Shown piece after piece: positions 1 through 64,000 of a stretch of 64,000 bases of DNA. The stretch is from Anaerosomatales bacterium (GTDB lineage: Bacteria > Actinomycetota > Coriobacteriia > Anaerosomatales > Anaerosomataceae): the NCBI GenBank assembly GCA_030019445.1, contig JASEEU010000005.1:62001-126000 (forward strand), in the 5' to 3' direction. Under the pieces are notes generated by a model. The model saw nothing but the letters and a program-made list of their open reading frames with translations. It was not told the DNA's origin and did not search any database. Each line of letters starts with the position of its first letter. Within the stretch, counting starts at the first letter, position 1. The translations under genes were made by a program, and so were the position numbers.

Positions 1-549
1 CAGAAGGTCATCGATGTGCGCCATGTCGCTGCCGCGGTCCGGAGCGGTCGCCGCAGCCGCGGACTGCGGAGCGGGGGCCGCCGAGGACTCCGACATCGGC
101 TGCGGAGCGCCATATCCTGCGGGGACTCCGCCGGCTGCTCCGGGTGTCGGCTGACCGGCGGCCGCGGCGGTCACCGGCACGTTCGCGAGCGAGAGCACCT
201 TCGCCACGAGACCGGACACGTCGGACGCTGCAAGATGCGCCGCCGCTCCCGCCTGTCGCGCCTTCAGAGCGCTCGCCTCGCTGGGAGCAGCCGAGACGAT
301 CACGACCGGGATGTCGCCGAGGTCGGGGTCTGACTTCACCTCGCGCGCGAGCGCGAACCCGTCCATGCCGACCAGGTCGCCGTCGGCGACGATGACCTGT
401 GGTCGCCGCTGCTTCGCGATGCCGAGCGCACGAGGACCGGAGATCGCGTTGTACACCTCGGCGTCTGTCGCGCCGGCCGTGATGCCGGCCTTCACCTGCT
501 CGAAGTACGATGCGTCGTCGTGAACGACGAGTATCCCTGTTCCAGCCAC
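1..549 (-). CDS. Receiver-domain protein, C-terminus beyond the window
   Basis: The gene runs off the left edge, leaving 183 codons. I place the start at GTG 549-547 because GGAGGAGG lies 10 nt upstream (560-567). The first ~120 residues look like a two-component receiver: a first strand ending His-Asp-Asp (10-12), a candidate phosphoacceptor Asp56 in VIVADGDLVG, and a Ser-containing fourth strand (VVIVSAAPS). The usual Lys-Pro near the end of a receiver is not visible (HLAASD instead), so phosphorylation chemistry may be altered. From ~residue 125 an Ala/Pro/Gly-rich linker leads to MAHIDDLL at the edge. The output domain, and so the function, is unknown. Confidence 0.75.
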   Translation of the reverse strand, partial: MAGTGILVVHDDASYFEQVKAGITAGATDAEVYNAISGPRALGIAKQRRPQVIVADGDLVGMDGFALAREVKSDPDLGDIPVVIVSAAPSEASALKARQAGAAAHLAASDVSGLVAKVLSLANVPVTAAAAGQPTPGAAGGVPAGYGAPQPMSESSAAPAPQSAAAATAPDRGSDMAHIDDLL

Positions 550-706
550 GGACTGAGAACCTCCTCCACGGGAATGGAGCGACGTCGGATATCGGTGGCG
601 CCCCTGAAACGACTTCCCCATACCTATCGGCAGGACGACCGGCCCACTGAACCGCATGTCGGCACCGCTAGCGTATCATTGTCGCGACACCACCCGGACC
701 GGAGAG

Positions 707-2008
707 ATGCTGACCGTGACGCTGTTGCACATCCAAGACCTCGCCTACGGCGGCGCCGGCGTGGGACGCGCCGAGGATGGGGTGGCGGTCTTCGTGGACG
801 ATGCCTGTCCGGGCGACACGGTGCGCGTCGAGGTGACGGCCGATCACGGTCGCTACCGCACCGCGCGCGTCGTCGATGTCATCGAGCCTTCCCCCCATCG
901 CGTCAAACCCCCCTGCCCCTACTTCGGTGAGTGCGGTGGTTGCCACTGGCAGCACGTGGACTACGGCTTCCAACTCCTGGCCAAGCGGACGATCGTCTCG
1001 GAGGCCTTCGCCCGTATCGGCCACGCCGAAGCATCCGTCGCGCCGACCATCGCCTCCCCTTCCGAGTACGGGTACCGGAACAAGATCGAGCTCTCGGTCG
1101 CGGACACGCCCACCGGGCCCGCGCTCGGATTCACCGCTCGCGATCGCGCCACGGTCCTTCCCGTCGACCGCTGCCTCCTGCTCCCCCGTGCCGCCTCACG
1201 CGCGCCGAAGGCGCTCTCAGGGGCGCTCCGCTTCCTGGCCGGGCGCGCCGACGTCCCGGTCGCGCGCGTCGGTCTGCGGGTCGCCGTCGACGGCCAGGTC
1301 GAGGTCGATGTCTGGACCGCGCCGGGCCCGTTCCCGCGACAGCTCGCCGCGCGGGTGCTCGCGGATGCTGTCGGCGCGACCACGGTCACCCGGGTCTTGT
1401 TCAAGGGTCCGCTCAAAGCGCGCCGTGTGACGTCGGTCGAGGTGCTTACCGGTCCCGGAGCATGGCGTGAGCGTCTCGGCTCGCACCGCTACCTCGTCTC
1501 GGCGCCCTCGTTCTTCCAGTCCAACACGGCGGGTGCGGTGGCGCTCAGGGATGAGGCGCTCCGGACCCTGGAGCCACGGGCGGGAGACGTCGTCCTCGAC
1601 CTGTACGCCGGCGTCGGCACGTTCACGTTGCCGCTCGTCGGCAGCGCCGGGAGCGTCATCGCGGTGGAGTCCTCGCGTTTCGCGCTCGCCGACCTGCGCC
1701 GCAATCTCGCTGCGGCCCGGCTCGCTGCGGAGATCGTGCCGGGCGACGCCGGCCGCGCGTTGCAGGACGTCGACTCGGTCGACCTCGCCGTCGTCGATCC
1801 GCCGCGGGCGGGACTCGATGACCGCGTCTTGCTTGAGCTCGGGCGGCTCGGTCCCCGATGCATCGCCTACGTGTCGTGCGACCCTGCGACGCTTGCGCGC
1901 GACGCGGGCAGGCTGGCCGAACACGGATACAGGCCGACCCGGGTCACCCCGGTCGACCTGTTCCCGCAGACCTACCACGTGGAGACCGTGGCTGCGTTCC
2001 AGCGCTAG
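707..2008 (+). CDS. RlmD/TrmA-family m5U RNA methyltransferase
   Basis: SAM-dependent enzyme that methylates C5 of a uridine in 23S rRNA or tRNA. Order: N-terminal TRAM RNA-binding domain (~1-65), a [4Fe-4S] cysteine set (Cys70, 76, 79, probably with Cys156), the SAM site DLYAGVGTFTLPL, DPPRAGLD, the catalytic Cys391 in YVSCDPATLARD, and the C-terminal Asp-Leu-Phe-Pro-Gln-Thr signature. Length 433 aa is normal. I start at ATG 707, preceded by GGAGAG, because a TATCAT -10-like box at 674-679 would put the transcript start downstream of the other in-frame ATG (656). GTG 716 is also possible. Rlm versus TrmA target cannot be told from sequence. Its stop overlaps the convergent cytochrome b5-like gene by 3 nt. 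Confidence 0.93.
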   Translation: MLTVTLLHIQDLAYGGAGVGRAEDGVAVFVDDACPGDTVRVEVTADHGRYRTARVVDVIEPSPHRVKPPCPYFGECGGCHWQHVDYGFQLLAKRTIVSEAFARIGHAEASVAPTIASPSEYGYRNKIELSVADTPTGPALGFTARDRATVLPVDRCLLLPRAASRAPKALSGALRFLAGRADVPVARVGLRVAVDGQVEVDVWTAPGPFPRQLAARVLADAVGATTVTRVLFKGPLKARRVTSVEVLTGPGAWRERLGSHRYLVSAPSFFQSNTAGAVALRDEALRTLEPRAGDVVLDLYAGVGTFTLPLVGSAGSVIAVESSRFALADLRRNLAAARLAAEIVPGDAGRALQDVDSVDLAVVDPPRAGLDDRVLLELGRLGPRCIAYVSCDPATLARDAGRLAEHGYRPTRVTPVDLFPQTYHVETVAAFQR

Positions 2009-2232
2009 ACGAGCTTCCCTACCTCGGGGAAGTCGATGACGTGCTCGTCGTGGGGTGCATCCTCGTGAGCTTCCGTCAGGTCTTCGCCGGCGGCGTGCAT
2101 GCCCTCGTGGTCTCCGTCTGCCCACATCGCGCTCTCGGTCACGTCATAGACCATGCCCTTGTACGCCACGTACGCCGGCTTGCCGTCCTGGCCGTTGTAC
2201 TGCTTAAGCTCCTCGAGCGTGAACTCCTTCAT
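2005..2232 (-). CDS. Small cytochrome b5-like heme-binding protein
   Basis: A 75-residue protein matching the short cytochrome b5-like heme/steroid-binding family: an opening FTLEELKQYNG, then YVAYKGMVYDVT, then a His-rich stretch WADGDHEGMHAAGEDLTEA with His42 and His46 as likely heme ligands. No signal peptide or membrane segment, so it should be cytoplasmic. ATG 2232 is well supported by GGAGGT at 2235-2240. A perfect 7-1-7 palindrome lies 23-37 nt upstream of the start. The redox partner is unknown; the nearby flavo-Fe-S oxidoreductase is only a candidate. Confidence 0.85.
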   Translation of the reverse strand: MKEFTLEELKQYNGQDGKPAYVAYKGMVYDVTESAMWADGDHEGMHAAGEDLTEAHEDAPHDEHVIDFPEVGKLV

Positions 2233-2254
2233 GGGACCTCCTTGCGTCGGGGCC

Positions 2255-2269
2255 GATACACGGTGTATC
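2255..2269. repeat. Perfect palindrome upstream of the cytochrome b5-like gene
   Basis: GATACAC-G-GTGTATC, 7 bp arms around one base, 23 nt before the start codon at 2232. The symmetry and position suggest an operator. It differs from the 16-17 nt ATACCCC-GGGGTAT sites elsewhere in the window. Confidence 0.5.
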
Positions 2270-2320
2270 TCCCCCAACCGTGCTGGAGGGATGCATCCCG
2301 CGACCAGAGCCGCGCGGACT

Positions 2321-2680
2321 TCAGCCCCGGACCGCCCTGAGGATCGCCGCCGCTCCGCGCATGATGGCTGCGGCCACGCCGCCGAGAGCAGCGAGACCCC
2401 ACATGCCGCGGCCATCGTCACCGGATCCCCCGGTGGCATCGCTGAGGTCCAGCGACAAGTCGTGCGTCCCATCGGCAGTCGCCACGGTCACCGTGGCGCC
2501 TTCCGACCCGAGGTCGATCCCCTCGATGGACGCCACGAGATCCGACACGATCTCGGCACCCGTGACGGTCTCCACGCGCTGATCGACCAGCTCGGGCTCA
2601 GCGGCCGCGGCGACACCGGGGAGCAACACCAGACCCGCCACGACAAGTGCCGCCACCACTACCCTGATCATCCTTGACAT
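2321..2680 (-). CDS. Small secreted or membrane protein of unknown function
   Basis: 119 residues. A basic start (MSRMIR) is followed by a hydrophobic run and VAAAAEP, a typical signal peptide with cleavage after ~Ala27. The middle is acidic and Val/Thr-rich. The end carries a hydrophobic Gly/Ala segment (LAALGGVAAAIM) and a basic C-terminus (RAVRG), so it may be anchored with the middle outside. I recognise no family. GGAAGG precedes the ATG. Its promoter region carries a Crp-like site, so it may belong to the regulon of the adjacent crp-type gene. Confidence 0.7.
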   Translation of the reverse strand: MSRMIRVVVAALVVAGLVLLPGVAAAAEPELVDQRVETVTGAEIVSDLVASIEGIDLGSEGATVTVATADGTHDLSLDLSDATGGSGDDGRGMWGLAALGGVAAAIMRGAAAILRAVRG

Positions 2681-2733
2681 CGCCGCACCTTCCCAACGCC
2701 GGACTCCTGAGAGAGTTCGGCTTGGGTACCGTC

Positions 2734-2755
2734 TGTCAAGGTGATGTGAGTCACC
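2734..2755 (-). promoter_or_regulatory. Crp-type site abutting a -35 box
   Basis: GGTGA-N6-TCACC (2740-2755) is a symmetric match to the Crp core GTGA-N6-TCAC. On the minus strand it directly precedes TTGACA (2739-2734). If that is the -35 box, the site centre is ~42 nt before transcription start, the class II activation geometry. The neighbouring regulator keeps the Ser-Arg-Glu-Thr-x-x-Arg recognition helix that reads GTGA in E. coli CRP. The -10 box is poor, as expected if an activator is needed. Confidence 0.5.
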
Positions 2756-2767
2756 AGCGGCGGTTTG

Positions 2768-2786
2768 TGGTACCCCAACGGTACCA
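2768..2786. repeat. Inverted repeat TGGTACC-N5-GGTACCA
   Basis: Perfect 7-bp arms with a 5-nt spacer between the crp-type gene and the secreted-protein gene. A third GGTACC is at 2725-2730. It could be an operator or a weak hairpin ending the crp-type transcript. Confidence 0.4.
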
Positions 2787-2802
2787 TTGAGAGGATGAAC
2801 GG

Positions 2803-3501
2803 CTATTCGTCGCTCTCTAAGCGGTCACGAAGCTGGAAGAGGTCGACCACGATCTTGCGGCCCTTGGTGGCGAGCACTCCTTCTTTGCCAAGCTGCGAGA
2901 TCACGCGGCTGGCGGTCTCACGCGACGTGCCGGCGAGCGTGGCGACCTCATAGTGCGTGAGGCCCTCCACCACGGGGATGCCACGGGACTCGTACGATGC
3001 GGTCGCCACATTCAGCAACACGCGCATGACACGGTGCGTGGCGTCATGGAACGCCATGTCCTCCAGGCGCGTGATGAGCTGCCGCACACGGCGCGACAAC
3101 GTACCGATGAGCGTCAGCGCAAGACGCGGTTGGAGCTGTATGGCGGAGGAGAGGTCGCGCGCATCCAGGGCGAGCACCTCGGCGTCGGTGACGGCGATGA
3201 CGTCCGCCGAGCGGGGCTCGGCGTCCACCAGCGTCATCTCGCCGAAGTGAGCGGGCGCCTCAAGGTAGTTGAGCGCGAGCTCCTTCCCTTCCGGCGAGGC
3301 GAGCGAGACCTTCACGCGGCCGGACACCAGAAGGTACATCGCCGAGCCACGATCGTTCTGCGTGATGATGAACGCGCCCTTCGGGAACTCCCGAAAGACG
3401 AGCATCCCCGCAAGAGTCTCAAGGTCTTCAGACCCCAGATCGTCGAACATGGGGAACGACCGCAGCTTGGCTATGACGTATTCCTTCGATGCGCTGTTCA
3501 T
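2803..3501 (-). CDS. Crp/Fnr-family transcriptional regulator
   Basis: 232 residues: an N-terminal cyclic-nucleotide-binding-like beta barrel (~15-130; FGEMTLVDAEPRSADVIA is the phosphate-binding-cassette region), a dimerisation helix (~130-165) and a C-terminal winged helix with recognition helix GTSRETASRVISQL. No N-terminal cysteine cluster is present, so it is not an Fnr-type oxygen sensor. The recognition helix keeps the Arg-Glu-...-Arg that reads GTGA half-sites. GGGAGA precedes the ATG. It lies between the flavo-Fe-S oxidoreductase (separated by a strong terminator) and a gene with a Crp-like site. The effector is unknown. Confidence 0.92.
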   Translation of the reverse strand: MNSASKEYVIAKLRSFPMFDDLGSEDLETLAGMLVFREFPKGAFIITQNDRGSAMYLLVSGRVKVSLASPEGKELALNYLEAPAHFGEMTLVDAEPRSADVIAVTDAEVLALDARDLSSAIQLQPRLALTLIGTLSRRVRQLITRLEDMAFHDATHRVMRVLLNVATASYESRGIPVVEGLTHYEVATLAGTSRETASRVISQLGKEGVLATKGRKIVVDLFQLRDRLESDE

Positions 3502-3553
3502 GGTCTCCCTATCGGGAACGTGGCGTGCGGGCTTGAATCACGCTCCAGTGTTA

Positions 3554-3592
3554 CACGAAGGGCGGCGGCTCGGAAAGCCGCCGCCCTTCGTG
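3554..3592 (-). terminator. Strong hairpin terminator
   Basis: A perfect 17-bp stem (CACGAAGGGCGGCGGCT with its complement) and a 5-nt loop lie just past the stop of the minus-strand oxidoreductase gene. The T-tract is poor, but stem strength and position make a terminator likely. It isolates the crp-type gene. Confidence 0.8.
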
Positions 3593-3612
3593 CCCGAGAC
3601 CATACCGACCTG

Positions 3613-6600
3613 CTACGACGGCACCCGCGCCGCGCACCCCGAGCCAGTCCGGACCAGCTCCTTGTCGGTCCGGATGTACTCGAGCATCCGCGGCAGCAGG
3701 TGCGGGATCACGAGCGGCAGCATGTTGGGCATCAGCGCGTCCATCGTCTTCGGAAGCAGATCGGGCATGAGCTCCTCCATGTCCTCGGGGAGCGGGCCGA
3801 CCCTGCGCGAGACTTCCTCCAACATGCACGGCATGACCTTCGGCATCATCGACGGCATGAGCCGCGGCATCATCGCGGGCATCATCGCACCCATGAGCGC
3901 AAGCCCGCCGGGCACCGAACGCGCTGCCTTCATCATCGGCACCATGCCGGCCGGCATGGCCTTCATCATGTCGGGCAGCAGCGCGACCATGATGTCCGCG
4001 ATCGACTCCGGCTTCATGAGCCAGATGAACTTCTCGAAGTAGCCCCACATCTCCATGGCGTACGGAGTCGGGTCCTCATGCGGGATGCCGAGACCGTCCA
4101 TGGCGAGGTGCGCAAGGTCGATGACCTCCATCGGGATGTCCTTCTTTTCGATGGAGTCCCGCAGCTGGACCTGACAGCACGGGCAGAGGGCCACCATGGC
4201 ATCGGCCTTGACGTCCACCGCCTCGTCGAGCCGCATCTTGCCGAGCTCGGGGGCGACCGGCGTCTCGCCGATGAGCGTCAGGACCGAACCGCAGCACAGG
4301 CCCTCTTCGCGGTTGTGCTCCATCTCGACGAGCTCCACTCCCGGGATCGCCTTGATCATGTCCCGGGGCGGCTCGTAGTTGCCCTGCGCCCGACCCATGT
4401 GACACGAGTCGTGGAACGTGAGCCGCTTGTCGATCTCGTGGTCGAACTCGAGCGCCCCCTCGGCGATGGCGTCGGCCACCAGTTCCGAGTAGTGCTTGAC
4501 CTCGAACTCGTACTCGTCACCGCGCTCGGCGGCGAGGTTGGCGTACAGCTCCTTCCAGACAAGACCGCACGCCGGGCACGAGGTCACGATCGTCTTCGCC
4601 CCGCGCTTGCGCGCCTCGGCGGTGTTGTGCTCGTAGATCTCCTCGAACACGTCCCACTTCCCGGCGACCTTCATCGGGATGCCGCAGCACGCTTCGTCCT
4701 CGCCCATGTAGTTGAACGAGATCCCCGCGCGGTCCAGCAGCTCGACCGTCGACTGAGCCACGTCGGTGTTCACGAGGCTCGCGGTGCAACCGGCGAAGTA
4801 CAGCACGTCTGACGTCTCGTCGATCTTGGGCGCGATGTGCTCGGGCACCCAGTCGGCGCGCTTCTCCTTCTTCGCCGCCCAGATGTTGCGCTCGCCGCGG
4901 AGCGACGCCGCCATCATCTCGAACGGCGGGAAGGTCATGCGACCCTCGTCGTGCACGAGCTTGCCGCGCATCGCCATCCACGAGTGCTCCACGGGAAGCT
5001 GGAGTTGGCAGCGGGTGTTGCACACCTCACAGGTCGTGCACACGAGGAACGTGTCGACCATGCGCTGGTCGAACTTCTCGCGCCCCTCGGCCACTTCCTT
5101 CAGGTAGGCGTACTTGCCGCGCGGCGAATGGCTCATCCACCCGCGAACGCTGTACTCCTCGCACGTGGGGACGCAGTACCCGCACTGCGCGCACGCGTAG
5201 GCGTAGAACGCCACCTCCGCGGGGACGCCGTTGCGGTCCTTGGCGCCGACCATGTCGCCGGTGGGGGCTTTGGCGGCGTTGGCGATGGGGCGCACGAGCG
5301 GCTCCATCGCGCCGGCCATGCCCATGAGCGCGTTGATGGCACCGGTGCCGAGGATCTTCTTGGGATTCATCACGCCCTTGGGGTCGTTCTCGGCCTTGAA
5401 GCGCTCAAGCGCCCGGTACTTCTCCTCGCCAAGGACGTTACGCGCCTCCTGGCGGAAGAACAGGCCGGTCGAGTACGCGCCGCCGTGGTGTCGCTTGGCG
5501 ATGCCGATGACCACGAGCGAGAGGGCGAATGCTAGGTTGAACGCAAGCGTGCGCTCATCGTGCGGGATGAAGCCGAGAAGGACGACCTTGTCGCCCTTGC
5601 CGAGCATGCCCTCCAGCACGAACGGCTGGTCGAGCTTCCGGTCGATCTCGGCGAGCACGTCGGCGAGGTCCTCGAGCGGCACGACAACCTCGGTGGGGAC
5701 GATCGACGGCCCGATGCGCTTGAGGCGCATCGGCGCGAAGCGCTGCTCCCACTCGTGTTCAGCGGCTTCGGCCGGCAGCTCCCATCCGCCGTTGGCGCCC
5801 ATGATCGCCGCCAGCGGCACGTCGATGGCGCCTCTGCGCGATTCCGGGTACGCGATGATCGCGAGATACGCTTCCGGCAGCTCGGGCTCGTAGCCGACGT
5901 GCGCCTCTTCGTAGGGATGACCGTGGCGATGCGGCAGAGCGCCCTTGAGGCGCACGGACTCCGGGTTCAGGAACGTGAGCGACCAGATCGGCAGCCGCTG
6001 CACCGACATCGCCTTCAGTGCCGAGGCAAGGGCGTCGGCCGTCGGGAACGCGAGGACGCGGTGGACCTCGGCCTCCAGTTCGCGCAGTGCGAAGGTCACC
6101 TCGGTGATGATGCCGGTGATGCCCTCGGCGTCGGCGACGAGCCGCTCCAACTCCTCGCCGGTGTATTCGCGCACGCCACCGGTGGGCAGCACGACGCGCG
6201 CCCCGAGCACGTTCTCCTTGAAGAAGCCGTACTCATACGAGCCGAAACCGGCACCGCCCTGCGCCAGCCACCCGGCGACCGTGGACGACGGAAGCGAGGA
6301 CGGGTACAGCCTGAGGTCCAGACCGAGCGCGTTGAGGTGCTTCTGCAGCGGCTCCCACAGGGTGCCCGCCTGCACGCGAGCGGTGAGCTTCTCGGCGTCT
6401 ATCTCCAGCGGCTTGCCCATCGCGGACATGTCGGCGACGATCGCGCCGGGCACCGGCAGGACGCCGCCGTAGCCGGACGTCGACATCCCGCGCGGGACGA
6501 CCTTGAGCCCCTCGCGGTTCGCAAGCTCGATGAGCGCGACCACCTCGTCCTCGGACGTGGGTCTCACCACCGCACCGGCGATGCCCGTCGGCATGAGCGG

Positions 6601-6726
6601 CTTCACCAGCTTCGGTAGCGCCCCGATGTCCGAGGAGTAGAGCTTGCGCTCGACGCGGTCCGTGCGGACGCGATCGCCGAAGATCTCTCGCAGCGCCGAT
6701 TCGACCCGTTCGCTCACAGCAGCCAT
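3613..6726 (-). CDS. FAD-linked oxidase fused to Fe-S/CCG domains, Met-rich tail
   Basis: 1037-residue D-lactate/glycolate-dehydrogenase-like flavoprotein. Order: PCMH-type FAD domain (~40-215), FAD-oxidase C-terminal domain (~230-470), two [4Fe-4S] motifs (CAQCGYCVPTC near 510; CTTCEVCNTRC near 565), then two CCG cysteine-rich domains as in HdrB/GlpC/GlcF (EACCGIPMK near 680, GLCCGS near 812, CPCCQ near 849). It probably oxidises a 2-hydroxy acid and passes electrons through Fe-S clusters to quinone or another carrier; the substrate is not evident. The last 147 residues (~891-1037) hold 26 Met in Met-Pro-type repeats, which I do not know from this family. I chose ATG 6726 (AAGGGA upstream); the longer in-frame start would lie within the promoter. 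Tandem CsoR-type operators precede it. Confidence 0.9.
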   Translation of the reverse strand: MAAVSERVESALREIFGDRVRTDRVERKLYSSDIGALPKLVKPLMPTGIAGAVVRPTSEDEVVALIELANREGLKVVPRGMSTSGYGGVLPVPGAIVADMSAMGKPLEIDAEKLTARVQAGTLWEPLQKHLNALGLDLRLYPSSLPSSTVAGWLAQGGAGFGSYEYGFFKENVLGARVVLPTGGVREYTGEELERLVADAEGITGIITEVTFALRELEAEVHRVLAFPTADALASALKAMSVQRLPIWSLTFLNPESVRLKGALPHRHGHPYEEAHVGYEPELPEAYLAIIAYPESRRGAIDVPLAAIMGANGGWELPAEAAEHEWEQRFAPMRLKRIGPSIVPTEVVVPLEDLADVLAEIDRKLDQPFVLEGMLGKGDKVVLLGFIPHDERTLAFNLAFALSLVVIGIAKRHHGGAYSTGLFFRQEARNVLGEEKYRALERFKAENDPKGVMNPKKILGTGAINALMGMAGAMEPLVRPIANAAKAPTGDMVGAKDRNGVPAEVAFYAYACAQCGYCVPTCEEYSVRGWMSHSPRGKYAYLKEVAEGREKFDQRMVDTFLVCTTCEVCNTRCQLQLPVEHSWMAMRGKLVHDEGRMTFPPFEMMAASLRGERNIWAAKKEKRADWVPEHIAPKIDETSDVLYFAGCTASLVNTDVAQSTVELLDRAGISFNYMGEDEACCGIPMKVAGKWDVFEEIYEHNTAEARKRGAKTIVTSCPACGLVWKELYANLAAERGDEYEFEVKHYSELVADAIAEGALEFDHEIDKRLTFHDSCHMGRAQGNYEPPRDMIKAIPGVELVEMEHNREEGLCCGSVLTLIGETPVAPELGKMRLDEAVDVKADAMVALCPCCQVQLRDSIEKKDIPMEVIDLAHLAMDGLGIPHEDPTPYAMEMWGYFEKFIWLMKPESIADIMVALLPDMMKAMPAGMVPMMKAARSVPGGLALMGAMMPAMMPRLMPSMMPKVMPCMLEEVSRRVGPLPEDMEELMPDLLPKTMDALMPNMLPLVIPHLLPRMLEYIRTDKELVRTGSGCAARVPS

Positions 6727-6784
6727 TCGCTCATCGATCCCTTCGCGTTCTCGGCAAGTCTCGTTCGGCGGGGCACGCGGGCGC

Positions 6785-6840
6785 ATACCCCTCCGGGTAT
6801 CTCGGTATCCAAGGATACCCCCGCCGGTATCCTTCGTCAA
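6785..6840 (-). promoter_or_regulatory. Promoter with two CsoR-type palindromes
   Basis: On the minus strand, TTGACG (6840-6835), 17 nt, then TATCCT (6817-6812). One palindrome, ATACC-N6-GGTAT (6815-6830), fills the -35/-10 spacer. A second, ATACCCCTCCGGGTAT (6785-6800), lies at or just after transcription start. GGTATCC-AA-GGATACC (6804-6819) links them. Binding would block polymerase. The site family matches three others in this window. Confidence 0.7.
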
Positions 6841-6912
6841 CGAACGGGGCTTCTGTGCTGCTGCGGCGTGCTAGAATGCGCCTCGACCCGCCCCTGCCCA
6901 CAAGGAGTCCGC

Positions 6913-7623
6913 GTGCTGAACGCCGTCCTCTTCGACCTCGACGGAACGCTGCTGGACCTCGATCTGGATGCCTTTCTCCGCCGCTACTTCGCGGCGCTGC
7001 GCGACGCGACCGGCGAGCTGGCCGGGATCGACCGGGCCGACGAGCTGATGGACGCCGTGCAGGCTGCGACCGGCGCGATGATGCGCTCGCATCCCGGCCG
7101 CACCAATCGGGACGTGTTCTACGAGGACTTCCTCACACGCACGGGGATCGATCTCGAGGAGGACTGGGGGGTCTTCGAGCGCTTCTACCGCGACGTGTTC
7201 CCGGGGCTCGGCGGAGCGTCAGGCCCCGCGCCCGGCGCGCGCACGGCGCTCGAGACGGCCCTCGAACTGGGGCTTTCCGTCGCGGTCGCCACCAATCCGA
7301 TCTTCCCGCGGGTCGCTGTCGAGGAGCGTCTCGGCTGGGCGGGATTGCGCGACCTGGACCTCCCGGTGCTGACGACCTATGAGATCATGACCGCCTGCAA
7401 GCCGTTTCCCGACTACTTCCTGCAGACAGCAGAGCTGGTCGGCGTGGAGGCGAGCACGTGTCTTATGGTCGGCGACGACCGCGCCCTCGACCTCCCGGCA
7501 GCCGACGTGGGGATGCGGACCTTCTACGTGGGCAGCTCGGCAGATGCACCGGCGGACTACCGGGGTACGCTGGAGGAACTCGCCCAGCTGTTGCCGAGGC
7601 TGGTCTCAGAGAACGCCGGCTAG
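6913..7623 (+). CDS. HAD-superfamily hydrolase
   Basis: 236-residue subfamily IA phosphatase-like protein. Motif I is FDLDGTLLDLD near the start, with both nucleophile Asp residues. Motif II is ATNP, the motif III Lys is in ACKPFPDYF, and motif IV is VGDDRALDLPAA. A helical cap lies between motifs I and II. GTG 6913 has AAGGAG 5 nt upstream, better than the earlier in-frame ATG 6868, which overlaps a TAGAAT -10-like box (6872-6877). The substrate is unknown. Its last 4 nt overlap the convergent DUF2249 gene. Confidence 0.88.
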   Translation: MLNAVLFDLDGTLLDLDLDAFLRRYFAALRDATGELAGIDRADELMDAVQAATGAMMRSHPGRTNRDVFYEDFLTRTGIDLEEDWGVFERFYRDVFPGLGGASGPAPGARTALETALELGLSVAVATNPIFPRVAVEERLGWAGLRDLDLPVLTTYEIMTACKPFPDYFLQTAELVGVEASTCLMVGDDRALDLPAADVGMRTFYVGSSADAPADYRGTLEELAQLLPRLVSENAG

Positions 7624-7880
7624 TAGATCCGGCGACGGATGAGCGCCACCCAGGCGCCGTCGAGACGCTGGTCGCAATCGAACTCGAAGCACCCCCGGGA
7701 CTCCCGGCGCAGGTCGAGCTGGTAGCCGAGACCCGATGGGTCGTGGTCACAGATGAGGACGAGGCTGTCCTGGCAGTCGGTTTCGAGCATCTTGTCGACG
7801 ACGGCGAAGACGATGGGGCGCCGCATCGCCGGCGTCAGCCCACGCAGATCCATCACCAGTCCGTTAGCAGCCCCCGCCAC
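7620..7880 (-). CDS. DUF2249-type small protein
   Basis: 86 residues with the pattern of the DUF2249 family, common beside anaerobic redox genes: an opening DLRGLTPAMRRPIVF, then LVLICDHDPSGLGYQLDL with the Asp-His-Asp-Pro signature, and a C-terminal AWVALIRR. Function is unknown. The start is uncertain: GTG 7880 has a weak Shine-Dalgarno and ATG 7853 would also keep the domain. It lies 27 nt downstream of a small acidic ORF and may be co-transcribed with it. Confidence 0.75.
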   Translation of the reverse strand: MAGAANGLVMDLRGLTPAMRRPIVFAVVDKMLETDCQDSLVLICDHDPSGLGYQLDLRRESRGCFEFDCDQRLDGAWVALIRRRIY

Positions 7881-7907
7881 CGTGCCCCCGTCCGCGTGCG
7901 GCGGTTC

Positions 7908-8102
7908 CTAGGAGCCGCCGTCCTCCTCGTTCTCGTACTCCTCGGCCAGATCGGTGCCCGCACAGTCAGAGGTTTCTCGCGGGCTCATAGTATCCCGCTC
8001 CGTGCGGCACTTGTCACGGAAGGCGTCCTTGTCCTCGCCAGGGCCGCCGGACACCGGCGCTCCTCCGAGGGGGCTCGTCGCCCCGGTCTTCTCGTCACGC
8101 AT
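7908..8102 (-). CDS. Small acidic protein, unknown
   Basis: 64 residues starting MRDEKTGATS at ATG 8102, with a very good Shine-Dalgarno (AAGGAGAGG, ~7 nt spacing). The sequence is polar, Gly/Pro-rich in the middle, has two Cys, and ends in an acidic run (EEYENEEDGGS). No family recognised. The evidence that it is real is the ribosome site and its tight spacing to the DUF2249 gene; a longer in-frame extension upstream has no such site. Confidence 0.5.
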   Translation of the reverse strand: MRDEKTGATSPLGGAPVSGGPGEDKDAFRDKCRTERDTMSPRETSDCAGTDLAEEYENEEDGGS

Positions 8103-8220
8103 AACTGACCTCTCCTTAATGATTACGCGCTCGGCCGCCGATTCCTGCCGACTATCGCGCCGCCCGTCACATCGGCAGGCTTGCGGACGCTCCTGTTGAA
8201 TACGTTCCACCAGTCGGGCG

Positions 8221-8249
8221 TTCCGCACACGTCATCGTCTTGTTACACT
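8221..8249 (+). promoter_or_regulatory. Possible promoter of the hydrogenase operon
   Basis: TTCCGC (8221-8226), 17 nt, TACACT (8244-8249). The -10 is good and the -35 weak. It would give a leader of ~320 nt before the small-subunit ATG. The interval 8103-8573 holds no supported gene. Confidence 0.35.
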
Positions 8250-8338
8250 ATGCGGAGCGGAGGGCCTATCGATTCCGAGGGGATATGGACGCCACCCGTA
8301 GCGAGCGCGTTGCATACGCGCTGACCATGACTGCATGC

Positions 8339-8358
8339 GACACCCTGCACCGGGTGTC
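8339..8358 (+). repeat. Inverted repeat in the hydrogenase leader
   Basis: GACACCC-TGCACC-GGGTGTC: perfect 7-bp arms and a 6-nt spacer, ~215 nt before the small-subunit start. It could be an RNA hairpin or an operator. Confidence 0.4.
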
Positions 8359-8573
8359 CGACTCGTCCCCTCTCCACCCCAGTGAGCGCGTCAGCCTCGG
8401 GAGGCGCCGTGCCCGACCGGTCGCAGCCGGCGCCGGCTTCCCGTTGGCATAGGCAATCATCCGAAGCAACCAGAAGGGAGGACACCACCAGTTCGTCAGA
8501 TCCGGGCACGAAGCCCGGGCCATCACGGTTTCCTGCACTGTCGGTATCGTTCGACACCAAGGAGGTGTATGGC

Positions 8574-9791
8574 ATGGCGCAAGAGGCGCACGGCGCGCTG
8601 TATGACCTGCTCGCGGTCAGGGGCGTGTCTCGTCGCGACTTCCTCAAGTACTGCGGTTCCATCGCAGCGACGCTGGGGTTGTCGGAGGCGATGGTGCCCC
8701 AGATCGCCGCTGCCATCGAGTCCGGAGCCAAGCTCAAGCCGGCTCTCTGGCTCAACGGCGGCGCGTGCACAGGGTGCACGGAGTCGGTCGCGCAGGCCGA
8801 TTCGCCCGACGTCGCCACGATCGTCCTCGAGATCCTTTCGCTCAACTACTTCGAGACGGTCATGGCGGCAGCTAGCGATGCAGCCGAGAAGGTCAAGGAA
8901 GAGACCATCGCGGAGGGCGGCTACATCCTGATCTACGAGGGTTCGGTCATGACCGGTTTCGAGGGCGGAACGCTCGTCGTGGCCGGGAAGACTGGCCTGG
9001 AGCACCTTAAGGAGGCCGCGGAGAACGCTGAAGCGATCATCTGCGTGGGCTCCTGCGCGGTCGACGGTGGCTGGGTCATGGGCCGCCCGAACGCCGCAGA
9101 GGCCACCGGAGTTCAGGGCTTCCTGAACCACGAGGGCATCGCGACGCCCGTCGTGAACCTGCCGACCTGCCCGGTCAACCCCGAGTGGGTCGTGGCCATG
9201 GTCGTGCAGTACCTGCTCGTCGCCGGCGATGACGCGGCGAAGTTCCTTGAGATGACCCCCATGGTCACTCGTAGGATCACGGACGCGGTGTACGGCACCG
9301 ACGTGGACCTCCTCTTCCCGAAGTCCCTCTTCGGCCAGACGATCCACGACAACTGCCCGCGTCGCGGCCACTTCGAGAACGGTGAGTTCGTCACCGAGTT
9401 CGGCAGCGAAGAAGAGGCGTTGGGATACTGCCTCTACAAGGTCGGCTGCAAGGGTCCCCAGACCTTCACCCAGTGCCCGGTCACGCGGTGGAATCGCCGT
9501 GCGAGCTGGTGTGTCGAGTCCGGCTCTCCCTGCATCGGCTGTGGCGGCCTGAACTGGGTCGACAACAACACCCCGTTCCTGATGAGGCTCTCCGACATGT
9601 GGTTGGGCGATGGGCTCACCTACGTCCAGCCCGGCTCCATCGCCGCCGTCGCTGGCGGCGTCGTGGCTGCCGGCCTCGTGGTGCACGGCCTCGGCATGAA
9701 GGCTGCCGGCCGCGTACCGGGCGGCGCCCCGACCGAGGAGATGAAGGAGTACGACCGGAAGCGGATGGCGAAGAAGGGAGGCGATAAATAG
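8574..9791 (+). CDS. [NiFeSe] hydrogenase small subunit
   Basis: 405-residue electron-transfer subunit of a group 1 membrane-bound hydrogenase. A Tat signal (SRRDFLK, Arg20-Arg21) sends the folded heterodimer outside. Proximal cluster: Cys65, Cys68, Cys161, Cys199. Distal: His258, Cys261, Cys286, Cys292. Medial: Cys301, Cys313, Cys320, Cys323. Standard [NiFe] enzymes have Pro at the 313 position and a [3Fe-4S] cluster; Cys here predicts [4Fe-4S], as in [NiFeSe] enzymes. A C-terminal membrane helix (~355-375) anchors it to the cytochrome b. ATG 8574 has AAGGAGG 7 nt upstream; the upstream extension is not hydrogenase-like. Its stop overlaps the large-subunit GTG by one base (TAGTG). Confidence 0.97.
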   Translation: MAQEAHGALYDLLAVRGVSRRDFLKYCGSIAATLGLSEAMVPQIAAAIESGAKLKPALWLNGGACTGCTESVAQADSPDVATIVLEILSLNYFETVMAAASDAAEKVKEETIAEGGYILIYEGSVMTGFEGGTLVVAGKTGLEHLKEAAENAEAIICVGSCAVDGGWVMGRPNAAEATGVQGFLNHEGIATPVVNLPTCPVNPEWVVAMVVQYLLVAGDDAAKFLEMTPMVTRRITDAVYGTDVDLLFPKSLFGQTIHDNCPRRGHFENGEFVTEFGSEEEALGYCLYKVGCKGPQTFTQCPVTRWNRRASWCVESGSPCIGCGGLNWVDNNTPFLMRLSDMWLGDGLTYVQPGSIAAVAGGVVAAGLVVHGLGMKAAGRVPGGAPTEEMKEYDRKRMAKKGGDK

Positions 9792-11464
9792 TGGCTCGCG
9801 TATCGATCGATCCGGTGACCCGCATCGAGGGTCATCTGCGTGTCGATGTCGAGGTTGACGGCGGCGTCGTTACCGACGCCTGGGTCACCGGTACACTGTG
9901 GCGCGGCATGGAGAAGGTCCTTATCGACCGGCATCCTACCGACGCGTTCTACATCTCGCAGCGTATCTGTGGCGTCTGCCCGATCTCGCACTCGCACGCC
10001 TCCGCGCTCTCTTCCGAGCAGGCTTTGGGCATCACGGTCACGCAGGGCGCGCGGCTCGTCCGCAACCTCATCGAGGCCGCCCAGTACCTGCACAGCCACA
10101 TCCTGTGGTTCTACACGCTTGCCGCGCTCGACTTCGTCAACCCGGTGAACGCGCTGTCGGCCGATATCGCCGACACGTACGCGCTCGCCCAGGCAGCCGG
10201 CACGCGCGCCGCGGACTTCGGCGCCATCGCCACTCGCCTGCAGTCGTTCGTCGACAACGGCCAGCTCTCGATCCTCTCGGGTCACTGGTGGGACCACCCG
10301 GCCTACAAGCTTCCGCCGGAGCTCGATCTCATCGCCACCGCACACTATCTCGAGGCTCTCGAGATGCAGGCCGTGGCAGCCGAGATCATCGGTATCCTCG
10401 GAGGCAAGTTCCCGCACCAGATGACGTCGGTACCTGGCGGTACCGCGTTCGTCCCGACCGAGAGCAAGCTGGACGACATCCTGTTCCGCTTCCTCAAGGT
10501 CAAGGACTTCATCGACACGGCCCTCATCCCCGACACCCTCGCGGTCGCGCCGTTCTATCTGGACGCCGTCGGCTACGGCAAGGGCGTCGGCAACTTCCTC
10601 TCGTGGGGCGTGTTCGAGGAAGCCGGCTTCGACGCCTACAAGCGCTTCCTCCCGCGCGGTTTCGCACAGGGGCTTTCGCTTGAGCAGGTCGAGCCGACGG
10701 ACGTCACCGAAGACGTCTCGCACTCGTGGTACAAGTCCGCGAGCGGTCTGAACCCCGCCGACGGCGAGACCGTCGCCGATTACACGGGCTACGACGCAGA
10801 CGGCAAGTACTCGTGGGGCAAGGCAGCCCGCTGCAAGGGTCTCCCGGCCGAGGTCGGACCCCTCGCGCGCATGGTCGTCGCCTACCTCGCAGAGGCCTCC
10901 GGTCAGGCCCTCACGCCTGATTCCTTCGGTGCGATCCGCACCCCCAAGGTGCTCATCGACAGCACCCTCGAGGCCCTTGGCGTGCCCGGCCAGCCTGAGG
11001 TCCTCCTCTCGCTTCTCGGCCGTATCGCCGCACGCAACCTCGAGGCCGCGTACGTCGCCGACCTGTCGGTCGCATGGGTGAACGAGCTCATCGGCCACGT
11101 CCGCGAGGGTACGCTGGACGGCTTCTTCGCCGAGCCGACCACGGACACCGGCAAGGGCGCCGGCCTGTGGGAAGCCCCGCGTGGATCCGTCGGTCACTGG
11201 ATCGACGTCCAGGGCGGCAAGATCAAGAACTACCAGGTCGTTGCCCCCACCACGTGGGACATCGCGCCGCGTGACGACAATAACGTCCGTGGTCCGATGG
11301 AAGAGGCGCTCATCGGCGCTCCCATCGAGGACGCCGAGCGTCCGCTCGAGGCGCTGCGGATCATCCGCAGCTTCGATCCTTGAATCGGCTGTGCGGTTCA
11401 CGTGGTTGAACCCAAGACGGGCAAGAAGGCGACTGTCATGTCCAAGCCGATGGGGGTGATGTAG
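9791..11464 (+). CDS. [NiFeSe] hydrogenase large subunit, TGA read as selenocysteine
   Basis: Catalytic subunit for H2 oxidation or production. The N-terminal motif RICGVCPISHSH supplies Cys60 and Cys63. A TGA at 11381-11383 (codon 531) falls exactly where the first Cys of the C-terminal Asp-Pro-Cys-x-x-Cys motif belongs. The same frame continues Ile-Gly-Cys534-Ala-Val-His537, then 20 residues to TAG 11462-11464, giving 557 residues. Cleavage after His537 by the protease encoded downstream fits the family. A hairpin after the TGA fits a bacterial SECIS. If TGA were a stop, two of four Ni ligands would be missing. GTG 9791 has GGGAGG 9 nt upstream. Sec-insertion genes (selA-selD) are not in the window. 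Confidence 0.93.
11395..11412 (+). promoter_or_regulatory. Candidate bacterial SECIS hairpin
   Basis: GGTTCA / CGTGGT / TGAACC: perfect 6-bp stem and 6-nt loop. The loop begins 17 nt after the TGA (11381-11383), has G at its second position and contains GGT. These match published bacterial SECIS rules (loop 16-37 nt after UGA, G in the first two loop bases). It lies within the coding sequence, as bacterial SECIS elements do. Confidence 0.75.
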
Positions 11465-12106
11465 GTGGCTGCTCACGCTCACTACCGTGAGGCGCACCCG
11501 CTGGTGTTCGTCATCACCCACTGGATCAACCTGGTCTGCATGGTGATGCTCGCGTTCTCCGGCTTCTACATCCACTACCCGTTCTTCGACGGCTTCATGG
11601 GTGTGGCCCGCGGCATGCACTTCGTCGCGATGTTCGTGATCATCATCAACCTCACCTTGCGCATCATCCTTGCGTTCACGGTCAAGACCGCGACCCAGCT
11701 GGGCTCGCGTGAGGTGGAGACGGACATCAAGAACTGGCTGCCGCAGAAGGAGAACCGGCATCAGTTCTGGCCGACGGTCAAGTACTACCTGTTCCTGAAG
11801 AAGGAATCGCCGATCTCGGCCAAGTACGGCTCGCTGCAGAAGATCGCCTACCTGGCAACGGTCCCGCTGACCTATCTCATGGCGTACACCGGCTTCGGCC
11901 TCTACGGTCCCACTGCGGACTGGGGCTTCTTCGCCGGCGGCGTCGACATGGTCGGTGGCCCGATGAACATGCGCATCATCCACTACTTCGGGATGTGGGT
12001 GTTCATCATCTTCACCATGATCCACGCCTACCTGGCGAACATCTACAGCTTCGCACCGAGCAGGATCATCTTCGCTTGGAAAGAGACTGTGGAGAGCGAG
12101 CACTAG
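11465..12106 (+). CDS. Hydrogenase cytochrome b subunit
   Basis: 213-residue di-heme membrane protein that carries electrons between the hydrogenase and the quinone pool. Four membrane helices at ~13-32, 48-70, 125-145 and 170-195. His19, His52, His173 and His187 are likely heme ligands, in the HyaC/HupC pattern. GTG 11465 directly follows the TAG of the large subunit, so the two are translationally coupled; that junction itself supports reading through the TGA at 11381. GGGGGTGA upstream serves as the ribosome site. A strong terminator follows. Confidence 0.93.
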   Translation: MAAHAHYREAHPLVFVITHWINLVCMVMLAFSGFYIHYPFFDGFMGVARGMHFVAMFVIIINLTLRIILAFTVKTATQLGSREVETDIKNWLPQKENRHQFWPTVKYYLFLKKESPISAKYGSLQKIAYLATVPLTYLMAYTGFGLYGPTADWGFFAGGVDMVGGPMNMRIIHYFGMWVFIIFTMIHAYLANIYSFAPSRIIFAWKETVESEH

Positions 12107-12160
12107 CGTTACCGGTACCGCGCCCGGCTGCCCGCACACGGCAGACGGAAACGGACGCCA

Positions 12161-12194
12161 CGAGGGCCTTGGGGCCGGTGCCCCAAGGCCCTCG
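12161..12194 (+). terminator. Hairpin terminator after the hydrogenase structural genes
   Basis: Perfect 15-bp stem (CGAGGGCCTTGGGGC and complement) with a CGGT loop, then a weak T-tract. It would make the downstream protease gene less expressed than the structural genes. Confidence 0.75.
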
Positions 12195-12250
12195 GCTTTG
12201 GCGCCGGCACGAACGAACCGATGAACGCATGACCCGATCTGGGAGGCCTG

Positions 12251-12829
12251 ATGTCAGACACACCGCGCATCCTCGTCCTGGGGATCGGCAACCCGCTCAT
12301 GCTCGATGAAGGGGTGGGGGTGCGCGTCGTCGAGGAGCTCGACCGTCTCTACGAACTCCCTGACACCGTGAACGTCGTGGACGCCGGGACGATGGGGCTC
12401 GGCATGATGCCCCTGTTCAAGGGTATCGACGCCATGATCATCGTCGATGCCGTGGAGGGCACGGGCTACGCGCCGGGAACGGTCATCAGGCTGTCGCCCG
12501 GCGACTTCGCCCCGAACCAGATCCTGCACTCGCTCCACGACATCAAGTTCGTCGACGTGTTGCAGTCATGCGCCCTCGTGGGGACCGAGCCCGAGGCCGA
12601 GTGCATCGGGATCCAGGTGGAGAGCATCAGCCCCGTCGAGCTCACCATCGGGCTCTCGGAGCCCGTCGAAGCCGCGCTCCCCCGCGCGCTTGCCGCGGTG
12701 CTCGTCCTGCTCGCCGAGCGTGGCATCACGGCGAAGCCCCGCCCGACGGACGATGAGCGGCGCGCTGCGTTCCTGGCTGAGATCGATCGGGCTTTCGCCG
12801 AGATGCGCGCACGGCATCAGGACGACTAG
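12251..12829 (+). CDS. Hydrogenase maturation endopeptidase (HyaD/HybD family)
   Basis: 192-residue protease that removes the C-terminal peptide of the large subunit after Ni insertion. The opening ILVLGIGNPLMLDEGVGVRV is diagnostic. Likely Ni-probing residues are Glu20, Asp66 (IIVDAVEGTG) and His93 or His96 (LHSLHD). Its expected substrate is the 20-residue extension after His537 of the large subunit. GGGAGG lies 5 nt before the ATG. Other maturation genes (hypA-F) are not in the window. Its end overlaps the convergent histidine kinase gene by 4 nt. Confidence 0.95.
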   Translation: MSDTPRILVLGIGNPLMLDEGVGVRVVEELDRLYELPDTVNVVDAGTMGLGMMPLFKGIDAMIIVDAVEGTGYAPGTVIRLSPGDFAPNQILHSLHDIKFVDVLQSCALVGTEPEAECIGIQVESISPVELTIGLSEPVEAALPRALAAVLVLLAERGITAKPRPTDDERRAAFLAEIDRAFAEMRARHQDD

Positions 12830-13962
12830 CATTCCGCCTCTCCGCGCGTGGCGAGCGGGAGCGTGAACGCGATCGTGGTGCCCGCGCCCGGAGTGCTCTC
12901 GGCTGTCACGGTGCCGCTGTGGTCTTCCACGATGCGCCGGCTGATCGCCAGGCCCAACCCCGTCCCTCCGGTCGCGCTCGAACGTGCCGCATCCGCGCGG
13001 TAGAAGCGCTCGAAGATGTGCGGCAGGTCCTCGGCGGGTATCCCGCTCCCCGTGTCGCGCACGGCGACCCGTGCCACGCCGTCGCGCTCCGCCACCGACA
13101 CAACGATCTCCCCTGTCGACGTGTGCCGCGCCGCATTGGCCAGCAGGTTGCGCAGCACCTGTGCGATGCGGAACTCATCGGCACGCACCGCTACCGCGTC
13201 GGGTGGGCACTCTGCATGCAGCGAGACCTCGTCCGAGACGATCGCACGCGCTCGCTCGACCTCGCGCCGCACGAGATCGCAGGCGTCGAGGTCGGCCCAC
13301 TCGTAGCGTAGTCGCCCCGCCTCGGCCACAGAGAGCTCCTGCAGTTCGTCGACGAGCCGCGACAGGTGGGATATGTCATCGACCATCGACGCGACACGCG
13401 CGTCATCGAGCGGCAGCACGCCCTCGGCCACCCCCTCGGCCTGCGCCCGGAGCGCGGCGATCGGGTTCCTCAGCTCGTGCGCGACATCGCTCACCAGTCG
13501 GCGTCTCAGGAGTTCGGCCTGCTCCAGCGAGCCCGCCATGTCGTTGAACGCGTCGGCGAGCTCCCCGAGCTCCTCGGGACCGCCTACATCCACCCGGTGG
13601 TCGAGATCGCCGGCCGCCAACGCACGCGCTCCCGCCGTGAGTTGGCCGACCGGTCGACTGAGCGACCGGGCCACGAGGTACGCGGCTATAGCGGCGATGA
13701 CGACGGCCACCAGCGCGGAGACGACGATGCCCCGGTCCACGGCCGAGAGGAACGTCTGCTCCGCGCTGCCGATGACCATGCGACCCATACCCCGACCCGG
13801 CATCATGCCGGTCGTATCAGCGATGTGGACCATGTAGTCGTCGAAGGCTCGGGAGAGCGCCGCACGTGCGATGAGCCCCGTGGCGAGGATCGATGCCAGG
13901 GAGACGATGAGCGTCGAGGTGAACACCTGAAAGAAGAGGCGTGGGCGGCGGACGCGAGCCAT
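12826..13962 (-). CDS. HAMP-domain sensor histidine kinase
   Basis: 378 residues. First membrane helix ~10-33, a short outside loop (~34-78) rich in Met/Gly (TTGMMPGRGMGRM), second helix ~79-98, HAMP ~99-150, HisKA with phospho-His near 162 (SDVAHELRNPIA), and HATPase (NLLANAARHT; DTGSGIP; GGTGLGLAI). ATG 13962 overlaps the response-regulator stop (TGATG); GTG 13965 is the alternative. The pair forms one operon. The small loop could sense a metal or an envelope signal; nothing identifies the ligand. Confidence 0.92.
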   Translation of the reverse strand: MARVRRPRLFFQVFTSTLIVSLASILATGLIARAALSRAFDDYMVHIADTTGMMPGRGMGRMVIGSAEQTFLSAVDRGIVVSALVAVVIAAIAAYLVARSLSRPVGQLTAGARALAAGDLDHRVDVGGPEELGELADAFNDMAGSLEQAELLRRRLVSDVAHELRNPIAALRAQAEGVAEGVLPLDDARVASMVDDISHLSRLVDELQELSVAEAGRLRYEWADLDACDLVRREVERARAIVSDEVSLHAECPPDAVAVRADEFRIAQVLRNLLANAARHTSTGEIVVSVAERDGVARVAVRDTGSGIPAEDLPHIFERFYRADAARSSATGGTGLGLAISRRIVEDHSGTVTAESTPGAGTTIAFTLPLATRGEAEC

Positions 13963-14648
13963 CACTCGACCTCCACCTTGTAGCCGACGCCAAAGACGGT
14001 CTTCACGAAGCGCGGTTCGCGCGGGTCGTCTTCGAGCTTCTTCCGAAGGTTCTTGATGTGCGCGTCGACGGTCCGCTCGTACCCTTCGTACGCATCCCCG
14101 GACGCGGCCTCCAGCAACTGCAGCCGCGTGTACACACGGCCGGGGTGGCGCGCCATCGTCTCCAGGATGTCGAACTCCGTCTTGGTCAGGTCCACCTTCT
14201 GCTCCCCGATGCGCACCTCGCGCCGCTCGGGATCGACTTCGAGCGCCCCGAGGCGGAGTGTCCCCTCCGCCGTCCCTCGGCTGCCCTCCACGCGCCGCAG
14301 GACAGCCTTGACGCGCGCCACGACCTCTCGTGGGCTGAACGGCTTCGTGACGTAGTCGTCAGCTCCGATCTCAAGGCCGATGAGGCGGTCCACCTCGTCC
14401 GACTTGGCGGTCACGAGGATCACCGGCAGGTCGTGATCGCGCTGGAAGCGCCGTGTCAGCTCGATACCGTCGACGCCCGGCAGCATGATGTCGAGCAGCG
14501 CGATGTCAGGGCGGCGCTCCTCCACCGCACGGACGGCGCTCTCTCCGTCTGCGGCCGTGCGCACCTCGAAGCCCTCCTGGCCCAGATAGGCAGCGAGCAC
14601 CTCGACGATCTTCTCGTTGTCATCGACGACCAGCACTGACCGCGTCAT
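13962..14648 (-). CDS. OmpR/PhoB-family response regulator
   Basis: 228 residues: receiver with acidic pair Asp9-Asp10, phosphoacceptor Asp53 (LLDIMLPGVDG), Thr in VTAKSD and Lys in KPFSPREV; then a winged-helix DNA-binding domain (~130-228; LTKTEFDILETMARHPGRV). It is first in the operon with the histidine kinase. Targets are unknown. Confidence 0.93.
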   Translation of the reverse strand: MTRSVLVVDDNEKIVEVLAAYLGQEGFEVRTAADGESAVRAVEERRPDIALLDIMLPGVDGIELTRRFQRDHDLPVILVTAKSDEVDRLIGLEIGADDYVTKPFSPREVVARVKAVLRRVEGSRGTAEGTLRLGALEVDPERREVRIGEQKVDLTKTEFDILETMARHPGRVYTRLQLLEAASGDAYEGYERTVDAHIKNLRKKLEDDPREPRFVKTVFGVGYKVEVE

Positions 14649-14715
14649 ACGTCACCTCCGCCGAGACGATCATGCGCCGCGCGTGTGAAGAACGCGTGAA
14701 GCGCCGCGGAGGTTC

Positions 14716-16632
14716 TCATGCGCCCGCCGCCGTGCGGATAGCAGCGGCGATCCCGTCGGCGTCGAGTCCCACCGCTCGCATGAGGTCGGCTGCTGCCCCC
14801 GATGACTGGTAGCCCTCGATCCCGTGCGCGTACAGTGCGGTGCACTCGCCGTTCAGCGCCATCCACTCGGCCACCGAGGCGAAGAGTCCCGTCCGCCAAC
14901 CGTGGTCTTCCACCGTGAGGATCCAGGGGGCACGCACCGCCTCGGCCATCGCTGTGTCGTCAAGATCCAGCGGCGCCGAGACGACCATGACGGTCACCGA
15001 AAGACCGTCTTCTGCGACCAGGTCGGCCGCCTCCACCGCCGGGGCTGCGGGCGTACCCATGACGAGCACGACGCCGTCCGTTCCGTCACGTACCCGGTCT
15101 ATGCGCCCGTACTGGAACCGGTAGTCCCCGGCAAACGCCGGCTCGCCGTCGTCGCGAAGCAGCACCGGCAGCTTGGAGCGGCCCATCGCGATGGCGACGC
15201 GGCCGTCCATCTCGGCCATGGCGCGCACGGCGCGGTCCGTCTGGTTAGGGTCCGCCGGCACGATGACCGACCAGCCGAAGAAGTTACGGAACGCCCCGAC
15301 GTAGTCGAGACACTGGTGCGTCTTGCCGTCCTCGCCGACGTCGACCCCACAGTGGGTGAGCGCCAGCTTCAGCGGCGCCTCGTTGATGTCGCTCAGCCGA
15401 TGCTGGTTGTAGACCTCGTCGACGCCGAACACGCCGAAGTCCGCCCAGAACGTGAGCACACCGGAGGCTGAGAGCGCCCCGGCGACGACTGCCGCGTTGT
15501 GCTCGCCGACCCCGCACTGGATGAACGACCCGGGGCGCTTCTCGGCGAAAGCGCCCGTCTTCACCGATGCCGCGAGGTCGCAGTCGAGCACCGCCATCGG
15601 CACACCGGGGTTGGCAACGCCGATGTCCGCGAGGGCAGCGCCCCATGCGGACCGGTTGTCGCTCCCCGCCCCCTCGTACGTGCGCGCGGCCGTGACCTCC
15701 AGCGGATAGGGAGTCGAGACCTCCCGCACGGGAACGGTCTCCGACGGACCGCCGCGCAACGCCTGGTACCACTCGAGCATGGGATCCAGCCCGAGCTCTG
15801 CCATCGCGCGCTCGTATTCCTCGGCGTTCAGACCGCGCCCGTGGAACTCCTCGTCGTTCTCCATGAACGACACACCCTTGCCGATCACCGTGTGTGCGAT
15901 CACCGCGTAGGGGCGGCTCGTATCGGCCACCGCGGCTGCGATCGCCCCGTACAGCGCGCCGACGTCATGCCCGTCGACCTCGACGACGCCCCATCCGTCG
16001 GCTGCGAAGTCCGCGCTCACGTCGACCGGCATGACGTCGCTCGTCCTGCCCGAGATCTGGATGCCGTTCAGGTCCACGATGGCGGTGAGATCGGCAAGCC
16101 CCTCCTTGGCGGCGAGTCGCCTCGCCTCGGCCACCTGCCCCTTGTGCTGCTCGCCGTCGCTCATCGCCACGAACGTATGCCAGCCGACCTCAGTGATGCG
16201 GGATGCGAGCGCGAAGCCGACGCCGGCCGAGAGGCCCTGTCCCAGGTTGCCCGTCGACCACTCGACGCCCGGTACCGTCCGTTCGACGTGGCCCTCGAAG
16301 GGGCTTCCGGCCTGGCGGAAGTGGGCGACCGCGTCGTCCAGCGAGAAGAAGCCGGCGTCAGCCAGGGCTGCGTACACCCCCGGTGAGGTATGCCCGTGGC
16401 TGACGACGACCCGGTCGCGTTCCGGCCAGCGCGGACGGAGCGGATCGAGCCGGGCGTACGCATAGAGCAGCAGGTACGTCTCGAGCGAGGAGAAGGAGCC
16501 CCCGGGGTGCCCCGACGCGGCGAGCGAGGTCATCGTGAGGATGGCGCCGCGCAGTCGGCGAGCGCGCTGTTCGAGCTCGGTGCGTTCGTCGGCGTCCAGG
16601 TCACGTTCGGTGAATCCCAGGTGCCGCTTCAT
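14716..16632 (-). CDS. tkt: Transketolase, full-length single chain
   Basis: 638-residue thiamine-diphosphate enzyme of the non-oxidative pentose phosphate pathway. The ThDP/Mg region is visible as MSDGEQHKGQVAE followed by IVDLNGIQISG; the pyrimidine-domain Glu lies in CGVGEHNAAV; GKTHQCLDYVGAFRN is the substrate-side region. ATG 16632 has GAGGAGG just upstream; the ORF extension beyond it has no support. Its promoter would overlap that of the divergent phosphatase gene. A related ThDP enzyme role is possible, but both halves are transketolase-like. Confidence 0.88.
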   Translation of the reverse strand: MKRHLGFTERDLDADERTELEQRARRLRGAILTMTSLAASGHPGGSFSSLETYLLLYAYARLDPLRPRWPERDRVVVSHGHTSPGVYAALADAGFFSLDDAVAHFRQAGSPFEGHVERTVPGVEWSTGNLGQGLSAGVGFALASRITEVGWHTFVAMSDGEQHKGQVAEARRLAAKEGLADLTAIVDLNGIQISGRTSDVMPVDVSADFAADGWGVVEVDGHDVGALYGAIAAAVADTSRPYAVIAHTVIGKGVSFMENDEEFHGRGLNAEEYERAMAELGLDPMLEWYQALRGGPSETVPVREVSTPYPLEVTAARTYEGAGSDNRSAWGAALADIGVANPGVPMAVLDCDLAASVKTGAFAEKRPGSFIQCGVGEHNAAVVAGALSASGVLTFWADFGVFGVDEVYNQHRLSDINEAPLKLALTHCGVDVGEDGKTHQCLDYVGAFRNFFGWSVIVPADPNQTDRAVRAMAEMDGRVAIAMGRSKLPVLLRDDGEPAFAGDYRFQYGRIDRVRDGTDGVVLVMGTPAAPAVEAADLVAEDGLSVTVMVVSAPLDLDDTAMAEAVRAPWILTVEDHGWRTGLFASVAEWMALNGECTALYAHGIEGYQSSGAAADLMRAVGLDADGIAAAIRTAAGA

Positions 16633-16719
16633 GTGACCTCCTCGGCAGGCCCGCTCCCGGACCGGCGCTCGCACAACCGCTACACTGAGAAGGATACCCA
16701 TAGCGGACAGGGGGCGCAG

Positions 16720-17529
16720 GTGAACGCACTGCTCGAACTCACGATCGCGGCCGCCCGGGCGGGCGGCGCGGCGATCCGCGCACGCGAAGGCGAGCTCGGC
16801 GCTGTTCGCAGCAAGAGCACGGCCGTCGACCTGGTCACAGATGCGGATATCGCCTCAGGCGTGGCTGTCGTGCGTGCGATCGCCGAGGCGATGCCGGACG
16901 CCCGCTTCGTCGTCGAAGAGCGCGAGGTGTTCGAGATCACCGGCGTAGCGGAGGGCCAGCTCGGGGATCCGGCTGTCTGGGTCGTCGACCCGCTGGACGG
17001 CACCACGTCCTTCGTCCACGGTTACCCCTGCTACTCGGTGAGCGTGGCGCTCCTTGAGGACGGTCAGCCGGTCACCGGCGCGGTCTATGACGTTCCCGCC
17101 GATCGCTTGACTTCGGCAGCATCAGGCGAAGGAGCATACGCCAACGGCGAGGCGATCACGTGCGGCGACGTCACCAGCATCGCCGATGCGCTCATCATCA
17201 CGGGCTTCCCCTACGACCGCACCGCGCTGCTCGATCGCCAGCTCGCGGTGTTCGCCGAGGTGATGCGCACCGTGCATGGTATCCGTCGCGACGGTTCGGC
17301 AGCCATCGACCTGTGTCGCGTGGCGGCGTCGCAGGCCGACGCCTTCTGGGAGTTCGGCCTGCAGCCGTGGGATACCGCGGCTGGCGTGCTCGCGCTGCGC
17401 GAGTCCGGCGCCATCGTCACCGGCCATGACGGCGCCGAGTGGACCACAGAGACCCGTCACGTCTGCGCGGGGAACCCGGCGCTGCACTCAGAGCTCCTCG
17501 AGCTCATCCGGCGGGTCGCCGCCCGCTGA
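16720..17529 (+). CDS. Inositol monophosphatase family protein
   Basis: 269 residues with the Mg-dependent phosphatase motifs: Glu in VVEEREVFE, VVDPLDGTTSFVHGYP (the Asp-Pro-Leu-Asp-Gly-Thr-Thr metal site), and C-terminal QPWDTAAGVL. Family substrates include inositol phosphates, 3'-phosphoadenosine phosphates and fructose bisphosphate; which applies is not evident. GTG 16720 preceded by an AGGGGG-type site is the start; a TACACT -10-like box at 16681-16686 agrees. A hairpin terminator follows. Confidence 0.9.
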   Translation: MNALLELTIAAARAGGAAIRAREGELGAVRSKSTAVDLVTDADIASGVAVVRAIAEAMPDARFVVEEREVFEITGVAEGQLGDPAVWVVDPLDGTTSFVHGYPCYSVSVALLEDGQPVTGAVYDVPADRLTSAASGEGAYANGEAITCGDVTSIADALIITGFPYDRTALLDRQLAVFAEVMRTVHGIRRDGSAAIDLCRVAASQADAFWEFGLQPWDTAAGVLALRESGAIVTGHDGAEWTTETRHVCAGNPALHSELLELIRRVAAR

Positions 17530-17535
17530 TACGCA

Positions 17536-17563
17536 GCGAGGGCGCGGTCTCCCGCGCCCTCGC
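17536..17563. terminator. Bidirectional hairpin terminator
   Basis: GCGAGGGCGCGG and its complement around a TCTC loop, a perfect 12-bp stem between the convergent phosphatase and acetyl-CoA synthetase genes. No clear T-tract on either side. Confidence 0.65.
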
Positions 17564-17590
17564 GCATCCCATGCCTCTCGACGCCCGGGT

Positions 17591-19582
17591 CTACTTCGCC
17601 TCAGGCGCGGTCTCGAGGATCTTCGCGACGATGGACGGATCGGCCAGCGTCGAGATGTCGCCGAAGGCCTCCATGTCACGTTCGCCCCCAGCGATCTTGC
17701 GCAGGATCCGACGCATGATCTTGCCGGACCGCGTCTTGGGTAGCTCCGGCACGAAGTGGATGAAGTCCGGCTTGGCGATCGGGCCGATCTCCTCACGCAC
17801 GTGGCCGGTCAGGATCTTGCGGAGACTCTCGCCGGCCTCCTGTCCCTGACGGAGGATCACGTATGCATAGATGCCCTCGCCCTTGACCTCGTGGGGATAG
17901 CCGACCACTGCCGCCTCGGCCACGCTCGGATGGCTCACGAGCGCGCTCTCGATCTCGGCGGTGCCCATGCGATGGCCCGACACATTGATGACGTCGTCCA
18001 CCCGTCCGAGCAGCCAGTAGTAGCCGTCGGCGTCCTGGCGAGCGCCGTCACCCGTGAAGTACCTGCCGGGGAACGCCGAGAAGTACACCTCTTTGATGCG
18101 CTGGTTCTCGGGGTCTCCCCACGTCCCGCGCAGCATCCCGGGCCATGGCTTGTTGATGCACAGGCGGCCGCCGCTCCCCTGCGGGGTCGGGCTGCCATCC
18201 TCGTTCAGGATCTCGGGGACGATGCCGAAGAACGGCCGGGTGGCCGAACCGGGCTTCATCGGAGTCGCTCCCGGCAGGTTCGTGATGATGTGCCCACCCG
18301 TCTCCGTCTGCCAGTACGTGTCGACGATCGGCACGTTCTCGTGGCCGATGTTCTTGAAGTACCACATCCACGCTTCGGGGTTGATGGGCTCGCCGACGGT
18401 ACCGAGCACGCGGAGCGTGCTGAGGTCGTACTTCGCCGGCCACTCCTCGCCCGCCTTCATGAGCGCGCGGATCGCCGTCGGCGCCGTGTAGAACTGGTTG
18501 ACGCCGTGCTTCTCCACGATCTCCCAGAAGCGGCCGGCGTCCGGGTAGGTGGGAACACCCTCGAACATGAGCGACGTGGCGCCCACAGCGAGCGGTCCGT
18601 AGACGATGTAGCTGTGCCCGGTGACCCACCCGATGTCGGCGGTGCACCAGTAGACGTCCTCATCGTGGTAGTCGAAGACGTAGCGGAACGTCGCCGCCGT
18701 GTAGAGCAGATAGCCGGCGCTTGTGTGCAACACGCCCTTCGGCTTGCCTGTGGAACCGGAGGTGTAGAGGATGAACAGCGGGTCCTCGGCATCCACCCAC
18801 TCGATGTCGCAGTGACGGCTGATGTCGGCCGCCCGGACTTCCTCGTGGTACCAGAAGTCGCGGTCCGGCTCCATGTCGACGCGCGTGCGGGCGCGAGAGA
18901 CCACGATGACCGACTCGATGGTCGGACACTCGTAGAGCGCGACGTCCGCCTCGGCCTTCAGCGGCACGACTCGTCCGCCGCGCAGACCTTCGTCGGCGGT
19001 GATCAGCATCTTGGCCCCGCAGTCCTGGATGCGGTCGCGCAGAGCCGCCGAGGAGAACCCGGCGAACACGATCGAGTGGATGGCGCCGATGCGCGCGCAG
19101 GCGAGCATGGAGATCGCGAGCTCGGGGATCATCGGCAGATAGATCGCGACCCGGTCGCCCTTCTTCACGCCGTGCTTCTTCAACACGTTCGCGAACTTGC
19201 ACACCTTGTAGTAGAGCGACTGGTAGGTGTACATCTTCGTCCGGCCCTCATCGGACTCCCAGATGAGCGCGGCCTTGTTGCGACGCCACCCCTGCAGGTG
19301 ACGGTCGATGCAGTTGTAGGTCACGTTCAGCTTGCCGCCCTTGAACCACTCGATCCGCGGCTCGTGGAAGTCGTAGTCGAGGACCGTGTCCCACTTCTTG
19401 TGCCAGTGGAGCATCTCCTCGGCCATGTCGCCCCAGAAACCCTCAGGGTCGTCGACCGACCGACGGTACAGCTCCTCGTACTCCTCCATGGTCTGGATGT
19501 GAGCCCGCTCCTTGACCCACTCGGGAGGCTCAACGACCCGGTACTCCTGGGACAGCGATTCGATTGCGTTCGGTTCCGTCAC
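17591..19582 (-). CDS. acs: Acetyl-CoA synthetase, AMP-forming
   Basis: 663-residue ATP + acetate + CoA enzyme. ATP motif [15 protein letters not shown], acetate/CoA-binding core [13 protein letters not shown], hinge region [17 protein letters not shown], and the C-terminal [11 protein letters not shown] holding the catalytic Lys that is acetylated in homologues. GTG 19582 has GGAGG upstream and fits the family's usual length; the ORF extension beyond it is not conserved-looking. It lets the cell activate acetate. About 230 nt upstream lies the divergent candidate RNA gene. Confidence 0.95.
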
Positions 19583-19826
19583 TGCGTCGCCTCCTTCTCT
19601 GTCGATGACAGGTCGTGCGTCGGCGCTGAACGGGATCGCCCGGTCGGCACACCACGCTATGAGGGCGAATAGGACCCCCTGCCACACCATCGTACACGCG
19701 GGAAGCCCCACGGAATGACCCCGCCCCGGCCCGACGGCGGCGAATTCTCGGTGGGCGGTCGGGCCGGCCCGGTCTGCGGCACGCCCCCCGTAGCTCCCCC
19801 CTTTCGGAGCGCATGTAACAACTGTT
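19583..19826. other. Intergenic region between acs and the candidate RNA
   Basis: No supported ORF. It must hold the acs promoter on the minus strand, but I see no convincing -35/-10 pair and no sigma-54 GG-N10-GC element. Confidence 0.4.
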
Positions 19827-19857
19827 GCATAGTCCTGAAAGCAGTAGTAACCTGAAC

Positions 19858-20036
19858 GTCAGCGGTTTCCCTTCCCTGCAGGCAGGCGTGCGGGGGATCC
19901 GTACGCCAGACGAAGGTGGTCCATCGGCGACCGGCATCGCGATGAGTGTCCCGGAAGGGACGAAGCGACCACAGAGACTCAGGGGTACCAGGGAAGGAAT
20001 AGGAACGACCCCGGCCCGAAGGCCGGGGTCGTTTCG
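19858..20036 (+). ncRNA. Candidate structured non-coding RNA
   Basis: About 180 nt with no ORF, folding by perfect complementarity: closing stem CCTTCCCTG (19870-19878) with CAGGGAAGG (19989-19997); hairpin GGCGTGCGG/CCGTACGCC (19885-19907); stem GTGGTC (19916-19921) with GACCAC (19967-19972), enclosing CATCG/CGATG (19922-19944) and GTCCC-GGAA-GGGAC (19948-19961). A 13-bp terminator follows. A -10-like TAACCT lies 17 nt after TTGCAT just upstream. No plus-strand gene follows, so a stand-alone RNA is more likely than a riboswitch. I do not match it to 6S, SRP, tmRNA, RNase P or a riboswitch class. The 5' end is approximate. Confidence 0.5.
20004..20036 (+). terminator. Strong intrinsic terminator
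   Basis: AACGACCCCGGCC-CGAA-GGCCGGGGTCGTT: perfect 13-bp stem and tetraloop, followed by TTTCGCGTTT. It ends the candidate RNA; there is no plus-strand coding gene upstream that needs it. Confidence 0.85.
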
Positions 20037-20085
20037 CGTTTGGACTCCGACGGAGATACCGTCGGGACGCGCCGACGGCCGTTCG

Positions 20086-20382
20086 TCAGCCGTGCGCTCG
20101 GACGATGTACCGGGGCCGTACGGTGAGCGGGCCAGCGACCTCGACCAGGCATGCGAGGTGCCATCCCGGCGGGATCCGCACCGGCCGTACGGCCGGTCGC
20201 GTCGGGCCCGGCGCGCCTTCCTCGATCCGCACGATGCACTTCCCGCACGTCCCCTTGCCCCCGCAGGTCGCGTAGATCTCGACACCGGCGATGCGAGCCG
20301 CTTCAAGCACCGTCACGCCGACCGGCACGCTGGCGGCCTCGCCACCGGGCAGGAACGTCACGCGCGCGGTCTCAGACCTCAT
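20086..20382 (-). CDS. Short [2Fe-2S] ferredoxin
   Basis: 98 residues of the adrenodoxin/putidaredoxin-like fold. Cys40, Cys46 and Cys49 (CGGKGTCGKC) with Cys78 (LAC) bind the cluster in the C-x5-C-x2-C-xn-C spacing also found at the N-terminus of corrinoid activator proteins. The region between third and fourth Cys is Pro/Arg-rich (APGPTRPAVRPVRIPPG). ATG 20382 overlaps the end of degV by 11 nt, so it is probably translationally coupled; its own Shine-Dalgarno is weak. No partner enzyme is adjacent. Confidence 0.82.
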   Translation of the reverse strand: MRSETARVTFLPGGEAASVPVGVTVLEAARIAGVEIYATCGGKGTCGKCIVRIEEGAPGPTRPAVRPVRIPPGWHLACLVEVAGPLTVRPRYIVRAHG

Positions 20383-21226
20383 CGGCCGCGACCGGGAGGA
20401 GGGCGACGCCCCACCCCGTGCCGGTGTGCGCGGTGATGGTCGAGCCCGCCTTGATGGTGTGGATCTCCACGATCTCATAGCGGTCCTCGATCTGGCCGCG
20501 CAGCCACTCGGCGCGATCGGGCGCCATCGCATGCAGCACCGCGAATCGACCCTTGCGCTCATCGCCCATCTGGCGCTCGACCCACTCCATCGTCTGGCGC
20601 AGCGCAGCCTGTGCCCCGCGGGCTCGACCGACAGCCTCGAACGTCCCGTCCTTGGCGACCGTGATCATGACTCTCAGGTTGAGCATGCCGCCGAGAAGCG
20701 CCTTCACCTTCCCGATACGGCCTCCACGTGCCAGGTTGTCGAGCGAGTCGAGTCCCACGATCATCTTGACACGGTCACGGGCCCGCTCGACGACCCGCAC
20801 GACGTCAGACGCCGACGCCCCGTTCGCGGCCGCACGTGCGGCCTCGAGCACCTGCAACCCCTCTCCCCAGGAGAGGTTCAGGCTGTCCACCACGTGCACC
20901 CGTCCCTTGAACGACTCGGCGGCCTCACGCGCCGCCTCCACGGTGCCGGACAGTCGCGACGAGATGTGTACCGAGACGACCTCACGGGTCCGTTCCAGCA
21001 GGCGCTCGTACGTCTCGATGAAGAGCCCGACCGGCGGCTGCGACGTGGTGGGCAGCACCGGCTCGGCATCCATTCGCGCGAAGAATTCCTCCTGCGTCAG
21101 CACGCCATCCTGTACGACCTCGTCCCCGAAGATCACCGACAGCGGCACGACGGTCACGCCGTGCGCCTCGGCGACCTCGGGAGGAAGATCCGACGTGCTG
21201 TCTGTGACGACACGAACTGCGTCCAT
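20372..21226 (-). CDS. DegV family fatty-acid-binding protein
   Basis: 284 residues. The N-terminal VVTDSTSDLPPEVAEAHGV is the family signature; TSQPPVGLF, SSRLSGT and LDSLDNLARGGRIGK are the other conserved blocks. DegV (FakB) proteins hold a fatty acid and present it to the kinase FakA for phosphorylation and entry into phospholipid. No fakA is visible here. It is followed by, and overlaps, the ferredoxin gene, and lies 9 nt after the HIT gene. Confidence 0.93.
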   Translation of the reverse strand: MDAVRVVTDSTSDLPPEVAEAHGVTVVPLSVIFGDEVVQDGVLTQEEFFARMDAEPVLPTTSQPPVGLFIETYERLLERTREVVSVHISSRLSGTVEAAREAAESFKGRVHVVDSLNLSWGEGLQVLEAARAAANGASASDVVRVVERARDRVKMIVGLDSLDNLARGGRIGKVKALLGGMLNLRVMITVAKDGTFEAVGRARGAQAALRQTMEWVERQMGDERKGRFAVLHAMAPDRAEWLRGQIEDRYEIVEIHTIKAGSTITAHTGTGWGVALLPVAADEV

Positions 21227-21235
21227 CCCACACCC

Positions 21236-21595
21236 CTATGCGTCCGCGAAGTTGACCATCCCGTGCGACATCGGCTTGCCGCCGATCACGTGCACATGCA
21301 GGTGATGCACCGTCTGCGAGGCATCCTTGCCTGTGTTGATGATGACACGGTAGCCCGAGCCTGCGATGCCTTTCGACTCCGCCACCTTCGGCACGACCGC
21401 GAGCAGGCGGCCGAGCAGCTCATCCGGGACGTCATCTCCCAGATGCGCGTAGTGCGTGCGCGGGATGATCAGCGTGTGTACCGGGCCCTGGGGGGCGATG
21501 TCGTCGAACGCCACCACCATGTCGTCCTCGTACACGACGTTTGCGGGGATCTCACCGCTCGCCACCATGCAAAAGATGCACTCAGCCACTCGCAT
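21236..21595 (-). CDS. HIT family nucleotide-binding hydrolase
   Basis: 119 residues with CIFC near the N-terminus and the histidine triad in HHLHVHVIGG. Homologues (HinT) hydrolyse adenosine phosphoramidates and acyl-adenylates. GGGAGGAG sits just before the ATG. It lies in a cluster with xseA, xseB and degV, consistent with an operon. Confidence 0.94.
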   Translation of the reverse strand: MRVAECIFCMVASGEIPANVVYEDDMVVAFDDIAPQGPVHTLIIPRTHYAHLGDDVPDELLGRLLAVVPKVAESKGIAGSGYRVIINTGKDASQTVHHLHVHVIGGKPMSHGMVNFADA

Positions 21596-21625
21596 CTCCT
21601 CCCATCCGCCCGCCGCGACGGGCCC

Positions 21626-21859
21626 TCACTCCCCGGTGTCGCCCTCGTCCTCAAGCTCGCCGACCAACATCGTCACACGCTGCTGGGCGTCGTCGAGCTT
21701 GGCCTGGCAGGCACGCAGGAGCGCGACCCCCCGCTCGTACCGCTCGAGGCTGTCCTCCAATCCGAGTTGACCGCTCTCGAGCGCTTTCACGATAGCCTCC
21801 AGCTCGGCCAACGCCTCACCGAAGGCGAGCTCGGCGGCCGCGACGTTCTCCTCGGTCAT
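21626..21859 (-). CDS. xseB: Exonuclease VII small subunit
   Basis: 77 residues with the family pattern FGEALAELEAIVKALESGQLGLEDSLERYERG, here cut into blocks: FGEALAELEAIV, then LESGQLGLEDSLERYERG, a helical hairpin that decorates the large subunit. The ATG at 21859 overlaps the xseA stop by one base (TGATG) with GGAGGAG upstream. Acidic C-terminus. Works with XseA in degrading single-stranded DNA to oligonucleotides. Confidence 0.94.
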   Translation of the reverse strand: MTEENVAAAELAFGEALAELEAIVKALESGQLGLEDSLERYERGVALLRACQAKLDDAQQRVTMLVGELEDEGDTGE

Positions 21860-23199
21860 CACTCCTCCGTTCGAATCTCCTCGACGAGGCATCCGAGTGA
21901 GCCGCGCGCCAGGCGCACCCCGACACGGGTCCCCGGGCCCACCGACCCGGCATCACGCACGATGCGTTCGCCGGTCTCGTCATAGCATACCGCGTATCCC
22001 CGACTCAGGATGCCGAGCGGCGACAGGTCCTCCAACCGCGCCGCTTCGAGCGCGACCTGCCGCTCGAAGCTCTTGGTGAATCGCTCGCCCTCGTCGAGTA
22101 GGCGCTCGCGGGCGAGCGCGAGCGCGCTGCCGTGTCGGGGCAGGACGTGCGCTGCCGCCCGGCGCATACCGTCTTGTGAACGGGCCATGCGCTCTCCCGC
22201 CTCCTCGATGAGGCGCGGGCCGGCGCGCAGGAGGTCGGCACGCGCTGCGTCGAGACGCTGCGCCGGGACCGCGAGCACGCCTGAGACATCCCGCAGCACG
22301 TGTCGTTGCGCGAGCGCGCGCACGCGATGCTCTCCGTCGCGGATGGTGTGACGCAGCGCGCGCGCGAGCAGGCGTGCCTGCGACCGCAGGCGACCTTCGA
22401 TCTCCTCCGTGGACGGAGCGACGGCCTCCGCAGCGGCGGTCGGCGTCGAAGCTCGGAGGTCGGAGACCATGTCGGCGATCGTCGTATCGGGCTCATGGCC
22501 GATGCCCGTCACGACCGGCACCGGGCTCGCGACGACCGCGCGCGCCACTTCCTCGGCATTGAACGGCATCAGGTCCTCGTACGACCCGCCTCCCCGGCCG
22601 AGGATGATCACGTCGATGCCTCCGTGGCGGTAGAGCGTCTCTAAGCCTGAGACGATCGCGGCGGGCGCGGCATCGCCCTCGACACGCACGCCCGCTATGC
22701 AGAGCTCGGCGTACGGATACCGCCGCCTGAGGGTGCGGATGACATCATGCACCGCCTTGCCGCGTGGCGAGGTCACCAGGCCGATCCGCTGCGGGAAGGG
22801 TGGCAGCGGGCGCTTCCGATCGGGTCGCATCAGTCCTTCGCGCTCGAGCTGACGCGCAAGCGCGGCGACCTGCATGCGCAACGCGCCTTCGCCGGCGAGC
22901 GCGAGCGATCGCACCAAGAACTGCATCCGACCCTTCGGCGGGTATGCCGTGAACGTCCCGCCGACCTCGACGAGCTGTCCGGCCCGGAGCTCGGCGCCGC
23001 AGGACGCGTAGGCGTCTCGCCACATCAGGCACGGCATGGCGGCACCTTCATCGCGCAACGTGAAGTACACGGCCTTGTAGCCGGGCTTCACCGTGCACTC
23101 GGACACCTCGCCGACCACGCGCACCTGGACGCGCTCAAGAGCGACCTTCGCCATCGCCATGGCGTCCGAGACGCTGATCGTGCGGCGCTCGTCGGTCAT
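21859..23199 (-). CDS. xseA: Exonuclease VII large subunit
   Basis: 446 residues. N-terminal OB fold (~10-105; VRVVGEVSECTVKPGYKAVYF), catalytic domain with RIGLVTSPRGKAVHDV, ILGRGGGSYEDLMPFN and GIGHEPDTTIADMVSD, then a long helical region that binds XseB, and a C-terminal LSPLGILSRGYAV. ATG 23199 has GGAGGGGA upstream; the ORF extension to 23448 overlaps the RNase D gene and is rejected. One-base overlap with xseB shows co-translation. Confidence 0.95.
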   Translation of the reverse strand: MTDERRTISVSDAMAMAKVALERVQVRVVGEVSECTVKPGYKAVYFTLRDEGAAMPCLMWRDAYASCGAELRAGQLVEVGGTFTAYPPKGRMQFLVRSLALAGEGALRMQVAALARQLEREGLMRPDRKRPLPPFPQRIGLVTSPRGKAVHDVIRTLRRRYPYAELCIAGVRVEGDAAPAAIVSGLETLYRHGGIDVIILGRGGGSYEDLMPFNAEEVARAVVASPVPVVTGIGHEPDTTIADMVSDLRASTPTAAAEAVAPSTEEIEGRLRSQARLLARALRHTIRDGEHRVRALAQRHVLRDVSGVLAVPAQRLDAARADLLRAGPRLIEEAGERMARSQDGMRRAAAHVLPRHGSALALARERLLDEGERFTKSFERQVALEAARLEDLSPLGILSRGYAVCYDETGERIVRDAGSVGPGTRVGVRLARGSLGCLVEEIRTEE

Positions 23200-23245
23200 G
23201 CCCGCTCCCCTCCGTGGATACCGTCGCGCACCCTGCGGTCGCCGG

Positions 23246-24391
23246 TCATCGGTCCGAATACGGCTCGATGGCGATGGCACCGTCGTCGACGCGCAGCGCG
23301 ACGTGTCCGGCAAGCAGCGCCTCGAGCTCGGCGCCAACGAGTGCGTGACGCCAGCCGTTCGCCAGCGGGCTCTCCTCCCCCGCGGCAAACCGCGCGAGGT
23401 CCTCCTTGCCGGCGAGCAGCGACGGCGCCACCCCGTGCTCTCGTGCACGCACGCGCACGACGACGGCCATGAGATCGGCTAGCTGTTCGGCTTCACGCGC
23501 GATGCGGCGCCGCTTGGGCAGCCGCGGCAGATCCTCGTCCGGAACGCCACTGCCTCGCTCCACCGCCCTGAGGAGCGCATCGCCGAAGCGGCCCACTGCG
23601 CGCTCGCCGATGCCGCGGATCGCTCCGAGGGCCGGGCGGTCCGCCGGAGCACGGCGCGCGATCTCCACGAGGCTCTCATCGGCAAGCACCCAGCGACGCG
23701 GCAGGTCCCGGCGCTGCGCTTCCACCTCGCGCCACGCCGCGAGTTCCCGAAGGCGCGCGAGCCCGCGCCGATCGAGTGTGGACGCGCGCTTCACCTTGCG
23801 CCACTGTTCCTCGGGAACGACCTCGTACGTGGCGGGGTCGGCGAGCCGCTCGAAGTCATCCGCGAGCCAGGCGAGGCGGTCCTTCTCGGCCAGCTCGTCG
23901 CGCAGTCGCGCATAGACATCCGGGAGGTGACGCACATCGTTGAGCGCGTAGTCGACCTGCTCGGCCGTGAGCGGACGGGCCGCCCAGTCGGTGAACGTGT
24001 CGCTCTTGTCGAGCGTGATGCCGAGCATCCCTTCCACAAGCGCGCCGTAGCCGACCTGCAGCGGGTAGCCCGCGAGCGTGGCGGCGATCTGCGTGTCGAA
24101 GACAGGCGCCGGCGTCGAACCGAGCGCGCGGTAGAGTATCTCGATGTCTTGCTGGCCCGCGTGGAAGACCTTGGTGGTCGCCGCGTCGGCCATGAGCGGC
24201 TCAAGCGGCGAGAGATCGTCGATAGCGAGCGGGTCCACCGCGGCGACCACCGTGTCGCTCGCCAGCTGCAGGAGGCACAGCCGCGGATAGTAGGTCTTCT
24301 CACGCATGAACTCGGTGTCGATAGCCACGCACGCGGCGCCGCTGAGCTCCGCGACGAGCTGCTTCAGCCCTTCCCTATCCTGGACGTACAC
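23246..24391 (-). CDS. rnd: Ribonuclease D
   Basis: 381-residue 3'-5' exoribonuclease of the DEDDy type. Catalytic DTEF near the N-terminus, FHAGQQDIEIL in motif II, and DYALNDVRHLPDVY in motif III with the Tyr. HRDC-type helical domains follow from ~residue 210. The start is GTG 24391 with a GGGGGA-type site. Trims tRNA and other stable RNA 3' ends in homologues. It is 46 nt upstream of xseA. Confidence 0.92.
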   Translation of the reverse strand: MYVQDREGLKQLVAELSGAACVAIDTEFMREKTYYPRLCLLQLASDTVVAAVDPLAIDDLSPLEPLMADAATTKVFHAGQQDIEILYRALGSTPAPVFDTQIAATLAGYPLQVGYGALVEGMLGITLDKSDTFTDWAARPLTAEQVDYALNDVRHLPDVYARLRDELAEKDRLAWLADDFERLADPATYEVVPEEQWRKVKRASTLDRRGLARLRELAAWREVEAQRRDLPRRWVLADESLVEIARRAPADRPALGAIRGIGERAVGRFGDALLRAVERGSGVPDEDLPRLPKRRRIAREAEQLADLMAVVVRVRAREHGVAPSLLAGKEDLARFAAGEESPLANGWRHALVGAELEALLAGHVALRVDDGAIAIEPYSDR

Positions 24392-24476
24392 GCGTGTCCC
24401 CCGTCCCGTCTTGCCGTATCATCGATGCGTGTCGAGTGTAGCCGATACGCGTGACACCGACGAAAGGGCTCACGAC

Positions 24477-25409
24477 ATGATGAACATCCTCATGGTGAGC
24501 AACCTGCGCTCGGGTCTCGGTGATCCGGGTACGTACGACTTCGTCCGCGAGCTGGGTGAGAGCGGATGCGAGGTGACGCTCCGCTTCATGAACGCGGGCG
24601 CGGATCTCGGCCACCTCCTGCGTGACGCCGCCTCGTACGACCGTGTGGTCGCCATAGGCGGGGACGGGACCGTCTCGGCAATCGCCTATGAGCTGCGCGG
24701 CACGGGCGTTCCGATCGTCGTGTATCCCGCCGGCACGGCGAACCTGCTCGCGCGTAACCTCAAGATCCCCATGGACCCGCTCGACCTCGCCCGGCTCACG
24801 CTTGGCGGCAAGAGCGTGACCATCGACGTCGGTGAACTCGGCGTCGGTGCGGATGATGATCCGCGCCGTGTGGGATTCGTGATCATGGCGGGTGCCGGTT
24901 TCGACGCGACGGTCATGGAGCGCGCGCGGGAGCTCAAGCCGGTGATCGGCGAGGGCGCCTACATCATCGGCGCCATCCAGAATCTTCAGCCGACGGTCGC
25001 GAAGATCGACCTCGACCTCGACGGCCGCCACGTGCGCACCGAGGGCATCGCGGTCATCCTCGTGAACCTGGCACGCATCCAGTTCGATCTCTCCGTCACG
25101 CACGGGAGCGATGCTCAGGACGGGCTGCTCGAGGTCGTGGTCGTCAAGACGCGCAGCGTCGCCGGTCTCATCCCGGCGGTGTGGGCCGCGCTGCTCGACC
25201 GACTCGGGAACCATCCTGCGCGGCCCGCCCTCGAGGTGCACAGCGCCAAGGAGATCCGCGTCTCAGCGACGCCCGCGCTCCCCCTGCAGTACGACGGAGA
25301 GCTTCTGGACGTGACGACCCCGTTCAGCGCGCGTGTGCTGCCCAAGCGGGCGACCTTCGTCGTGCCCGAGGGTTCCGAGCTGCCCGCCGATGAGAAGACC
25401 GCCGACTAG
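24477..25409 (+). CDS. Diacylglycerol/sphingosine kinase family lipid kinase
   Basis: 310 residues. The nucleotide-binding signature VAIGGDGTVSAIAYEL followed by YPAGTANLLARNL is typical of DgkB/YegS enzymes, and the second half is the two-layer beta domain that closes on lipid. Likely phosphorylates diacylglycerol for phospholipid recycling; the lipid is not proven. ATG 24477 has AAAGGG upstream; the ORF extension into the rnd promoter is rejected. Its stop codon abuts the convergent L,D-transpeptidase stop with no gap. Confidence 0.9.
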   Translation: MMNILMVSNLRSGLGDPGTYDFVRELGESGCEVTLRFMNAGADLGHLLRDAASYDRVVAIGGDGTVSAIAYELRGTGVPIVVYPAGTANLLARNLKIPMDPLDLARLTLGGKSVTIDVGELGVGADDDPRRVGFVIMAGAGFDATVMERARELKPVIGEGAYIIGAIQNLQPTVAKIDLDLDGRHVRTEGIAVILVNLARIQFDLSVTHGSDAQDGLLEVVVVKTRSVAGLIPAVWAALLDRLGNHPARPALEVHSAKEIRVSATPALPLQYDGELLDVTTPFSARVLPKRATFVVPEGSELPADEKTAD

Positions 25410-27116
25410 CTACTGGCGCGTCTGCACGACGGTGCCGAGGGGCACCTGCGGGTAGAGCTCGAGGATGTCGGCGTTGTAGAGGCGGATGCACCCGTGCGAC
25501 GCCTTGGTGCCGATCACCCACGGCTCGTTGGTCCCGTGGATGCCATAGGCGGTGTACACCCATGAGTCGCCGCTCTTACGGAAGAGGCGCATCTTGCGCG
25601 GCCCGTAGACGCCTGCGGGGTCGGTCTTGTACTTCGCGAGGATCTTCCAGAGCGCGACCGGCGTCTCCATCGACGCGCGTCCGATAGCGATCGGGTACGT
25701 CTTCACAAGCTCGTCAGCGCGCACCCAGTAGAGCCTGAAGTCAGACTTGTCGATGACGATCGAGGTGCTCGCCGGATACGAGAGCCGCTTGAACGTACGT
25801 GACGTGGTCGCGGTCTTGGGCTCCGGGTTCGAGGCGACCGCTTTGAGCGAGATGCCGTCTGCCGGCATCGTCATCCGGTCGAGCGACACCGTGGCGTACG
25901 AGCCGCACGCTGTATCGACGAGCAGCGACTCGCCCGAGTACAGCTGCAGCGCCGACGTGTTCACGCCAACGCGCACGGTGACCTTCGAGTACTTGGCCAC
26001 ATAGCCGCCCGTGGGCGGGTCGACGATCACAGGAGCCGCCGGCTTGCCACCCAGCTGCGCCGCGGTCTCCTCGCTCACGACGCTTGTCCCACCGAAGACC
26101 GTCGCTGCGGTGACCGAGGCCTCCGCGCTGTCCAGATAGCGTGCGGGGAGCTCAGAGAGACGGCCACGCTCGGTATAGAGCAACGCCCCGCCGTTCTTGC
26201 CGGCGTACGTCGCGCCGGTAAGGGCGTCCGGTACCGCCGCGGCGACGCCCACTCGCTCGGCCTCCAGCCAGTGTTTCGCACGCGCGTTCTTCGCGATCGC
26301 CACCGCGGTGGCGTAGCGGTTGGCGCCGTGCCAGCGCGCATCGGCGCCGAGCGCTTTGTAGACGGCCGCCGAGACGACCGCCGTTCCGCCCGCGACGATC
26401 ACCTCGTCCGGCTTCAGTCGTCCGATGGTAGCCGCTGTCGGCGCCGGGACCGACGTGCGCTCGACGAACACGATGGGCGCTCCGATGCGCGCGGAGACGG
26501 CCGAGAGCGCGAGCGCATCGACGTAACCGGCCGCGTCGGTGCCGTTGGCCACCAGCACGGCGCTCGACAGCGTGAGCGAGGCGTCTGCGGAAGCGACGAC
26601 CTCCATCCGCCGCGCGATGCTTGCGGCGGTGGTGTGCCGGTTGCCCGTCGTCCAGGGCTGCTCGACCACGTTGCCCGATCCCACGATGGCCCGCAGCTCG
26701 CGCACGCACGTCGAGCTGACGGCGGTCGGTCCCCCGACGACGGTCACGGTGACCCGGGGGTTGTTCTTCACGATGCCCGCGAGCGCGGCCCTGGTGGGCG
26801 CGGGGACGCCGCTGCGCGTCACGAGCAGCAGCGGCGCGTCGTATGCCCAGCAGAGCCCCGCCGCCGCCATGGGATCCGCCATCGCGCGGTCCTCGCCGGA
26901 GGAGACGATGACGTGATCGACGCCGTTCCAGCCCGGGTAGGACTCGGCGGCGATCGCCACGGCTGTCGCGAAGCGGTTCCCTCCCGACAGGCGCTCTACA
27001 TCGAGCACGACCTTCACGGCGTTGTCGGGCCATGCTGCCGCGGCCGCGGTCCCGGGAGCGAGGATCATCGCGGCCAGAGCAGCCGCGCATGCCAGGGCGA
27101 AGAGACGTCTCGTCAT
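25410..27116 (-). CDS. CWB2 cell-wall-binding repeats fused to L,D-transpeptidase
   Basis: 568-residue exported protein. Signal peptide (~1-28, ending TAAAAA). Three cell-wall-binding-2 type repeats fill ~40-350, each with an Arg-x-Ala-Thr-Ala block (RLSGGNRFATAVAIA, NRYATAVAIAKNA) and VIVAGG/VTVVGGP strands. A linker beta domain (~360-440) follows, then a YkuD catalytic domain whose active site is HGTNEPWVIG...SHGCIRLYN (Cys nucleophile). It should sit in the wall and make 3-3 peptidoglycan crosslinks. GGAAGG precedes the ATG, which overlaps the acetyltransferase stop by 4 nt (ATGA). Confidence 0.93.
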   Translation of the reverse strand: MTRRLFALACAAALAAMILAPGTAAAAAWPDNAVKVVLDVERLSGGNRFATAVAIAAESYPGWNGVDHVIVSSGEDRAMADPMAAAGLCWAYDAPLLLVTRSGVPAPTRAALAGIVKNNPRVTVTVVGGPTAVSSTCVRELRAIVGSGNVVEQPWTTGNRHTTAASIARRMEVVASADASLTLSSAVLVANGTDAAGYVDALALSAVSARIGAPIVFVERTSVPAPTAATIGRLKPDEVIVAGGTAVVSAAVYKALGADARWHGANRYATAVAIAKNARAKHWLEAERVGVAAAVPDALTGATYAGKNGGALLYTERGRLSELPARYLDSAEASVTAATVFGGTSVVSEETAAQLGGKPAAPVIVDPPTGGYVAKYSKVTVRVGVNTSALQLYSGESLLVDTACGSYATVSLDRMTMPADGISLKAVASNPEPKTATTSRTFKRLSYPASTSIVIDKSDFRLYWVRADELVKTYPIAIGRASMETPVALWKILAKYKTDPAGVYGPRKMRLFRKSGDSWVYTAYGIHGTNEPWVIGTKASHGCIRLYNADILELYPQVPLGTVVQTRQ

Positions 27117-27664
27117 GTCCGACCTTCCGTGTGCGGGTTTGTCGTGAGTGTACCCGGCTCGCGCGACTCACGGCACTCTCCAAGATCGAGCACCATGTAG
27201 AGCATCTGCACGTCTTCGCTGACGTGGCTGTGATCCAGGAACGCGTCCGTCGGCCAGAAGCCGAGGCGCTCGTACATCGCCAGCGCACCCCGCATCGTGT
27301 CGGGGAGCGTCGTAAGCAGTACCCGGCGATACCCGAGCTCTCGTGCTGCCTCGATGGCCTTCTCGGCGAGCATGCGACCGAGCCCGCCCCCGCGCGCGGC
27401 TGGCCGCACGTACAAGCGTTTCATCTCGCATGCGTCAGCATGATGCGGCCGGATGCCGACCACCCCGACCGCGTCGCCCGCACCGTTCCGGGCGAGCAGC
27501 AGCCGACCTTCGGGCGCGGCGTAGGGCCCGGGCAGCGAAGCGATCTCCTCGGCCAGCCGACGCGAGCATACGACCTCGCCGAGCCACTCGTGGTACTCGG
27601 CGAAGAGCTCACGGACGGCCTCGAAGTCGGCGGACGTCTCGGCTGTGAGGATCGCGTACGGCAT
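27113..27664 (-). CDS. GNAT family N-acetyltransferase
   Basis: About 183 residues; the acetyl-CoA loop is VRPAARGGGLGRMLAEKAIEAA, the following strand/helix is YRRVLLTTLP, and LAMYERLGF is the conserved C-terminal motif. Substrate unknown. The start is uncertain: ATG 27664 gives the usual family N-terminus (MPYAILTAE); ATG 27676 is an alternative; neither has a good Shine-Dalgarno. It overlaps the L,D-transpeptidase gene by 4 nt and may be co-expressed with it. Confidence 0.86.
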   Translation of the reverse strand: MPYAILTAETSADFEAVRELFAEYHEWLGEVVCSRRLAEEIASLPGPYAAPEGRLLLARNGAGDAVGVVGIRPHHADACEMKRLYVRPAARGGGLGRMLAEKAIEAARELGYRRVLLTTLPDTMRGALAMYERLGFWPTDAFLDHSHVSEDVQMLYMVLDLGECRESREPGTLTTNPHTEGRT

Positions 27665-27805
27665 CAGGAGCAGCATAACCGGTGTACGCGGGCCGCGACA
27701 GAGAGCGCGCCACACTACATACGGGAGTCCGTGTACGCGACCGACTCCTAGCCAGACGACTGCCTCATGTCGCGCCGACGAGCACAGACTCCGCTCCCAT
27801 CGGCC

Positions 27806-28294
27806 CTACCAGTCACCGAGCTTCTCTCCGTGAGCGGGCATGATCACGAGCACTTCGACGCCCCCGGACGACGGCTGGGGAAACACGCCGATCTTCATGG
27901 GGTAGACCCGGTCGGGCTTCTCGAAGACGAGGTCGATGTTGGGCAGCTCAGCCTCGTACGGTGTCCACCCGTTGGCTGCTGCCCAGTCGCTGAAGGCTCT
28001 GAGCGCTTCCTCCTCGGTGGCATCGGCCACAAGGTAGATCGTGCGCTCGCTCGGAGACTCGCTCTCGTCGGTGATCTCATACCCCTCGATGTCTGGGGCG
28101 TCATCGAAGACCACCGAGGTATCGCCGTCCTCGGTTCCGGCATCAGCCGACGCGGCCCCTTCTGCAGCGCCGTCGGATGCCGTGTCGTTCGCCGGTGTGG
28201 CAGCAGTGTCACCCTCGCCACATCCGATCATTCCAACCGCGAGCATCAGCGCGATCACGATACACGCCATCCGGGCCAGATTCCTCATCTTCAT
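27806..28294 (-). CDS. Putative lipoprotein, unknown function
   Basis: 162 residues. Signal peptide with lipobox MIGC (Cys25), then a ~40-residue Ala/Asp/Thr-rich linker and a small C-terminal domain (~70-162) containing ERTIYLVADATEEEALRAF and ending VLVIMPAHGEKLG. It should be anchored on the outer face of the membrane. GGGAGGGTG precedes the ATG. No family recognised. Confidence 0.82.
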   Translation of the reverse strand: MKMRNLARMACIVIALMLAVGMIGCGEGDTAATPANDTASDGAAEGAASADAGTEDGDTSVVFDDAPDIEGYEITDESESPSERTIYLVADATEEEALRAFSDWAAANGWTPYEAELPNIDLVFEKPDRVYPMKIGVFPQPSSGGVEVLVIMPAHGEKLGDW

Positions 28295-28578
28295 GCGTCA
28301 CCCTCCCTGCCCGTCCTGAGCATGTGCCTGAACGGTCCGGCCTGCGGAGCACACAGGGAGATCATCGGGTCACAGATGCGCGCTCACCCGCGTGCACAGA
28401 ACACGACCCAGGGCGATGGTCCGATCGCCATCGCGACTCGACCCGTCAAGGCATCTGACCGCCTGGCCCCCCGCCAGCTTCTTCAACCATACCACGCGTC
28501 ACAACGCGCCCCTTCCGACCCTGAAGACGCATGCCGCCGCGCACGCTGTCGACCCGGGCTGGTGTCGAGCACACGAAA
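28295..28578. other. Non-coding gap, nothing recognised
   Basis: No supported ORF on either strand and no clear repeat. It should contain the promoter of the minus-strand lipoprotein gene and ends at the tRNA-Val terminator. Confidence 0.4.
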
Positions 28579-28605
28579 AAGGCCCCGGCGCGCGGCCGGG
28601 GCCTT
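28579..28605 (-). terminator. Intrinsic terminator of tRNA-Val
   Basis: AAGGCCCCGGC/GCCGGGGCCTT, 11-bp stem. Read on the minus strand it is followed by TTTTTCG, a proper T-tract, just after the tRNA-Val gene. Confidence 0.85.
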
Positions 28606-28615
28606 CATTCATCCA

Positions 28616-28690
28616 TGGTGGGCGCTAGAGGATTTGAACCTCTGACCCCTTCCGCGTCAAGGAAGTGCTCTCCCCCTGAGCTAAGCGCCC
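28616..28690 (-). tRNA. tRNA-Val (GAC)
   Basis: Cloverleaf with acceptor GGGCGCT/AGCGCCC, anticodon stem CTTCC/GGAAG around TTGACGC (anticodon GAC), T loop GGTTCAAATCC, discriminator A and encoded CCA. Decodes GUC/GUU. Confidence 0.96.
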
Positions 28691-28820
28691 ATCGGTGCCG
28701 CTCTTGCGAACAGCGACGACTATTGTAGCAGGAGCGCCGAGAAGCGCCAGCCCCCTTCTCGGGACCGCTCTGAGGGCGTCTTGCACCACCGATAGGGGCA
28801 TGGTAGTCTACCCTCTGCGC

Positions 28821-28896
28821 GCGGACGTGGCTCAGCTGGTAGAGCACAACCTTGCCAAGGTTGGGGTCGCGGGTTCGAATCCCGTCGTCCGCTCCA
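28821..28896 (+). tRNA. tRNA-Gly (GCC)
   Basis: Acceptor GCGGACG/CGTCCGC, anticodon stem CAACC/GGTTG around TTGCCAA (anticodon GCC), T arm GCGGGTTCGAATCCCGT, discriminator T and encoded CCA. Confidence 0.97.
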
Positions 28897-28906
28897 AGCA
28901 CACTCG

Positions 28907-28953
28907 AAGGTTGGCACCGCGGACGTGGAACCGCTCGGGTGCCAGCCTTTCTT
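28907..28953 (+). terminator. Hairpin between tRNA-Gly and tRNA-Cys
   Basis: AAGGTTGGCACC (28907-28918) pairs with GGTGCCAGCCTT (28938-28949) with one G-U pair, followed by TCTTC. Confidence 0.65.
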
Positions 28954-28972
28954 CATGCAAGACTGGGTAGAC

Positions 28973-29046
28973 GGCGACGTGGCCAAGTGGCAAGGCAGGG
29001 GCCTGCAAAGCCCTTATCCCCGGTTCGAATCCGGGCGTCGCCTCCA
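28973..29046 (+). tRNA. tRNA-Cys (GCA)
   Basis: Acceptor GGCGACG/CGTCGCC, anticodon stem GGGGC/GCCCT around CTGCAAA (anticodon GCA), T arm CCCGGTTCGAATCCGGG, discriminator T and encoded CCA. Confidence 0.96.
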
Positions 29047-29055
29047 GCACATGAC

Positions 29056-29088
29056 AGGGCCCGCTCCTCGTCAGGAGCGGGCCCTTCT
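29056..29088 (+). terminator. Terminator after tRNA-Cys
   Basis: AGGGCCCGCTCCT-CGTC-AGGAGCGGGCCCT, perfect 13-bp stem, followed by TCTC. Confidence 0.85.
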
Positions 29089-29212
29089 CACGTACGCGGA
29101 CCGCCGCGGTCACGACGCCCGAGGGCATCGCGCGGGGAGAGAGGTTACCGGCGTCTGAGGGGGTGGACGTTCGCCGGTGCCGTGACGGCCCGCACGAAGT
29201 GAGGTGGGTCTG

Positions 29213-29365
29213 CTAGACGCCGTACTGGACCTGGATCCGTCGAGCCTGGTCGAGCCGGTGCAGACCGAGCTCAAGGTCCTTCGGGTCCGAGATGTTCTGG
29301 AGCGCCCACTTCAGGATCTCGCGGGGCACCATCGGATAGCGCTTACGCGCCTGGGCGAGGGTCAT
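29213..29365 (-). CDS. Small 50-residue protein, unknown
   Basis: ATG 29365 with an AAGGAGAGG ribosome site ~6 nt upstream opens a 50-codon frame to TAG. The product is basic and helical (starts MTLAQARKRYPMVPREIL; ends RRIQVQYGV). No signal peptide or cysteines. The ribosome site, a plausible composition and isolation from other genes support it; I recognise no family. The upstream ~60 nt is a degenerate GTAGTCG-type repeat. Confidence 0.55.
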   Translation of the reverse strand: MTLAQARKRYPMVPREILKWALQNISDPKDLELGLHRLDQARRIQVQYGV

Positions 29366-29477
29366 GGCTGCCTCTCCTTCTACGACTACTGCTGCGACTA
29401 CGGACTGCTACGACTGGAAAGACCCTGCTAAAGCCATATTCTGCCCCCGTGGAACGGACCCGTCAAGCGAACCCCGG

Positions 29478-30074
29478 TCACTCGCGCCACCGCGGGAACA
29501 GGTCATGCGCCACGTCGAGGACGTCGAGAACCTTGCCGACGACGAAGTTCACGATGTCATCGATGCTCTCAGGGCGCTGGTAGAACGCGGGCATCGCGGG
29601 CACGACCACTGCGCCCGCCTCGGCCAGCGTCGTGAGGTTCCGGAGATGGATGACGTTCATCGGCGTCTCGCGCGGAAGCAAGACGAGCGGTCGACGTTCC
29701 TTGAGCATGACGTCGGCTGCGCGCTCGGCCAGGTCGCTCGCGAGACCGGCAGCGAGCGAGCCGCAGAAGCCCATCGACGCGGGTGCCACGACCATCGCGT
29801 CGAAACGGCTCGATCCCGACGCCACGGCGTCGAAGAGGTCGTCATCGGGCACGACGCGCAGCGGTAGGTCCGGCGCAAGCTCGAGGAAGCGGAGCACCGC
29901 CTCCTTCGTCCCGACCTCCGGGAGCGTGAAGCCGAGCTCATACGCGGTTACCTCGGCCCCGGTGGTGGTGAAGATGAGCGTCACCTCGCCGCCCGATGCG
30001 AGCAGCTGCTCCACCAGGCGCATCCCGTACGCCGAGCCGGAAGCACCCGTGATGACGACGATGTAGCGCTTCAC
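29478..30074 (-). CDS. ubiX: UbiX-family flavin prenyltransferase
   Basis: 198 residues. Makes prenylated FMN, the cofactor of UbiD decarboxylases. Opening VVITGASGSAYGMRL (FMN phosphate loop), VAPASMGFCGSLAAGLA, and the C-terminal ERRPLVLLPRETPMNVIHLRN with the conserved Arg-Glu-Thr-Pro. GTG 30074 has GGGGAGCGG upstream. It is last in a ubiD-ubiA-ubiX operon, 13 nt after ubiA. Confidence 0.96.
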   Translation of the reverse strand: MKRYIVVITGASGSAYGMRLVEQLLASGGEVTLIFTTTGAEVTAYELGFTLPEVGTKEAVLRFLELAPDLPLRVVPDDDLFDAVASGSSRFDAMVVAPASMGFCGSLAAGLASDLAERAADVMLKERRPLVLLPRETPMNVIHLRNLTTLAEAGAVVVPAMPAFYQRPESIDDIVNFVVGKVLDVLDVAHDLFPRWRE

Positions 30075-30087
30075 ACCGCTCCCCTTC

Positions 30088-30960
30088 CTATCCGAGCAGT
30101 CTATCGGCCAGGGCGCCCGCGAAGACGATCACCGCGATGACGCCGTTCACGGAGAAGAACGCCGCGTTCACGCGCGTGAGGTCATCAGCCGAGACGATGC
30201 TGTTCTCATACCACAGCAGACCCGCCGCCACACCCACACCGAGGTACCACGGCAACCCCGCTCCAACGAGCGCTCCACCGAGCACGAGCAGCAGCACCGT
30301 CAGGGCGTGCGTCACACGCGTCTGCCCGAGCGCACGTCGCACACCGATGTCGGCCGGCATCGAGTGGATCCCGTCACGCACGTCGCACTCCACGTCCTGC
30401 GTGGCGTAGATGATGTCGAACCCGGCCGTCCACAGCGCCACCGCCAGACCGAGCACCCAGGGGGCTGGATCGCCGATCGGCGCGCCCACGGCCACCCACG
30501 CGCCGACCGGGGCGAGGCCCAGGCACAGCCCGAGCCAGTAGTGACACAGCGGCGTGAAGCGCTTCGTGTACGGGTAGATGACGAAGACCGCCAGCACGAT
30601 CGGCCAGAGCCATCGCGTGATCGGGTGCAGCTGCCATACCGCGAAGAGGAACGCGCCGAGCACGATGGCCGAGAACAACCAGAGCTCCCACGCCGTGATC
30701 AGCCCTGCCGGAACCGCCCTGCCCGCCGTGCGCGGATTCCTGGCGTCGATCTCCTTGTCGGCGGCCCGGTTCACGATGAACGCGAAGCTGCGGGCGCCGA
30801 CCATCGCCACGGTGACCCACACGAACTCGGCCACCGATGGCCACCCGGGCGCCGTCGCGTAGAGCGCGCCGATGTACGCGTATGGAAGCGCGAAGATCGA
30901 GTGCTCGAACTTCACGAGCTCGAGCAGCATGCGGGTCTTCTCGGCCAGCTTCTTAGCCAA
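30088..30960 (-). CDS. ubiA: UbiA-family prenyltransferase
   Basis: 290-residue polytopic membrane enzyme joining a polyprenyl tail to an aromatic acid. The two Asp motifs are NRAADKEIDARN and YATQDVECDVRDG. With UbiD and UbiX beside it, this fits 4-hydroxybenzoate-type or, in a Gram-positive anaerobe, the futalosine route to menaquinone (MqnP role) rather than MenA; that is inference. The start is unclear: TTG 30960 overlaps ubiD by 8 nt, and ATG 30930 is an alternative. Confidence 0.93.
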   Translation of the reverse strand: MAKKLAEKTRMLLELVKFEHSIFALPYAYIGALYATAPGWPSVAEFVWVTVAMVGARSFAFIVNRAADKEIDARNPRTAGRAVPAGLITAWELWLFSAIVLGAFLFAVWQLHPITRWLWPIVLAVFVIYPYTKRFTPLCHYWLGLCLGLAPVGAWVAVGAPIGDPAPWVLGLAVALWTAGFDIIYATQDVECDVRDGIHSMPADIGVRRALGQTRVTHALTVLLLVLGGALVGAGLPWYLGVGVAAGLLWYENSIVSADDLTRVNAAFFSVNGVIAVIVFAGALADRLLG

Positions 30961-32446
30961 GACCGAGCTCGTCCCACATGGCGTCGACGCGCGCGCGGAC
31001 CTCGGGCGTCATGCGCATGGCCTCGGGCCAGTCGCGCTCATGGCCCTCGCCGGCCAACGGCTTGGTGGCGTCGATGCCCATCTTGAAGCCGAAGCTCTCG
31101 AAGTTGCTCGAGTGGTCGAGCCGGTCGAGGGGACCTTTGGTGACGAGGACGTCGCGGCTCGGATCCACGTTGTTGAAGCAGCGCCACGCCACCTCAGAGT
31201 AATCGTGGCAGTCCACGTCCTCGTCCACCACGATGACGAACTTGGTGAACATCATCTGGCCCATCGACCACGCGAAGTTCATGACGCGGAACGCCTGTCC
31301 CGGGAACTCCTTCCGGATCTGGAAGATGGCGCAGTTGTGGAAGACGCCTTCGAGCGGTAGGTCGTAATCGACGACCTCGGGCATCATCGCCTTGATGACC
31401 GGCAGGAACAGGCGCTCGGTCGCCTTGCCCAGATAGCAGTCCTCCATCGGGGGCTGACCCACGATGGTGGCGGGATAGATGGGATCGCGGCGCATGGTGA
31501 TCGCTTCGACGTGGAACACGGGGAAGTAGTCCGCGAGCGAGTAGTATCCGGTATGGTCGCCGAACGGGCCCTCCCAGCGCGTCTGGTCGACCGGTACGTG
31601 CCCCTCGAGTACGATCTCGGCGTGTGCCGGCACGAGCAGGTCGTTGGTGACGCTCTTGACGACCTCCACCGGCTCGCCGCGCAGGATCCCCGCGAACAGG
31701 TACTCGTCGATGATGGGCGGCACCGGCGCTGTGGCCGAGAAGATCGTCACCGGGTCGGCACCGAGCGCGACCGACACCGGCATACGGTCGTAGCCCGCCT
31801 CGGCCCACTCGCGGAGGTTCTTCGCGCCGTCGTGATGGACGTGGATGTGCATGCCCGTCTGGTTCTTCTCGAAGACCTGCAGCCGGTACATGCCGATGTT
31901 GTGCCGACCCTTGAGGTCGCGGGTCACCACGAGCGGCAGGGTGATGAACGGGCCGCCGTCCTCGGGCCACGTCGTCAGGACGGGAAGCTGCGTGAGGTCC
32001 ACATCGTCTCCCCGCAGCACGACCTCCTGGCACGGCGCCTTGGCCGCCTTGACCTCACGCGCACCGGCGCCGGCGAGGTCTTTGAGCCCCATGAGCGCGT
32101 CGAGCTTGCCCTTCATGCTCGAGGGCATGTCGAGCGGGAGCAGGTCCATGAGCTGCTTTGCCTTCACGTCCAGGTCGCGCCACGTGCCTGTCTCGGCGTC
32201 TACACCGAGCGCCCACGCCATGCGGTCATAGCTTCCCATGAGGTTGATGGCGACCGGCATGCGGTAGGCGGTCCCTGTCGCCCGATCGACAGGTCGCTCG
32301 AAGAGCAGGCCGGGTCCGACCGTCTTGCTGACGCGGTCGGTGATCTCGCCGATCTCGAGGTTCGGGTCCACCTCGGCGCTGACGCGCTTCAGTTGTCCCT
32401 TGCTCTCGAGCAGCGAGATGAACTCACGCAGGTCGCGAAAGGCCAT
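30953..32446 (-). CDS. ubiD: UbiD-family prenyl-FMN decarboxylase
   Basis: 497 residues. Opening MAFRDLREFISLLESKGQL and the UbiD core: Asn in NIGMYRLQVFEKN, His/Glu-rich EGPFGDHTGYYS (catalytic Glu/metal region), and YPATIVGQPPMEDCYLGKA. Decarboxylates the aromatic ring during quinone synthesis, using the cofactor from UbiX encoded two genes downstream. ATG 32446 has GAGGAGG upstream; the ORF extension runs through the HAD gene in another frame and is rejected. Confidence 0.96.
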   Translation of the reverse strand: MAFRDLREFISLLESKGQLKRVSAEVDPNLEIGEITDRVSKTVGPGLLFERPVDRATGTAYRMPVAINLMGSYDRMAWALGVDAETGTWRDLDVKAKQLMDLLPLDMPSSMKGKLDALMGLKDLAGAGAREVKAAKAPCQEVVLRGDDVDLTQLPVLTTWPEDGGPFITLPLVVTRDLKGRHNIGMYRLQVFEKNQTGMHIHVHHDGAKNLREWAEAGYDRMPVSVALGADPVTIFSATAPVPPIIDEYLFAGILRGEPVEVVKSVTNDLLVPAHAEIVLEGHVPVDQTRWEGPFGDHTGYYSLADYFPVFHVEAITMRRDPIYPATIVGQPPMEDCYLGKATERLFLPVIKAMMPEVVDYDLPLEGVFHNCAIFQIRKEFPGQAFRVMNFAWSMGQMMFTKFVIVVDEDVDCHDYSEVAWRCFNNVDPSRDVLVTKGPLDRLDHSSNFESFGFKMGIDATKPLAGEGHERDWPEAMRMTPEVRARVDAMWDELGLG

Positions 32447-32516
32447 TCGTCCTCCTCGGACGCTGATGACGTGCCGCCCGTCATGATACCGCCCACACGC
32501 CGGGGACTCCACCGCG

Positions 32517-33227
32517 CTAGATGCCGAGCACGACCTCAAGCTCATCGAGCGTCTCGATCGGAGCGGCCCCGACAGGCGGCGCTTCTCCCCCGTGACGGTC
32601 GATGAGCACTGCGTGCATGCCCACCGAGCGTGCCCCGAGCACGTCGGCATAGTGATGATCGCCGACGTGCGCCGATTCGTCCGGCGCCACGCCGATGGCC
32701 CTGCACGCGGCCTCGAAGATGCGCGGGTCGGGCTTGCGGAGGCCGATGTCCGCCGAGGAGACCACGGTGTCGAGGAGCTCGCCGAGTCCGAGCGCCTCGA
32801 GAAGGCCCGCGAGTCGCCGGTCCCAGTTGGAGATGACTCCCAGCCGCAGCCCGCGATCGCGGAGGCGCTCGAACGCAGAGCGCACGTCCGGGTAGGCTCG
32901 CCAGCGCTCGGCCTTCCCGAACTCGTCATAGACCCGACGTGCGAGCGTGGCGGCGTCTTCGTGGATCCCGAGCTCCCGACAGAGCACGGAGTACATGCCG
33001 ACCCACACCGAGGAGGTCTCCTCCTCGTCGGTCCAGAAGGTGTCGTCGGCACGGTAGCGGTCTTCGTAGTACGCGTCGACCAGGGGCATGAAGCGATCGA
33101 TGACGGCAAGGTCGTGGATGTGGCCGGCCTCGGCGAGGATCTCACGACACACGTGAGCGACACTCGGATGCGGATAGAGCAGCGTGTTGCCGACGTCGAA
33201 GAAGACCGCGCGCAGGCGCTGCGTCAT
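32517..33227 (-). CDS. HAD-superfamily hydrolase, subfamily IA
   Basis: 236 residues: motif I FFDVGNTLLYPHPS, motif II ISNWDRRL, motif III Lys in GLRKPDPRIFEAA, motif IV HVGDHHYADVLGA. Motif I has Asn (DVGNT) where many have Asp-Gly, common in the subgroup. Substrate unknown. ATG overlaps the nitroreductase stop by one base (TGATG), so it is second in that operon. Confidence 0.9.
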   Translation of the reverse strand: MTQRLRAVFFDVGNTLLYPHPSVAHVCREILAEAGHIHDLAVIDRFMPLVDAYYEDRYRADDTFWTDEEETSSVWVGMYSVLCRELGIHEDAATLARRVYDEFGKAERWRAYPDVRSAFERLRDRGLRLGVISNWDRRLAGLLEALGLGELLDTVVSSADIGLRKPDPRIFEAACRAIGVAPDESAHVGDHHYADVLGARSVGMHAVLIDRHGGEAPPVGAAPIETLDELEVVLGI

Positions 33228-33793
33228 CAGCCGAGGAATGTGGCCACGTCCGCGCGACGTCCGCGCGGCTCGGGCTCCTCAGCGGGGACGCCGACGATCA
33301 GGATCGACGCCAGCTCCCGCTCGCCGGGGATCTCGAACGCCTCGGTCAGCTCGGACTCGACCCACTTGGGGACCGTGAGGTTGCACGCGCCGAGGTTCCG
33401 CTCTCTGGCTGCGAGCATGAGGTTCTCGATGCTCGCTCCGACGGCGATGTACGCGTTGCGCCGCTCGGAGGCGTCATCGTATGCCGGCGTGGACACGCCG
33501 ATGACCACCGGCGCGCCGCCGAGATCGGCGTAGAACCGGGCCGCGAACTCCGTGCCCTCGGGTCCGAGCACGTCAGCGTACTCTTCGAGGTACTGCGTCG
33601 TCTGTGAGATGACCGCGATGACCCGGTCGCGCGCAGACCCCATCGCGATGTGGAAGTGCCACGGCTGCGTGTTGAAGGAGGATGGCGCAAGCGTCGCGGC
33701 GTGCACGAGCTCGTCAACGACCTCTTTGGCGACGGCTTCGCGGGCGAAGACCCGCACCGACCGACGCTGCTCGAGTGCGTCATTGAGTTCCAT
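33227..33793 (-). CDS. Nitroreductase family flavoprotein
   Basis: 188 residues. FMN-binding RRSVRVFAREAV at the N-terminus, APSSFNTQPWHFHIA, and the later AVGASIENLMLAARERNLGAC. Such enzymes use NAD(P)H to reduce nitro or quinone compounds, or act as dehydrogenases; the substrate is not evident. GGAGGGACC precedes ATG 33793. Confidence 0.93.
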   Translation of the reverse strand: MELNDALEQRRSVRVFAREAVAKEVVDELVHAATLAPSSFNTQPWHFHIAMGSARDRVIAVISQTTQYLEEYADVLGPEGTEFAARFYADLGGAPVVIGVSTPAYDDASERRNAYIAVGASIENLMLAARERNLGACNLTVPKWVESELTEAFEIPGERELASILIVGVPAEEPEPRGRRADVATFLG

Positions 33794-33900
33794 ACGGTCC
33801 CTCCAAGCAGGAGTGTCGCCCCTCGTCGTTCACCGTCCAGGATACCCGTTCCTCACGGCCAACGCATCCGTTAGAAACGCACGGACTTCCTGCGGTACGC

Positions 33901-34752
33901 TCAGCGCGGCTCCTCCAGGTGCTTCGTAAGCGTGACCTGGGTGCCCCCGTCATCGCTGCGCACGAACTCCACCCTGTCCATGAGCGCGCGCATGAACATG
34001 ACGCCCCTCCCCGATGCCGCGTACAGGTCGTCCTGCGCGCCCGTCATCCCGTCGAACCCGGTGCCCGTGTCCGTGACCGTTATCGCGACCCGGTCGTCGT
34101 ACGCGGTCACCCGCACGCTCACGGCCTCGTCGGCGCCCGTCTCGGAGCCGTGGCGCACGGCGTTCGCGAGCGCCTCCCCCACCGCGACCCGTACGTCGAA
34201 GAGCGCTGCCTCAGCGAGTGTCAGCGGCGCGACCAAGTCGCACACGCGGGCTCGTGCATCGGCGAGCGCTGCGACATCGGCCGGCAGGTAGATCGTCTCC
34301 ACCCAGAGCGGTTCCTGCGCATCGGCCGTGATATCGAATGCGCCGACGGCATCGGCGACGCTGTCCGAGGCGCTCAGCGTGGGAGCCAGCCCGATCAGGC
34401 CCGAAAGCTCAAGGACCCGGCTGACATCTCGAGTGGCACCTGCGAGAACAAGCTTGCCGCCTCTAGGGTCGAGCAGGCGGTCGATCCACACGATCATCCC
34501 GAGCGCCGAGCTGTCGGCGTAGGTCACACGCGACAGACCGAGGACGATGTTCACCGCCCCGGCACGGACCTCGGTCTCGACGGCCGTGCGGATCTCCGGG
34601 ACCGTCGCGATGTCGATCTCGCCCTCGAGCCGCACGATGCTCATGCGGGCGTCTTCGCGTCGCTCGACGGACAACTCCACTATGTGCTCCTTCGCAGGCA
34701 CCAGCTGCGGCCTCTCATCGCGCCTTCCACCTACACTTTCCCCAAAGCTCAC
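33901..34752 (-). CDS. STAS domain fused to RsbW-type ATPase
   Basis: 283 residues joining two partner-switching modules. The STAS (anti-sigma-factor antagonist) domain is ~30-130, with the phosphorylatable Ser in VTYADSSALGMIVW. An anti-sigma/HATPase domain follows (~150-283; VGEALANAVRHGS, DTGTGFDG, GRGVMFMRALMD). These are normally separate antagonists (RsbV and RsbW). GTG 34752 overlaps the stop of the SpoIIE phosphatase gene by 4 nt (GTGA); a downstream GTG or ATG start is possible. No sigma factor of the sigma-B type is visible nearby. Confidence 0.88.
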   Translation of the reverse strand: MSFGESVGGRRDERPQLVPAKEHIVELSVERREDARMSIVRLEGEIDIATVPEIRTAVETEVRAGAVNIVLGLSRVTYADSSALGMIVWIDRLLDPRGGKLVLAGATRDVSRVLELSGLIGLAPTLSASDSVADAVGAFDITADAQEPLWVETIYLPADVAALADARARVCDLVAPLTLAEAALFDVRVAVGEALANAVRHGSETGADEAVSVRVTAYDDRVAITVTDTGTGFDGMTGAQDDLYAASGRGVMFMRALMDRVEFVRSDDGGTQVTLTKHLEEPR

Positions 34753-37700
34753 CGGGGAATGCGGCGGACGGCGAGAATGGCCGCGTCGTCCCTGAGCGAT
34801 CCCCCGGAGAACCGCTCGACCAGCGAGAGCAGCCGCTGCACGACCGCAGCCGGAGAGCCCCCACGCTTGAGAGCGCGTCGAACGCGGCCCTCGCCGAAGA
34901 ACCGGTCCTTGTTCCGCGCCTCGGTCACACCGTCGGTGTAGAGCAGCAGCAGCGAGTCAGGCTCGACATCCACCGTCTCCTCGGTGTACTCGGCGCCGCG
35001 CACCGCGCCGAGCAACGCTCCGGTCGTCGTCAATCGCACGATCTCCCCGTCGGACGGCCTCAGCAGCAGTCCAGGAGGGTGACCGCCGTTGCCATACGAG
35101 AGCGCTCCTGTCTCCGGGTCGAGGAGCCCGATCCACAGCGTCACGATGTCGGTCGGCTCGCCGGAGTCAGCCAGCGATTCGTTGAGCTCCCGGAGGACCT
35201 GGGCCGGCGAGAGTCCCGCGGTGATCATGCCGCGGATCAGGTACTTGATCATCGATGTCTTCGTGGCCGCGACCACACCCTTGCCGCAGACATCGCCCAT
35301 CGCCAGGACGACCCGCCCGTCGGGCGACGGGAACAGGTCGTAGTAGTCCCCGCCGATCTCGGCTTCGGTGCCCGCCGGAAGGTAGACGCTGCTCGACTCC
35401 ATCCCGGGGAGCTGCGGTAGGCGCGTCGGCAGGATGCTCTCCTGCAGGACCGTCGCGACCCGGTGTTCTCGGCTGAACAGCTCAGCGGTGTCGATGGCGA
35501 GCGCGGCCTGGGTGGCGAACGTGCGAAGCAGCTCGAGGTCGCTCGTGTCGAAGGCGTTCTCGGCCTGACCGAGCACGACGAGCACACCGATGCTCCGCCC
35601 GCGCGCCAGAAGCGGCACCACGAGCATCGAGGAGAGACCTTGCTCCGCGGCCGAGCGCGTGAGCGGCGTGTCGAGCGCGTCGATCGCGCCGTAGAGCTCG
35701 GGTTCCTTGCTCTCGAAGACCGCTCCGGGCACGTCCTGGCCCGGGACGATCCGCATCTCGAGCAGACTGCGATGCAGCTTGCCGCGCGCCATCGGGACCG
35801 AGAGGTGGCGCTTGTCGGAGTCGAGCGTCATGAGGACGACCGCGTCCGCCGAGAGGATCTTCTGCACCACGTCGAGCACCCGGTTCAGCACGACCTTGAC
35901 CTGCAGGGACGAGCTCACCGCCTGACTGATCCGGAAGACGGTCTCGAGATTGTCGGCGCGGGCCTGTACCTCCGCGAACAGGTGGGCGTTGTCGAGGGCG
36001 AGCGACGCTTGCGCCGCGATGACGGCTGCGACCGCCGTCTCGCGGGGAGTCAGGTGTACCTCGGTCAACCTCGAGCCGCACACGATCAGGCCGTCGACCT
36101 CGGGTCCGCGACACAGCGGCGCGATGAAGAGGCTCTCGGCATCGAGCGCAGCGGCGACCGAGGCGAACGGCGACGCCCCTGCGCCCGACAGCAAGACGGG
36201 CTCGTCCCAGGCGCGTCCGTACCGCTCACGCCAGGTGGCGACCGCCGCCGCATCGCGCTCGCGGTTCGGCGACGCCGCAAGGCCGTATCGCTCCCGGTCT
36301 GAGATCGCCACGAGCGAGCTCGACATGCCGAGCACGGCCGTGAGATAGCCGGCCGCCTGCTCCAGCGCCGCTTCCACGTCTGTCGGCCGCGCAAGGTGCT
36401 CGGCGACCTCCCGGAGCATCTCGGCCTCACGGCGGGACCGGCGTTCCTCGGCGAAGAGACGTGAGTTGTGCACCGCCATCGACGACTGCGCGGCGAACCA
36501 TCGCACCATCTCCACCTCGGCATCATCGAGGCGTCCTCCTGCCGGAAGCAGGGCTACGATCGCGCCGAGACGCTCGGCGCCGACCGACAGCGGTACCGCG
36601 AGGCCGTACGCCTGCGGGTCATCGATGGCCGTGACGAGGGGATCGGGCGTGTCACCCTCGGCATACTCGACCGGCATCCCTCGCCGGAGCGCGTCGCCCA
36701 GCCATGCGGACTCGCGAACGCCGAAGATGAGGCCATGCGATGCCGCCAGGCCGCCCGCCGCGCGCACGAGCTCCAGCCGGTCAGCGTCCTCGGTGGGCAT
36801 CAGGACGCCCACGTCCGCAGCGGGGACCATGTGCTGGACCGAGGTGACGATCCCGTCGAGCACCTCGTCGAGCGAGGAGGAGCGCGCCAGCGCCTGGGTG
36901 ACATCGTAGAGCCGGTTGAGTCGCGAGGCGACCGAGTTGAACGCGCGCATGAGGCTGCCGATCTCATCGGCACGATCGACCTCGAGCGGTCGCACGAGCG
37001 CGCCGCGCGCTGCCGCGCTGGCGCGACGCTCCATCTCCCGGAGCGGGTGGACGACCCATGACACGATCCCGACGGCCGCCAGCAGAGAGGCGACGGCGAC
37101 GATCGACCACGTCACGATAGCGGGGCGCAGGGCGGCCCACGTCTCGCGCATCGCGTAGCCCGACGGCTCGAGCACGGCCACCTTCCAACCGATGCCTGCC
37201 GTGCCTCCGACGGTCGCGAAGTTGCCGACGTACGTCGTCCCGTCGAGCGCGCGTCCCGTGACCGACCCGTCCCCTACCTCACCGGACTCCCCGAACTCCA
37301 ACGAGATGCCTGCGGAGACATCCTCCTCGCCTGCGGAGAAGCGGACGTTGTCATGGACGCCGAGGACGAGCGCGAGGGTCCCCGGACTCGAGGCGACCAC
37401 ATCGGTGAGCACACGATCGATGAACGCTGTGCGGATGCGCGCACACACGATCCGCGCGCCGTATCCCCGGTACCGTACCGGCAGCGCGACCCAGAGCTCA
37501 CGCGTGTCCCCCTCGGCCCCCTCGAGCACGTACGTGTCAGCCCGGGCCGACGCAAGCGCCGAGGATGCGAGTAGGCGCGCTTGAGGGACCGCAGAGCCGC
37601 CGGACGAGGCAGCGACGACTACCCGACCTTCGGGGTCGATCACGTACCAGCCGTCGATGATCTCAGCGTACTCCGCGAGCGCCGATCTCAGCGCCGCCGC

Positions 37701-37964
37701 GACGCGGTCGACGTCGGGCTCGCGCGACGGCGCTCCTTCGCCGACGATGCCCGTGATCCGCTCGGCCATCGCCAGGCGGCTCTCCATCTCGCCGATGATG
37801 ACGTCCCGGTACGCGCGCTGGCGAGCGGATTCCTCACGCCGGGCCATGTCGTACACGCCGGACGCCGACGACAGGCCGAGAAGCACCGTCGTGCCGAAGA
37901 TGAGGATGACGACGTAGAGCGCCAGCCGATGCAGCAAGCTCTGGTTCAAGCGTCGCGCCGGCAT
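34749..37964 (-). CDS. Membrane sensor with HAMP, GAF domains and SpoIIE phosphatase
   Basis: 1071 residues. First membrane helix ~14-34, large extracytoplasmic sensor (~35-285, Cache-like), second helix ~285-305, HAMP ~305-355, then about three GAF domains (~360-510, 525-670, 690-840) and a PP2C/SpoIIE serine phosphatase (~865-1071; EIGGDYYDLFPSPDGR, MGDVCGKGVVAA, LLYTDGVTEARN). It should dephosphorylate a STAS protein in response to an outside signal; the STAS-ATPase gene overlapping its stop is the natural partner. ATG 37964 has GGAGG 6 nt upstream. The signal is unknown. Confidence 0.93.
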   Translation of the reverse strand: MPARRLNQSLLHRLALYVVILIFGTTVLLGLSSASGVYDMARREESARQRAYRDVIIGEMESRLAMAERITGIVGEGAPSREPDVDRVAAALRSALAEYAEIIDGWYVIDPEGRVVVAASSGGSAVPQARLLASSALASARADTYVLEGAEGDTRELWVALPVRYRGYGARIVCARIRTAFIDRVLTDVVASSPGTLALVLGVHDNVRFSAGEEDVSAGISLEFGESGEVGDGSVTGRALDGTTYVGNFATVGGTAGIGWKVAVLEPSGYAMRETWAALRPAIVTWSIVAVASLLAAVGIVSWVVHPLREMERRASAAARGALVRPLEVDRADEIGSLMRAFNSVASRLNRLYDVTQALARSSSLDEVLDGIVTSVQHMVPAADVGVLMPTEDADRLELVRAAGGLAASHGLIFGVRESAWLGDALRRGMPVEYAEGDTPDPLVTAIDDPQAYGLAVPLSVGAERLGAIVALLPAGGRLDDAEVEMVRWFAAQSSMAVHNSRLFAEERRSRREAEMLREVAEHLARPTDVEAALEQAAGYLTAVLGMSSSLVAISDRERYGLAASPNRERDAAAVATWRERYGRAWDEPVLLSGAGASPFASVAAALDAESLFIAPLCRGPEVDGLIVCGSRLTEVHLTPRETAVAAVIAAQASLALDNAHLFAEVQARADNLETVFRISQAVSSSLQVKVVLNRVLDVVQKILSADAVVLMTLDSDKRHLSVPMARGKLHRSLLEMRIVPGQDVPGAVFESKEPELYGAIDALDTPLTRSAAEQGLSSMLVVPLLARGRSIGVLVVLGQAENAFDTSDLELLRTFATQAALAIDTAELFSREHRVATVLQESILPTRLPQLPGMESSSVYLPAGTEAEIGGDYYDLFPSPDGRVVLAMGDVCGKGVVAATKTSMIKYLIRGMITAGLSPAQVLRELNESLADSGEPTDIVTLWIGLLDPETGALSYGNGGHPPGLLLRPSDGEIVRLTTTGALLGAVRGAEYTEETVDVEPDSLLLLYTDGVTEARNKDRFFGEGRVRRALKRGGSPAAVVQRLLSLVERFSGGSLRDDAAILAVRRIPR

Positions 37965-38003
37965 CCAAGCCTCCGACCTCGGACGTCACATCGTCATGAC
38001 GCC

Positions 38004-38033
38004 ATGGTACGGGACACGATACGCGCGCGCCAA
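38004..38033 (-). promoter_or_regulatory. Putative promoter of the SpoIIE-sensor operon
   Basis: Minus strand TTGGCG (38033-38028), 18 nt, TACCAT (38009-38004), ~40 nt before ATG 37964. The -10 fits TANNNT. Confidence 0.4.
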
Positions 38034-38040
38034 CGCCCCG

Positions 38041-38787
38041 CTAGCCGAGCTTGCTCAGGAACGGGAACACCCTGAGCAGCAGCGAGGAGAGCTGACCGAG
38101 CTGGCCGCTGAAGATGAGCACGCCCATGATGATGAGGATGACGCCCGCTACGCGGTTGATCGTCTCGGAATGCCGGTTGAACCACGCCATCGTGCGGGTC
38201 AGCCGACCGAAGAAGAAGGCCGTGAGCAGGAACGGCAGGGCGAGACCGGCCGAGTAGGTCGCGAGCAGCGCCGCCGCACGGCCCACGTCGCCGGTCTGCG
38301 CGGCGAAGCCGAGGATTACGGCGAGGATCGGTCCCACGCACGGCGTCCATCCGAAACCGAACGCGACACCCATGAAGAACGCCGCGCCTCGACCGAACCG
38401 GCGGGACTTCGTCATGTCCATGCGCGCTTCGCCGTAGAGCCAGGGGACCTTGATCACGCCCAGCATGAACACGCCGATGAGGACGACGAGGAGTCCCGCG
38501 ATGCGCTGGATCCACAGGTCGTATGCGCCAAGCGCGGGACCGAGCGTCCTGCTGGCGAACCCCGCCGCGGCGCCGACCAGGATGAACACAAGACTGAAGC
38601 CGAGGACGAACAGGAGGCTCGGGATCATCACCCGGCTCGTCGCGCCCTCCTCGCCCTTGAGCTCGGCAACCGACATGCCGGTCATGAACGAGAGGTAGCC
38701 CGGTATCAAGGGCAGGACGCACGGTGCAAGGAACGAGACCACGCCGCCTACGAACGCCGTGACGAAACCGACCGACTCTACCTCCAT
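38041..38787 (-). CDS. CcdA-type thiol-disulfide transmembrane protein
   Basis: 248 residues, six membrane helices, of the CcdA/DsbD-gamma family that moves reductant across the membrane. Redox cysteines: Cys23 in FLAPCVLPLIPGY and Cys150 in GWTPCVGPI. ATG 38787 has GAGGGTGA upstream; the extension to 38829 is unsupported. A CsoR-type palindrome lies 66-82 nt upstream, next to a TATGAT -10 box, so it has its own regulated promoter although an HMA gene sits just upstream. The reductant source may be the thioredoxin encoded at 46.9 kb. Confidence 0.93.
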   Translation of the reverse strand: MEVESVGFVTAFVGGVVSFLAPCVLPLIPGYLSFMTGMSVAELKGEEGATSRVMIPSLLFVLGFSLVFILVGAAAGFASRTLGPALGAYDLWIQRIAGLLVVLIGVFMLGVIKVPWLYGEARMDMTKSRRFGRGAAFFMGVAFGFGWTPCVGPILAVILGFAAQTGDVGRAAALLATYSAGLALPFLLTAFFFGRLTRTMAWFNRHSETINRVAGVILIIMGVLIFSGQLGQLSSLLLRVFPFLSKLG

Positions 38788-38849
38788 AGTCACCCTCTTC
38801 GTCGAGCAAGGCTCCGGCACGGTATGCATACCCGTGCCCCGTCGGTCGT

Positions 38850-38869
38850 ATCATACCCCCCAGGGGTAT
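38850..38869 (-). promoter_or_regulatory. CsoR-type operator and -10 box before ccdA
   Basis: ATACCCCCCAGGGGTAT (38853-38869) with TATGAT (38855-38850) on the minus strand at its edge. The -35 is weak. Same site family as at 6785-6830, 45939-45955 and 47317-47332. Confidence 0.72.
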
Positions 38870-38888
38870 CCTTGTGCGCGCCGATCCG

Positions 38889-39113
38889 TCAGTCGGTCGC
38901 CGGCTCGGCGCCGTACCCCGCCTTGGTGATCGCCGCCACGATGTCGGCATCACTCAGAACGCCGTCATCGAAGACCACCTCGGATATGCCCGTACGATGG
39001 TCGACGTGCGCTGCCTCGACGCCGTCGAGGTCCTGGAGCGTGAGCTGGATCAACATCGAGCACGAATGGCAGTGCATGCCGGTGGTCTTGTAGTGCCGGG
39101 TGACGCTCGCCAT
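38889..39113 (-). CDS. Heavy-metal-associated (HMA) domain protein
   Basis: 74 residues with a beta-alpha-beta-beta-alpha-beta pattern and the metal motif MHCHSCSM (Cys15, Cys18), as in CopZ/MerP-type metallochaperones. It probably binds Cu(I) or another soft metal in the cytoplasm; there is no signal peptide. AAAGGAG precedes the ATG. It lies upstream of ccdA, a pairing seen in metal-handling clusters. I see no CsoR-type site directly before it. Confidence 0.88.
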   Translation of the reverse strand: MASVTRHYKTTGMHCHSCSMLIQLTLQDLDGVEAAHVDHRTGISEVVFDDGVLSDADIVAAITKAGYGAEPATD

Positions 39114-39196
39114 CCTGACTCCTTTCGAAACGGTCGGCCCATCCGACCGTCGTTACCCCTGTCCCGTTCGGGTCTGCGTGTGCACGGCCCCTCGCG

Positions 39197-39517
39197 TCAT
39201 CGCCGTCTGAGCATCTCACCGCAGTACGGACACATGCGCCACTGGCCGAGAACGGACCGACCGCACGCGGGACACGCGTCGTGGCTTACGTCCATGTGAT
39301 CGCGATCGCGCGGTTCCTGGCCGAGAAGCGCCCACGCCACTCCCCCGATGATCGAAGCGGCGAGGATCGGCGCGAGCCATCCCGCAGGTGCGGTGAGGGT
39401 ACAGCCGACCCATCCCGTCTCGGCGTTCACCACGAGCAGCATACCGACGACAGCCACTGCCGCCAGCACGGCGACTCCGGCTGTGAGGATGATCGTGTGC
39501 CCTCGCGCGCGCCGCAT
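39197..39517 (-). CDS. Small membrane protein with a zinc ribbon
   Basis: 106 residues: two membrane helices (~10-30 and ~45-66) followed by a cytoplasmic zinc ribbon with CPAC (Cys82, Cys85) and CPYC (Cys96, Cys99), ending in a basic MLRRR. ATG 39517 has GGAG 5 nt upstream; it overlaps nothing and lies 73 nt after the sigma-54 regulator gene. Function unknown. Confidence 0.7.
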   Translation of the reverse strand: MRRARGHTIILTAGVAVLAAVAVVGMLLVVNAETGWVGCTLTAPAGWLAPILAASIIGGVAWALLGQEPRDRDHMDVSHDACPACGRSVLGQWRMCPYCGEMLRRR

Positions 39518-39590
39518 CTTCGCTCCGGTCCGAACGGACGTACGTCGCGCACGATGCAAGGCATGTGCCAACAGCCGGAGCGGTCTGGCG

Positions 39591-40940
39591 TCAGAGACCG
39601 AACCTCGACATGCGCGCTTCCAGCGTCTTCGTCGTGAGCCCGAGGAGCTTCGCCGCCTTGGGCACCGAGCTGCCGGTCCGATCGAGCGCCTGCTTGATGA
39701 GGTCCATCTCGACCTCCTCAAGGTCCACGCCGGTCTCGGGCAGCACGAAGCACCGCGCACCGCTGCTTGCTGACGTGACACCCACACGTACCTCGGCGGG
39801 GAGGTCCTCAGGCGTGATCTCCGGACCGTGGGCGAGGATGGCGATCCGCTCGATGGTGTTCTCGAGCTCCCGGATGTTGCCCGGCCACTGGTAATCGACG
39901 AGCATCTGCATGGCCTCGGGAGTGATCCGCTTATCGCCCGCGCTGATCTTGTCCATGAAGTGTGCCACCAGAAGCGGGATATCGCCCTTGCGCTTGCGCA
40001 GCGGCGGCAGCGTGATCGGCACGACGTTCAACCGGTAGTAGAGGTCCTCGCGGAACGCGCCATCGGCGATGAGCTGCTGAAGGTCCTGATTGGTGGCCGC
40101 GACCACACGCACGTCGACTTCGATCGAGCGCGTGCCGCCGAGACGCTCGAACGTCCGCTCCTGGAGCACGCGCAGGAGCTTCACCTGGACCGCGGCCGTG
40201 ATGTCCCCGATCTCGTCCAGGAAGAGCGTCCCTCCGTTGGCCATCTCGAAGCGCCCCGGCTTGGCGGTCACGGCCCCGGTGAACGCCCCCTTCTCGTAGC
40301 CGAACAGCTCGCTCTCGAGCAGCGTCTCCGGTAGCGCGCCCGCGCTCACCGAGACGAACGGCTTCTCGGCGCGGCCGGACAGCTTGTGCAGCGCGCGCGC
40401 CACGAGCTCCTTGCCGGTGCCCGACTCACCGTAGATCATGACGGTCGCGCTCGTGGGCGCGACCTTCTGCACCGTCTCGAGGACGGCGAGCATCGTGGAG
40501 TCCTGCGCGACGATCCCCTCGATGTCGTACTCGCGGTCGAGCTCCTCGCGCAGCCGATCGACCTCGGCGGCCAGCGCGCTCATCTTGAGCGCCTTGTCGA
40601 CGGCGAGCTTGAGCTCCTCGAGGTCGAACGGCTTCTGGAGGTACTCGGTGGCCCCGACCTTCATCGCTTCGACCGCTCCCTGGATGTTGCCGTGCGCGGT
40701 CAGCATGATGATCGGGAACTGCTCGCCCTTCGCCCGCAGTCGCCGGATGACCTCCATCCCATCGGGAGCGGGCATCTTGTGGTCGATGATCATGACGTCG
40801 GGAATCTGCTCCGCGACGGCCGAGAGCGCCTCCTTGCCATCGACCGCCTCGACGATCTCATAGCCCTCGGACTCGAGCGCCTGGCGAAGCACCCACCGCA
40901 TGTTCTTCTCATCGTCGGCGATCAGCACGCGCCGGTTCAT
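39591..40940 (-). CDS. NtrC-family sigma-54 response regulator
   Basis: 449 residues: receiver with phospho-Asp53 ([11 protein letters not shown]), AAA+ domain with Walker A GESGTGKE, the sigma-54 contact loop GAFTGA, Walker [12 protein letters not shown], and a C-terminal Fis-type helix-turn-helix ([20 protein letters not shown]). It activates sigma-54 promoters; its targets are unknown. It is last in the rpoN-kinase-regulator operon; the ATG overlaps the kinase stop by 4 nt. Confidence 0.96.
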
Positions 40941-42460
40941 ACGCCCTCCTCCTCGATCTGCGCCACGGGCAGGGCCACGGTGAACGTCGTACCCGATCCC
41001 TCGGTGCTGCGGACCTCGATGCGCCCGCCGTGTTCGTCGATGATCCTGTGCACCATAGTAAGGCCAAGACCGGTGCCCTCGTCACGGGTTGAGTAGAACG
41101 GATCGAATACCTTTGAGAGTTGGTCTGGTGGCATGCCGGGACCGGTATCGGCCACCCGAACCGACACGAACGCTCCCTCGTGCACGGTCGTGACGGTGAT
41201 CGTGCCGCCGCCCTCCTCCATCGCCTGCACGGCGTTGGAGATGAGGTTCACGAACACCTGCTTCATCTGGTCGGCATCGGCCATCACCAGCGGCACCTCG
41301 TCATGCGGCTCCTGGACGATCGCGACGTTCGACTGGCCGGCGAACCGGCGCGTGAACAGGATGACGTCATCAAGGACGTCTGTGATCATCACCGGGCTCA
41401 GCGCGGGGCTCGAGGGTCGGCCGAAGTCGAGCAGCGCCTTGATGACCTTGTCGAGGCGGTCGATCTCGTGCTTGATGACGTGCGTCGCCTCACGCACGCG
41501 CGCGGGCTGGCAGTCGGACTCCTCGACGAGCTGGACGCTCGCACGGATGATCCCGAGCGGGTTGCGCACTTCGTGCGCGACGCCGGCAGTGAGCTCGCCC
41601 ATCGCCGCGAGACGGTCCGCACGGATGAGCTGGTCGGTGAGGGCTTTCACCTCCGAGACGTCCTCGAGCGTGACGACTGCGCCGAGGATACGCCCGTCTA
41701 TGTCGCGCATGCGCGACGTCACGACCTGCGCGTGCAGGGTCCGGCCGTTGTGCGTCACGAGCTTCATCTCCCGCAGCATCCTCGGCAAGCGTCCCTCGAG
41801 CACCTTGCGGACGTCGTCGTCGAGGCCGTCGTCGTCACCGAACAGCGTCCGGATGCGGCGCGGGACCATATCCACTTCGCGGATGCCGATCATGCGCTCG
41901 GCGGCGGGGTTGGCCGTCGCGACCGACCCGTCCGGGCCGACCGTGATGACGCCGGACGTGATGGACCGCAGGATCGACTGCGTGTAGTCCTGGATGTTGA
42001 CGAGCTGGATGGCGCGCTCTTCGAGCTTGCGGTACGCCTCCTCAAGCTGGACGCTCACCTGTTTGAGATCGCGCGTCCGCACCTCTTCGAGATCCCGCAG
42101 CCATCCGAAGAGCATGCCGATGGCGAGGTACATGACGATCTCGTAGAAGTTGTCGATGTGAGGGCCGAGAAGACCGCCGAGCGACATCTGCGCGTGGGGC
42201 GCGAACAACAGGCTCGCCGCGAGCGCGGTGATGAACCCGCCCCGCTTCCCGAAGACGAAGCCCGCGTACATGATGGGGATGTAGTACAGGCGCCGGTAGA
42301 GCATGTGCATGGGCATCGCACCGGCGGTCGTGTTCGTGAACAGGTGCAGCGCGGTGACGACCGCGAGCAGCACCACGATGAGCAGGACGTCCCGGACGGC
42401 CCCGTCGTTGGTGGTTCGCGGTCCCGCGGGGCCTCCCCGCGTCTGTGTCGCCTCGGCCAC
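40937..42460 (-). CDS. PAS-domain histidine kinase of the sigma-54 system
   Basis: 507 residues. Several membrane helices in ~22-122, a coiled segment (~123-155), PAS domain (~157-275), HisKA with His296 in GVAHEVRNPLG, and HATPase (NLISNAVQAMEEGG; DTGPGMPP; GTGLGLTMV). Resembles AtoS/NtrB-like kinases paired with NtrC-type regulators. GTG 42460 has GGAGACGAC upstream, 12 nt after the rpoN stop. The membrane region lacks a large outside domain, suggesting it senses something in or at the membrane. Confidence 0.93.
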   Translation of the reverse strand: MAEATQTRGGPAGPRTTNDGAVRDVLLIVVLLAVVTALHLFTNTTAGAMPMHMLYRRLYYIPIMYAGFVFGKRGGFITALAASLLFAPHAQMSLGGLLGPHIDNFYEIVMYLAIGMLFGWLRDLEEVRTRDLKQVSVQLEEAYRKLEERAIQLVNIQDYTQSILRSITSGVITVGPDGSVATANPAAERMIGIREVDMVPRRIRTLFGDDDGLDDDVRKVLEGRLPRMLREMKLVTHNGRTLHAQVVTSRMRDIDGRILGAVVTLEDVSEVKALTDQLIRADRLAAMGELTAGVAHEVRNPLGIIRASVQLVEESDCQPARVREATHVIKHEIDRLDKVIKALLDFGRPSSPALSPVMITDVLDDVILFTRRFAGQSNVAIVQEPHDEVPLVMADADQMKQVFVNLISNAVQAMEEGGGTITVTTVHEGAFVSVRVADTGPGMPPDQLSKVFDPFYSTRDEGTGLGLTMVHRIIDEHGGRIEVRSTEGSGTTFTVALPVAQIEEEGV

Positions 42461-42472
42461 GTCGTCTCCGCT

Positions 42473-43867
42473 CTAGCGGCGCTTGCGCGCCCACGAGGGT
42501 TCGATGCCCATCTCCTCACGGTACTTCGCCACGGTCCGGCGCGCGACCGCGATCCCTTCCTCGGCCAGCGCCTCCGCGAGCTTCTGGTCGGAGAGCGGCC
42601 TCTGGGCGTCTTCCGCCTCCAGCAGGTCCTTGATCTTCTGCTTGACCGTCGTCGCCGCGATATCCATCCCCTGCGCTGTGCGGTACCCGCCCGAGAAGAA
42701 GTGCTTGAGCTCGAACAGGCCGTAGGGCGTGGCCATGTACTTGCCCGTCACGCCACGGCTGACCGTGGACAGGTGGACGCCAAGCTCGACAGCGACGTCT
42801 TCCAGGCGCAACGGACGCAGGTCGCCCTTGCCGTCCTCGAAGAAGTCGCGCTGGACCTCCAGGATGATCTCCGCGATGCGTGAGACCGTGTCGCGACGCC
42901 GGTCGACGTTCTTCATGAACGCCTCGGCGTTGCGGATCTTGTCCTTGAGGTACCGCTTGGTCTCCTCGTCGACGCTCGCGCCGGTGCGCAGCATAGAGCG
43001 GTAGCGTGGGCTCACGCGCAGCACGGGGACCGCCTCGTTGTTGGAGAGCACCACCCACTCGTCGCCGAATCTGCGGACCGTGACGTCCGGAAGCACGTAC
43101 GCGGGCGCCTGTCCGGGCGAGAACGCGCCGGCGGGACGGGGGTTGAGCTCGCGCAGCACGTCGACGGTCGCGCGCACCTCCGCCTCGTCGACCTTCTCGG
43201 CGCGCGCGATCTTGCGGAAGTGGTTCGCGGCGACGTCATCGAGGTGCCGGTCGATGATGGCGGCGAGCAGGTCCGAATCCACGCCGAGGTAGCGCGCCTG
43301 GATGTGCAGCGCCTCGGCGACCGTGCGCGCCCCCACGCCCGGAGGGTCGAGCTGCTGCACGACGCGCAGCGCCGCCTCGGCGGTTTCGCCGGTCACCTCG
43401 GTGATGGCCGCGATCTCCGAGCAGTCACCCACGAAGAAGCCGTCGTCATCGAGCGAGCCGATCACCGCGCGCGCGGCCCGATCGACATCAGGCTCGAGGT
43501 CGAGCATGCCGAGTTGCTCGAGCAGGTAGTCGTCGAAGCTCTGGACGCCGCCGACGAACTCCTCGGAGTTGATCTCCTCGGCGTTCGGGTCACGCGGACC
43601 CGAGTAGTCGATATCGTCGAGCTCGTCGTATTGGTCGAGCCACTCGTCCCACGAGCGCTCTTCCTCGGCCTCATCGACGCGGTCCTCTTCGAGCTCCTCC
43701 GGACCCTCGTCGAACTCCTCGACTTCAAGCACGGGGTTCTCGAGAAGCTCCGCCTCCACCAGCTGCTGGAGCTCGGCGACGGGCATCGCGAGTATGTTGA
43801 GGCCTTGGTAGACCTGTGGTGACAGCGTGACCTTCTGCCGAAGCTCAGGCCGCTGGGTGAGTTCCAT
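42473..43867 (-). CDS. rpoN: RNA polymerase sigma-54 factor
   Basis: 464 residues in normal three-region form: Gln/Leu-rich region I (TLSPQVYQGLNILAMPVAELQQLV), acidic region II (~50-110), and region III with core-binding, the helix-turn-helix and the RpoN box near the end (ARRTVAKYREEMGI). ATG 43867 has GGAGG 5 nt upstream; GTG 43870 is too close to it. It directs transcription from -24/-12 promoters and needs activators such as the one encoded two genes downstream. Sigma-54 is unusual for an actinobacterium. Confidence 0.96.
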   Translation of the reverse strand: MELTQRPELRQKVTLSPQVYQGLNILAMPVAELQQLVEAELLENPVLEVEEFDEGPEELEEDRVDEAEEERSWDEWLDQYDELDDIDYSGPRDPNAEEINSEEFVGGVQSFDDYLLEQLGMLDLEPDVDRAARAVIGSLDDDGFFVGDCSEIAAITEVTGETAEAALRVVQQLDPPGVGARTVAEALHIQARYLGVDSDLLAAIIDRHLDDVAANHFRKIARAEKVDEAEVRATVDVLRELNPRPAGAFSPGQAPAYVLPDVTVRRFGDEWVVLSNNEAVPVLRVSPRYRSMLRTGASVDEETKRYLKDKIRNAEAFMKNVDRRRDTVSRIAEIILEVQRDFFEDGKGDLRPLRLEDVAVELGVHLSTVSRGVTGKYMATPYGLFELKHFFSGGYRTAQGMDIAATTVKQKIKDLLEAEDAQRPLSDQKLAEALAEEGIAVARRTVAKYREEMGIEPSWARKRR

Positions 43868-43967
43868 CACGACCTCCGAACGCGCCGGACGCGCCGTGAA
43901 GCAGCGCCTTTAAGCAAAGAACGTACCACAGTGTATATGCTCGTTGGTGGAGGACAGGTAACGACGC

Positions 43968-44975
43968 TCAGCCGAGGGGCGGGATGTCCGGCCGCGGACG
44001 AACGGGGCGCTGAGCGACGAGGATGGCGGCGACCACGAGCAGCCCGCCGACGAGCTGCAGCCCGGTCAGGGTCTCCCCGAGAAGCCACCACGCGGCGAGT
44101 CCCGCGATGAAGGGCTCGAGCGTGGCGGTCACGGAAGCCTTGGTGGCATCGATGTACGCGAGGGCCTTCAGGAACACGCCGAACGGCACGACGGTGCTCA
44201 CGAAGGCGATGAAGAGCACGGCTGCCGCGCCCCGCGGATCGCTCACGACCCGTATCACCGTCGCCGGTCCTCCCAGATAGGCGAACCAGAAGAGCATCGC
44301 GGCGCCCAGGCCGTAGGTGAGCAGCGTCCAGGCCGAGTAGCGGTTAGCCGCATACTTGCCCATGAGCGTGTAGACGGCGAAGAAGAGCGCGGAGGCGAGG
44401 CCCCAGAACAGCCCGCCCGGAGAGACTTCGAGCCCGCCTCCCCCGACAGCCCCGACCACCATCGCGCAACCGAGCACCGAGAGCCCGACCGCGACCGGGA
44501 GCGACCAGGTGAACCGTTCGCCGAGCGCCGCGACCGAGACCATGAGCACGAGGACCGGTGCGAGGTATTCGAGCAGGATCGCGGTGGCGACATCGGTCAG
44601 CGCGATCGCCTGGAAGTACGTGAAGTGGACGAGCGCCAGGCCGAACACGCCGAAGGCGCCGAGGAAGAGCAGGTCGCGCACGGGACGGGCCAGGCGCAAG
44701 GCGCCGCGCCGCGTGAGTCCCACATAGATGACGAGCATCAGGAAACCGACGGTCGCGCGCGACGCGGCCAGCTCGACGGGAGCGATGTCGAGGCCGAGCG
44801 GCGGGAAGGGCCACCCGGTCGTCTGCGGCCCGGGGGCGGTGAAGATCCACTTGGCGACCACGCCGCCGGTCGCCCAGCTGAGCGCGGCGAAGACAGCAAG
44901 GAAGTACCCGCGCAACCGGTGTGCGCCGCCGGCATCCGCGCCCCCGACGGTGATGGAGGCCGACCTCGACCTCAT
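43968..44975 (-). CDS. EamA/DMT-superfamily transporter
   Basis: 335 residues with ten membrane helices in two EamA repeats (first FAALSWATGGVVAKWIF; second GLFWGLASALFFAVYTLMGKYA). Likely exports a small metabolite; substrate unknown. The ATG overlaps the stop of the cation-efflux gene by 4 nt (ATGA), so the two are co-translated and both may fall under the palindrome at 45939. Confidence 0.9.
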   Translation of the reverse strand: MRSRSASITVGGADAGGAHRLRGYFLAVFAALSWATGGVVAKWIFTAPGPQTTGWPFPPLGLDIAPVELAASRATVGFLMLVIYVGLTRRGALRLARPVRDLLFLGAFGVFGLALVHFTYFQAIALTDVATAILLEYLAPVLVLMVSVAALGERFTWSLPVAVGLSVLGCAMVVGAVGGGGLEVSPGGLFWGLASALFFAVYTLMGKYAANRYSAWTLLTYGLGAAMLFWFAYLGGPATVIRVVSDPRGAAAVLFIAFVSTVVPFGVFLKALAYIDATKASVTATLEPFIAGLAAWWLLGETLTGLQLVGGLLVVAAILVAQRPVRPRPDIPPLG

Positions 44976-45871
44976 GGAGTCCCGTCCTCGCTCTGCCGGG
45001 CCGTCTTCTCCCGCTGGTAGGCGTCGAACGGTTCGACATGCGCGATGACGTCGGCGATCTGGTCGAACGCGTCGCACAGGTGGCGCTCGACCTGCTCGGC
45101 CACATCGTGCCCCTCGGCCACCGTCGCCCCGGGATCCACCTGGATGTGGAGGTCGACATAGACCTCCATGGCAAGCCCACGCGTACGCACGTCATGGCAG
45201 CCGAGGACGCCCGGCACCGTGAGGGCCGCGTCGCAGATGTCCTCCACGGGCATCCGTGCCTGGTCGGAGAGCGTCGCGTTCGCGGACTTGAAGACGCGGA
45301 CCGCGGCCGCAAGGATCGCGACCGCCACACCCAGACCGATGATGGGGTCGGCGAGCGGGTAGCCGAGCCGTACGGCGATCAGACCCGCGATGACGCCGAG
45401 GCTCACGAGCACATCGCTGGCCGTGTGGCTCGCGTCCGCCAGGAGGATCTCGCTGCCGAGGCGACGACCCACCCGGCGCTCGTACGTGGTGACGACGATG
45501 TTCACGATGAGGGTGCCGATCATCACGACGAACGAGAGCGCGTCGACACGCGGTCCCGGGCCCGGATCGAGCAGCTCCGAGACGGCCGATGAGCCCACAC
45601 GCCATGCAGCGATCAGCAGCATGATGGCGATGACCGCCGAGGCGAACGTCTCGTACTTCGCATGCCCGTAGGGATGGTCGGCGTCCGCGGGCCGTCCGGC
45701 GATGCCCATGCCAAGCAGCCCGATGACGTTGGACGTGCCGTCGAAGACGGAGTGGAAGCCGTCGGCGGTCATCGCCACGGAGCCCGTGACCAGGCCGTAG
45801 CCGAGTTTGGCCGCTGCAACGAGCAGGTTCAGCGCGAGGATCCCCCAGAGCGTGCGCTTGACCGCGTGCAT
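44972..45871 (-). CDS. Cation diffusion facilitator (CDF) exporter
   Basis: 299 residues, six membrane helices then a cytoplasmic ferredoxin-like domain (~205-290). Metal-site residues: ADGFHSVFDG in helix 2 and DASHTASD in helix 5, plus HPYGHAKYE after helix 3. The His-Asp/His-Asp arrangement of the transport site is that of Zn/Fe/Mn-type CDFs; the metal cannot be fixed. ATG 45871 has AGGAG upstream; the longer ORF would start on the operator. Divergent from the CsoR-type gene across a shared palindrome. Confidence 0.93.
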   Translation of the reverse strand: MHAVKRTLWGILALNLLVAAAKLGYGLVTGSVAMTADGFHSVFDGTSNVIGLLGMGIAGRPADADHPYGHAKYETFASAVIAIMLLIAAWRVGSSAVSELLDPGPGPRVDALSFVVMIGTLIVNIVVTTYERRVGRRLGSEILLADASHTASDVLVSLGVIAGLIAVRLGYPLADPIIGLGVAVAILAAAVRVFKSANATLSDQARMPVEDICDAALTVPGVLGCHDVRTRGLAMEVYVDLHIQVDPGATVAEGHDVAEQVERHLCDAFDQIADVIAHVEPFDAYQREKTARQSEDGTP

Positions 45872-45928
45872 GCGACCGGTCTCCTGCGGCGTTGTAGCCC
45901 GTGTGTAGCCCACCGCTGTCGGCGCCCC

Positions 45929-45958
45929 TTGCCGTCGCATACCCCCAGGGGGTATATT
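45929..45958 (+). promoter_or_regulatory. Autoregulated promoter with a perfect CsoR-type palindrome
   Basis: TTGCCG (45929-45934), 18 nt, TATATT (45953-45958) drives the csoR-type gene. ATACCCCCAGGGGGTAT (45939-45955), a perfect palindrome around one base, fills the spacer and overlaps the -10. The divergent CDF gene starts 68 nt away and may also be controlled. Confidence 0.78.
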
Positions 45959-46014
45959 CGTGCATGACGACGACTATTGTACGTCATCCGAACAGCGAGC
46001 AAGGAGCGCCAGCC

Positions 46015-46314
46015 GTGGCCGACACCACCGAGCAGCCGATAGCGAACGAAGAAGAGCGCCGACGCATCATCAACCGCCTGAAGCGCCTGGAGGGCCAGGT
46101 CCGCGGGCTGCAGACGATGATCGAGTCGGGCAAGGACTGCGAGGCGGTCCTGACGCAGATCATGGCGGCCAAATCGGCCCTCAACCAGGTCGGGCTCCAT
46201 ATCATCGGCTACTCGATGAAGACCTGTCTGGTCGACGAGGGCGACAAGTCCCGGGATGAGCTCATCGACGAGGCGATCGGCGTGTTCCTCAAGTACTCGA
46301 GCTGCGTGCAGTAG
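46015..46314 (+). CDS. CsoR/CstR-family repressor
   Basis: 99-residue all-helical regulator (DUF156). RLKRLEGQVRGLQTMIE is the signature. By alignment with copper CsoR (Cys36, His61, Cys65), Cys42 and Cys71 are kept but the His position is Ser67 (GYSMKTC). Loss of that ligand argues against Cu(I) sensing and for a Cys-Cys chemistry like persulfide-sensing CstR. An extra Cys97 is near the end. GTG 46015 has AAGGAG 8 nt upstream and lies ~50 nt after transcription start; an in-frame ATG at 45964 coincides with the start site and is rejected. Probably represses the four palindrome promoters in this window. Confidence 0.92.
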   Translation: MADTTEQPIANEEERRRIINRLKRLEGQVRGLQTMIESGKDCEAVLTQIMAAKSALNQVGLHIIGYSMKTCLVDEGDKSRDELIDEAIGVFLKYSSCVQ

Positions 46315-46315
46315 C

Positions 46316-46696
46316 TCACCCGACGGCATCGTCGACGAGGCGCTCGACGTCCCGCTCGAGTTCGGAGACGTACTCGTCGTCCTCCAGCCCCGCCATCACG
46401 TGGCTGAGCGCGGTCGGGCGGAGCGCCGAGACGAACACGGCATCCCCTTCCGCGTACACGTGCAGGCGGCACACGTACACCAGGTCCCGCTCGGCGGTGT
46501 GCCAGCCGCGCGCGTACCGCGCCGAGACGAGCTCGTAGATCTTGAGCGGCTGGATCTCGAAACCCTTAGAGGCGACCATCGACTGCATGTCGTGGATCCG
46601 GGCGACAGCGAAGCCGTGGGCGCCGATGCAGCGCTCCACGGCTTCGACAGTGGTCGTGAAGTCTCGCGTCGCTTTACGCTTGTAGGTGAAGTCCAT
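46316..46696 (-). CDS. DUF302 domain protein
   Basis: 126 residues matching DUF302: an N-terminal TTTVEAVERCIGAHGFAV block, ILEIQPLK-type middle seen here as FEIQPLKIYELVSARYA, and LRPTALSHVMAG. Function of the family is unclear; it is often next to thiol- or sulfur-related genes. Cytoplasmic, no signal peptide. Its end is one base from the stop of the convergent csoR-type gene. Confidence 0.88.
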   Translation of the reverse strand: MDFTYKRKATRDFTTTVEAVERCIGAHGFAVARIHDMQSMVASKGFEIQPLKIYELVSARYARGWHTAERDLVYVCRLHVYAEGDAVFVSALRPTALSHVMAGLEDDEYVSELERDVERLVDDAVG

Positions 46697-46744
46697 GCAG
46701 CCACCCCTGGCGGCGGCGTGGGTCTCACGGACCCGGCGTCACGC

Positions 46745-46942
46745 TCAACCGAATCCGCCCACGCTCGCACAGCCGCTCGAAGCCGACGATGACGTCTGCT
46801 TCACGAAGCCGCCACCGACGCCGGTGGTGACATCGTTCGAACCGCAGACCGGGCACACCTTATCTTCGGTTCGAATGAGCCGCTGCATGAATCGCTCGAA
46901 CCGGTGACCGCACTCCCGGCAGATCAGGTCATACGTCGGCAC
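46745..46942 (-). CDS. FmdB-type zinc ribbon protein
   Basis: 65 residues opening PTYDLICRECGHRFERF, with CREC (Cys8, Cys11) and CPVC (Cys30, Cys33) forming the zinc ribbon, then a Gly/Ser-rich tail with a lone Cys58. Start GTG 46942 lies 4 nt after the thioredoxin stop, so the two form an operon, possibly under the thioredoxin palindrome. Family function is poorly known. Confidence 0.88.
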   Translation of the reverse strand: MPTYDLICRECGHRFERFMQRLIRTEDKVCPVCGSNDVTTGVGGGFVKQTSSSASSGCASVGGFG

Positions 46943-46946
46943 AGCG

Positions 46947-47270
46947 TCACACCAACCCGAACTCCCTGCCCAGCGCGTCCGCGCCGCGGGCACCGACGAC
47001 ATGCGAGACCAGCGTACCACGCTCGAACAGCGCGATGGTGGGGATGCTCATGACGCCGTAGCGCATGGCGATCTCCTGGTTCTCGTCGACGTTCACCTTC
47101 ACGAACTTGGCGTTGTCCCCGACAGTCGTCGCGAGCTTCTCGAGCTCGGGTGCGACCATCCGACAGGGACCGCACCACGGAGCCCAGAAGTCGACGATCA
47201 CCGGGACGTCGGAGCCAAGCACCTCGCCGTCGAACTGGGCGGCCGATATGTCTTTGATGGAACCGCTCAC
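46947..47270 (-). CDS. trxA: Thioredoxin
   Basis: 107 residues with the active site WAPWCGPC (Cys33, Cys36), the cis-Pro in MSIPTIALF and the usual length. GTG 47270 is preceded by a GGAGGAGG run; an ATG 18 nt upstream overlaps that run and is less likely. Its promoter is nearly consensus and carries a CsoR-type palindrome between the boxes, so this thioredoxin is specifically regulated. It may supply electrons to CcdA or repair thiols when the repressor's signal appears. Confidence 0.96.
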   Translation of the reverse strand: MSGSIKDISAAQFDGEVLGSDVPVIVDFWAPWCGPCRMVAPELEKLATTVGDNAKFVKVNVDENQEIAMRYGVMSIPTIALFERGTLVSHVVGARGADALGREFGLV

Positions 47271-47313
47271 TCGGGTCCTCCTCCTCATGTAGGTCGATAC
47301 CGTGCCTGCGCCC

Positions 47314-47342
47314 ACTATACCCCTGGGGGTATTGCCTGTCAA
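47314..47342 (-). promoter_or_regulatory. Near-consensus thioredoxin promoter with CsoR-type operator
   Basis: On the minus strand TTGACA (47342-47337), 17 nt, TATAGT (47319-47314). ATACCCCTGGGGGTAT (47317-47332) sits in the spacer and overlaps the -10. The strongest promoter sequence I find in the window, so expression likely depends on a bound repressor leaving. Confidence 0.82.
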
Positions 47343-47420
47343 TCGCCGGCGCTGCCCGTGTGGCCGCTGTCGGCGTGAAGCGATATCGTAAGCAGGGCTA
47401 AGGCAGGGAGGTTGGCCCGG

Positions 47421-48656
47421 GTGTACGAATCCTGGTTCATGCTGCTCGGTGGCTCGATCGTGTTCGGCGCGGGCATCGTGGCGACGATGGTCGTGCCGCG
47501 ACGCTGGCAGCTCGTCTCGGCGATCGTCATGGCGAGCGGGATCGTGGGCGCGGTCGTGGCGCTCGGGGATCTCACGTCCGCGTACAACGCCCCCGCCCCC
47601 ACCGGTCTCGCCATCGCGTTCCTCATCGCCGGCATCGCCGGTGGCTACTGGGTGGCCGCTGAGGGGCTTTCACTTCTCGCTCGTCCGCGTCCTGCCCATA
47701 CGCTCGAGGCTGCCGATCCTCCTCACGCCGGCCACACCGAGGTGCTGCTCCTTGCGTGCGCCGAGCCCGAACGCTACTCGCCGCGCGCTGTCGCCGCGCG
47801 CCACCGTGACCTGATCGAGAGCGGGGCGCTCGACATCCCCACGAGCGCGGTGCCGTTCATGTACATGTCCGAGATGGCTCGCTACCGCGCTATCGGGGGC
47901 CGTCTCGGATCCCGGTCGGCCGCCCGCGCGATCGCGAGCGCGGTCGAGCACCGTCTCGCCACCGACCCGCGTGTCGAGCGCGTCTCGCTCGCCTGGTGCG
48001 ACCCTTTGACCGTGCAGACCGCCGCCGTCGCCGCCCACCACAGGGGCGCAAGCCGCCTCGTCCTCGTCACGCTCGGCGCCGACGTGTCGCGCGACGTGGA
48101 GCGTGTCCGTGACGCGATCGAGGCCCTCCACCCGAGCCGTGCGGGCATGCGGATCGTCTCGGCTCCGTCGATCTGGCACTCGGACACCCTGACGGCGCGC
48201 CTCGTCGAACGCACCAAAGCCGCGGCGCTTGATGCGCCGCTGTCCGAGGTGGGTGTCGTGCTCGTCGGTGCCGGTGAGCCACCGGCGTGGGCGGCAACGC
48301 ATCCAGCGTGGTCGGAGCGAGAGAACTACTTCGCACAGCGGGTGCGGATGCTGCTTGCCGAGGAGGGCCTCGACGAGCGCCGCGTGCGGACCGCGTGGCT
48401 CGAGTGGCAGCTTCCCGATGTGACGGAGGCCGTCCGGCATCTCGCGGCGATGGGGTGTGCGCGGATCGTCGTGGCGCCCGGTATGATCGCGCTCCCCACC
48501 CTCGGCACGTCGATCGACCTGGAGCACGCCGTCCGACTCGCGCGCGTCGGGGCGCAGGGAACGGTCATCACGCTGACGCCCTGGGGTGAGGACGAGGCGC
48601 TCGTGGACACCGCCGTCAGCGCGGTACAGCAAGCGCTGAACGATAGCGCGGTCTAG
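47421..48656 (+). CDS. Ferrochelatase-like domain with N-terminal membrane helices
   Basis: 411 residues. Three hydrophobic helices (~4-85) come first, then two chelatase-like halves. The first has YRAIGGRLGSRSAARA, like YxxIGGxSP of ferrochelatase; the second has AGEPPAWAATHPAW and the ending GCARIVVAPGMIALPTLGTSIDLEHA, like the C-terminal half of HemH. The catalytic His that ferrochelatases carry just before Gly-x-Pro is not evident (Gly-Ala-Gly-Glu-Pro-Pro). It may bind a tetrapyrrole or metal without chelating. GTG 47421 has GGGAGG ~9 nt upstream; TTG 47412 is too close. Divergent from thioredoxin. Confidence 0.62.
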   Translation: MYESWFMLLGGSIVFGAGIVATMVVPRRWQLVSAIVMASGIVGAVVALGDLTSAYNAPAPTGLAIAFLIAGIAGGYWVAAEGLSLLARPRPAHTLEAADPPHAGHTEVLLLACAEPERYSPRAVAARHRDLIESGALDIPTSAVPFMYMSEMARYRAIGGRLGSRSAARAIASAVEHRLATDPRVERVSLAWCDPLTVQTAAVAAHHRGASRLVLVTLGADVSRDVERVRDAIEALHPSRAGMRIVSAPSIWHSDTLTARLVERTKAAALDAPLSEVGVVLVGAGEPPAWAATHPAWSERENYFAQRVRMLLAEEGLDERRVRTAWLEWQLPDVTEAVRHLAAMGCARIVVAPGMIALPTLGTSIDLEHAVRLARVGAQGTVITLTPWGEDEALVDTAVSAVQQALNDSAV

Positions 48657-48693
48657 CGGAGCGAGATGACGCCGGTCCCGATCGGCCCGCCGA

Positions 48694-49407
48694 TCAGTCC
48701 TTGCAGCGCTCCCAGTTCCAGGCCTGAAGCCGCCGGATGCGCGGGATGCGGAAGGCGTAACGCAGCGCCACGTTGAGCCCGCCGGGAGCGGCCTCCGCAC
48801 GCGTCTCAAGCCGGTCGATGCTCGAGCGCAGGTCCGCGGCGGTCGTGCCGCGGAAGAGCGTGTAACCCCGCCCGATGCCCTGAAGCAGGTGCGCGTCGGA
48901 ACCGCCTGTAGCAGCGATGCCCTGCCCGCCGGCGAACATCTTGGCGGCCACCCGGTTCGCCCAACCCAGGTACGGGACCGAGTTGTAGATCTCGAGCGCA
49001 TGGAAGGCCATCTCGTTGACCGCCTGGGCGAATGCGGTCCGCCCGAACGGCCCGAAGATACCGCGATTAGAGAACGGGTGCGGGATGATGACCACGCCGT
49101 TCTGCTCGTGGATGCGCGAGATCGTCTCCAGCGCCGAGAGACCCGCCGGGATCTCCTCCTCGAGGAAGAGCCCGATGATGTGGCCCGACTTGGACGATAT
49201 CTCCTCGCCGACGACGACCTCGAAGTCGTAGAGGTCCTCAAGGGACTTCGCGAAGCGCGCGCCCTCGAGCGTGTTGTGGTCGGTGATGGCGATGACGGAA
49301 AGGTCGGTCTTGGTCGCGACGTACTCCATGATCTCGGGGATCCTGGCCGTGCCGTCGCTGTGCGTGGAGTGTATGTGCAGGTCGGCCTTGCTCCAGACCT
49401 CGTTCAC
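48694..49407 (-). CDS. PHP-domain metal-dependent phosphoesterase
   Basis: 237 residues. DLHIHSTHSDG (His11, His13), AITDHNTLEG, VIIPHPF and GGSDAH are the metal-binding motifs of the PHP fold. Related proteins hydrolyse 3',5'-nucleotide phosphates or histidinol phosphate; the substrate is not evident. GTG 49407 is the best start (AGGGGG upstream); a longer ORF has no ribosome site. Nothing is recognised in the ~140 nt upstream. Confidence 0.88.
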   Translation of the reverse strand: MNEVWSKADLHIHSTHSDGTARIPEIMEYVATKTDLSVIAITDHNTLEGARFAKSLEDLYDFEVVVGEEISSKSGHIIGLFLEEEIPAGLSALETISRIHEQNGVVIIPHPFSNRGIFGPFGRTAFAQAVNEMAFHALEIYNSVPYLGWANRVAAKMFAGGQGIAATGGSDAHLLQGIGRGYTLFRGTTAADLRSSIDRLETRAEAAPGGLNVALRYAFRIPRIRRLQAWNWERCKD

Positions 49408-49549
49408 GTAGGTGCCCCCTGGTCTCGCTGGATCGCTATCGGCTGAACGAGAGCAACTTCCGTACCGTCTTCGTCGCCGATGTCTCACTGTACTCTACTA
49501 TCGGCGCCGGGACATCCGGCCTCGATAGCGCGCTGACGAGCGGCATCCC

Positions 49550-49990
49550 TCAGGAGAGCTCCGCCTCGAGGATCGCCCGCTCGGTCAGGATCATCTCGGC
49601 ACGATCGAGCACGTGCTGCGTGCAGACGTCCTGCAGTCGCTGGGTGGTCACCCGCAGACGCTCGGTGAGCGCGCCCATCGCCCGCAGGGCGAGCTCGGGA
49701 TCCTGACGCAGCGCCTCGAGGAAGCTCTCGCGGTCGTAGAGGGAGAGCTCGGTCTCGCCGACCGCGATGGCGCTGGCCGAGCGCGGCCGGTGCTCGATGA
49801 TGGCCGACTCGCCGAACATCTCGCCCGGACCGAACTCGGCGACGACCGTCGCGACGATGTCACCGTCCTTGCGGATGCGCACCGCCCCCTCGTTGATGAC
49901 GTAGAGGTGCGTGCCCTCGTCACCCTCCCGGAAGACCACCTCGCCGTCCGCGTAGCGCCTGATGCTGCCGCCCTCGCCAGCGATGACCAT
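49550..49990 (-). CDS. Stand-alone cyclic-nucleotide-binding domain protein
   Basis: 146 residues: a complete cNMP-binding barrel (YADGEVVFREGDEGTHLYVI; GEMFGESAIIEHRPRSASA) and a short helical tail (~115-146), but no DNA-binding domain or other output. It may be an adaptor that binds another protein. GGAGG is 5 nt before ATG 49990. The Arg in HRPRSASA would be the phosphate contact. Confidence 0.88.
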   Translation of the reverse strand: MVIAGEGGSIRRYADGEVVFREGDEGTHLYVINEGAVRIRKDGDIVATVVAEFGPGEMFGESAIIEHRPRSASAIAVGETELSLYDRESFLEALRQDPELALRAMGALTERLRVTTQRLQDVCTQHVLDRAEMILTERAILEAELS

Positions 49991-50018
49991 CGCGACCTCC
50001 GTCTCCGTTCCGTCCGCC

Positions 50019-51176
50019 TCAGGCGGATGCGACCCAACCGCGCAGACGCTCGACGCCCTCCTTGAGCCGGTCCAGCGACGTGGCGTAGCTGAACCGCAGG
50101 AATCCCTCGCCGCCCGGCCCGAAGTCGACGCCTGGCGCGACGGCCACACGCGCCTCATCCAGCAGTCGCCCGCTCAACGCGAGCGAGTCCGCGCCCCACG
50201 CGCGCGCGTCTGCGAAGACGTAGAATGCGCCGGTGGGCTCGGTGGCCACCACAAGACCGAGCTCACGGAGCGCCGGCGTGAGATAGCGTCGGCGCGTGTC
50301 GTACACGGCACGCATGCGCTCGACGTCGTCCTGTGCGTAGAGCAGCGCGGTGGTACCGGCGACCTGCACGAAGTTGTTGGCGCACAGGAAGAAGTTCTGC
50401 TGGATCTTCTCGGCAGGGCGCACGAACGAGCGCGGCGCGATGAGGTAGCCGAGACGCCACCCCGTCATGGCGTACGCCTTGGAGAAGCCGTTCAGGACGA
50501 ACGCCCGGTCGGTGTACTCGAGGATGCTGTGCGTCCGGCCGACGAACTGCAACCCGTGGTAGATCTCGTCGCTCGCGATGTAGATGCCGGTCTCCTCGGC
50601 AAGGTCGGCGAGCGCCTGCAGGTCCTCGGGCTCGAGCGTCGTGCCCATGGGATTGGCCGGCGAGTTGATCATGACCGCCTTCGTACGCGGCGTGATGGCG
50701 CGACGGACCTCATCGACGCGAAAGCGGAAGCCCTCCTCGGCACGCACGCGCACGGGCACGGGCACGCCGCCCAGGAAGCTCACGTAGTTGGGATACGCAG
50801 GATAGCAGGGGTCCGAGAGAATCACCTCGTCGCCGGGGTCGAGCAGGCTGCCGAAGAGCAGCAGCATGGCGGGTGACGTTCCCTGCGTGACGACGATGTC
50901 CTCGGGATCGACGGTCACGTCGTACGTGCCGAGGTAGTGCGCGGCGATCGCCTCCCGCAGCGAGGGCAGGCCGGCAGACGGCGTGTAGCTCGTGTCGCCA
51001 CCCTCCATGGCCTGCTCGGCCGCGGCGGTTATCACCTCCGGCGTCGGGAAGTCGGGGTCGCCGATCTCCAGGCGGACGACGTCGATCCCCTGCGCCTCGA
51101 GCGCCTTGGCCTGGGCGACGACGTCCATGACCACGAACGGCCTGATCGCCTGCGCCCGCCTCGATACCTCGGTCAT
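50019..51176 (-). CDS. Class I/II pyridoxal-phosphate aminotransferase
   Basis: 385 residues of the aspartate/aromatic aminotransferase fold. RLEIGDPDFPTPE near the N-terminus, SPANPMGTTLE, DEIYHGL, and the PLP-Lys in GFSKAYAMTGWRLGY (~residue 232). Substrate not evident. GAGGAG precedes the ATG, 3 nt after the radical SAM gene, so the three genes 52459-50019 are one operon. Confidence 0.94.
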   Translation of the reverse strand: MTEVSRRAQAIRPFVVMDVVAQAKALEAQGIDVVRLEIGDPDFPTPEVITAAAEQAMEGGDTSYTPSAGLPSLREAIAAHYLGTYDVTVDPEDIVVTQGTSPAMLLLFGSLLDPGDEVILSDPCYPAYPNYVSFLGGVPVPVRVRAEEGFRFRVDEVRRAITPRTKAVMINSPANPMGTTLEPEDLQALADLAEETGIYIASDEIYHGLQFVGRTHSILEYTDRAFVLNGFSKAYAMTGWRLGYLIAPRSFVRPAEKIQQNFFLCANNFVQVAGTTALLYAQDDVERMRAVYDTRRRYLTPALRELGLVVATEPTGAFYVFADARAWGADSLALSGRLLDEARVAVAPGVDFGPGGEGFLRFSYATSLDRLKEGVERLRGWVASA

Positions 51177-51179
51177 CGG

Positions 51180-52472
51180 CTAGCGCTCCTCTCCGGGCGA
51201 CAGCCTCGCCCGATAGCGTTTCTGTAACCACGTCGCGCGCACCTCGGCCCGCCTCAGGTCGGCGTAGCCGATGGTCGGGGTCGAGATGATCTCGTGCGGC
51301 GGCTCCGGGTCGAAGACCAGCCCGAGCTCGTCCGCCCGGTCGTACAGGTCCGTGCCGGGCAGCACGTGCAGCGTCGAGGTCTGCACGATCCCGGGGTCGA
51401 GGCTCATGACGAACGCCAGCCCGTCGAAGAAGTCGCGCACGGCGTCACCGGGAAGCCCCACGATGAGGTCGCACTCCACGATGATGCCCCGGCGCTTGAG
51501 CGCCGCCACGCCCGCTCGGAAGCGTTCGGCGTCGAACCCGCGTCGACACTCGGCGAGGGCCGCCTCGCCCACCGACTGCGGGCCGGTCTCGACCGATGCC
51601 ACGCCCGCCCGCGCGAGGAGCGCCGCGGCCGCGTCGTCGATGCGCTCGATATCGACCTCCACGGTGTGCAGCCGGATCCCGCGAGCCGCGTGCGGGGCGA
51701 GCAGGCGCGCGAGCATCTGGAGCCGTTCGCCCGTGAGGTTGAACACCGGGTCGATGAAGGAGAACGCCGTCATGCCGGGCGCCTGCGCGACGGCGTCGAT
51801 CTCCGCGGCGATACGCCCTTCCGAGAAGGACCGGATGCGCCCGTAGCCCTTGCCTTCGAAGCAGTAGCCGCAGCGGTGCGGGCAGCCACGGTACGTCTCG
51901 ATGTACGCACCGTTGTCCGTCGGCGTCATCACGCCGGTGAGATAGGGCGAGGGGATCGAGTCGAGGTCCGCGATGAGGGCGCGGTCCGGTGCCGAGACGA
52001 CCGTTCCCCCCCGCCCGCGCGCGGTCACGCCCTCCACGCGCGTGACGTCGCGCCCGCGCGTCGTCGCGTACAGCAGCTCGGTGAAGGTCGCCTCCCCTTC
52101 CCCGCGCACGACGACGTCCGCCGCCGGCTGAGCAGCGAGGACCTTCTCGGCCACGGGGCCCACTTCGGGGCCGCCGAGGACGATCGTCGTCTGGGGGCGC
52201 GCGGCCTTCACGATACGGGCGACCTCGAAGACCGCGCGCGCGTTCCAGCAGACGACCGAGAGGCCAAGCACATCAGGCTCGAGCTCGAGCACCCGATACG
52301 CGACCCACCACGGGTCGAGGTCGACGGTCAGGTCGAGGGTCTGGAAGGCGACCCGCCCCGCCAGCCGGCTGTCCGCCTGCGCGTACGCACGCAGGTAGCC
52401 GAGCGCGAGCGACTGGTAACCAGGGGAGTTGAGCGCGCACAAGACGACGCGCGTGGGCTCAGGGGAGGGCAT
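51180..52472 (-). CDS. B12-binding radical SAM protein
   Basis: 430 residues. Cobalamin-binding Rossmann domain (~1-150; VVLCALNSPGYQSLALGYLRAY, TIVLGGPEVGPVAE), then a radical SAM barrel with CPHRCGYC (~196-203) binding the [4Fe-4S] cluster and a GLPGD motif (DLIVGLPGDAV). Class B enzymes include methyltransferases and ring-changing enzymes; the substrate is unknown. It lacks the classic His of the B12-on motif in its first domain as far as I can see. ATG overlaps the upstream gene by 14 nt and has GAGGAGG. Confidence 0.92.
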   Translation of the reverse strand: MPSPEPTRVVLCALNSPGYQSLALGYLRAYAQADSRLAGRVAFQTLDLTVDLDPWWVAYRVLELEPDVLGLSVVCWNARAVFEVARIVKAARPQTTIVLGGPEVGPVAEKVLAAQPAADVVVRGEGEATFTELLYATTRGRDVTRVEGVTARGRGGTVVSAPDRALIADLDSIPSPYLTGVMTPTDNGAYIETYRGCPHRCGYCFEGKGYGRIRSFSEGRIAAEIDAVAQAPGMTAFSFIDPVFNLTGERLQMLARLLAPHAARGIRLHTVEVDIERIDDAAAALLARAGVASVETGPQSVGEAALAECRRGFDAERFRAGVAALKRRGIIVECDLIVGLPGDAVRDFFDGLAFVMSLDPGIVQTSTLHVLPGTDLYDRADELGLVFDPEPPHEIISTPTIGYADLRRAEVRATWLQKRYRARLSPGEER

Positions 52473-53175
52473 CGGCGTCCTCCTCGGTCATGTGGAGCGC
52501 GTGCGTGGCGGGGAGCAGGGCCGTGTCGCCCACGACGTCGACCCAGACCGCGTTCACCATGCCGGTGTCGCACGCAGCCGCCAGCAGCGCGCTCGTCTCG
52601 GCAGATCGCGGCACGTCGCCTACGGTGATGCGCACGGCATCGGCACCCGCCTCCGCGAGCGCCGCGACGGTCGACGGCAGCGCCGCGATCGTATGACGGC
52701 ACGCTTCGACACGCGCCTCGATGGCGATGGGCGTCTGCAGGCGCTGCGCCGCCGCGCGGACGGCTGCGATGCCGGCGAGCGCCGCAGGGCCCGAGGGTCC
52801 GCCGGTCACGCGCACGGAGAGCGCCTCATCAGCCGCGGTGACGCGAACGATGTAGTGCCGCACGCCCGCATGGAGCGAGCCGGCGGCGTTGTCGCCCGCA
52901 CGCAGCGCCGCGCCGTCGGTGTCGATCGCGATACGCTCGACGCCGGCGCTCACCGCGGCTTCGACGAGCGCGGGCAGCTCGGGGTGGCCGAACGGGTCGG
53001 CGCCGGTGAGCAGGATGTTGGGACCGGGAACGGCCGTGGAGGCCGAGACGACCTCCGCGATCCGGGTGGCGATATCACCAGGCGCCCGGTAGGTGACCGG
53101 CTCCGCGGAGCCGTGACACGCGCGGCACCTGCTGCGCCCTCCGCCTCCCACGATGATCGGGTTGAACTCCAGCAT
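52459..53175 (-). CDS. Radical-SAM-like protein with an incomplete cluster motif
   Basis: 238 residues. After VGGGGRSRCRACHGS (only Cys17 and Cys20) a TIM-barrel-like series follows: NILLTGADPFGHPELPALVEAA resembles the GGEP strand of radical SAM proteins, split here as NILLTGADPFGH and PELPALVEAA; then IAIDTDGAALR and ITVGDVPRSAETSALL. The C-x3-C-x2-C motif needed for the cluster is not complete, so it may be catalytically altered or a partner of the overlapping B12-radical SAM enzyme. Starts at ATG 53175 with an AGGGGAG run. Confidence 0.65.
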   Translation of the reverse strand: MLEFNPIIVGGGGRSRCRACHGSAEPVTYRAPGDIATRIAEVVSASTAVPGPNILLTGADPFGHPELPALVEAAVSAGVERIAIDTDGAALRAGDNAAGSLHAGVRHYIVRVTAADEALSVRVTGGPSGPAALAGIAAVRAAAQRLQTPIAIEARVEACRHTIAALPSTVAALAEAGADAVRITVGDVPRSAETSALLAAACDTGMVNAVWVDVVGDTALLPATHALHMTEEDADALP

Positions 53176-53267
53176 CTCCCCTGCCCTCGACGCGACAGGG
53201 AACAGTATACCGGCTCAACAGGGCGAATACGCCTGTTCTGACCACTGCTGCTAGAATCATCCATACC

Positions 53268-54818
53268 ATGGAGCGCTGGACCGATCGACTCGCCATCCGG
53301 CCGCGGACGCTGCTGGTCACTACGTTCATCCTGGTGCTGCTGCTCGTCATGCAGTACTTCAACTTCGCGTTGTTCCACACGGTGGCCGAGCTGTTCGCTG
53401 TCATCGTCGCGGTGAGCGTCTTCATGGTGATGTGGAACTCGCGTCGGTTCCTCGACAACAACTACCTGCTCTTCCTGGGCATCTCGCTGCTCTTCGTCGC
53501 GGCGATCGATGTCGCCCACCTCATCACGTACCGGGGCGTCGGCATCGTTCCGGACGTGGGGGTCGATGTGCCCACGCAGTTCTGGATCGCCGGACGCTTC
53601 TTGCAGGCGGGCGTCTTCCTCATAGCGCCGAGTCTTCTGGACCGGCGCAAGGACGTCCGCATGTGGATGTCTGCCGTCGGGCTGTTGACCGCGCTGCTCA
53701 TCGCGGCGGTCGTGTTCGACCTCTTCCCCACGTGCCTGACCGCGACCGGGCTCACAGCCTTCAAGCGTGTGAGCGAGTACGTCATCATCGGCCTGCTGTT
53801 CGCCGCGCTCTTCCGACTGCGCGCCCGCGCTGACCGCTTCGATGCCTCGCTGCTCGGGATCGTCTCGGCCTCCATCCTGGTGACCGCCGGCTCCGAGTTC
53901 TTCTTCACGCTCTACAGCGACCCGTTCGGCGTGGCGAACCTCATCGGCCACTTCCTGCGCATCATGGCCTTCTACCTCCTCTATCGAGCGACGGTCCAGG
54001 CCGCGCTCCAGGAGCCGTACGGCGTCCTGTTCCGGGAGCTCGCCCAGTACGCGGAGGCGCTACGTATCAGCGAGGAGCGCGAGCGTCACGCCAAGGAGGC
54101 GCAACGCGAGATCGCCGAGAAGCTCCAGCGCTCCATGCTCTACGTCTCCACCGAGACGCCCGGCGTGCGCCTCGGCCACACGTATCGCTCCGCTGACGAG
54201 CTGGCGCTCATCGGCGGCGATCTCTATGACGCGGTCACCCTGGCCGACGGACGCGTCGCTTTCTTCCTCGGCGACGTGTCGGGCAAAGGCATCGACGCCG
54301 CTACCGCGAGCTCGGTGGTGCGCACGACGCTGCGCGTGATCGCGCTCTCAGAGCGCACGCCCTCCGAGGTGCTCGCCTCGGCCAACCGCGTGCTCCTCAA
54401 TGTGCTCCCTGCGGCGACGTTCGCGACCGCGGTCTTCGGCGTGCTCGACACCACCACGGGGGCGCTCGTGCTCGCCAACGCCGGACACCCCGACCCCTAC
54501 CGCTGCGCTCCCGACGTCTGCGAGGCGCTCCTCGCGGAACGCGGTGTGCCGCTCGGCCTGTTCGAAGACAGTGCCTACCCGGAGACCACCTTCAAGCTCG
54601 CTCCGGAGGACGTCGTGGTGTTCTACAGCGACGGCCTGCTCGACACCAGGAACGGCGAGGACTTCTTCGGCGAGGAGCGCATCCGTGCCGCGCTCGACGA
54701 GCTGGACACCCGAAGCCCGCAGCGCGTCGCCGAGGGGCTCCTCGCCTCGGCCGAGCGCTTCGCCCAGGGGAGTCACACCGACGACGTCGCCGTCCTCGCC
54801 TTCAGCTACGGCTCGTAG
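53268..54818 (+). CDS. MASE3 membrane sensor with SpoIIE phosphatase
   Basis: 516 residues. About seven to eight membrane helices (~15-245) carry MASE3 signatures: FHTVAELFAVIVAVSVF, NNYLLFLGISLLFVAAIDVAHLITY and PTQFWIAGRF. A coiled linker (~255-290) leads to a SpoIIE/PP2C phosphatase (~295-516; ALIGGDLYDAV, FLGDVSGKGIDAA, VVFYSDGLLDTRNG). It is the second SpoIIE output in the window and may feed the same or a parallel partner-switch. ATG 53268 is near a TAGAAT -10-like box (53252-53257), with no clear Shine-Dalgarno, so it may be nearly leaderless. Terminator follows. Confidence 0.92.
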   Translation: MERWTDRLAIRPRTLLVTTFILVLLLVMQYFNFALFHTVAELFAVIVAVSVFMVMWNSRRFLDNNYLLFLGISLLFVAAIDVAHLITYRGVGIVPDVGVDVPTQFWIAGRFLQAGVFLIAPSLLDRRKDVRMWMSAVGLLTALLIAAVVFDLFPTCLTATGLTAFKRVSEYVIIGLLFAALFRLRARADRFDASLLGIVSASILVTAGSEFFFTLYSDPFGVANLIGHFLRIMAFYLLYRATVQAALQEPYGVLFRELAQYAEALRISEERERHAKEAQREIAEKLQRSMLYVSTETPGVRLGHTYRSADELALIGGDLYDAVTLADGRVAFFLGDVSGKGIDAATASSVVRTTLRVIALSERTPSEVLASANRVLLNVLPAATFATAVFGVLDTTTGALVLANAGHPDPYRCAPDVCEALLAERGVPLGLFEDSAYPETTFKLAPEDVVVFYSDGLLDTRNGEDFFGEERIRAALDELDTRSPQRVAEGLLASAERFAQGSHTDDVAVLAFSYGS

Positions 54819-54833
54819 CGAGGCGGATACGCG

Positions 54834-54859
54834 ACGGGCGGCCCCGGAAGGCCGCCCGT
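54834..54859 (+). terminator. Terminator after the MASE3-SpoIIE gene
   Basis: ACGGGCGGCC-CCGGAA-GGCCGCCCGT, perfect 10-bp stem, then GATATT. It also falls just past tRNA-Leu on the other strand. Confidence 0.75.
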
Positions 54860-54868
54860 GATATTCGA

Positions 54869-54956
<88 letters not shown>

Positions 54957-55014
54957 GTGGCGTCCCCGTCCCGGGGACAGCGAACGTGAGTATAGCAAGA
55001 CCGCCGCGGGCTGC

Positions 55015-56073
55015 CTAGACCGCTTCCGCGGCCCCCTCGGCGCCCCCCTCCCCTTCACCGATCACGGTGCTGCGCCGCAGCTCCGGAGGGATGGGGAACG
55101 GCTTGGCGAAGTGACACGCGGCGCGCTGACCGGGCGCTACCTCACGGAGCTCGGGGTCTTGCTCGGCACAGATCGGGAATTGCGCGATGGGGCACCGCGT
55201 ATGGAAGCGGCATCCGGTCGGCGGGTCGATCGGGCTCGGGACGTCGCCTTCGAGGATGATGCGCTCACGCGCGCGCTGCTTCTCGGGGTCGGGCACGGGC
55301 ACCGCCGAGAGCAACGACTGCGTGTAGGGATGCTGCGGAGCGTCGTAGAGCTCCTTCCAGCCCCCGGTCTCCACGATCTTGCCCAGGTACATGACCACGA
55401 TGCGGTCAGAGATATGGCGGATGACCGAGAGGTCGTGCGCGATGAACAGGTACGTCAGGCCGAACTGGTCCTGCAGGTCGTCGAGAAGGTTCACGACCTG
55501 CGCCTGGATGGAGACGTCGAGCGCCGAGACGGGCTCGTCGCACACGATGAGCTTGGGCTGCAGCGCGAGCGCGCGGGCGATGCCGATGCGCTGGCGCTGA
55601 CCGCCCGAGAACTCATGCGGGTACCGGTTGATGTGCTCGGGATTGAGGCCGACGACGTCGAGCAGCTCCTGCACGCGCTTGCGCTGTTCGCCGCTCGTCC
55701 CGACGCCGTGGACCTTGAGCGGCTCGGATACGATCTCCCCGATGGTCATGCGCGGGTTCAGCGACGCGTACGGGTCCTGGAAGATGATCTGCACCTGGCG
55801 GCGGAACTCCTTGAGCGCCTTGCCGCGCAGCGTCAGCACATCCTGGCCATCGAATGCGATCTCGCCCGATGTCGCCTCGATCAGCCGGATGATGCACCGC
55901 CCGGTCGTAGACTTGCCGCAGCCGGACTCGCCCACGAGGCCGACCGTCTCGCCGGACTCGACGGTGAACGAGACGTCGTCCACGGCCTTGACGTGCGCGC
56001 CGACGCGCGACATGAGCACGCCCTGCTCCACCGGGAAGTGTTTCACGAGGTTGCGGACTTCCAGCAGCGCCAC
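55015..56073 (-). CDS. oppF: Oligopeptide ABC transporter ATPase (OppF/DppF)
   Basis: 352 residues. Walker [10 protein letters not shown], signature [16 protein letters not shown], Walker [15 protein letters not shown]-loop [12 protein letters not shown], and the C-terminal oligopeptide-binding extension with a Cys set ([17 protein letters not shown]). Such extensions bind [4Fe-4S] in some homologues. GTG 56073 directly follows the oppD stop. Last gene of the transporter operon. Confidence 0.96.
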
Positions 56074-57090
56074 CTACACCACCTCCCTGCAGACCGCGGC
56101 TTCGCCCTTGCGGAAGCTCGGATCCACCGAGAAGTGACAGCCGGACGCGTGCCCGCCTTCGACCGGCACGAGCTCCGGGACTTCCTTCACGCACTTCACC
56201 CGCGCATACGGGCAGCGCGGATGGAACGAGCAGCCCCGCGGGACGCGGATGAGGCTCGGGGGCTGGCCCTGGATGGGCTCGAGCGTGCCTTTCTCGGACA
56301 CGTCATGCCGCGGCAGGCTGTCGAGCAGGCCCCACGTATAGGGGTGAAGCGGCTTGTAGAAGACCTCATCGGCGGTACCGAACTCGACGGGCTTGCCGGC
56401 GTACATGACCATCACGTCGTCGGCCATGTCGGCGACCACGCCGAGGTCGTGCGTGATCATGATGATCGCGGTGCCGGTGCGGTCCTGCAGCTCGATCATG
56501 AGCTCGAGGATCTGCGCCTGGATCGTCACGTCGAGCGCCGTGGTGGGCTCATCGGCGATCAGGATGTCCGGGTCGCACGAGAGCGCCATGGCGATCATCG
56601 CCCGCTGGCGCATGCCCCCGGAGAACTGGTGCGGGTAGTCCTTGGCACGCTCCCGCGGGTTGGGGATGCCGACCAGATCGAGGAGCTCGACCGCGCGGTC
56701 GAACGCCTCCCGCTTGGTCATCCCGCGGTGGATGCGCAGCGACTCACCGATCTGGTGGCCGACGCGGTACACCGGGTTGAGCGAGGTCATCGGGTCCTGG
56801 AAGATCATCGCGATGCGGTCGCCGCGCAGCTTGCGCACCTCGGCCGGCTCCATCGCGAGCATGCTGTCGCCCTTGAACAGGATGTCTCCCTCGACGATCT
56901 TGCCCGGCGGATCGGGGATGAGCCCCATGATCGACATCGCGGTGACCGACTTGCCCGAGCCGGACTCTCCCACAATGGCCAGCGTCTGCCCGTAGTCAAG
57001 CGAGAACGACACGCCGTCGACGGCCTTGACCACGCCGTCGCGCGTGAAGAAATGCGTCCTGAGATCGGTCACTTCAAGCAGCTTGCTCAT
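56074..57090 (-). CDS. oppD: Oligopeptide ABC transporter ATPase (OppD/DppD)
   Basis: 338 residues. Walker A GESGSGKS, signature [15 protein letters not shown], Walker [14 protein letters not shown]-loop [11 protein letters not shown], and C-terminal extension with [14 protein letters not shown]. Pairs with the OppF gene that follows without a gap. ATG 57090 lies 1 nt after the permease stop. Confidence 0.96.
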
Positions 57091-57091
57091 G

Positions 57092-58102
57092 TCAGTCCTT
57101 CATCTTCACGTCGAGGGCGTCGCGCAGACCGTCGCCCATCAGCACGAAGGCGAGCACGGTGGTCAGGATCGCGATACCCGGGAAGAGCATCATGTGCGGA
57201 GCCGAGAAGAGGAAGGCCCGCGCATCGGAGAGCATGCCGCCCCACGACGGCGTCGGGGGCTGCACGCCCATGCCAAGGAAGCTGAGCGCCGCCTCGGAGA
57301 GGATCGCGCTTCCGATGCTCATCGTCGTGTACACGACGATGGGAGCGATCGAGTTCGGCAGGATGTGGCGGAACATGATCCGCAGGTCGGACGCGCCCAC
57401 GGCGCGCGCCGCGTCCACGTACTCGTTCTCCTTGACCGAGAGTATCGAGCTCCTGAACACGCGCGCGATCGACGGCCAGCCGAGGATACCGATGGCGATG
57501 AAGACGTTGCGGTAGCTCGGCCCGAGGACCGCGATGAGCGTGATGGCGAAGAGCACGTACGGGAACGCGAAGAACACGTCGGCCGTCCGCATGATGAGCG
57601 TGTCCCACAGCCCGCCGTAGTAGGCCGCAAGGCCGCCGAAGATGAGTCCGATCACGAGCGAGATCGACACGGCGAGAACACCGACCGAGAGCGAGACCCG
57701 CGCGCCGTAGATGATGCGCGAGACGATCTCCCGGCCGAGCTTGTCGGTGCCGAACGGGTGGTCCGCCGACGGCGGCAGCAGCTTGGCGGCCGCAGTATCC
57801 TGCGGCAGCACGATGGGGTCGCCAAGCGTCTGCGGCACCCAGAGGTCGGCGGTCACGGCCAGCAGGATCATGAAGACGATCCACACGAGCGCCACGAGCG
57901 CGAGCTTGTTGCGACGCAGACGATACCAGGCGTCTCCCCACAAGGTACGGCTCGAGGTCGATATCTCGCCGACGTCGATGTGGCCCGCCGAAGCGGTGAT
58001 GTGATCGCCGGACTCGGACTGCCGGGAGGGGTGACCCCCGGCGTCCAGGGGGATCATGTCCGGGTCCTTGTCGTGGTCCCAGTTGAGGTGCTCGGGCGTC
58101 AT
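57092..58102 (-). CDS. oppC: Peptide ABC transporter permease (OppC/DppC)
   Basis: 336 residues. A long polar N-terminus (~1-60), then six membrane helices; the EAA loop is EAALSFLGMGVQPPTPSWG. The family's GTDKLGREIVSRIIYGAR near helix 2 is present. ATG overlaps the oppB stop by 4 nt (ATGA). Confidence 0.95.
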   Translation of the reverse strand: MTPEHLNWDHDKDPDMIPLDAGGHPSRQSESGDHITASAGHIDVGEISTSSRTLWGDAWYRLRRNKLALVALVWIVFMILLAVTADLWVPQTLGDPIVLPQDTAAAKLLPPSADHPFGTDKLGREIVSRIIYGARVSLSVGVLAVSISLVIGLIFGGLAAYYGGLWDTLIMRTADVFFAFPYVLFAITLIAVLGPSYRNVFIAIGILGWPSIARVFRSSILSVKENEYVDAARAVGASDLRIMFRHILPNSIAPIVVYTTMSIGSAILSEAALSFLGMGVQPPTPSWGGMLSDARAFLFSAPHMMLFPGIAILTTVLAFVLMGDGLRDALDVKMKD

Positions 58103-59070
58103 TGTGCGGGACCTCCGTACCGGATCCGGGGGTCGAGGAACGCGTAGCTGATGTCGACGAGCAGGTTGATGATCATCACAAGGAGCACGATGATCACGAC
58201 GCCACCGGTGACGATCGGCCAGTCGCGCGTCCCGATCGCCAGGAATATCTCAAGGCCCACTCCGGGCCAGTTGAAGACGGTCTCGGTGAGGATCGCGCCG
58301 CTCATCATAACCCCGAGATCGATGCCGATGAACGTCACGACCGGGATGAGCGCGTTCTTGAGCGCATGACGCCGGATGACCGCTCGCTCCGAGAGGCCCT
58401 TGGCGTGCGCGGTCCTGATGTAGTCCTGTCCCATCACCTCGAGCATCTGACTGCGCATGATGCGCGCCACGTATGCCGTCGAGACCGACGCGAGCGTGAT
58501 GGCGGGCAGGATGAGGTGGACCCAGTCAGGGAAGTCCGAGGACGACATGCCCGAGATGGGCAGGTACGGGATCCCCCACCGTTTGAACCAGATGCCGAAG
58601 ACCACCTGCATCAACATGCCGAGCCAGAACACGGGCACGGAGACGAGGATGGAGGTGGACAGGGTCACGAGCACATCGAGCAAGGAATAGCGCTTCACCG
58701 CCGATATGATGCCGGCAGCAATGCCGATGATGATCTCCAACAAGATCGCCACGGCGGCCAGGCGCATCGTGTTCGGGAACTTGTCGAGCAGGATGTCGCT
58801 GACCGGACGGCTCTTCTGGTACGACGTGCCCAGGTCGCCCTCGGTCAGACCTTTGAGGTAGCGGACATACTGCACATGCAGCGGCTGGTCGAGGCCGTGC
58901 TTCTCGACGATCTCCTGGTACAGGGTCTCGGAGATGGCCTTCTCGCCCGTGATGAGTCGCACCGGATCGCCCGGTAGGACGCCCGGCGCTCGCAGGATGA
59001 AGAGGATGAGCGTGACGCCGAGGAATACCGGGACCATCTGGATGATGCGACGGATGACGTACTTGAACAT
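58099..59070 (-). CDS. oppB: Peptide ABC transporter permease (OppB/DppB)
   Basis: 323 residues. N-terminal FKYVIRRIIQMVPVFLGVTL, six membrane helices, EAA loop DYIRTAHAKGLSERAVIRRH. AAGG precedes the ATG. It follows a hairpin terminator after oppA, so it is expressed at lower level by read-through. Confidence 0.95.
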   Translation of the reverse strand: MFKYVIRRIIQMVPVFLGVTLILFILRAPGVLPGDPVRLITGEKAISETLYQEIVEKHGLDQPLHVQYVRYLKGLTEGDLGTSYQKSRPVSDILLDKFPNTMRLAAVAILLEIIIGIAAGIISAVKRYSLLDVLVTLSTSILVSVPVFWLGMLMQVVFGIWFKRWGIPYLPISGMSSSDFPDWVHLILPAITLASVSTAYVARIMRSQMLEVMGQDYIRTAHAKGLSERAVIRRHALKNALIPVVTFIGIDLGVMMSGAILTETVFNWPGVGLEIFLAIGTRDWPIVTGGVVIIVLLVMIINLLVDISYAFLDPRIRYGGPAQ

Positions 59071-59101
59071 ACAGGTGCCTTGTCGGGTCGTTGGGAGGGA
59101 A

Positions 59102-59129
59102 CGCGGCGGGGCCGTGGGGCCCCGCCGCG
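59102..59129 (-). terminator. Partial terminator between oppA and oppB
   Basis: CGCGGCGGGGCC-GTGG-GGCCCCGCCGCG, perfect 12-bp stem and no T-tract on the minus strand. Typical of attenuating structures that leave the binding protein more abundant than the membrane parts. Confidence 0.7.
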
Positions 59130-59140
59130 CCTGTCACAGA

Positions 59141-60796
59141 CTACTGAGCGAGCCAGACGGACTCGAAGTTGAACAGACCCTGGGCATTGTAGATGCCGTC
59201 GCGGATCCGGTCCGAGCCCACATGGATGTGCGAGTAGTACATGACCGGGATGACCGGCTGGTCCGCACCGATCATCTTGTTGATCTCCTTGTACTGCGCG
59301 ATGCGCGCGTCCTCATCGGTCTCCTGACGAGCCTCGGTCAGCGCCGCGTCCACGTCCGGGTTGGAGTAGAACGTGATGTTGTCCGAGCCGTCGGTGATGA
59401 AGAGCGAGTACAGGAAGTTGTCGGCCGTCGGGTAGTCGGCGATCCAGCCGAAGCGGGCGATGTCGTACTCGCCGTTCTGGAGCGCGTCGATGTGCTGCGC
59501 CCACTCGCGGGGCTCCAACGTGACCTCAAGGCCGAGCTGCGTCAGGTTATCGAGGAAGATCTGGGCGATGTCCTCGTGGCCCACGCCGCTGTTGACAGCG
59601 ATCGTGAACGCCGGGAAGCCCTCGCCGCCGGGATAGCCGGCCTCTTCGAGGAGCTGGGCAGCCATGTCCATGTCGTCCACGCTGGCCGGCCACGCGCCAG
59701 CCTCGTAGGCGGACAGGTTCGGCGGCACCATGCCGTCAGCGGGCTGACGGATGCCGTCGAAGAGCGTGTCGATGATCTTCTGACGCGGGCAGGCATAGGA
59801 GAGCGCCTGGCGGACCTTCGGATCATCGAACGGGGCCTTCTTGGTGTTGAGAGCGTAGTAGTAGACCGCCATCTCGAGGCCGGTCACAGCCTGCTTGCCC
59901 TCGGCGACCGTGAAGCCGTCATCGCTCTCACCGTACTGCTCGATGACCTGAGCGATCTGACCGCTCGGGATGTGCGTGAAGTCGAGGTTGCCGGCTTCGA
60001 ACTCCAGGAACGCAGTGTCCTCGTCCTGGAAGATCTTGAAGTCGACGCCGTCGATGTTCGGCTCATCGCCGTAGTAGTCATCGTTCTTCACTACCTTGAT
60101 GTACTGGTTGTGCGCCCACGGCTCGGCCAGCTTGAACGGGCCGTTGCCGATCGGCATCTCGGCGAAGCCTTCGGCATCCGCCTCGACAGCCGCCTGCGGG
60201 ACAGGGGCGAGACCCGGGTGACCAACGACATACTCGAAGTCACCGTAGGGGTAGTTGAGCGTTACCTCGAGGGTCCGCTCGTCGACCGCGACGACACCGG
60301 AAAGCTCGGTGGCCTCGCCGGCCTGCATCTCGTCGAAGCCCTTGATGGGCGCGAGGTGGTACGAGATCTCAGACGCGTTGTCAGGATTGGCGATGCGCTC
60401 CCACGCGTACTTGAAGTCGGCGGCGGTCACGGGATCGCCGTTATGGAACGTGGCGCCCTCGACGAGGGTGAACGTCCACACGGTGGCGTCCGCGTTGGCC
60501 TCCCAGGACTCCGCAGCAGCGGGCAGGATCTCCAGCGTCAGCGGATCGAAGGTCACCAGGCTGTCGAACACCGCCTGGACGACCTGCGTGCCCTCTGACT
60601 CCTGAGCGTTGTACGGGTCGATGAACGCGGGCTCAGTGATGTAGTACGCGAACGTACCGCCCTTCTGTACATCGCCCGTAGGCTCTTCGCCTGTGCCGTC
60701 GTCCTCGTCGGGCTGACAACCACCGATGCCGAACACGGTGAGCGCCAGCGCCAAAGCGAGCACGATCGCCAGGCCCTTGCGGAATCGATCAGACAA
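59141..60796 (-). CDS. oppA: Peptide ABC transporter substrate-binding lipoprotein (OppA/DppA)
   Basis: 551 residues. Signal peptide with lipobox GIGGC (Cys27), an acidic linker (DEDDGTGEEPTGD), then the family 5 binding-protein fold (GGTFAYYITEPAFIDPYNAQ; ATVWTFTLVEGATFHNGDPV, quoted in separate blocks). It captures oligopeptides at the outer face. The start is TTG 60796, justified by GGAGGGAGG 7 nt upstream. A hairpin leader precedes it. Confidence 0.95.
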   Translation of the reverse strand: MSDRFRKGLAIVLALALALTVFGIGGCQPDEDDGTGEEPTGDVQKGGTFAYYITEPAFIDPYNAQESEGTQVVQAVFDSLVTFDPLTLEILPAAAESWEANADATVWTFTLVEGATFHNGDPVTAADFKYAWERIANPDNASEISYHLAPIKGFDEMQAGEATELSGVVAVDERTLEVTLNYPYGDFEYVVGHPGLAPVPQAAVEADAEGFAEMPIGNGPFKLAEPWAHNQYIKVVKNDDYYGDEPNIDGVDFKIFQDEDTAFLEFEAGNLDFTHIPSGQIAQVIEQYGESDDGFTVAEGKQAVTGLEMAVYYYALNTKKAPFDDPKVRQALSYACPRQKIIDTLFDGIRQPADGMVPPNLSAYEAGAWPASVDDMDMAAQLLEEAGYPGGEGFPAFTIAVNSGVGHEDIAQIFLDNLTQLGLEVTLEPREWAQHIDALQNGEYDIARFGWIADYPTADNFLYSLFITDGSDNITFYSNPDVDAALTEARQETDEDARIAQYKEINKMIGADQPVIPVMYYSHIHVGSDRIRDGIYNAQGLFNFESVWLAQ

Positions 60797-61098
60797 CGTT
60801 CAGCCTCCCTCCGGAATCTGGACGGAGAGAACACCCTCAGGCGCCTCTCCCCTCCGAACAGCAGTACCGTGACTCCCATCCCTCCCTGATGGTCCGGATG
60901 ACAGTCGGCCCGCAGGGCCGACCATCCGCCCCGACCAACAACACCTAACCTGATTAGTCTTGCGCTTCACGAATAGATTCGCAACCCCTGCCGCATATCG
61001 CGACCTCGTCGGGAACGCCTGTTATCGAGAATGCGGAAGCGCGCGGCAGGCCGCGAAGACGGTGCTCGGTGAGATGCGGAGACGTGCCCTCAGACGGG
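60797..61098 (-). promoter_or_regulatory. Leader of oppA with a strong hairpin
   Basis: A ~300-nt gap with no supported ORF. GTCGGCCC-GCA-GGGCCGAC (60904-60922) makes an 8-bp hairpin that can extend through GGAT/ATCC with bulges. It could terminate secG transcription or control the oppA leader. No clear promoter boxes seen. Confidence 0.4.
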
Positions 61099-61344
61099 CT
61101 ACGCGCCCGGCGTGTAGATGAGCATCAGCAGGAGCGCAGACACTGCGTAACCTGCGGCGAAGCCGATCGTGATGCGATCGAGGTTCTTCTCGATGATGCC
61201 GGTCCCGGTCGGAGTCGTCGGCATCGCGCCGCCGAACATCGAGGACAGCCCGGTGCCCTTGCCTGAATGCAGAAGCACGAATACGACAAGCCCGACAGAG
61301 CACAGAATATGAATAGCGATGATGACGTATGCGAATGCGTTCAC
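61099..61344 (-). CDS. secG: Protein-export membrane protein SecG
   Basis: 81 residues, two membrane helices (~5-24 and ~58-77) joined by a Gly/Thr-rich loop with HSGKGTGLSSMFGG, the SecG pattern. Auxiliary subunit of the SecYEG channel. GTG 61344 with GGAG ~9 nt upstream. It follows gpmI in the common glycolysis-secG gene order. Confidence 0.95.
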   Translation of the reverse strand: MNAFAYVIIAIHILCSVGLVVFVLLHSGKGTGLSSMFGGAMPTTPTGTGIIEKNLDRITIGFAAGYAVSALLLMLIYTPGA

Positions 61345-61447
61345 GAACTGTTCTCCGTCCTATGAGGCCGCGAAGGGTCGCATCCGACCACTCCGTTGAG
61401 GTGCGAACCGTGCCAGTATAGCTTGCGTCGCCACCCGCCTCAAGCGG

Positions 61448-62980
61448 TCAGCCGTGCACCAACAGCGACGACCCGGTCCACTCGGCGGGCTGCTCCAGGC
61501 CGAGCAGCTCGAGGACGGACGGCGCCACGTCCGCGAGGATCCCGCCCTCGCGCACCGCGGACACTCCGTCGGCGACGACGATGAACGGCACGGGGTCGGT
61601 GGTGTGCGCGGTGAACGACGAACCATCATCGGCTGCCATCCGCTCCGCGTTGCCGTGGTCCGCCGTGATGATGGCCGAGCCGCCGCGCGCCCGCACCGCC
61701 TGCAGCACGCGGCCGATGCCCGCATCAACGGCTTCGACCGCCGCGACCGCCGCTTCCATGACGCCGGTATGCCCCACCATGTCGCAGTTGGCGTAGTTCA
61801 CCACATAGAAGTCCGCGCGCGCCTGCTGGATGGCATCGACGAGGCGGTCCGTCACCTCGGGCGCGCTCATCTCGGGCTGCAGGTCGTACGTCGCGACCTT
61901 GGGGCTCGGCACGAGCACGCGCTCCTCCCCTTCCTTCGGGCGTTCCGCGCCACCATTCAGGAAGAACGTCACATGCGCGTACTTCTCGGTCTCCGCGATG
62001 TGGAACTGGCGCAGGCCGGCCTCGGCGATCACGTCGGCGAGGACGCAGCATGGCAGGTCCTTGGGGAACGCCACCGGTGCCGGGATGGTGGGGTCGTACT
62101 CGGTGAGGCAGACGAAGCGCACGTCGGGCATGGTTGGCCGTTCGAAACCCGTGAAGTCGGCATCGACGAATGCGCGCGTGATCTCGCGCGCGCGGTCCGG
62201 CCGGAAGTTGAAGAAGATGAGCGCATCGCCATCGGAGACGGTCGCGCGCGGACGCGCATCGTCCGTGACGACGACAGGGACGACGAACTCATCGGTCACA
62301 CCCGCGCGATACGAGTCCTCGATCGCTGCGGTCGCCCCCGGCTTCTCCACACCGTCGCCGAGGACCATCGCTCGCCACGCCTTCTCCACGCGGTCCCAAC
62401 GGTTGTCGCGGTCCATGGCGTAGTAGCGGCCCATCACGCTCGCGACATGGCCGACACCGACCTCGGCGCACACCCGCTCCAGTTCGCGCACGTAGCCGAG
62501 GCCGCTCGTGGGCGGCACGTCGCGTCCATCGAGGAACGCATGCACGAACACCTTCTCGGCTCCCCGGTCGGCGGCCATGCGGATGAGCGCATACAGGTGG
62601 TCCTGGTGGCTGTGCACGCCGCCGTCCGAGACGAGCCCCATGAAGTGGATCGCGCGGCCATGGGCGATGGCGCCGTCCATGGCGCGCTGCAGGACCTCGT
62701 TGGCCGCCAGGGAACCGTCCTCGATGGCCTTGCAGATTCGGGTGAACTCCTGGTAGACGATCCGGCCGGCACCGATGTTCAGGTGCCCTACCTCCGAGTT
62801 GCCCATCTGGCCCTCCGGCAGGCCGACGGCAAGGCCCGCCGCGTCGAGCGGCGCCCACGGCCGCGTCTCAAAGAGCTCGTCGAGCACGGGCGTCTCGGCA
62901 GCGGCGATCGCGTTACCCTCGGACTCGTCCCGCAGGCCGAACCCGTCCATGATCACGAGGACGACAGGGCGCTGGGCCAT
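61448..62980 (-). CDS. gpmI: Phosphoglycerate mutase, 2,3-BPG-independent
   Basis: 510 residues. VVLVIMDGFGLRDESEGNAI, catalytic Ser62 in MGNSEVGHLNIGAGR, VSDGGVHSH, GRYYAMDRDNRWDR and TADHGNAERM bind the two Mn ions and substrate. Interconverts 3- and 2-phosphoglycerate. ATG starts at the base next to the tpiA stop, so it is co-transcribed with pgk and tpiA. Confidence 0.97.
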   Translation of the reverse strand: MAQRPVVLVIMDGFGLRDESEGNAIAAAETPVLDELFETRPWAPLDAAGLAVGLPEGQMGNSEVGHLNIGAGRIVYQEFTRICKAIEDGSLAANEVLQRAMDGAIAHGRAIHFMGLVSDGGVHSHQDHLYALIRMAADRGAEKVFVHAFLDGRDVPPTSGLGYVRELERVCAEVGVGHVASVMGRYYAMDRDNRWDRVEKAWRAMVLGDGVEKPGATAAIEDSYRAGVTDEFVVPVVVTDDARPRATVSDGDALIFFNFRPDRAREITRAFVDADFTGFERPTMPDVRFVCLTEYDPTIPAPVAFPKDLPCCVLADVIAEAGLRQFHIAETEKYAHVTFFLNGGAERPKEGEERVLVPSPKVATYDLQPEMSAPEVTDRLVDAIQQARADFYVVNYANCDMVGHTGVMEAAVAAVEAVDAGIGRVLQAVRARGGSAIITADHGNAERMAADDGSSFTAHTTDPVPFIVVADGVSAVREGGILADVAPSVLELLGLEQPAEWTGSSLLVHG

Positions 62981-63748
62981 CTAGCGCGCTGCCTTGACGA
63001 TGTCCACGAACGAGTCCGCCTTCAACGCCGCACCGCCGATAAGCCCACCGTCGACGTCAGGCTCCTCGAAGAACATCTTGGCGTTCTCCGGCTTCACCGA
63101 ACCGCCGTACAAGACGCGGACCTGCATCGCGACGGGCGGCCCGTACACGGCGCCGAGCGTGGCGCGAATCGAGCGCGCGACATCGTTGGCAGCCTCGGGC
63201 GTGGGCGTGCGGCCCGTGCCGATCGCCCAGATGGGCTCATACGCGACCACGAGGCGGGCGGCCTGCTCGGGTGTGAGCCCCTCGGCACCGATACGGACCT
63301 GCTGGCGGACGAACGCCTCGGTCTCGAGCGCTTCGCGCACGGCGAGGCTCTCGCCGACGCACATGATCGGCGTCATGCCCGCATCGAAGACAGCTCGGAC
63401 CTTCTTGTTGACCGTCTCGTCCGTCTCGCCGAAGTACTCGCGCCGCTCCGAGTGGCCGACGATGACGTAGGAGCATCGCAGGTCGGCCAGCATGCGCGGC
63501 GCGATGGCGCCCGTGTAGGCGCCTTCCGACTCCCAGTGGCAGTCCTGTGCGCCCAGCGCGATCGTGAGGTGATCGAGCTCGATGAGCGTGGAGACCGCTT
63601 TCAGGCCGGTGAACGGCGGGCAGACAGCTACCTCGGCCTCCACGTCGAGCATCTCGAGCAGATCGGCCACGTCCTGGACGAGGGTCGCTCCTTCCCCGGA
63701 CGTGGTGTACATCTTCCAGTTGCCGGCTACGAGCATGCGACGGCTCAT
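62981..63748 (-). CDS. tpiA: Triosephosphate isomerase
   Basis: 255 residues. GNWKM near the N-terminus (catalytic Lys), VIVGHSERREYF (His) and VVAYEPIWAIGTG (Glu) are all present. ATG 63748 has AAGGAG ~9 nt upstream; a 3-codon longer start (GTG) has none. It is 19 nt after pgk. Confidence 0.97.
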   Translation of the reverse strand: MSRRMLVAGNWKMYTTSGEGATLVQDVADLLEMLDVEAEVAVCPPFTGLKAVSTLIELDHLTIALGAQDCHWESEGAYTGAIAPRMLADLRCSYVIVGHSERREYFGETDETVNKKVRAVFDAGMTPIMCVGESLAVREALETEAFVRQQVRIGAEGLTPEQAARLVVAYEPIWAIGTGRTPTPEAANDVARSIRATLGAVYGPPVAMQVRVLYGGSVKPENAKMFFEEPDVDGGLIGGAALKADSFVDIVKAAR

Positions 63749-63767
63749 GCGCCACACTCCTTCCGCG

Positions 63768-64000
63768 TCAGCTGTCCTTCTCGGCGAGGGACTCCACGCC
63801 GGGAAGCGGGGTGCCTTCGAGCAGCTTCATCGACGCGCCGCCGCCCGTGGAGACGAACGTGACGCGCTCCTCGATGTCGAACTTCTTGAGCGCCGCGACC
63901 GAGTCGCCGCCGCCCACGATGGACGCCGCGCGGTTGTTGCGCGCGACGGCGGTGGCGACCTTGCGCGTGCCCGTCTCGAACGGCGTGAGCTCGAAGACGC
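63768..64000 (-). CDS. pgk: Phosphoglycerate kinase, C-terminal part
   Basis: Only the last 77 residues are in the window; the gene runs off the right edge. VGGGDSVAALKKFDI and FVSTGGGASMKLLEG are the nucleotide-binding and C-terminal signatures. First gene seen of the pgk-tpiA-gpmI-secG cluster. Confidence 0.95.
   Translation of the reverse strand, partial: VFELTPFETGTRKVATAVARNNRAASIVGGGDSVAALKKFDIEERVTFVSTGGGASMKLLEGTPLPGVESLAEKDS

Follow-up and report, generated by a model that had tools for sequence, protein, structure and literature searches.

Does an apparently non-coding stretch of an Anaerosomatales genome encode a free-standing regulatory RNA, and does that RNA belong to a known class? 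The stretch occupies positions 19858-20036 of the window (the whole 64,000-nt piece of DNA analysed here), and we found in its sequence and its fold all five stems (9, 9, 6, 5 and 5 bp) and the 13-bp hairpin that a sequence-only reading had described. On the plus strand, the closing stem P1 (19870-19997) pairs CCUUCCCUG with CAGGGAAGG over 9 bp (19870-19878 with 19989-19997) and is nearly invariant among relatives. The P2 hairpin (19885-19907) pairs GGCGUGCGG with CCGUACGCC over 9 bp including one G-U (19885-19893 with 19899-19907), and the P3 arm (19916-19972) is built on the 6-bp stem GUGGUC/GACCAC (19916-19921 with 19967-19972) and encloses two smaller hairpins. These are P3a (19922-19944; 5 bp, CAUCG/CGAUG, 19922-19926 with 19940-19944), which presents the hexaloop CCGGCA at 19931-19936, and P3b (19948-19961; 5 bp, GUCCC/GGGAC, 19948-19952 with 19957-19961). 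The segment CUCAGGGGUA (19978-19987), kept among relatives, is unpaired in the consensus fold, and the 13-bp terminator hairpin follows at 20004-20033. For all 179 nt the fold has z = -5.6 (equalled by 0 of 200 shuffles), and for the core without the terminator it has z = -2.25 (equalled by 5 of 200). Hence, the whole-sequence value comes largely from the terminator, and single-sequence fold energy is only suggestive.

Homologues of the RNA were found throughout one bacterial order. A 361-base nucleotide search matched 63 of 99 genomes, every one from the same order, and a first covariance model (R1), built from four relatives, found the RNA as a single copy in 64 of 69 Anaerosomatales (OPB41) genomes. 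With E raised to 0.1, this model added one weak match inside the order (E = 0.07) and gave no match outside it in the class sample. The second model (R2), built from all 64 homologues, recovered the same 64, and with it the RNA was found in none of 327 genomes of other orders in the class. A draw of 396 genomes from across the phylum, some of them shared with the class sample, gave only four matches, all known members of the order. The search filters were strict, so diverged relatives could be missed.

We also searched named genomes with a three-part pattern, which fitted 99 stretches; the 80 listed, together with 9 viral stretches, gave 89 loci. The RNA model matches 38 of these listed loci, all of which are Coriobacteriia, Coriobacteriales, Coriobacteriaceae, Anaerosomatales, Slackia or Actinobacteria/Actinomycetes/Actinomycetota by title. 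Streptomyces, proteobacterial and other pattern hits among those listed were taken as chance. A phage origin was rejected, as the nine viral stretches fit the pattern and none matches the RNA model.

Covariation was counted in a model-based alignment of the 64 sequences (62 distinct); MAFFT alignments misregistered P1 and P3 and were left out of the counts. We found that both sides have changed in 30 of the 35 pairs. Paired cells reach 92.3%, compared with 69.5% in shuffles, and pairing falls to only 35-55% when the partner is slid by 1-3 columns. None of 500 shuffles reaches the real alignment on any of five measures. The covarying core, matched by both models, runs from 19867 to 19998 (+). 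Within it P2 (helices 2-4), P3 (helices 5-6), P3a and the variable hairpin P3b (helix 9) covary strongly; P1 (UUCCCUUCCC with GGGAAGG) hardly varies and thus adds little. Fitting the alignment to the structure biases it towards that structure, and the shuffles ignore relatedness; an artefact is nevertheless unlikely because the difference is large and the slid control is low. Hence, the comparative sequence evidence is decisive for the fold: the multi-branch structure is real, its stems other than P1 are kept by compensatory change, a check that the earlier reading had named, and change of this kind beyond the controls marks a conserved structured non-coding RNA.

Upstream of the core, comparison of the loci predicts a promoter at 19825-19853 (+), with a -35 box TTGCAT (19825-19830), a 17-nt spacer and a -10 box TAACCT (19848-19853), and a start at about 19859-19862 (+). 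A stringent sigma-70 scan did not report this promoter, so it stands as a comparative prediction. Together with the terminal hairpin it implies a predicted transcript of about 176 nt (19860-20036, +). The -35 region is overlapped by a palindromic operator, TGTAACAACTGTTGCA (19814-19829, +), whose 3' half contains the -35 hexamer. The palindrome at the RNA promoter reads TGTAACAnnTGTTGCA, and the sole exact match to TGYAACANNTGTTRCA in the window's genome (G000) is this site. Among the 62 RNA promoters that could be counted (two of the 64 loci lie too near a contig end), the palindrome is exact in 30 and carries at most two mismatches in 44; in the other 18 it is degenerate, with at least three. 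About 0.3% of shuffled upstream regions score as well as the RNA promoters for the palindrome, and TAnnnT lies exactly 18 nt past it in 47 of the 62.

Downstream of the core, 63 of 64 loci have a hairpin with a stem of 10 bp or more. The earlier reading had called it a terminator with a T-rich tail. The hairpin is there; the description of the tail was generous for the plus strand, where the window has the weak U-tract UCGCGUUUGG and the 10 nt that follow the stem contain 3.2 T on average over the 64 relatives. The terminator scan called a terminator on the minus strand only, and the conserved hairpin probably also serves the convergent fdx-degV operon, which consists of a 2Fe-2S ferredoxin-like gene (20086-20379, -, PF00111) and a degV-family gene (20372-21226, -, PF02645).

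This arrangement raises the alternative that the fold is no plus-strand RNA and instead forms a structured 3' region of the fdx-degV transcript, which runs on the minus strand. Read on that strand, the hairpin closes with a UUCG loop and is followed by the better of the two tails, and G-U cells (62) barely outnumber A-C cells (49), so the base pairs hardly tell the strand. However, a minus-strand fold would sit beyond the hairpin, past the point where transcription is expected to stop, whereas on the plus strand promoter, fold and hairpin come in that order, with promoter and operator preceding the fold at nearly fixed spacing. We therefore favour the plus strand and consider the 3'-region reading very unlikely. 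A cis-acting leader (riboswitch or attenuator) of a plus-strand gene would also account for an aptamer-like fold followed by a terminator hairpin. Yet the sense gene that a leader needs downstream was not found: in 62 of 64 loci the first open reading frame called on that side runs antisense, which leaves the leader reading highly improbable, indeed nearly refuted. The earlier statement that no plus-strand gene precedes or follows the RNA is right at this locus.

Membership in a known class was not borne out. At the Rfam 15 gathering score the window gives four tRNAs only, and the loci of 14 relatives give no match. With E up to 10, the window locus and one relative gave mostly matches to the terminator hairpin and one weak match over the promoter region. 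ARAGORN likewise reported four tRNAs in the window and no tRNA or tmRNA at the RNA locus. The check set by the sequence-only reading, a 6S, riboswitch or raiA hit, thus returned no Rfam family at this locus. 6S RNA (RF00013) is, as this RNA is, a single-copy, free-standing bacterial RNA of about 160-190 nt, and the similar length is what speaks for a diverged 6S or other known class. In contrast, the true 6S RNA of the same genome is encoded at a separate locus (G000:C11:128139, 57 bits, above the family cut-off), RF00013 does not match the RNA locus, and the sequence differs, as does the covarying multi-branch fold, which is not a single long hairpin with a promoter-like central bubble. We rejected 6S identity, and a diverged form of 6S or of another known class is extremely improbable. 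What stands is the reading of a free-standing regulatory RNA of no known class, supported by the predicted promoter, the covarying fold, the near-constant hairpin, the antisense genes downstream and the Rfam result.

The RNA had also been called an orphan. This holds in that it has no sense gene; it fails in that the locus has a positional tie to acs and an operator in common with hydrogenase and formate-dehydrogenase operons of relatives. The gene acs, for an AMP-forming acetyl-CoA synthetase (17591-19582, -; PF00501, PF13193 and PF16177), is divergent from the RNA in 61 of 61 testable loci; the remaining three stop at a contig edge. On the opposite side the neighbour is usually a ferredoxin-like gene, a degV-family gene or a gene for a larger unnamed protein. 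As for the five genomes without the RNA, the acs of G019 is truncated by the beginning of its contig, and in G051 and G053 the search gave no acs at its E-value cut-off. In G047, an assembly that is 73% complete, no HIT gene was detected, and G037 has an acs fragment directly beside HIT, with RNA and degV gone. Hence, the RNA is strongly linked to acs by position.

Two further observations concern acetyl-CoA synthetase genes. The genome holds a second such gene outside the window (G000:C19:137080-139032, L244; 70% identical), and there is no copy of the RNA within the 5.5 kb fetched around it. In the acs leader (about 19690-19765, -), two tandem GCCGYYnACC repeats about 22 bp apart lie upstream of the acs TAnnAT box. 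They are conserved across the relatives aligned and are likely the binding site of a separate acs regulator.

We found the operator elsewhere in these genomes as well. The exact pattern gives 50 sites in 37 of 69 genomes, of which 31 belong to the RNA promoter and 19 lie at other places; with the pattern reversed as a control, a single site in one genome was found. Eight of the 19 other sites precede a [NiFe]-hydrogenase small subunit (by tblastn, and by Pfam for one), four precede a molybdopterin formate-dehydrogenase-like gene (Pfam supports three; the fourth was judged from sequence), two are upstream of short-chain dehydrogenases and one is upstream of a complex I (NuoB-type) gene. Good -35 and -10 boxes stand directly upstream of the palindrome at five of the eight hydrogenase sites (by script); at the three remaining ones, and at all but one of the four sites of formate-dehydrogenase genes, TTGACn and TAnnnT boxes were seen by eye somewhat further upstream. 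Because the operator lies just downstream of the -10 box at several hydrogenase promoters and overlaps the -35 region here, we infer that it binds a repressor, presumably of a redox type. Class II Crp/Fnr-type activation at the palindrome was dropped, since the hydrogenase sites fall downstream of -10.

The genes downstream of the operator at L312, L314, L317 and L318 encode Tat-signal molybdopterin oxidoreductases. L314 and L318, the two read that far, have an in-frame stop after the motif IEHQAR[VI], as selenocysteine formate dehydrogenases do, which suggests that they are such enzymes. NHL-repeat-like genes ('PPxYLYSxSG') lie across the operator at L264, L268, L275, L312, L314, L317 and L318 and might be under the same operator as the hydrogenase and formate dehydrogenase.

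Rex was weighed as the regulator. Rex operators end in TTGT...ACAA, as does the candidate operator, and the sites near hydrogenase, formate-dehydrogenase and complex I genes also recall Rex regulons; the centre of the half-site, however, departs from the Rex consensus. Rex-type proteins were found in 66 of 69 genomes, most of which have several, and they also accompany degenerate operators; their distribution is thus uninformative, and Rex was not adopted. The window's own genome has three Rex-type DNA-binding proteins (G000:C17:239276, C17:254688 and C18:6540), so that there is no single candidate for the regulator.

What might the RNA do? We put at about even chances the reading that it is a free-standing, single-copy, trans-acting regulatory RNA of the Anaerosomatales, made together with the genes for H2 and formate oxidation. 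A redox-type repressor would occupy the operator at the RNA, hydrogenase and formate-dehydrogenase promoters, and once the H2- and formate-oxidation genes were derepressed, the RNA would be transcribed with them. Acting in trans, it would use the conserved loop and the unpaired segment either to base-pair with target RNAs or to hold a protein, and would thereby adjust carbon and energy metabolism; the activation of acetate by the neighbouring acs is plausibly among the steps affected. Published work (PMC9686372) reports growth on H2 or formate for the first cultured members of the order, together with group 1i hydrogenases, which fits co-production of the RNA with these genes. Several observations weigh against this reading: the operator is degenerate at 18 of 62 RNA promoters, the stringent promoter scan did not report the promoter, the plus-strand tail after the hairpin is weak, G037 has an acs fragment beside HIT but no RNA, and the target searches described below gave no conserved target.

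Conservation is concentrated in the loops and unpaired stretches, and the stems apart from P1 vary freely. The P3a loop CCGGCA is kept in 64 of 64 sequences though its closing pairs change, and CUCAGGGG in the conserved segment is kept in 63 of 64, the exception being G062 with CUCAUGGG. The P2 loop is GGAAU in most relatives (GGGAU in the window) and is lost in some families. In many relatives outside the window's own family, the P3b loop is CCAGGCA and resembles the invariant P3a loop; the two are perhaps sites for one partner. The segment CUCAGGGGUA resembles a tRNA D-arm (compare GCUCAGGGGGAGAGC in the window's tRNA-Val), a likeness that is either chance or a tRNA mimic.

For pairing with an mRNA, we found no conserved perfect 12-nt target: the complement TACCCCTGAGTC of the conserved segment occurs almost only at the RNA itself. 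Duplexes between the RNA and the acs start region reach -58.3 kcal/mol for natural partners vs -57.5 ± 0.4 kcal/mol for swapped ones, a difference that relatedness alone could give. The lack of a conserved long complement elsewhere in the genomes, together with the pattern of conserved loops and freely varying stems (P1 excepted), would suit an RNA that binds or sequesters a protein, with CCGGCA and CUCAGGGGUA docking a regulator or enzyme and titrating it rather than pairing with mRNA. Decoys of the CsrB/RsmZ type carry many motif repeats, whereas here each motif occurs once per RNA, and we regard sequestration as a serious but minority possibility. The self-complementary CCGG within CCGGCA could instead make loop-loop dimers, so that the unit would be an RNA dimer; the loop is invariant while its closing pairs change, but a self-complementary 4-mer is common by chance, and a dimer seems improbable. 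Returning to the trans-acting reading, a bolder form of it would have this order-specific RNA link the sensing of electron donors to carbon flow: one repressor would control both the H2/formate operons and the RNA, and the RNA would retune acetate activation and other metabolism through CCGGCA and CUCAGGGGUA, possibly as a loop-loop dimer. We offer this form as speculation and consider it unlikely.

Among known RNAs there are several points of comparison. RsaE/RoxS and LhrC are C-rich, terminator-ended, trans-acting sRNAs, and the present RNA likewise has its own predicted promoter, a terminal hairpin and a 5' C-rich stretch (UUUCCCUUCCC); here, however, the C-rich stretch supplies the 5' strand of the closing stem in a closed multi-branch fold. 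raiA, OLE, ROOL and GOLLD are ornate orphan RNAs of bacteria, lineage-limited and highly structured, with functions that are unknown or were late to emerge. The Anaerosomatales RNA is similarly lineage-limited, highly structured and free-standing, but it differs in having no Rfam match and in being confined to one order in the searches made. It is also much smaller than OLE, ROOL and GOLLD (PMC12286853). We found no description of the RNA in the openly licensed literature searched, two RNA discovery papers included. Free-standing structured bacterial RNAs are a known kind, and the family appears to be new.

With this finding, a subsurface bacterial order that has few cultured members gains a universal or nearly universal RNA family that is well supported and has no entry in Rfam. 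Through its common operator and its fixed place beside acs, the RNA is tied in testable ways to the metabolism of hydrogen, formate and acetate. If the bolder form of the trans-acting reading is true, the RNA would be a regulator central to the lithotrophic energy metabolism of a mostly uncultured actinobacterial order.
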